IMG/VR virus record: IMGVR_UViG_3300010397_000098
Location: 1 to 20,740 of that record
From: a virus
Length of the DNA: 20,740 nt
Direction: 5' to 3' (one strand)
Notes under the pieces: generated by a model
Told to the model about the DNA's origin: nothing
Databases searched by the model: none
What the model saw: the letters and a program-made list of their open reading frames with translations, nothing else
Shown: piece after piece, positions 1-20,740 of the stretch
How the letters are laid out: each line of letters starts with the position of its first letter
Position numbering within the stretch: position 1 is the stretch's first letter
Program-made: the position numbers and the translations under genes

Positions 1-1
1 C

Positions 2-58
2 ATCATCCCGCACCGCAACGCCTACGAACCCTGTCCAGAAGAGGAGCTAGACCAATGA
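2..58 (+). CDS. 3' end of an unidentified small protein (partial)
   Basis: Only the last 18 codons are in the window, ending with CPEEELDQ and a TGA at 56-58. The frame is open to the left edge. Its stop overlaps the ATG of the next gene in an ATGA arrangement, the same coupling used throughout this window, and this is the main reason for believing the frame. The tail is acidic. No family can be named from so short a piece. Confidence 0.42.
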   Translation: MIPHRNAYEPCPEEELDQ

Positions 59-234
59 CCAAGCCCATTCCCCGCATGAACAGCTGGGCCGCGCGCAGCC
101 TGCTGGAGGAGATCGCCCAGCTGCGCGACGACATCCACCGGCAGAACACCCTGCTGCACAATTGCGAACTGCTGATCACGGCGGTCTACTGCGACCTCCA
201 CGACAGCAACCGCGCACGATTGCCACAGCCATGA
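55..234 (+). CDS. small hypothetical phage protein, 59 aa
   Basis: A 59-residue ORF starts at an ATG with a GAGGAG ribosome binding site eight bases upstream (41-46), overlapping the previous stop by ATGA. The middle (LLEEIAQLRDDIHRQNTLLH) is a good amphipathic helix with leucines at heptad-like spacing, so a short helical hairpin or coiled coil is plausible. The protein is otherwise polar, with no signal peptide. It is translationally coupled to both neighbours. I do not recognise the family. Such small helical proteins are common in phage accessory or early regions, so this could be phage DNA rather than host, which bears on where the prophage boundary lies. Confidence 0.6.
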   Translation: MTKPIPRMNSWAARSLLEEIAQLRDDIHRQNTLLHNCELLITAVYCDLHDSNRARLPQP

Positions 235-314
235 CCGACGTGATCCTGTGGGTGACAATCGTGTTCGTCGTGCCCTGGCTGGTGGTCGTGATCACGGCTA
301 ACCTGCGCTCGTAA
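231..314 (+). CDS. tiny single-pass membrane peptide, 27 aa
   Basis: The ATG at 231 overlaps the stop of the preceding gene in ATGA form. The 27-residue product is almost entirely one hydrophobic segment (from VILWVTIVFVVPWLVVVI, about residues 4-21) followed by a short polar tail, NLRS. It would insert in the inner membrane as a single helix. It has no ribosome binding site of its own, so translation probably depends on the upstream gene. Its TAA is part of the terminator stem just downstream, which fits a last gene of an operon. Function unknown; a small holin-like or membrane-modulating peptide is possible but unsupported. Confidence 0.5.
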   Translation: MTDVILWVTIVFVVPWLVVVITANLRS

Positions 315-335
315 CCCCCTCGGGACGGGGGGTTT
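313..335 (+). terminator. hairpin terminator closing the rightward small-gene operon
   Basis: AACCCCC (313-319) pairs perfectly with GGGGGTT (328-334) around an eight-base loop. The stem starts inside the TAA of the 27-residue gene. Only a short T stretch (333-335) follows, so it is a GC-rich but not ideal intrinsic terminator. Confidence 0.55.
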
Positions 336-583
336 AGCCATCGGCGAGCGGCGGCGTCGGTGTTCAGAAAGATGCCCTGCGGTCCCCGTCCCGCTTGGAC
401 TAACGCCGTTCAAGGGCATCGACCGTCGATCAAATTGCGACTGCAGCCGGGGCTAGTACCAACCCGGCCGCAGCGCCAGCCACGCGGTAGAGGAGGGCAG
501 CTCCTGCGCCCGCGCCGGCTAGACCCATGCATATTTGGAAACCCTAGCGTTATGGGGTGCTTCGGCCGACCACGTCAAGATGT

Positions 584-616
584 AGGGGGACAGAAAGTAA
601 GACTTTCTGTCCCCCT
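584..616. repeat. perfect 15-bp inverted repeat with 3-nt loop
   Basis: The arm AGGGGGACAGAAAGT (584-598) is followed by AAG and its exact reverse complement (602-616). Neither side is followed by a T tract, so it is not a classical terminator. Ends of the form GGGGACAG...CTGTCCCC are known from REP-like palindromes linked to RAYT (Y1 transposase family) elements, so a stray copy of such an element is possible. Confidence 0.7.
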
Positions 617-698
617 TGGCGTTCCGGGTCCGTTCCAGAAGCAAATAGGAAGCCCGCTGGTGCGTTCGCCAGGGCGGCGGGCTGTCCCATAAGGCGAA

Positions 699-722
699 GG
701 GGCCGGGATCGCTCCCAGCCCC
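699..722 (-). terminator. probable terminator of int
   Basis: On the minus strand, 25 bases past the int stop, there is a GC-rich hairpin: GGGGC (699-703) pairs with GCCCC (718-722) and GGGA (705-708) with TCCC (713-716), with one C/A mismatch and a TCGC loop. It is followed on that strand by TTCGCCTT. The T tract is imperfect, so confidence is moderate. Confidence 0.45.
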
Positions 723-747
723 CCTCCCCGGCGGTTTGTCGGGGGAC

Positions 748-1899
748 TTATCCCGCCAGGAAGGCCGTCTGCGCCGCCGCCAGTTCCGCCTTGTCGTCGC
801 CGCGCGGGAACAGATGGCCATATACGTCGGCGGTCACCGTGATCGTGCTGTGGCCGCACAGCCCCTGAACCTGCTTCAGCGGCAATTCGCGACCGCCGTC
901 CACCCGGCGGTTGATGCACCAGCTGGCGAAGAAGTGGCGCAGGCAGTGCAGGCCGTCGTACTTGGCGCTGCCATCGGCGTTCACGATGCCGGCGGCGATC
1001 TGCGCCTGGGCGAACTCGGCGCACTCGGTGATGCGGTGGCGCGGCGTGCCCCGGCTGGTCACGAACACCAGTTCCTGCTCGCTCGGGCTGGCGAGGCGCA
1101 GTTCCTTCAGCGCGTTCACCACCAGATCGATCAGCGGGATCGAGCGCACGCCGGCCGCCGACTTGGTTGGGCCGATGTCGCCGTAGCGGTCGATCTTCTG
1201 CGTCACCGCCAGCACGCCGGCCTGCAGGTCCACGTTCGCCCAGGTCAGGCCGCGCAACTCGGACCAGCGCAACCCGGCGAACGCCGCCGTCAGGATCAGC
1301 GGGCGGATGCGGCGGCCGGCCAGCTGCGGCAGCAGCGCCCTGATCTCGGCCGGCGACGGGATGTCGACGCCCACCACCAGCTGGCGCTTGGCCTCCTGGC
1401 GCTTGCTGACCTTGGCCCGCCCGGTGGAGCGCACGACGTTCTGCGCCACCTGACCGCGCCGCTGCGCCTCGCCCACGATCTGGCCGAGGTTGACGCGGAC
1501 GCGGCGGATCAGCTTCGGGCTGCAGCCGTTGGCGTGCAGCGCATCCTCCCAGCCGGCGACCGCCTCGGCGGTCAGCTGCGACAGCAGCACGTCGCCCAGG
1601 ATGGGGTTGATGTGGCTGGCAACCTGCTGGGCGTAGAGCACCTGGGTGACGCGCTCCAGGCCGGCCTTGGCGCACTCGCCGAGCCACTGCGCGGCGGCGA
1701 ACGCCACCGTGATCGAGTGGCCGTCGGCGGTGTGGGTGCCGGCGCGCACCCCCACGGTCACGATGGCGAGGCGCGTCTCGGCCTCCTTCTTGGTCTTGAA
1801 CGTCTCGCGGACCCGCTGGCCCTTGCTGACGTAATCGACCTGATAGGCCTTGCGCGCCTCACCAGAGGGGGTCTTCCAAGTGCGGATGCGGATGGACAT
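748..1899 (-). CDS. int: tyrosine-type site-specific recombinase (phage integrase)
   Basis: This 383-residue protein would integrate and excise the phage by strand exchange between attP and attB. An N-terminal AP2-like arm-binding segment (about 1-55, with KAYQVDYVSKGQR) is followed by a SAM-like core-binding domain (about 62-165) and the catalytic domain (about 178-380). The catalytic set is complete: Arg211 in AGLRWSELRGL, Lys246 in TKSAAGVRSIPL, His318 and Arg321 in HCLRH, His350 in LCGHS and the nucleophile Tyr360 in ADVYGH. Length is normal for the family. The ATG at 1899 has an AGGAG site eight bases upstream. That site lies in a hairpin (1907-1947) that could limit translation. The gene is divergent from the excisionase-like gene, with a 387-bp spacer full of possible regulatory repeats. 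Confidence 0.96.
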   Translation of the reverse strand: MSIRIRTWKTPSGEARKAYQVDYVSKGQRVRETFKTKKEAETRLAIVTVGVRAGTHTADGHSITVAFAAAQWLGECAKAGLERVTQVLYAQQVASHINPILGDVLLSQLTAEAVAGWEDALHANGCSPKLIRRVRVNLGQIVGEAQRRGQVAQNVVRSTGRAKVSKRQEAKRQLVVGVDIPSPAEIRALLPQLAGRRIRPLILTAAFAGLRWSELRGLTWANVDLQAGVLAVTQKIDRYGDIGPTKSAAGVRSIPLIDLVVNALKELRLASPSEQELVFVTSRGTPRHRITECAEFAQAQIAAGIVNADGSAKYDGLHCLRHFFASWCINRRVDGGRELPLKQVQGLCGHSTITVTADVYGHLFPRGDDKAELAAAQTAFLAG

Positions 1900-1906
1900 G
1901 GGGTTA

Positions 1907-1947
1907 GCTCCTGTTGGCGACTAGGCCCGACCTGGGCCGACAGGAGC
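1907..1947 (-). promoter_or_regulatory. hairpin that sequesters the int Shine-Dalgarno
   Basis: In the int mRNA an upstream GCTCCTGT (from 1947) pairs perfectly with ACAGGAGC (to 1907), which contains the AGGAG ribosome binding site of int. An inner stem GGCCC/GGGCC (1924-1928 with 1934-1938) strengthens the fold. If the message starts upstream of 1947, int translation would be low unless the fold is opened. Confidence 0.6.
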
Positions 1948-2030
1948 CGACATAGCACGGGGCACAGATATGGCACAAGCTGTTTTTTCAGCCACACGAA
2001 AGGCACATAAAACGGGGGTTTTCCGCACCG

Positions 2031-2053
2031 GCTGATGCGAACTTCGGATCAGC
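2031..2053. promoter_or_regulatory. 23-bp operator-like palindrome
   Basis: GCTGAT-G-CGAA-C-TTCG-G-ATCAGC forms two 11-base half-sites around a central C, with a single G/G mismatch. There is no T tract. Its position between divergent int and excisionase-like genes suggests a repressor or activator site. Confidence 0.5.
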
Positions 2054-2099
2054 ATCATTGCCGGCGCAAAACGTGAGATATGCCCATAAACACTGGGCT

Positions 2100-2115
2100 T
2101 ACGAATTGTTTCGTA
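2100..2115. promoter_or_regulatory. operator-like dyad TACGAA-TTGT-TTCGTA
   Basis: Perfect six-base arms flank a four-base centre in a locally AT-rich segment. The half-site shares CGAA/TTCG with the larger dyad at 2031-2053, so both may be bound by the same dimeric regulator. Confidence 0.45.
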
Positions 2116-2286
2116 CAAAAGCGAGCAGGCTGGAATAGTGCGGTTTTGTGGGGTGTCGTGGGGCGTCGCGGCAAACCGGCGGCACATGCGCGGCACATGC
2201 AATCAGCTGTGGACGGGGCCATATGACAGCTGGCGAGCCGCCACCACTGTGGCAGATTGCCGAAGTCATCCCACTGGAGGCCACGA

Positions 2287-2484
2287 ATGGAAACCAAGAC
2301 CGAGCGTCTGGGCGACGACCTCATCCTCGGAGCCGCCGCCATCGCCGAGGAACTCGGCGTCACCGAGGATCAGGTCCACAACTGGATCGCAAAGAAACGC
2401 ATCCCGGTGGGCCGGATCGGCCGCTCCCTGATCGCGCGGCGCTCCGAGCTTCAGCGCGCCATCAGCAAGATCACCGCCGGCTGA
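2287..2484 (+). CDS. excisionase / AlpA-like helix-turn-helix DNA-binding protein, 65 aa
   Basis: This small DNA-binding protein probably steers Int towards excision, represses or activates int, or both. A MerR/AlpA-type winged HTH (HTH_17 style) is visible at about residues 13-60: LGAAAIAEELGVTEDQVHNW is the helix-turn-helix, KKRIPVGRIGRS the wing, and RRSELQRAI the closing helix. The ATG at 2287 has GGAGG six bases upstream. An in-frame ATG at 2257 exists but lacks this site. The gene is divergent from int across the repeat-rich spacer, the usual place for such a factor. Its last 14 bases overlap the end of the leftward early operon. A stand-alone regulator is the alternative. Confidence 0.8.
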   Translation: METKTERLGDDLILGAAAIAEELGVTEDQVHNWIAKKRIPVGRIGRSLIARRSELQRAISKITAG

Positions 2485-3094
2485 GTGCCCGCACCTCGCG
2501 CCCCTTCGCCGCCTTGGCCTCGGCCATGGTGGCGAGGGCATCCCTGAACCTGTCCATCGTGTAGCGATAGCCCCGCCGGCCCTGGTGACCGAGCGCCACC
2601 GCCGTCGCCGCCAGGGTCATCCGGTCGCCCAGCACAAGCCACAGCAGGCGGGTGTCATAGGTGCCGACATACTTCACCAGCCATGCCAGGAAAGCGTTGA
2701 CCTTCAGCGCCCCTTCGAACCCCAGCAGCGCAAACACCTCGGCCTGCGTCGCCGGGTCCAGCCGATCGCCCTCGGTCCACTGCCCGCCGCCGCTGATCCT
2801 GGCCATGCGTTCGAACATCGCCTCGATCTCGCGCCCCACCTGATAGGCCGCCTCGGTGATCTTTTTCTCGCGGCGCTCGCGGTCGAGGAGATCGATCCGC
2901 GCCAGGGCGCGCACCCGGCGCTGCACGTAGCCGGCGCGCGGGTCTTCGTACACGTCGGGCACCGCCACGATGGCGATGCTCGCACGGGTGTTCTGCCTGC
3001 TGCTCGGGAGGGGGGAATACCCGGCAGCGGGTTCAGGCACCCGCGCGAGGTCGTGTCTGCCGACGTTACCATCGTTGTCATTGGATCGTGTCAT
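2471..3094 (-). CDS. hypothetical phage protein with possible C-terminal HTH, 207 aa
   Basis: This is the last gene of the leftward early operon. The start at 3094 has GGAGG upstream and forms ATGA with the preceding stop; an in-frame ATG at 3145 would overlap that gene by 55 bases and is less likely. Residues 1-40 are polar and low in complexity. From about residue 50 it is helical and charged, with RRVRALARIDLLDRERREKK and EAAYQVGREIEAMFERM. The C-terminal part, RLLWLVLGDRMTLAATAVAL followed by YTMDRFRDALATMAEAKAAK, resembles a small HTH followed by a helix. The position at the end of the replication operon recalls late-gene regulators such as lambda Q, and alphaproteobacterial phages carry similar-looking proteins. 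This is inference; the family is not identified. Confidence 0.72.
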   Translation of the reverse strand: MTRSNDNDGNVGRHDLARVPEPAAGYSPLPSSRQNTRASIAIVAVPDVYEDPRAGYVQRRVRALARIDLLDRERREKKITEAAYQVGREIEAMFERMARISGGGQWTEGDRLDPATQAEVFALLGFEGALKVNAFLAWLVKYVGTYDTRLLWLVLGDRMTLAATAVALGHQGRRGYRYTMDRFRDALATMAEAKAAKGREVRALSRR

Positions 3095-3645
3095 GCTCGA
3101 TAGCCCTCCGGTGCCCAGTGCTGCGGATGACCAACCAATATCCAATCTTCAAGCGATGCAACGGAATGATAGGGCGGCGGGATGAACCACACCCGGCGCG
3201 TTGCATTCCACAGCACGTCGTAGCCGGCCTTCTGCTTCGCCGCCATCGCGCGCTGGTGAGCTTCCCAACCGACCAGCCACCCGACGATGGTAGCCTTCTT
3301 CGCCGGCAGATCGATCCAGACGAGGACGTAGGGCAGGCGCATCTTGTCGATCGGGCGATAGGCGAGGTCGCGACCTGTCCTGATGTCGCGCGCCCGCGCC
3401 TCGAATATCCTGCAATCGATCTCCCCGATGCCGTTCTCGGATGTGTTGAACGGCTGGCCGAAACACTGCGACGCTTTCAGTTCGCCCAGACAACCAATGA
3501 GATCGTGGGCCTGCTGCACGTCAGGTGACATGCGAGCGGTCGCACCGTAGGGGATGTGTCCCTGCCGCGTAGAGAACTCCCCCTTCGCAATCGCCACGTT
3601 GGTCGCCTCTGCCAAGTCCGATGCCGTGATCGGCATCTCCTTCAT
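3091..3645 (-). CDS. conserved phage protein, possible PD-(D/E)XK-like fold, 184 aa
   Basis: This is a soluble 184-residue protein in the early operon, between the loader-like gene (TGATG overlap) and the 207-residue gene (ATGA overlap). The segment around residues 51-125 has GCLGELKAS, then GEIDCRIFEARARDIRTGRD, then RPIDKMRLPYVLVWIDL and ATIVGWLVGWEA. A Glu-containing helix, an Asp strand, a Glu strand and then hydrophobic strands is the order seen in restriction-nuclease-like folds. Several phage proteins with an 'RP.D....YVLV......IVGW..G.EA' core look alike. I cannot confirm catalysis: the expected E-x-K is E83-x-R here. It could be an inactive or unrelated beta protein. A second ATG nine bases into the gene is possible. 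Confidence 0.68.
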   Translation of the reverse strand: MKEMPITASDLAEATNVAIAKGEFSTRQGHIPYGATARMSPDVQQAHDLIGCLGELKASQCFGQPFNTSENGIGEIDCRIFEARARDIRTGRDLAYRPIDKMRLPYVLVWIDLPAKKATIVGWLVGWEAHQRAMAAKQKAGYDVLWNATRRVWFIPPPYHSVASLEDWILVGHPQHWAPEGYRA

Positions 3646-4136
3646 CAGGTCGTCAGCTTGGACTTGTAATCCGCCATCACACGCTCGACCACCGCACGCC
3701 GGTATTCGAGCGGCTCGCGCTGATCGCGTTCGAACTGTTCGCGCTCCTCGATCTGTGCGCGCGACCGGGCGTTATAGTCATTGGCGAACGTCGCGCGCCG
3801 GATATGCTCATCGATGAACTCGACCACCTCGGCGATCGACGGCGGGAACTTGCACGTTCGCTGGATGCCGGTGACCGGCGAGGTTACCGCGCGGATGACA
3901 GCATCGTCGTAGCGTTCCAGCACCATCGCCAACTGCACGGCGTAGGTGTCGGGATCAGCAAAATCATCTCTTCGGTACGAGCTTAAGACTTGCTGCGCGC
4001 ATTTCCTGATCCAATTGGAGCGGTCGAGGGCCGCTGCTGCCGGGGACGTAGTCTTCGCTGGCACCCGCTTGCCGGAGCCTTTCCCCGAGCCGGTCGAATG
4101 CATCCAGTACCGATCCGTGTCGTCGTCCTTGTCCAT
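3645..4136 (-). CDS. probable replication accessory / helicase-loader-like protein, 163 aa
   Basis: The ATG at 4136 has a strong AAGGAGG site, but lies 173 bp inside the preceding replication gene in another frame. The first 35 residues are polar and low in complexity. From about residue 38 (RSNWIRKCAQQVLSSY) the protein is helical, with a region (YDDAVIRAVTSPVTGIQR, then KFPPSIAEVVEFIDEH) that resembles the 'fPPs..E' segment of phage helicase-loader families such as G39P. The C-terminus is a charged helix (RSRAQIEEREQFERDQREP). Standing directly after the O-like gene it occupies the place of lambda P, so a role in loading the host or phage helicase at the origin is inferred. Sequence alone does not prove it. 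Confidence 0.65.
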   Translation of the reverse strand: MDKDDDTDRYWMHSTGSGKGSGKRVPAKTTSPAAAALDRSNWIRKCAQQVLSSYRRDDFADPDTYAVQLAMVLERYDDAVIRAVTSPVTGIQRTCKFPPSIAEVVEFIDEHIRRATFANDYNARSRAQIEEREQFERDQREPLEYRRAVVERVMADYKSKLTT

Positions 4137-4617
4137 TCTGCCCTCCTTTGTTGCGCGCGTTGTACGGTGATTTCTGGAAATTGCGATAGGCGGCATCCCA
4201 GTCGATGTACTGGTAGCCCTTCGCCCTGGCGTGATCGCGGAACTCGTCGGCCTCGGTGGCGTCGCGCTGCTCACCCTTCGGTTCCCAATCAGGCGGCAGC
4301 GGTCGCCTCGCGCGCGCGGCAGTAGAAAGAGGTCTATCAACTAAGGAAGAAAGTGAAGAAGAAGGAAGAGAAGTAAGTATAAGAGCGGTGTCACGCTTGG
4401 TTTGCTGACGCGGTGTTTGATCCGCCACGGTTTTTTTCCGCCTGTCAGCAATGTCATCACTGTCAGCAGTGACATGCTGACGCGAGCGTTGGTTTTGTTT
4501 GTTAATTCGATTTTGCTCGCGGCGCGCTGCACGCCGTTCAGCTTGTTCTATTTCCACCACACGAAGGATGAGCGCCTCGAGTATTCCGGCTGCGCGCAGC
4601 GTTTCGATGGTGATCAT
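3964..4617 (-). CDS. lambda O-like / DnaT-like phage replication initiation protein, 217 aa
   Basis: The C-terminal part (about residues 104-155) has LPPDWEPKGE followed by EFRDHARAKGYQYIDWDAAYR and NFQKSP, the 'dW.p ... akG ... dWdaawrNw' pattern shared by DnaT-like and other phage replication proteins that bind DNA at the fork. The N-terminal half (about 20-50) is a charged helix rich in Arg and Gln. Residues about 45-99 are encoded by the repeat cluster and AT-rich tract that look like a replication origin, as in lambda gene O. The end, DYVPGSSGPRPLQLDQEM, also looks authentic. The ATG at 4617 follows AGGAGGG, which can fold into a small hairpin. No winged-helix domain is evident at the N-terminus, so origin recognition is uncertain. 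Confidence 0.8.
   Translation of the reverse strand: MITIETLRAAGILEALILRVVEIEQAERRAARREQNRINKQNQRSRQHVTADSDDIADRRKKTVADQTPRQQTKRDTALILTSLPSSSLSSLVDRPLSTAARARRPLPPDWEPKGEQRDATEADEFRDHARAKGYQYIDWDAAYRNFQKSPYNARNKGGQNGQGRRHGSVLDAFDRLGERLRQAGASEDYVPGSSGPRPLQLDQEMRAASLKLVPKR
4321..4512. other. candidate lambdoid replication origin inside the O-like gene
   Basis: The repeats share TGCTGAC. TGCTGACGCG is found at 4403-4412 and 4475-4484 (plus strand). CTGTCAGCA is found at 4442-4450 and 4460-4468, exactly 18 bp apart. A hairpin CACTG-TCAG-CAGTG spans 4458-4471. Next to them lies a purine-rich AT tract (about 4321-4384, roughly one-third G+C), and a T7 run (4431-4437) and a T-rich stretch (4488-4517) flank the cluster. 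Lambda's origin has the same plan: iterons plus an AT-rich, strand-biased tract inside the initiator gene. Confidence 0.6.
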
Positions 4618-4622
4618 GGGGT

Positions 4623-4640
4623 GCCCTCCTGGGAGAGGGC
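4623..4640 (-). promoter_or_regulatory. small hairpin over the ribosome binding site of the O-like gene
   Basis: In the leftward mRNA GCCCTC (4640-4635) pairs with GAGGGC (4628-4623) around a six-base loop. The second arm includes most of the AGGAGGG ribosome binding site of the gene starting at 4617. The stem is short but all but one pair is G-C, so it could moderate initiator synthesis. Confidence 0.4.
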
Positions 4641-4650
4641 GGCAGCAGAT

Positions 4651-4670
4651 GCCTGTTCGCTGTCACAGGC
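4651..4670. repeat. inverted repeat between the 566-aa gene and the O-like gene
   Basis: GCCTGT (4651-4656) and ACAGGC (4665-4670) flank eight bases, just after the stop of the 566-residue gene. There is no T tract, so it is more likely an mRNA processing or partial attenuation hairpin than a full terminator. Confidence 0.35.
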
Positions 4671-4673
4671 AAG

Positions 4674-6374
4674 TCACGAACGAGGATTGTCCCCGCTGTC
4701 ATCAGGATGGAGCGATGCATCCAGGGCGTCGAGGTCGCGCAGCATCGCCGCTCCCTGCGGATCGCGGTAGCCGCCGAAGCCCCGCTTCATCGCGCTCTTG
4801 AGCAACCCGCCCAACTCCTTCTCGCCCATCCTCTTGTCTTTCGGATCGCACCAGAACTCATCCGACATCCCCACGTTGAACTCCGACAGCATCATGTGAT
4901 CCAGTCCAGGCACCGTGACTTCGACATCGTAGCCAGCCCAGGTGAACTTCCGCTCGCCCCGGAAGTGCATCTTCACCTCGGTGCCGTCGCTGCGAACGTG
5001 CGGGCGCACAATGTGGAACACTCGCTTGCGCAGACCACCCTCAGTGAGTTGGTAGTCGCGGTCCTGAAAGAAGTACGCTATGCGCCTGATATCCACGCCG
5101 AAGGTCGCGGTCATGTCGCCCTTCGACACCGCAACACGCACCATCGACAGCCCAGCGTTCTCCTGCTCGCGCACCGCCAAGCAGAACAAATGCGCCATAT
5201 AAAATTCTGTCTCGACGCCGTGATCGTCCGCCCAGCTCTTGAAGGCGTTGGGGTAGTGCCAGTAGCGTTGCGGAATTTCGAAGGCATTCCAGCGCCGCTT
5301 CTTGCTGCGCCTCTTCGGGACAACCTTGATGTACTCGGTCTTGAGCGAGCGCAGCACGCGCATGCGCTCACCATCCCTGCTGATGTAGACCGCGAACTCG
5401 CACGGCACGCCCCACTTGTAGTGCCGATCCCATGCGCGATCCCACCATAGCGTCAGCTTGTAAACATCACCGGGATCGCCGATCGGCTGCACGTCGGCCG
5501 GCGGTCGCTTGTACTTGTGGAAATACAAAAACCTCGGCACCCAAATGTCGTGTATCTTTTTGCCGTCCACCACGAAGCCCATCTGCTCATGCTTCTCGGT
5601 CAGCGAGTGCGCGCCGAAAGCGATGCAGCCAAACGAAGGGCGCGTCTGCTTGAACCACGTCGGCAGATAGAGGTGCTTGCGTACATCCTCGATCTCTTCC
5701 GGTGTCCACTTCGATGGGATTGCGGGATCATAATTGTGGGTGCCGCTGGTGATGCGCGGCACGATGATCGCACCCAGTTGCCGATAGAGATGGTACGCAC
5801 CACTATCGTGATGCTTCATGCGCTCAAGGTAGACCCAGTAGCGATCGAGTTGGTCGAGGATGCTGTCGCGGAAATTGAACTCGCCCCACATCTCTGACTG
5901 CTTGATCAGTACGTCCTCATCAACGTCGTTTATCCTGTCCACGATGAGTGGATCGTTGTCGATGTTGACGGCCAACGGCTCATCAGCAACGACAGCGATC
6001 GGTGTCGATCCGGCGCGCGGGGCGCGCTCCTGCTTGACCGGCTTCGGCCCCTTCGGCTCCACCCAGACATCCTGGCGCAGCCGCGCCTTCTCGTACCGGC
6101 GCTGATCGGAAGCCGTGGCGCGACGCTCCTTCCGGGTCAGCTTCGCTTCCGGCGTCAGCTCTGTCGCAATCGTCGCGGGGGGATGAGACGACTTCTGCCC
6201 CGCAACGACGGGACTTTCTGGAATTGGTGTCACGATTTCCGGTCTAATCGTGACGGGTATTTCCGGGGGCGGCTGGATCGGGATGATCAGAGGGTTGTCG
6301 CCCCGGCGAAGCAGTCGTCGCACTCGCTTGAACGCAGCTGCGGCTAGCACCCGCAGATTGTCCAGCACCCGCAT
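4674..6374 (-). CDS. large uncharacterised early phage protein, 566 aa
   Basis: The ATG at 6374 follows GAGGAGGG and lies 11 bases after the VRR-NUC gene; an in-frame ATG at 6404 lacks this site. Residues 1-25 are basic (FKRVRRLLRRG) and about 25-130 are proline-, threonine- and charge-rich and probably disordered. From about 150 the protein is folded, rich in Trp, Tyr and His. Segments include FNFRDSILDQLDRYWVYLER, VPRFLYFHKYKRPP, KLTLWWDRAWDRHYKWGVP and a C-terminal beta-like block, RVFHIVRPHV, then KMHFRGERKFTWAGYDVEVT. I see no Walker, polymerase, primase or helicase motif and no membrane segment. It lies between a nuclease and the replication gene, so a DNA-metabolism or host-takeover role is possible. 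Function not recognised. Confidence 0.8.
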   Translation of the reverse strand: MRVLDNLRVLAAAAFKRVRRLLRRGDNPLIIPIQPPPEIPVTIRPEIVTPIPESPVVAGQKSSHPPATIATELTPEAKLTRKERRATASDQRRYEKARLRQDVWVEPKGPKPVKQERAPRAGSTPIAVVADEPLAVNIDNDPLIVDRINDVDEDVLIKQSEMWGEFNFRDSILDQLDRYWVYLERMKHHDSGAYHLYRQLGAIIVPRITSGTHNYDPAIPSKWTPEEIEDVRKHLYLPTWFKQTRPSFGCIAFGAHSLTEKHEQMGFVVDGKKIHDIWVPRFLYFHKYKRPPADVQPIGDPGDVYKLTLWWDRAWDRHYKWGVPCEFAVYISRDGERMRVLRSLKTEYIKVVPKRRSKKRRWNAFEIPQRYWHYPNAFKSWADDHGVETEFYMAHLFCLAVREQENAGLSMVRVAVSKGDMTATFGVDIRRIAYFFQDRDYQLTEGGLRKRVFHIVRPHVRSDGTEVKMHFRGERKFTWAGYDVEVTVPGLDHMMLSEFNVGMSDEFWCDPKDKRMGEKELGGLLKSAMKRGFGGYRDPQGAAMLRDLDALDASLHPDDSGDNPRS

Positions 6375-6385
6375 GTTGCCCTCCT

Positions 6386-6754
6386 CTATCGAATAGCGCC
6401 CCAAGCCTCTAGGACGGCCAGGGCCGCGTCCAGGCCGTAGGCCGTCGCAACCGTCGCCCCCGACGCCCGCAGCTGCTCCTGGCGCTCGCGCTGGGCCGGG
6501 GAGAGCCTTCCAATCTCGGTCTTCAATTCCAGTTCGTAGTAGCGACCATCCGGGCCGACAGCATTGATATCGCCGACGCCGGCAGTCATGCCCTGCGCCT
6601 TCAACTCACCGCCCATCCGCAGCGACCGCTTGGCCGCATTGGGCGTCGACCAGAACCGCCACCCGGCGACCTTGCGGTAGGCAATGTGCTCGAATACTGC
6701 GCGCTGGATCGCGGCCTCGGGTTGCTGCCGGCGCTTGCGGATAAGCCGCCTCAC
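6386..6754 (-). CDS. VRR-NUC domain nuclease (PD-(D/E)XK superfamily)
   Basis: This is a small single-domain nuclease of the VRR-NUC type, a family linked to phage recombination and structure-specific cleavage. The signature is visible: an N-terminal helix (EAAIQRAVFEHIAYRK), WRFWSTPNAAKRS, then GMTAGVGDINAVGPDGRYYE followed by LELKTEIGRLSPAQRERQEQ. GD is the catalytic Asp and the E-x-K lies in ELKTE. It ends with ATAYGLDAALAVLEAWG, as usual for the family. I prefer the GTG at 6754, which overlaps the previous stop as GTGA; an in-frame ATG at 6772 (overlap 22 bp) is the alternative and adds six residues. It is the second gene of the leftward early operon, next to replication functions. Confidence 0.85.
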   Translation of the reverse strand: MRRLIRKRRQQPEAAIQRAVFEHIAYRKVAGWRFWSTPNAAKRSLRMGGELKAQGMTAGVGDINAVGPDGRYYELELKTEIGRLSPAQRERQEQLRASGATVATAYGLDAALAVLEAWGAIR

Positions 6755-7002
6755 GGCTCGGTGACACCCCATAATTCCGGCAGCGCCTTGTAACCCTTCT
6801 CCTCCAGAGCGGCCTTCATCACCGGATAGGTCTTGGACGGGAACCGCCCGGTGTCATGTTGCCAATTGTGGAGATGGTTGGTCTTGCGTCCGGTGAGCTT
6901 CGCCACCTTACCGGGGCCGCCGAGGGCGTTGATCACCGCCTCCATTGTTTTGCAGATACGACTTACCGCCTCTTCGCGGTTGCGATGACGAGCAGCTGGC
7001 AT
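6751..7002 (-). CDS. Cro-like helix-turn-helix regulator, 83 aa
   Basis: This is the first gene of the leftward early operon. Residues about 19-78 (MEAVINALGGPGKVAKLTGR, then LHNWQHDTGRFPSKTYPVMK and ALEEKGYKALPELWGV) follow the Cro / YdaS-like pattern: LGG, a short helix-turn-helix that begins with KVAKLTG, a 'W' in the recognition helix, then 'FP...Y' and a helix. It should bind DNA as a dimer. The operator-like dyad at 7011-7022 lies only nine bases upstream of its start, between the two divergent promoters, so autoregulation and repression of the rightward operon are likely. ATG at 7002 is chosen because of the promoter and leader spacing; an internal ATG at residue 20 would leave the HTH intact. 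Confidence 0.8.
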   Translation of the reverse strand: MPAARHRNREEAVSRICKTMEAVINALGGPGKVAKLTGRKTNHLHNWQHDTGRFPSKTYPVMKAALEEKGYKALPELWGVTEP

Positions 7003-7005
7003 GGG

Positions 7006-7033
7006 TTGACACCTGTTCAGGTTTCCTTACGCT
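7006..7033 (+). promoter_or_regulatory. rightward early promoter
   Basis: A consensus -35 box TTGACA (7006-7011) is followed 16 bases later by TACGCT (7028-7033), a weak -10. The -35 is perfect, the -10 matches three of six, and it lies about 40 bases upstream of the exonuclease start. The operator dyad sits inside it. Confidence 0.5.
7008..7025. promoter_or_regulatory. operator dyad in the divergent early control region
   Basis: ACCTG-TT-CAGGT (7011-7022) is a perfect five-base dyad. With flanks it extends to eight-base half-sites matching at seven positions (GACACCTG / CAGGTTTC). It overlaps the rightward -35 box and the leader of the Cro-like gene, the expected place for a Cro or repressor site. 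Confidence 0.55.
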
Positions 7034-7040
7034 GTTCTCC

Positions 7041-7069
7041 CATATATCGTTTTTGAACCCCGGAGACAA
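7041..7069 (-). promoter_or_regulatory. leftward early promoter for the Cro-like gene and replication operon
   Basis: On the minus strand TTGTCT (7069-7064) and TATATG (7046-7041) are separated by exactly 17 bases, each matching four of six consensus positions. The transcript would start near 7034 and run through the operator dyad before the ATG at 7002. Confidence 0.5.
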
Positions 7070-7070
7070 C

Positions 7071-7865
7071 ATGGCCCTGAATGCAGACCAGCTGGCGCAG
7101 CGCGCCGGCAAGATCGGAGCATCCGACATCGGCATCATCGTCAGCGGCGATGTGATCAAGATCGACAAGCTCTGGCGCGAGAAGATCGGCGACCAAGAAC
7201 CCGACGATCTCAGCCGCAAGTGGGCAGTCTATCGCGGTACGCACACCGAGCAGATGCACCTGAACTGGATCGAGGAGGTAGAGCGTCAATCCATCACTCG
7301 CCGAGGCGATAGTGTCACCCACTATCGCTACGAGTGGGCCTGCTGCACGCTCGATGGCTGGATCGATGATCTACAGTGCCCGATCGAGGTGAAGTGGACG
7401 AACGGCAACGAGCCGGTCGATCCGGTCATCATCGAGAGATACACGCCGCAGTGCCAGTGGCAGATGGAGATAACCGGCGCGGATCAGTGTGTGCTGTCGG
7501 TCGTCATGGGGGCCGATGAACCCATCCTGAATATCATTAAGCGCGATGCCGACTACGCTGGCCTACTGTTGGAACGCGGCTGGAATTTCATCCAGCATGT
7601 TCGCAATCGCACGCCGCCGGTCAATCTACCGGAGGTGCCGGTGCCGGTCGACGCGACCAAGATCATCGACATGACCGGCAACAATGAATGGGCGAACCAA
7701 GCCGGCATCTGGCTCGATCTTCGCGACAGCGCAGCCGCGTATGACGACGCGGCGAAGATACTCAAATCACTGGTGCCACCCGACGCGAAGAAATGCTTCG
7801 GCCACGGCACCGTGATCACCCGCAGCAAGCTCGGTTATCTATCACTGAGGGAATTGAGAGAATGA
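7071..7865 (+). CDS. YqaJ-family (lambda exonuclease-like) viral recombinase nuclease, 264 aa
   Basis: This is probably a 5'-3' exonuclease that resects double-stranded ends for single-strand annealing recombination with the protein encoded two genes downstream. Family features: GKIGASDIGIIVSGD near the N-terminus (residues 13-27), YRGTHTEQMHLNWIEE with Glu60, then LDGWIDDLQCPIEVKW with Asp95, Glu106 and Lys108 as the PD-(D/E)XK site, and the helix PQCQWQMEITGADQCVL with the conserved Gln131. The length is close to the family norm. ATG at 7071 is preceded by GGAG (7062-7065); longer in-frame extension to 6945 would run through the divergent control region and is rejected. The stop overlaps the next ATG (ATGA). 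Confidence 0.9.
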   Translation: MALNADQLAQRAGKIGASDIGIIVSGDVIKIDKLWREKIGDQEPDDLSRKWAVYRGTHTEQMHLNWIEEVERQSITRRGDSVTHYRYEWACCTLDGWIDDLQCPIEVKWTNGNEPVDPVIIERYTPQCQWQMEITGADQCVLSVVMGADEPILNIIKRDADYAGLLLERGWNFIQHVRNRTPPVNLPEVPVPVDATKIIDMTGNNEWANQAGIWLDLRDSAAAYDDAAKILKSLVPPDAKKCFGHGTVITRSKLGYLSLRELRE

Positions 7866-8137
7866 TTGAGATACCGGGCTTTGCGCCGAGCCGGCGTGTG
7901 GAGAAGACCGACGACGGTTATGTCGTCCATGTGCGCCCGCCGCCAATGATTGGCGATTTTCCTGAAGTCAGCGTGCAGCTGACCGAGGATCAGTACGAAC
8001 GCTATCAATGGTGGCGCAGAGGCAAACTCATTCAGGAGGCGTTGCCCGATCTGTCAGTCGACCAGCGCGAGATGCTGATGACCGGATTGTGCAATGAGGA
8101 CTTTCTTCGCATCGCCCATGACCCAGAGGAGGATTGA
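7862..8137 (+). CDS. small conserved phage protein in the recombination operon, 91 aa
   Basis: This 91-residue protein sits between the exonuclease (ATGA overlap) and the annealing protein, whose ATG follows its TGA directly. The sequence VSVQLTEDQYERYQWWRRGK and IQEALPDLSVDQREMLMTGL resembles the small 'LS...RE.LmtG' proteins seen in many phages, whose role is unknown to me. The C-terminus (NEDFLRIAHDPEED) is acidic. No membrane segment, no catalytic motif. Co-transcription suggests a recombination accessory or an independent early protein. The GAGGAGG near its stop serves the next gene. Confidence 0.78.
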   Translation: MIEIPGFAPSRRVEKTDDGYVVHVRPPPMIGDFPEVSVQLTEDQYERYQWWRRGKLIQEALPDLSVDQREMLMTGLCNEDFLRIAHDPEED

Positions 8138-8935
8138 ATGACCGTACCGCAGAAGAAACCCGAAGTGAACCCTGCCGACGTGATGGAGGGGTTGATCATC
8201 AGGGGTGACCTTGAAGGCCTCACACCAGAACAGCGCGTCGTCTACTACAACAGGGTTTGCGACAGCATCGGTGTCAATCCGCTGACACAGCCGTTTCAGT
8301 ATTTGAAACTGCAGGGGAAGCTCATCCTGTACGCGACGCGCGCATGCGCCGATCAGCTGCGCAAGCTCCATGGCATCAACATCGAGATCGTGTCGCAGGA
8401 CATCAGCGATGGCTTGTTGAGCATCCACGCCCGCGCCAAGGACAGCACCGGGCGCGTGGACGAAGACCTCGGCGTCGTGCCTTTCCCAGATACGTTGCGC
8501 GGTGATGTACGCGCCAACACGATCTTGCGCGCGGTGACAAAAGCAAAAAGGAGGGTGACGCTTTCGATCAGCGGCTTGGGCTATCTCGATGAAACGGAGG
8601 CCGAGGACATCCCTGGCGCTGAGAAGGTGCCACCCAAGCTCGCACCTGATGTCATGCGCCCTGTCGAGTTTGATCCCGAGACAGGAGAGATCAATTCTGC
8701 CGCAGGAGAAAATAACATCGCTGCGGTGGACGCCGCCCCGTCTGCTGGCACCCCCTTGGGCGGGGCGGCGCTTTCCCTCTTGGACATGGCGCGCGAGGCC
8801 GCGCGACATGGCGAGGAACCGTTTCGCACGTTCTGGAAGCACCGCTCACGCGAGGAACGCGAGCAGATAACGGCGATTGGAAAAGAGTTGTCGGAACTCA
8901 GGGACGCAGCAGCAAAGGAGGCAGGACATGGCTGA
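8138..8935 (+). CDS. putative single-strand annealing / recombination protein (RecT/Bet-like), 265 aa
   Basis: Residues about 20-160 belong to a widespread phage family with DLEGLTPEQRVVYYNRVCDS, IGVNPLTQPFQYLKL, YATRACADQLRKLHGI and ANTILRAVTKAKRRVTLSIS, then GLGYLDETEAEDIP. The order 'c...G.nPl...ifQy...g...ly.t......lr...gi' recalls RecT and Bet annealing proteins but is far from them, so the assignment rests mainly on the YqaJ nuclease two genes upstream, the normal exonuclease/annealer pairing. The last 100 residues are Ala-, Pro- and charge-rich with a helical end (REEREQITAIGKELSELRDA), suited to protein contacts. ATG at 8138 directly follows the previous stop, with GAGGAGG upstream. 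The end overlaps the next gene by 8 bp. Confidence 0.75.
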   Translation: MTVPQKKPEVNPADVMEGLIIRGDLEGLTPEQRVVYYNRVCDSIGVNPLTQPFQYLKLQGKLILYATRACADQLRKLHGINIEIVSQDISDGLLSIHARAKDSTGRVDEDLGVVPFPDTLRGDVRANTILRAVTKAKRRVTLSISGLGYLDETEAEDIPGAEKVPPKLAPDVMRPVEFDPETGEINSAAGENNIAAVDAAPSAGTPLGGAALSLLDMAREAARHGEEPFRTFWKHRSREEREQITAIGKELSELRDAAAKEAGHG

Positions 8936-9245
8936 CAGATTGACGGAGCTTGTGTTGGGATTGCAGCGGATGGCCGAGAACGCCCGCATCCGGGGCGACG
9001 ACCTACGGTACACGCAGCAGCAGGAAACCTACGAGCACATTGCGTGGCTCGATCAGCAGCTGAACATGGTTGAAAAGGTGCGTGCCGTTTTCTTGGAGGA
9101 GAGAAAAAAGTTTATGCCGATCGAACGCGAGCGTGTTCATCAGCTACAACAGGACGCGCAAGCCACACCGGAAAAGATGCCTCGCGTCGTGGCGCAGGGG
9201 CCGCTGCCCGACCATCTGCGCATCAAGGAAGGTACGGGTAAATAA
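8928..9245 (+). CDS. helical/coiled-coil hypothetical protein, 105 aa
   Basis: This is the last gene of the rightward operon. The ATG at 8928 has a strong AAGGAGG site (8915-8921) and overlaps the annealing gene by 8 bp; an in-frame ATG at 8877 is rejected for lack of a site. The protein is nearly all helical and charged (LTELVLGLQRMAENARIR, LDQQLNMVEKVRAVFLEERK, IERERVHQLQQDA) with heptad-like leucines, then a flexible tail (PRVVAQGPLPDHLRIKE). A Gam-like or SSB-like helper is imaginable given the operon, but I do not recognise the family. Its last 23 bases overlap the end of the convergent endolysin gene. Confidence 0.75.
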   Translation: MADRLTELVLGLQRMAENARIRGDDLRYTQQQETYEHIAWLDQQLNMVEKVRAVFLEERKKFMPIERERVHQLQQDAQATPEKMPRVVAQGPLPDHLRIKEGTGK

Positions 9246-10206
9246 CCTCGATCTCGTCGTCGGTTTCTATACCGAGATTGTCCATCAGACCGGGTGAGAG
9301 ATCAGCAGCTCGCCCGGTCTGTTCTTCGTGTGGACCCCAGTCAGCAACGTGCGCGAGCCGCGCAATGCCGGTCTTCTTCGCGGTGACCAGCGCCATCTGT
9401 GGACCTCGTAACATTTCTTTGGGCGTGACCGAATAGTCCCACCGACACGCAAGAAAAAAAACGCCAGGGTCTAATCGCCTTGCCATCCCCGTCGTGCCGA
9501 TCGGTTGTTGTGGGAGCATGAGCCAGGGACACTCTTCCGGTTCATACCACATAGCGAGGCCTTCCGAGGGAGATACTCCGGTATCGTCGGGGCCGCCAAA
9601 CCAGCTGCACGTTCCTTCTGCATAGAACAGCACATCACCCGGCGGCTCCGGTTCCGGTCCTGGCGTTGGCTGTTCGTCACCAGCGAGCGCGCCAGCGATT
9701 GCGGAACAGATGCCGCCAAAGTGCGCCCGATAAGCGTCGCAGTCCATTTTTGCGTTGACGAAACAAGTTTCGATGAGGCACGCGGGCTTTGCCGTTCCGT
9801 TGAGAAACGCCAGTGAGCTGGTGTGCTTCACCCCACGATTTTTCAGTCCAGAAGCGGTACATACCGGCCCCACGATCGAGTTAGCTATCTTCTTGCCGCT
9901 GTCGCTAGTGTACCAACACTCATGGCCTCGGCCATCGGTGGTGGTCCCATTGCTATTGAAGTGTACAGAGATGTCGGCGTCCCTCGATTGCTGATTATGC
10001 CAGTCCACTATTCGATCGAGGTTATCGCTCTGCGATTTGCTCACAGTGTCTTCGTAGGTCACCACCTCGACGCCGAGCTTGCGTAATTCAATCGCCGTCT
10101 GATCGACCACTCGGACAGCCTCGGTGTGCTCATGCAGTCCCCACGGGGATGGTCCTACGGCACCGGAAATATATTTCCCGTGACCGCTGCTCATCGCGAT
10201 CTTCAT
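9223..10206 (-). CDS. endolysin: Amidase_3 N-acetylmuramoyl-L-alanine amidase fused to an RlpA-like (DPBB) domain, 327 aa
   Basis: It probably cuts peptidoglycan at host lysis. Residues 1-178 match Amidase_3: SSGHGK with zinc ligand His9, a ligand Glu at 26 or 29 (HEHTEAVRVV), His82 in DISVHFNSNG and catalytic Glu146 in CLIETCFVN. A proline-rich linker (PTPGPEPEPPG, 181-191) leads to a second domain (about 193-327) with CSWFGGPDDTGVSP, ARRLDPGVFFLACRWDY and ADWGPHEEQTGRAADLSPGL, which looks like a double-psi beta barrel of the RlpA / lytic-transglycosylase type. There is no signal peptide, so release needs a holin. It is last in the late operon, linked by ATGA to the 110-residue membrane protein. 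The fusion is unusual; the barrel could bind or cut glycan. Confidence 0.88.
   Translation of the reverse strand: MKIAMSSGHGKYISGAVGPSPWGLHEHTEAVRVVDQTAIELRKLGVEVVTYEDTVSKSQSDNLDRIVDWHNQQSRDADISVHFNSNGTTTDGRGHECWYTSDSGKKIANSIVGPVCTASGLKNRGVKHTSSLAFLNGTAKPACLIETCFVNAKMDCDAYRAHFGGICSAIAGALAGDEQPTPGPEPEPPGDVLFYAEGTCSWFGGPDDTGVSPSEGLAMWYEPEECPWLMLPQQPIGTTGMARRLDPGVFFLACRWDYSVTPKEMLRGPQMALVTAKKTGIARLAHVADWGPHEEQTGRAADLSPGLMDNLGIETDDEIEVIYPYLP
9286..9328 (+). terminator. terminator-like hairpin of the rightward operon, inside the endolysin gene
   Basis: CAGACCGGGTGAG (9286-9298) pairs with CTCGCCCGGTCTG (9309-9321) over 13 positions with a single G-T pair and a 10-base loop. It is followed by TTCTTCG on the plus strand only. 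It lies 41 bases past the stop of the last rightward gene. It also encodes part of the endolysin C-terminal domain on the other strand. Confidence 0.55.
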
Positions 10207-10535
10207 TTTGCTTCCTCACAGGTTGGAGGTGTCCAAGCGAGCGCATACTTGCGCGCCCTGGCGTGAGCATTGAGCGCGTTTGTCACGCCCACCTGGGCGC
10301 GCTTTGGTTGTTGCGTTTCGGGATCGCGTTGCCAGATGTCAAACAGATGTGCGACCGCATCCTCCAAACCTTTATCGATGCCCTTGAGCGAGATTTCGCG
10401 CACACGTTCCCGCTCGGTCGCGTCAAAGCAGTCAAACGCCACCCTGGACTGCGCCTCCAGCACAGCAAGCAGGATCAGTGTCAGGATGATGGTGATCAGA
10501 CCAACCGCGAGCGCGATCCATCGCTGACGGGTCAT
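10203..10535 (-). CDS. membrane-anchored lysis-region protein, 110 aa (spanin- or holin-associated?)
   Basis: One N-terminal transmembrane segment (WIALAVGLITIILTLILLAV, about 6-25) follows a short basic tail (MTRQR), so the remaining ~80 residues should face the periplasm. That part is charged and helical (DATERERVREISLKGIDKGL, AHLFDIWQRDPETQQPKRAQ) and ends TPPTCEEAK. The topology fits an Rz-type inner-membrane spanin subunit. No overlapping Rz1 lipoprotein with a lipobox was found, so this stays a guess. The ATG overlaps the upstream stop and its own stop overlaps the endolysin start, both as ATGA, placing it firmly in the lysis cassette. Confidence 0.75.
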   Translation of the reverse strand: MTRQRWIALAVGLITIILTLILLAVLEAQSRVAFDCFDATERERVREISLKGIDKGLEDAVAHLFDIWQRDPETQQPKRAQVGVTNALNAHARARKYALAWTPPTCEEAK

Positions 10536-10756
10536 TTGTTATCCGGCGTTGGACAATATTGCATCGCCTTGTCAACGACCCGCTCCCACAAGGCTTGATT
10601 GTCGGCAAACCGCTCGGACTGCTTGATCTGCAACCAAGTCGTAGCGCCGATATAGAACAGATTGAACACCACCAAGGCCAGGATCACAGGCGTCGAGGCT
10701 AGCGAGCCGATCAATGATCGCGCGGTACTGCCTGCTTCCTCGGTGATGCCAGTCAT
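10532..10756 (-). CDS. holin-like single-pass membrane protein, 74 aa
   Basis: A 74-residue protein with one strong hydrophobic helix (PVILALVVFNLFYIGATTWL, about 23-42), a polar N-terminus (TGITEEAGSTARSL) and a charged C-terminal tail (KQSERFADNQALWERVVDKA). The size, single membrane helix and position two genes before the endolysin fit a class III-like holin or a membrane lysis regulator. I choose the ATG at 10756, which overlaps the upstream stop as TGATG; a GTG one codon earlier is possible. Without functional data it cannot be separated from other small phage membrane proteins. Confidence 0.72.
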   Translation of the reverse strand: MTGITEEAGSTARSLIGSLASTPVILALVVFNLFYIGATTWLQIKQSERFADNQALWERVVDKAMQYCPTPDNK

Positions 10757-11049
10757 CACATCAACCGATTGATGGTCGTCTCGACCGCAGACTGCAGGTT
10801 AGTATCGGTAATGGCAGCACCATCCTGCTGCACCTTGGGGTCCATTACGACCGGCGGTGTCAGCGTTTGTGCGGCATGATCCGGGCTTTCCGTCGTGTTC
10901 TGCGCCCAGCGGATGCGCGTCGAATGTGCGGGCGTGTTTATTGCCTCGTTGAAGATGAAGTCGGCATATCGCAGACATGCCACCTTCACACGGTTGACAA
11001 AATCCACATCCGCCATCAGTGCAGCTGACGCTGTATAGGTGAGTGCCAT
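10756..11049 (-). CDS. conserved hypothetical phage protein, 97 aa
   Basis: This soluble 97-residue protein begins MALTYTASAALMADVDFVNR and contains VKVACLRYADFIFNEAINTP, AHSTRIRWAQ and the ending DTNLQSAVETTINRLM. Proteins of this pattern (Ala-rich start, 'R.RvKva....a.....e', 'h..R..wa', C-terminal 'D..lq..v') recur between tail and lysis genes of phages; their role is unknown. It has a GAGAGG site upstream, lies 12 bases from the tail fibre gene, and overlaps the holin-like gene by one base (TGATG). A virion-associated or assembly role is possible. Confidence 0.78.
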   Translation of the reverse strand: MALTYTASAALMADVDFVNRVKVACLRYADFIFNEAINTPAHSTRIRWAQNTTESPDHAAQTLTPPVVMDPKVQQDGAAITDTNLQSAVETTINRLM

Positions 11050-11061
11050 TTTAGAACCTCT

Positions 11062-13026
11062 CTATTTGTATTCAGTGATAATGACGATACCTACCGCGCC
11101 AGCGCCGCCAGCAGCATTGCCAGTGTTAAATGTGCAGCCGCCGCCACCGCCAGCCCCGGCCGCCGTTCCAGCGTCGCCGTTATTTGCGCCAGAGGTTGGT
11201 AACGCTCCTCCTCGGCCTCCACCACCGAAAAAACTGCTGCCACCAGCGCCTGCACCTGTGTTTGAAAGCCCGCCCGAAGCCACGCTGCCGCCAAATCCAC
11301 CACCAGTACCACCAACAATAACTTTGCCAACAGCACCAGTAGTAACTGCAGCCGCCCCCCCAAATCCTGTACTAGCGCCGGTGTCTCGAAGCCCCCCACT
11401 CCCGCCCCGTGCCGCACATAGCGCGGCACCGAGAGACGTGCCGACGAAAGTATCGCCACCATTCCCACCATTAGCATTGGAAGCGGCAGTACCGGCGGCT
11501 CCGACTGTTACGTTGATTGATGCTCCGATTTCGGCTGCCGTGCGGAAGTGGCGAGAGTAGCCGCCACTGCCACCGCCGCCACCGCAACTGACAACAGCTG
11601 ATACTCCGGTAGCTCCACCTCCCCCTCCTCCGCCGCCAATACATTCTATGATGCAGTTCACCATTCCGGCTGTAGGTACATACGGCCCAGAACTACCAGC
11701 GGTCGCGAACACCTGAAAATTTAACAGACCACCGGCCGCCGTTGCCGGCGTCGTCCAGCTTGGATTGGCCCCAGCACCACCCGACTGCAGAACTTGCCCG
11801 ATCGTACCCGCACCGAGCCGCGTCCACGTCGATGCGCCGCGATACAGGATATCGCCCTGCGCCGCCGAGCCGATGAAATCCAGCACATCAGAGAGCGTGC
11901 ATTCCTCGGGAGGACCAACGCCCGATGCTGTCTTGCGCCCAAGTACGCGCGTAATCGCTACGTCCTGTACTTTTGCGTAGGTGACGGCGCTATTCGTTAT
12001 CCCTGCAGTGGCTATCGTTCCGAATGCCAGCGCGGTGTTCGCCGTGTTGATGCGCAGCACCTGATCGGCCGTGCCCTGGATGCTCGCAAAGTCTGCGGTC
12101 GCGTTGCCGGTGACACCGAGAACGCTGCGCGCGCTGCCCTGCGCCAGATTGGCAAACGCCAGATCACTGGTGCCGACAGTCGCCGCTTGCGATAGATCGA
12201 TAGAGCCAAACGACGGTGTGGTGCCGGTGCAACGCAGTACCTGATTAGCTGTGCCGCCGACGCCTTTGATTGTGGTGGATGTAACCCATATCCCCACTTG
12301 GTCAGTAGCAGGCAACCCACTGTTGCTGACGTTGCCGGTGCCAGTGCCACTCGGCAATCCACCCACATCGAACTTGCGCAATTCTCCGGTGGCAGCGAAG
12401 CCAACCAGAAAGTCACCCGCGACCGGCGCTTTGGATGTGACAGTGGCCAACGCCCCGTCCGATGGAACGCCAGTCGTGCCAGCATTGCGGACCTTGATGC
12501 TCCAGGCGGGCATGTCCGCGAGCTTGGCGTTCGTGATCGAGCCGTCAGCAACACTCCCGCTGCCAGTCGGCAGCGTACCCACATCGAACTTGCGTAGTTC
12601 GCCGGTTGAAGCAAAGCCGAATAAGAAGTCACCTGTCGTCGGTGTGGCCTTTGTCGTGACATCAGCCAACCCCGCATCCGAAGGCACGCCAGTCGTCGCT
12701 GCGTTACGGACTTTGACCGTCCAAGCCGGCATATTGGCCAACTTGGCATTGGTGATCGAGCCATCGCTGACAGCTTGGCTGTCCACATACTGCTTGGTCG
12801 CTGCATGCAATGCCGAGGTGGGATTACCATTCAGCGTCAGCGCGCCGGTCATGGTGTCGCCACCCTTGTCCACCTTGGTGGCGGTGGCTTGGGTGGCGGC
12901 GTTCGCTGCTGCCTGTGCTTGCGCCGCAGAGTTTGCGGCAGCAGCTGCGGCGCCTGCAGCATTGGAACCAGGGACGGCCGGGAGAAACCTTATCTTCAGC
13001 CGCTGGCTAGGAAATGCTGATGTCAT
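11062..13026 (-). CDS. tail fibre / receptor-binding protein with glycine-rich C-terminal adhesin domain, 654 aa
   Basis: Order of segments: residues 21-50 are an Ala-rich helical stalk. Residues 54-83 carry a tail-fibre repeat (GGDTMTGALTLNGNPTSALH, then AATKQYVDS). Residues 88-160 and 161-231 are two copies of a ~73-residue repeat starting DGSITNAKLA and ending ELRKFDVG.LP. Residues about 290-434 carry another fibre motif (ITNSAVTYAKVQ, LGRKTASGVGPPEECTLSD, GDILYRGASTW). Residues about 435-654 are extremely glycine-rich, with runs of Gly (CIGGGGGGGGATG, GGSGGYSRHF) and the closing VGIVIITEYK typical of phage glycine-rich adhesins. It probably contacts the host receptor. It overlaps the 117-residue gene by ATGA. 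No enzymatic depolymerase motif is seen. Confidence 0.88.
   Translation of the reverse strand: MTSAFPSQRLKIRFLPAVPGSNAAGAAAAAANSAAQAQAAANAATQATATKVDKGGDTMTGALTLNGNPTSALHAATKQYVDSQAVSDGSITNAKLANMPAWTVKVRNAATTGVPSDAGLADVTTKATPTTGDFLFGFASTGELRKFDVGTLPTGSGSVADGSITNAKLADMPAWSIKVRNAGTTGVPSDGALATVTSKAPVAGDFLVGFAATGELRKFDVGGLPSGTGTGNVSNSGLPATDQVGIWVTSTTIKGVGGTANQVLRCTGTTPSFGSIDLSQAATVGTSDLAFANLAQGSARSVLGVTGNATADFASIQGTADQVLRINTANTALAFGTIATAGITNSAVTYAKVQDVAITRVLGRKTASGVGPPEECTLSDVLDFIGSAAQGDILYRGASTWTRLGAGTIGQVLQSGGAGANPSWTTPATAAGGLLNFQVFATAGSSGPYVPTAGMVNCIIECIGGGGGGGGATGVSAVVSCGGGGGSGGYSRHFRTAAEIGASINVTVGAAGTAASNANGGNGGDTFVGTSLGAALCAARGGSGGLRDTGASTGFGGAAAVTTGAVGKVIVGGTGGGFGGSVASGGLSNTGAGAGGSSFFGGGGRGGALPTSGANNGDAGTAAGAGGGGGCTFNTGNAAGGAGAVGIVIITEYK
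12334..12765 (-). repeat. tandem ~73-residue repeat within the tail fibre gene
   Basis: Two consecutive in-frame units (12765-12547 and 12546-12334) encode nearly the same sequence, with anchor motifs DGSITNAKLA, KVRNA, TTGVPSD and TGELRKFDVG at the same spacing. It looks like a duplication that lengthens the fibre shaft. Confidence 0.75.
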
Positions 13027-13376
13027 CGTGCGACCACTCCATCCACGATCGGCAGCTGTCCGGCAAACAGCTGATAAGTAATCCCGTCGTTGAGCCTGAT
13101 GGTGATGCCGAGATCTACCTCGCCAGGAGCAAAGTTGCTCATCTCTTCACGACTGAAATTAACCGAGAAGGTGTTGGGCGCGACGATTTCGATATGACCA
13201 TCCAGATTGGTGCCGGTCAGTGCGGGCAAGGTATGCCCAAGCAAGCGCAGCGCGACAGTGATTAGACAGCCTGTCATGTCGATGGTTTCATTGGTCACCG
13301 GGTCGAGCATCTCGACTTGGAAAGCCAAATCGGCACGGTTGCTCTCTGCGGCCAGGGTGCCGCCATAGAATGGCAT
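13023..13376 (-). CDS. hypothetical beta-rich tail-region protein, 117 aa
   Basis: A 117-residue protein between the two fibre genes. The sequence is mostly alternating hydrophobic and polar strands: RADLAFQVEMLDPVTNETID, MTGCLITVALRLLG, HIEIVAPNTFSVNF, EVDLGITIRLNDGITYQLFA. This recalls small beta-sandwich attachment domains at the N-termini of baseplate or fibre proteins (for example BppU-like), so it may be an adaptor joining fibre to tail or a domain split from the fibre. That is inference. It ends in an ATGA overlap with the glycine-rich fibre gene and starts 13 bases after the collar protein. Confidence 0.72.
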   Translation of the reverse strand: MPFYGGTLAAESNRADLAFQVEMLDPVTNETIDMTGCLITVALRLLGHTLPALTGTNLDGHIEIVAPNTFSVNFSREEMSNFAPGEVDLGITIRLNDGITYQLFAGQLPIVDGVVAR

Positions 13377-13389
13377 GTCTGATGTCCGG

Positions 13390-14505
13390 TTAGAGTTTGA
13401 TGTAGAAGGTCATCACCATCGTGGGCTGGGTTCGGCTGAAAGCAGTGCCGGAACCCGTAGCTCCAGTGTTGGTACCAGTGAGGGTGACGGTGTGATTATG
13501 ATCGGCGCTAGCACCTGCAGTCTCACCAAAGATCGAAAAATCATGCGTATGGCCGTTACTGTTGGCTGATGTGGTGGCACCACTAGCAGAACCAGCTCCT
13601 GCACCGCCTCCCGGCGTAACGGTTTGGGTTGCGGAGAATTGAGAATAGCCGTGTGTGTGGGTTGTGCTTTCCCCACCTGTTGTAAAATTGCCTTGTTGCG
13701 TATGGGTATGACCTTGGTTCTGTATAGATGATGTGAATATACCTTGCTGTGGATGTGTGTGGCTTGGAATGTTAGCCGTGGAAAGGGTATTTGTTTCGGT
13801 GCCCCCTGCATTGCCAAGCACGGTGCCAGAACTGCCCAGGCCTGCATTGGTCAATCGACCAATTGCCGATGACCCCATATCATCCAAGCCGGCAATCGCG
13901 CGGCCACGCAGATCGGGCAACACGATGCGCTTGCCGGCATTCCAATCATTGAGCGAGTTAGCACCTCGGTTTGGTGTAGTCCCTGAAAACACGCCAAGGA
14001 CGCCAGTGCTCCAGAGATATTCGAACAGTGGTTGGTTCTCGGCAGCGGCATACGATGCGCCTGATACGCTGTTACCAAGAGTGTTGCCGTTGCACGGCAG
14101 GAAGCCGGGATGTGTCCCGGTGCCGAAACGAGAGATGATATCGCCGGTCTGCAGCACGGTAGTTGGATCAACCCCAGGACCGGGACCGGAACCTCCACCC
14201 GCAGGGCCGATGATCAGCAAGCTATCGGCCGCAAGAACAGTGACGCCGGTCTTGTCGGTGAGACGTATCTTGATTTGCCCGCTGGCGTTTCCCTCCGCTG
14301 ATGTCGAGGCGAGATAGAACATCGGCACGCGACCATCGGCAGCGAGCACGATCGGATTGGGATGAACGACGGTTAGCCCACTATCCTGAAATGCATTCTG
14401 CGGATTGGTGCTGGCAGCTTCAAAGAAATACAGCAGGCCGCCGCCGAGCGGCTCACCATCCATATCGAACTGTTGAGTGAGTGCGATGTTGATTGTGCCG
14501 GACAT
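13390..14505 (-). CDS. tail fibre protein with virion-binding N-terminus and collar domain, 371 aa
   Basis: Residues 1-100 (INIALTQQFDMDGEPLGGGL, YFFEAAST, HPNPIVLAADGRVPMFYL) match the podoviral fibre N-terminal pattern 'G.PL.GG..Y.YeaGT..p...y.D......NPi.LdanGr', used to attach fibres to the virion. A Gly/Pro linker (GGGSGPGPG, about 104-112) leads to a collar-type domain: TGDIISRFG, FLPCNGNTLG, then PDLRGRAIAGLD. Residues about 245-350 hold five HxH motifs (SHTHP, GHTHT, THTHG, GHTHD, DHNHT), as in T4 gp12-like fibres that bind metal along the trimer axis. It ends TFYIKL, typical of collar proteins. ATG directly follows the upstream stop. Confidence 0.88.
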   Translation of the reverse strand: MSGTINIALTQQFDMDGEPLGGGLLYFFEAASTNPQNAFQDSGLTVVHPNPIVLAADGRVPMFYLASTSAEGNASGQIKIRLTDKTGVTVLAADSLLIIGPAGGGSGPGPGVDPTTVLQTGDIISRFGTGTHPGFLPCNGNTLGNSVSGASYAAAENQPLFEYLWSTGVLGVFSGTTPNRGANSLNDWNAGKRIVLPDLRGRAIAGLDDMGSSAIGRLTNAGLGSSGTVLGNAGGTETNTLSTANIPSHTHPQQGIFTSSIQNQGHTHTQQGNFTTGGESTTHTHGYSQFSATQTVTPGGGAGAGSASGATTSANSNGHTHDFSIFGETAGASADHNHTVTLTGTNTGATGSGTAFSRTQPTMVMTFYIKL

Positions 14506-16218
14506 CTATTCCCCCAAATCGCGCAGTGTTGGTGAGCGTCCAGGCAGAGAGAGTTGCTGCAACGGACCCAGTGCGAGGCTGACTGCGCGCGGCGTCGAGA
14601 GCAGCTGGTTCGCCAGGATGCGCTGCCCTGTCGGCGAGAGCGCGGCACGGCCGGCAAGCAATGCGCCCAGGAAGCCGGCCCCGCCTCCGAGTGCTCCACC
14701 CGTCAGGCCGGCGCGCGCCGGGTTGTCCTCGTCACTGCGGAAGCCGAGCGCACCGCCAGCGCCGGCACCGATTGTTGTCATCAGCCCTGCCGCAATCGCC
14801 TGCCGCCCGGTGCCGCTCTCTGGCAATGGGCGCAACACTGCAGAGCCGGCTCTGGCAAGATCGGTCAATTCAGGACCGGCATTGCGTGCATATGCATTGC
14901 CGCCACGACTGCGCACCGCAGCCCCCAGAGCAGATGGCGACAGGAAACCTTTGTTGGCCTCTTGGCCACCGGAGGTCATCGCATCTTCGATTGTCTTGTA
15001 GTTACCGTAACGCCGGTTGAGATCGTGCCACTGTTCCGCCAGCTGCGGAGGAACATTGCGCTCCATCTGCGCATCGAGTGCGCGGCGCATGGCAAAGTAA
15101 GCGTCACTCGTCGGCGTTCTGGTCTTGCCCTGGCCGAGCGCGCCCTCACCCAGCTGACGCAGATCCGTTCGCATCTGCTGGTAGACATCGCCGGGGACGC
15201 TGCCCTGCTGCAGGCGGCGCTCCATCTCGTCAAACAATCTGATGACGTTTGGATCGCGTTGTGCGCCAAGCGCCTGCACACGATCGTAAGCCGCTCGCGC
15301 TGTCTGCAGATCGTTGGCGAAGTCTTGCCCTGGATACAACACGGTCTGATTGCGAACGGCGTTGAGGCCGTTCTGCAGCGCAGCCCGCTCGCGGGTCAAC
15401 ACCTCGGGCGTGGCCAGCGTACCTTCTGGCAGGTTCGGATTGACCCGGCGCAACGCCGCCGTCGTGAAGTCAACGTGAGGTCGCTTGAGCACGTCCTCGG
15501 CGCGACCACCCACGCCAGGATAGTGCCGCAGGATGTCCTCGAAACCCTGCAGCCCCTTGCTGCCGGTGACGCCGCCAGCACTCAGCCGCACACCCTCACC
15601 TGTCAACGTGTCGACGGCCGGCTGGCCGGCCCGCTGGGCGATCGTCTGTGGGGCATTGAACGGGGAGACAAGCCCCCGGATAACGCCACCCAATGCCGGC
15701 GCAGCGCCTCCAGCGACCACGCCCAGCGCGCCGCCGGCTACCGGGCTCTCTCCCCTCATGTAGGCGTCCGCAGCGCCCAGGGTGCCTCCGCTGGCCGCCC
15801 CAACGCCCATTCGCACGCCGAGGTTCTCCCCCAGCTGACCGAGGACCGGCAGGCCACGCGCACCTATCGCCATCCCGCCGTAGCGGGTGGCTCCGATCGG
15901 CCCCATGACCGCCGTATTGGAAATCAGCCCGCCCAGGTTGGCGTAGTCTGGATTGGCCGCCGCCGCCCGCTCGGTGAACCCAGGATCATATCCAAGCGCC
16001 GCCTTGCCGGCCTGATAGCCGTGCTCGGCGAGCGGCCCGATGACCGGGAGATCACTCACCGCACCTTTCCGAAACGCCTCCATCTGCGAGTAGGGCGCAT
16101 TGAGTTGCTCTTCCATGATGGCGAACGCATCGCGCTTCGTCGGCTTCGTTGTGACTAGGCTTGTGCCGCCACCCTTCGCGGCAAGCTCGCGCTCGGCCTC
16201 ATCGAAGAAGTCAGGCAT
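14506..16218 (-). CDS. putative DNA ejection protein (P22 gp16-like by position), 570 aa
   Basis: This is the third and largest of three consecutive Ala/Gly-rich virion proteins downstream of the plug protein, matching P22 gp16 in order and approximate size. Hydrophobic glycine-rich stretches at about 95-120, 130-195 (GGALGVVAGGAAPALGGVIR) and 470-525 (LMTTIGAGAGGALGF, TGGALGGGAGFLGALLAGRA) are suited to membrane insertion during ejection. The middle (about 260-420) is charged and helical (LTRERAALQNGLNAV, QTARAAYDRVQALG, YQQMRTDLRQLGEGALGQGK). No muramidase motif is seen. The start forms TGATG with the upstream stop. Sequence identity to gp16 cannot be judged; the name is positional inference. 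Confidence 0.75.
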   Translation of the reverse strand: MPDFFDEAERELAAKGGGTSLVTTKPTKRDAFAIMEEQLNAPYSQMEAFRKGAVSDLPVIGPLAEHGYQAGKAALGYDPGFTERAAAANPDYANLGGLISNTAVMGPIGATRYGGMAIGARGLPVLGQLGENLGVRMGVGAASGGTLGAADAYMRGESPVAGGALGVVAGGAAPALGGVIRGLVSPFNAPQTIAQRAGQPAVDTLTGEGVRLSAGGVTGSKGLQGFEDILRHYPGVGGRAEDVLKRPHVDFTTAALRRVNPNLPEGTLATPEVLTRERAALQNGLNAVRNQTVLYPGQDFANDLQTARAAYDRVQALGAQRDPNVIRLFDEMERRLQQGSVPGDVYQQMRTDLRQLGEGALGQGKTRTPTSDAYFAMRRALDAQMERNVPPQLAEQWHDLNRRYGNYKTIEDAMTSGGQEANKGFLSPSALGAAVRSRGGNAYARNAGPELTDLARAGSAVLRPLPESGTGRQAIAAGLMTTIGAGAGGALGFRSDEDNPARAGLTGGALGGGAGFLGALLAGRAALSPTGQRILANQLLSTPRAVSLALGPLQQLSLPGRSPTLRDLGE

Positions 16219-17717
16219 CAGAGTTTACCCGGAAGGGTTGGATCAATCTGACGCAAAGCCTCGCGCACCTCATTCGGATCGGCACCATTCCTGATCAGCT
16301 GCCGCGCGCGGTTCAGCGTCACGTCTGGAGATTTTCTGTATTGCTCTGCCGTCTCGGCATCGAAATACTGTCGCTGCGGGCGCTCGACCGCCGGCCGTTC
16401 GGCGAGATATCCCTGTGCCGATTTGCCGAGGCCTGTCTCACGTCCGATGTTCGCTATCTGCGCGTTCCTTGCTTGCAGCTGCCGCAACGTGGCGAGATCG
16501 CCAGCCGGGTTCGCCGTCGTGAACTCAGGAAAGATTTGATTGTACATCTGCCGTTCGTAGTTGGAGACGGCACCTTGCCCCTGGTTCATCGTTGAAGTGA
16601 TCTTCGCGCGCAGTGCAGCCAGTGTGCGCTCGTAGCCCTGGCGCAGCTGCTCCTCGGTCGTGCCGAGCGCCCGCTGCGGCAAGCGCGCCGCCTCGGAGCC
16701 GGCGAGAGCGCCAGTGCCGGTCTGCAATCCGCCAAACCGCCTGAAGTTGGTCAGCTGCTCCCAGCTTCTGGTGATGTCATCGAGGAGCGGCTGAAGATCG
16801 GCAGCGGCCTTGGCATCCTTGACCGCCTCGGCCTCTATCGTGGCGCGCTCCTGGCCGAGCTTTGTCTGCTCTGCTTTTGGTCCCGTCTCGGCGAACGCCT
16901 CGGCTTTCTTTCTTGCATCCTCGCGGCGGGCATATTCATCCGGCGACCATCCGGGGAAACGCCGCTGCATCTCGCCAAAGAACCGCGCCTCCGCATTCTT
17001 GTCCTTGAATGGAATTTTGTAGGGATCAATTTTGTATTCCGCAGCACCTCGGAAGAAACTCTTCGACGTTTCGGGTAGGTCAGCAAGCGGATCGGCCGGC
17101 GCGGTCACTGCCGGCGCAGCCTGTGCCACCTGTTGCGGTGGCGGCATCGGCGGGCCGGCAACGCGGTAGGGCGGCGCATTCTCGGGATCGAGCGCGGCGA
17201 GATTACCTGGGCCACCACCCGGCACCGCCGACTGCGGTGCCACGACCGGCGGCGTTGGCCTTACAACAGGCTGGTCTTGGATGAACCTGCCGCCCTTGTC
17301 GGCCGCATCGAGATCGGGCGCGATGCGCCAGCCACCGGGCGTGCCGCTGATGGGATCAGGCTCGACATACTGCATCGAGCGGCGGCCAGCTGCGAGCCTC
17401 GCCGCTTCGGCTTGGGTGCGCGCAATGCCCTCGGCCTCGCGCTGATGCCGCATGTCCTCGACCAGCTTCATCATGGCGATCGGATTGCGTCCTGCCAGCG
17501 CATTTGCGGTCACAAACTTGTTGATGTCGAGTTGCCCGGTCTTCGGATCGACCGCACCCTTTGCAAGCTCGGACAATGCCTGCTGATCGCGGTACGCACC
17601 GATGCTCTCGCCGATGTTCGCGATGTTCGCAAATACCGACGGGTCGTAGCGTCCCTGCGGTGGGCCGAAGTTGGGAACGTCGTAGTTGCTCGGAGCGCGA
17701 AACGGATTGATCGGCAT
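16218..17717 (-). CDS. putative DNA ejection / internal virion protein (P22 gp20-like by position), 499 aa
   Basis: This is the middle of the three putative ejection proteins and close in length to P22 gp20. The N-terminus (NPFRAPSNYDVPNFGPPQGR) is followed by a helical part (FANIANIGESIGAYRDQQAL, MKLVEDMRHQREAEGIARTQ), a Pro/Ala-rich flexible stretch (about 150-215) and long charged helices (KKAEAFAETGPKAEQTKLGQ, RQGYERTLAALRAKITSTMN). The end, LNRARQLIRNGADPNEVREA followed by LRQIDPTLPGKL, is a helix pair found at the ends of many virion proteins of this kind. No transmembrane segment. It starts at ATG 17717 after AGGGA and overlaps the next gene by one base. Confidence 0.75.
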   Translation of the reverse strand: MPINPFRAPSNYDVPNFGPPQGRYDPSVFANIANIGESIGAYRDQQALSELAKGAVDPKTGQLDINKFVTANALAGRNPIAMMKLVEDMRHQREAEGIARTQAEAARLAAGRRSMQYVEPDPISGTPGGWRIAPDLDAADKGGRFIQDQPVVRPTPPVVAPQSAVPGGGPGNLAALDPENAPPYRVAGPPMPPPQQVAQAAPAVTAPADPLADLPETSKSFFRGAAEYKIDPYKIPFKDKNAEARFFGEMQRRFPGWSPDEYARREDARKKAEAFAETGPKAEQTKLGQERATIEAEAVKDAKAAADLQPLLDDITRSWEQLTNFRRFGGLQTGTGALAGSEAARLPQRALGTTEEQLRQGYERTLAALRAKITSTMNQGQGAVSNYERQMYNQIFPEFTTANPAGDLATLRQLQARNAQIANIGRETGLGKSAQGYLAERPAVERPQRQYFDAETAEQYRKSPDVTLNRARQLIRNGADPNEVREALRQIDPTLPGKL

Positions 17718-17726
17718 GGTTCATCC

Positions 17727-18635
17727 CTACGCAGTCTTTGGTTTGAACGCATTGGCTGCAGAGCCAGCGAGCGAAGCCCAGAAGCCCATGTTGTTGGCGG
17801 CGTCTTGCTGCTTCGCCTTTGCAACGGCATCGTTGCTTGCCAGCGTGCCCTGCGAGATGTCGCGGGCGGTCTGCGTCTGGCCCTGTACTGTATTGCCGAA
17901 GACATCCACCGCGTTCTGCGCACCCTGGCCGAAGATGCCGGCCTGCTGCGCGGCATTGCCGCCATAGACCCCGGCGAGCGCCGCACCACCACTGCTAAAG
18001 ATGTCGGCGAGCGTCTTGTTGGCACCAGTGAGGCCCTGGCCCAGTGCCGTGTAGCCCTGCTGCTGCAACGGCACGAACGCACCCAGGCGCGTGAGGTAAT
18101 CGTTGTAAGTCGTGTCGGCGATGTTCTGCGAGCGGTCGCCGAGCGTCTGCAGCGTATTGCCGGAAGCCGAGATGCCGAGCTTCGCGGCATTGGCTGCAAT
18201 AGCCTTTGCCGCCTCGTCTTGCTGGAATTGATATCCAGGCTGGCTCCTGAACATCGAAGTCGTAGCCGCTTGATCCTGCGGACCTCGCAGGCCGAGCGCG
18301 CCGTAGTATGCCTGGATCGCCGGGTCATATCCTTCGACCGCCGTCCGCAGTGGGTCCCAGGCGGCGACGCCGGCTTGGCCAGCGCCGATTGCATTCTGGT
18401 TTGCTGAAGTAAGAGCGTTGACTTGGTTGGTCAGACCGCCGGACAACGCATTGAGCGCATTCTCCTGGCCCTGGCCGAGCGTGCCGAGCGAGCTAGTCCG
18501 ATACTGATCGTAGAGACTGTTGGCCGTTCCACCATACGTTCGCAGCGCAGCGGCATTCGCCGCCGCCGCCTGCTCCGCAGCTTTCTGGCTGGCACTGCTG
18601 CCGAAAATGCTGTTGATGCTGTCGAATAGACCCAT
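17727..18635 (-). CDS. putative DNA ejection protein (P22 gp7-like by position), 302 aa
   Basis: This is the first of the three putative ejection proteins. The N-terminus GLFDSINSIFGSSASQ is amphipathic, a common start in phage injection proteins, followed by Ala-rich helix (QKAAEQAAAANAAALR). The body is rich in Gln, Ala, Gly and Tyr repeats (YDQYRTSSLGTLGQGQ, YQFQQDEAAKAIAANAAKLG, NIADTTYNDYLTRLGAFVPL, QQQGYTALGQGLTGANK) and ends in a glycine/alanine stretch (MGFWASLAGSAANAF). No enzymatic motif. It follows the 70-residue gene with a single-base gap. The role is inferred from position after the gp10-like gene and from composition. Confidence 0.75.
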   Translation of the reverse strand: MGLFDSINSIFGSSASQKAAEQAAAANAAALRTYGGTANSLYDQYRTSSLGTLGQGQENALNALSGGLTNQVNALTSANQNAIGAGQAGVAAWDPLRTAVEGYDPAIQAYYGALGLRGPQDQAATTSMFRSQPGYQFQQDEAAKAIAANAAKLGISASGNTLQTLGDRSQNIADTTYNDYLTRLGAFVPLQQQGYTALGQGLTGANKTLADIFSSGGAALAGVYGGNAAQQAGIFGQGAQNAVDVFGNTVQGQTQTARDISQGTLASNDAVAKAKQQDAANNMGFWASLAGSAANAFKPKTA

Positions 18636-18636
18636 C

Positions 18637-18849
18637 TCAGGTCACCCTTATCTGAACGACATTGCCATTGCGGTAGAACCCGTTGAGCGGCACGCCACCG
18701 GCTGCAGCTGCAGCATCGGTGGGAAAGTCCTTCAGGGGTTGCCCGCCCGCCAGACCGGCGAAGAAGTCATACCAATACTGGTCGATGATGCCGCTCTGCG
18801 GTTCGGTCAATCGAACCGAGGGCGCAGGAATGCGTGAAACAGTCGCCAT
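18637..18849 (-). CDS. small conserved virion-region protein, 70 aa
   Basis: A 70-residue protein with the start SRIPAPSVRLTEPQSGIIDQ and YWYDFFAGLAGG, a pattern seen in small phage proteins next to connector or fibre genes ('P.p...lt....G.is..Wy.fF..L'). The end (GFYRNGNVVQIRVT) is beta-like. It lies where P22 encodes its tail needle (gp26) and assembly protein gp14, but is too short to be a needle and has no coiled coil. It is coupled to both neighbours (TGATG overlap upstream, 1-base gap downstream). Function unknown. Confidence 0.75.
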   Translation of the reverse strand: MATVSRIPAPSVRLTEPQSGIIDQYWYDFFAGLAGGQPLKDFPTDAAAAAGGVPLNGFYRNGNVVQIRVT

Positions 18850-20333
18850 CAGCCGATGTCACTCACCTTGGAAGACGTGTTTTGCCACGCGCCCATGAAC
18901 CCGACATAGACCGGATCGGCAATATCGAGACGCCATCGCCGCGCATTCCAGCTGCTGCGTCCGGTGCAAGAAACCAGCGATACCAGCTGCCGCGTCTGCG
19001 ATTGCCGGCCGAGCTTGCGCTGGATCGGCGCGTAGTAGTTTTGCCCGCCGTCGTCCGACCAGCTGATTTCCACGACCGGATTAGTCTCGATCGGATCGTC
19101 GCCGATCGCCATGCCGACGCCGGTCACGAACTCAAAGTCCGCACGCCCGACACGCGCACCCACCGGGAAATTCTCAACCGCGCCGCTCTCCAATCGCCAG
19201 CGCAATGGATCACCAATCTCGGTATGAACCTGATTTGTAATCTCTTGCACATTGCCGGTGAGAATGTCGCCGCACAGCCACTTGTTGAACGCATACACGC
19301 CACCAGTGATGCGTGAACGCGACCGCAGATAGCTGTTACGTTCCGCCCACTTGTTGGTGTTGGTGTCAAACACCCACGACCATGTCGGCGATGACAGCAG
19401 AATAAAAGCATGTCCCCGGCTGACGAAGCAGGACATTTCCAGTGTGCGCTTGACACCGTTGACGGCCGGCTCCCGCTCGATCAGTCCATCGAGATCGGGC
19501 GGCGATATTTTCTCCGGGTTATAGCCGTTCAACCGCACGACACTGTTGTCGTCGGCAACCCAGATCAGTGAGCGACTGAAGTTGTCTTCAAAGGCTGAAA
19601 CACAGAACGGACCCGCCAGCCCGCGCGGGATCACCACCGATCGCTGAAACGGAAACGGCGTGGTGCCAGCATTGACCCAGACCTCAGTAGTGACGGGTCC
19701 AAACAAGAATAGCTGGCCGGCCCAGGCCACACCTCGGATCAATCCATCCGGCTTGCTCTCGGCAGTCGCAAACGACGTTGCACCCACCGTGATCGAGTTC
19801 AGCCCCGAGGCCCACACTTGCCCATTGCCGATCGTGTAAAAGAAATAGTTGTCGAGCACACAGACTGAGTTCGGTGCCGGAAAGGTAGGGAAGCCGGGAG
19901 CCAGATAGCTCATCGTGACGGTGTTGGCAGCAGTGTCGATGGAAGCGTAATTGCCGTCAGGATCACAGAACACCAGACCGGGGAATGGCTCGGCCGGCGT
20001 ACCAGCTGCCGAGCGCGTGTTGCGCGCGAAGAACCCCTTTGCCGTCCCCGCCAGAGTACCTACGCTAACAGCTGCGCCGCCGGCTCCAGTGAGTTTCACC
20101 AGACTGTTATTGAAGGCGCAATAGAGCACGCCGTTGACCTCGATCGCTCCGCGAAATCCCGTTTGCGTCGTAGTCCCGAAATTGCGCAGGCCGGGAGCGC
20201 GCCGGTAAATGATTTGCTGCGGAGCGCCGGCACCGAGCGGCTCGACATACGAATTGATGATGCGTCCACCGCTCTCCTGAAAGTGCGTCCCTGGAAACGT
20301 ACTGTCGGGAAACGGGACCGGAATTGGTGGCAT
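18849..20333 (-). CDS. P22 gp10-like packaged DNA stabilisation / tail hub protein, 494 aa
   Basis: This protein would close the portal channel after packaging and carry the tail. It is slightly longer than P22 gp10 (about 470). The N-terminal block is characteristic: FHESGG-like 'FQESGGRIINSYVEP' followed by YRRAPGLRNFGTTTQTGFRG and VNGVLYCAFNNSLVKL. Repeated beta-propeller-like segments follow (GLVFCDPDGNYASIDTAA, VCVLDNYFFYTIGNGQVWAS, QLFLFGPVTTEVWVNAGTTP, ARSLIWVADDN-type 'RSLIWVADDNSVVRLNGY', HAFILLSSPTWSWVFDTNTN). The C-terminal part (EISWSDDGGQNYYAPIQRKL, NARRWRLDIADPVYVGFMGA) recurs in phage stabilisation proteins. TGATG overlaps join it to the connector gene upstream and the 70-residue gene downstream. 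Confidence 0.85.
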   Translation of the reverse strand: MPPIPVPFPDSTFPGTHFQESGGRIINSYVEPLGAGAPQQIIYRRAPGLRNFGTTTQTGFRGAIEVNGVLYCAFNNSLVKLTGAGGAAVSVGTLAGTAKGFFARNTRSAAGTPAEPFPGLVFCDPDGNYASIDTAANTVTMSYLAPGFPTFPAPNSVCVLDNYFFYTIGNGQVWASGLNSITVGATSFATAESKPDGLIRGVAWAGQLFLFGPVTTEVWVNAGTTPFPFQRSVVIPRGLAGPFCVSAFEDNFSRSLIWVADDNSVVRLNGYNPEKISPPDLDGLIEREPAVNGVKRTLEMSCFVSRGHAFILLSSPTWSWVFDTNTNKWAERNSYLRSRSRITGGVYAFNKWLCGDILTGNVQEITNQVHTEIGDPLRWRLESGAVENFPVGARVGRADFEFVTGVGMAIGDDPIETNPVVEISWSDDGGQNYYAPIQRKLGRQSQTRQLVSLVSCTGRSSWNARRWRLDIADPVYVGFMGAWQNTSSKVSDIG

Positions 20334-20740
20334 CAGCCGCCTCGCGTGAAGTCAGTGCTGCTGTAGGTGACATTGCGCATGCCGCGCAGCTGCCGATCGG
20401 TGCCCAACGTCTGCCGCGTCCTGGCCGGACGGCTCATTGTTCGCAAGTCCATATCGGCCTGATCGTTGAGCACCTTGAGCACGGCACTGTCGGATTGATT
20501 GAAACTTCCGGCCGCTGCCCATGCCGCTTTATCGGCAATCGGCAGGAATGCCTCATCGGGCACCTCGCCGCCTGTCGGCGGATTGGGTGTTCCGATGTCG
20601 GCGAGATAGTAGATGTCGAGCGCAGCCATCATGGCGACGAGAGGATTGAGGATGATGTCCACCATCGACACGTTCTCGTCGCTTGGCGATTGCCCAGGAA
20701 TGAGCACGCCGAGCTTGATTATCGTCTGATCGATCAATTC
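20333..20740 (-). CDS. P22 gp4-like head-tail connector protein (5' end beyond the window)
   Basis: The reading frame is open to the right edge (Glu-Leu precede the first visible Ile), so the start lies outside; a TTG at 20737 is not a convincing start. About 135 residues are seen. The opening IDQTIIKLGVLIPGQSPSDE, then LVAMMAALDIYYL and a helical segment with PDEAFLPIADKAAWAAAG, follow the gp4 plan: 'A..kLGvl..g..p...e...al..L..m...w', then small helices. Immediate upstream position to a gp10-like gene, with a TGATG overlap, is the P22 order and supports the call. The C-terminal tail (RTMSRPARTRQTLGTD) is basic. Confidence 0.72.
   Translation of the reverse strand, partial: ELIDQTIIKLGVLIPGQSPSDENVSMVDIILNPLVAMMAALDIYYLADIGTPNPPTGGEVPDEAFLPIADKAAWAAAGSFNQSDSAVLKVLNDQADMDLRTMSRPARTRQTLGTDRQLRGMRNVTYSSTDFTRGG

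Follow-up and report, generated by a model that had tools for sequence, protein, structure and literature searches.

The initiator gene and its neighbourhood

The window, by which we mean the whole stretch of DNA that was analysed (an IMG/VR virus record of 20,740 bp), contains an integrase gene (748-1899) as well as endolysin, tail, DNA-ejection and head-closure genes, and this set of markers identifies the record as a fragment of a temperate tailed phage. The genomic context of the initiator gene includes the integrase, a VRR nuclease and a candidate helicase loader, and the region displays the following features:

6751-7002, minus strand: small HTH protein
6386-6772, minus strand: VRR nuclease
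4674-6374, minus strand: 566-aa ORF between the VRR nuclease and initiator genes
3964-4617, minus strand: initiator gene (217 aa), with N-terminal helices, a disordered linker that holds the putative origin, and a C-terminal helical domain
4480-4521, minus strand: basic segment REQNRINKQNQRSR (residues 33-46), proposed iteron-reading helix, with locally A+T-rich codons
4475-4481, plus strand: half-site TGCTGAC within TGCTGACGCG, inverted with respect to the gene, outermost arm of a conserved GTCAGCA-N6-TGCTGAC dyad
4462-4468, minus strand: half-site TGCTGAC, unit 1 of the tandem 9-mers
4453-4459, minus strand: degenerate half-site TGATGAC, unit 2 of the tandem 9-mers
4444-4450, minus strand: half-site TGCTGAC, unit 3 of the tandem 9-mers
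4403-4409, plus strand: half-site TGCTGAC within TGCTGACGCG, inverted with respect to the gene
4343-4385, plus strand: homopurine A+T-rich tract, presumed unwinding region, pyrimidine on the coding strand, where it encodes LILTSLPSSSLSSL
3645-4136, minus strand: next gene, coding for a 163-aa helical protein, candidate helicase loader ("P-like"), kept in the relatives L002, L003, L027 and L036

A RecE/YqaJ-type exonuclease gene is also present at 6945-7865 on the plus strand, opposite to the replication genes. The 566-aa ORF was considered as an alternative initiator and dropped, as it has no match in Pfam, PHROGs, or phage and plasmid records and is missing from the loci of initiator relatives.

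The initiator protein of the window matches no Pfam or PHROG family and displays no winged-helix domain, the N-terminal domain PF09681 included; a PDB fold search with this protein gave no match either. Its AlphaFold model, built with 16 aligned relatives, predicts a helix at residues 4-9 and a single helix from 14 to 63 (pLDDT ∼95 over residues 10-40), after which come a linker of low confidence that coincides with the origin and a small C-terminal part made of helices. In the numbering used below for the basic segment REQNRINKQNQRSR, N36 is position 0, N39 is +3 and R44 is +8, with N36 and R44 belonging to the invariant columns of the family alignment. Judged from its sequence and predicted structure, this initiator is not a relative of lambda O.

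The initial annotation also mentioned that a P-like gene follows. A conserved helical gene is indeed found next to the initiator; its product matches weakly a family of unknown function (phrog_9804, E 7.5e-4), and a PDB fold search with it returned nothing. In the relative L006, a DnaB-type helicase occupies the same place (phrog_239, E 2.6e-29). A loader role of the 163-aa protein is thus suggested by its gene position and by the helicase gene of this relative.

Repeats and homopurine tract in the linker of the initiator family

The motif TGCTGACGCG occurs at positions 4403 and 4475 (+) and the motif CTGTCAGCA at 4442 and 4460, with a spacing of exactly 18 bp. The four TGCTGAC copies initially reported are therein recovered in both orientations, two on the plus strand and two on the minus strand, with a degenerate fifth one in addition. 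Since this degenerate TGATGAC lies between the two CTGTCAGCA copies, the array consists of three tandem 9-mers. The repeats are located ∼130-215 nt into the reading frame of the initiator, in its linker, and the purine-rich tract and a T7 run (4431-4437) are likewise included in the minus-strand ORF 3964-4617, as had been proposed.

Taken alone, the repeat cluster of the window is mildly unusual and its support is suggestive. TGCTGAC is present 10 times in the window versus 3.7 ± 1.7 in shuffled sequences (0/100 reach 10). When any 7-mer with four copies in 97 bp is accepted, such clusters appear in 12/200 first-order and 8/200 third-order simulated windows; because a free choice of motif gives 4-6% of simulated windows, the cluster alone does not carry the origin claim. 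Resampling synonymous codons with the protein kept fixed yields 0.20 expected TGCTGAC copies against the four observed (0/2000 reach 4). This codon null and the relatives described below both speak against protein-level conservation as the sole cause of the repeats, an explanation that the initial annotation had left to be excluded. Sequence comparison shows a constraint acting on the repeats at the DNA level, and it is their conservation in relatives that makes the case. An Rfam search of the origin region gave no match, and the GC-skew check that had been proposed was not informative, with no clear switch at the repeat site along the 20.7-kb fragment.

Altogether, ∼75 related phage genes were compared. 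For the family of the window initiator, protein and DNA-pattern searches resulted in 19 distinct members including the window itself, and scans of genome contigs for further relatives led to no confirmed case. The short N-terminus is common to most members, L162 and L164 being the exceptions, and the basic segment R(E/A)QNR(x6)R is present in all 19, where it is followed in nearly every case by clustered repeats and then by a homopurine/homopyrimidine tract. The main repeat is of the CTGAC type (TGCTGAC) in 11 members including the window and CGTGAC in 7, both types being found in L009. TGCTGAC is enriched in most relatives of the first class (A) and CGTGAC in most of the second (B). The initial annotation had asked if related phages with the same protein lack the repeats: relatives do carry them, and the one close relative devoid of TGCTGAC, L003, whose protein is 56% identical to that of the window, displays CGTGAC-type repeats in its place. 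At the protein level, the TGCTGAC motif of the window family gives different peptides according to its frame and orientation (RQH, RQQ, CQH, ADS, ADR), and the GTGAC-class motif encodes peptides of the SRD, VT and SH types. After the tract, C-terminal domains are abruptly swapped as in lambdoid mosaics, and the initiators of L029 and L160 match replication-initiation PHROGs (4.2e-23 and 3.5e-14, respectively).

Two members illustrate particular arrangements of segment and repeats. In L009 (4097-4240), a hybrid initiator displays two successive basic segments, INKQNQRSRQ and RQRNHRARN in this order, with a distinct repeat class after each; in L005 (4110-4210), the unit formed by INKQNQRSRQH and the repeat is duplicated in tandem, segment and iterons together. 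Outside the window family, an initiator-like gene of L057 contains tandem GTCAGCA near 1109-1133 in another frame (SAMSAMSA). L029 carries six tandem TGCTGACNN units. As a lone search pattern, tandem TGCTGACNN was abandoned: it has 114 matches in viral contigs, mostly in Ala-Asp, Gly-Ala-Asp and similar low-complexity genes, and the motif alone is therefore not diagnostic.

The purine-rich, low-G+C tract reported near the repeats corresponds to positions 4343-4385, with 65% A+T for 43% in the whole initiator gene, and it is longer than under synonymous resampling (P 0.027). Among relatives, the coding strand carries purines in eight cases (L006, L027, L031, L033, L036, L037, L158 and L164; KKERKE-like peptides) and pyrimidines in ten including the window (SSSLSS- or PPP-like peptides), L034 ending before the tract. 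Such preservation on either strand would be hard to explain by protein function. The tracts of L002 and L003 are short and unexceptional. Inverted repeats of 10-17 bp flank the tract in L006 (4220-4269, 14 bp perfect), L027, L033, L036 and L164; the flanked tract would form a hairpin loop, in a position that resembles that of the lambda palindrome. This hairpin was not retained as a defining part of the region, being strong in these five members and absent in the window.

Basic segment and repeat class in winged-helix initiators

The usual view is that phage in-gene origins are read by the winged-helix domain. The Firmicutes replisome organizers of phiRgPS_6 and TMW 1.1386 combine, in this order, a winged helix (wHTH), the same basic segment as in the window family, GTGAC/GTCAC repeats and an A+T-rich purine tract, and a search with four initiators of this type yielded 80 loci. 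Among them, segment RKQxQR is found with GTGAC repeats, RVAxxR with GTTAC, LAQARWR with TCTACTGTAGA, YMxxYR with CTAAC and RDRxYxxxRR with CTGAC. Given the encoded protein, the repeats are several-fold above expectation, and significantly so in nearly all members of the larger classes. The effect is weaker for CTGAC (n = 4), where one member out of four reaches significance. Initiators devoid of the segment carry other in-gene repeats, e.g. mEp234 (TGGACAA x6), PP9W2 (CCCCGGC x5), Galaxy and Tuc2009 (CAACCAA).

Comparison of these proteins shows, at the sequence level, that repeat class tracks the type of basic segment and neither the winged helix nor the C-terminal domain. For 55 deduplicated wHTH initiators, identity of the basic segment predicts pairs of the same repeat class with an AUC of 0.90, versus 0.53 for the wHTH; for the 48 with long enough C-termini, values are 0.87 for the basic segment, 0.55 for the wHTH and 0.53 for the C-terminal domain. 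Repeats differ in 32 of the 53 pairs with a wHTH identity of at least 85%, and none of 5000 permutations of repeat labels inside wHTH clusters reaches the observed link. The pair L194/L203 is the most explicit: their wHTHs are identical over 99/99 residues despite synonymous differences and their C-termini are 95% identical, while the basic segments are REQNRIRQKKWY versus RESKRLAQARWR and the repeats CTAAC versus TCTAC. Segment positions 7, 4 and 0 are the most informative on repeat class, Arg is nearly constant at 1 and 8, and these positions together define one face of a helix. When origins with a TGAC core are pooled over three backgrounds, GTGAC is found in 29/29 cases with Arg at +3, and CTGAC in 17/18 cases with another residue there (Fisher 7e-12, kinship uncorrected). 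The exception is L009, where a second, Arg-type copy of the segment precedes the GTGAC repeats. The window protein, with Asn39 at +3 and CTGAC repeats, conforms to this pattern. These comparisons suggest that the choice of repeat sequence is made by the short basic helix encoded before the repeats, in place of the usual winged-helix domain.

A crude rule was coded for 12 further annotated phages before their repeats were inspected. It agreed with A500, Javan278, Javan290 and Javan242 (Val +4, GTTAC) and with S-CoN_Ph22 (Lys +4, GTGAC), and also with VEsP-1 and phi6228 once the segment was placed by hand. Phage phi11 (Gln +4) was mispredicted and phiS13 was mixed; 055SW001 has no repeats in its initiator linker, and no basic segment was found in Funu1 and phiMH1. 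The simple rule by which Arg at +3 with Lys or Gln at +4 gives GTGAC was rejected on its failure for phi11; Lys4 for GTGAC and Val4 for GTTAC suits the test set better, the correction for phi11 being post hoc. In Staphylococcus phage S-CoN_Ph22 (L270, 1080-1120), the frame is broken right after the segment with four GTCAC/GTGAC repeats left intact, the DnaD-like portion having a gene annotation of its own.

Interpretation and comparison with known systems

Taken together, these observations make it very likely that the repeats represent the replication origin of a phage, and that this origin sits within the coding sequence of the protein that starts replication from it. We further consider it probable, on the basis of sequence, structural model and analogy, that the region is the origin of a temperate phage located in the initiator linker, with half-sites read by a basic helix in a protein devoid of winged helix. 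By analogy with lambda and SPP1, the following scenario can be proposed. The basic half of the long N-terminal helix (REQNRINKQNQRSR) would read TGCTGAC half-sites in a bZIP fashion by contacts of the helix in the DNA groove, and the inverted and tandem half-sites would gather several copies of the initiator. The region would then act as an origin: the adjoining A+T-rich homopurine tract would be melted by the assembled initiators, and the C-terminal domain together with the product of the next gene would bring in and load the replicative helicase.

An in-gene origin could also exist with its iterons read by the C-terminal domain or by another phage or host protein, the basic segment being a mere hitch-hiker. 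Segment and repeats are only tens of bases apart and may be exchanged as a unit irrespective of the actual reader, mosaic exchange being common at this point. We nevertheless regard this alternative as unlikely. C-terminal identity does not predict the repeat class, and L194 and L203 have both flanking domains in common with different repeats. In addition, conservation of the segment is at the protein level: its nucleotides are identical at only 24-26 of 36 positions in cases where nearly all amino acids match. Moreover, hitch-hiking does not predict variation at positions 0, 4 and 7 combined with nearly fixed Arg at 1 and 8.

Much less probable is a role of the repeats as operators, bound by the initiator or a repressor to regulate transcription of their own gene, with no contribution to replication. 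Operators, too, typically contain dyads and half-sites in tandem, and binding alone would presumably look alike in sequence, but the repeats lie well inside the frame and are followed by the homopurine A+T-rich tract, the C-terminal domains are swapped like those of replication initiators, and the neighbourhood is a replication module. Least probable of all, to the point of being hardly credible, is that the repeats merely result from a protein linker of low complexity, rich in Ala-Asp/Ser. Unrelated genes of the Ala-Asp or collagen-like kind can indeed contain TGCTGAC tandems, and most of the 114 viral-contig stretches mentioned above are unrelated; against this reading stand the synonymous-codon null, the different peptides encoded by the motif and the purine tract on either strand.

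Reading by the basic helix may apply beyond the window. We lean slightly towards the view that a large group of initiators, with or without winged helix, picks its origin through a portable bZIP-like basic helix located beside the iterons, with a residue-to-base code, and that the helix travels with its iterons from one initiator to another, otherwise near-identical one, the two forming a cassette for origin specificity. In the code so proposed, Arg at +3 would specify GTGAC and Asn, Ala or Tyr CTGAC; in the wHTH set, Lys at +4 would specify GTGAC and Val GTTAC. In-gene iteron origins are already known, while we found in the open literature no prior description of a swappable basic-helix reader, of a residue-base correspondence or of a helix-only initiator family. 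The data indicate that, in a broad phage set, a helix of ∼12 residues would read the iterons and be swapped with them. If true, this would provide a testable recognition code from which origins and compatibility groups of unstudied phages could be predicted from sequence, and would explain how replication specificity changes while the rest of the initiator stays. It would also represent a prokaryotic counterpart of the bZIP reading of TGAC half-sites.

In bZIP proteins, the contact positions are 0, 3, 4, 7 and 8. The phage segment resembles eukaryotic bZIPs of the Maf and CREB/AP-1 types by its basic helix, where Asn occupies position 0 and Arg position +8, and by the TGAC half-site, TGCTGAC being the half-site of Maf. 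It differs from them by the absence of a C-terminal leucine zipper: a low-confidence linker follows, and the helix extends N-terminally. No significant homology was detected between bZIPs and the segment, and the likeness, if real, is probably convergent. Profile matches remain sub-threshold (PF00170, E 0.0057, and bZIP_Maf, 0.053, in single members; Pap1 1gd2, E 0.15), with a best PF00170 score of 17.2 bits for a cut-off of 27.6; the window protein has no PF00170 match, and a profile of all segments found no bZIP in PDB. With these scores and the missing zipper, the comparison is a lead to a reading helix that may be bZIP-like.

Among known in-gene origins, that of lambda has both iterons and an A+T tract halfway along gene O (PMC7466680), and oriL of SPP1 lies inside gene 38 with origin repeats beside an A+T-rich region (PMC6316719). 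The record of Tuc2009 rep bears the note "contains origin of replication", with CAACCAA repeats in the linker. As in lambda O/P, the window has clustered iterons within the gene of the initiator beside an A+T-rich purine-biased tract, a linker separating what would be DNA-binding and partner-binding parts, and a candidate loader gene in next position. Of the lambda-style origin in an O-like gene that was initially annotated, iterons and purine tract inside the initiator gene are supported, whereas O-like descent is not. Indeed, the repeats are 7-9-mer half-sites with a TGAC core in both orientations, unlike the direct 18-19-bp iterons with internal dyad of lambda, the initiator has no winged helix, neither protein is detectably similar to O or P, and the purine strand varies among relatives. 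The presence of origin repeats by an A+T-rich region in the initiator gene is also reminiscent of SPP1 gp38/oriL and of lactococcal Tuc2009 and TP901-1 rep, although Tuc2009 and TP901-1 have neither the REQNR basic segment nor the TGAC repeats. Finally, the PF09681 organizers (phiRgPS_6, TMW 1.1386, A500 and phi11) resemble the window by a segment placed directly before in-gene GTGAC/GTTAC repeats and a purine-rich A+T tract, but they carry an N-terminal winged-helix domain of ∼100 residues that the window protein dispenses with.
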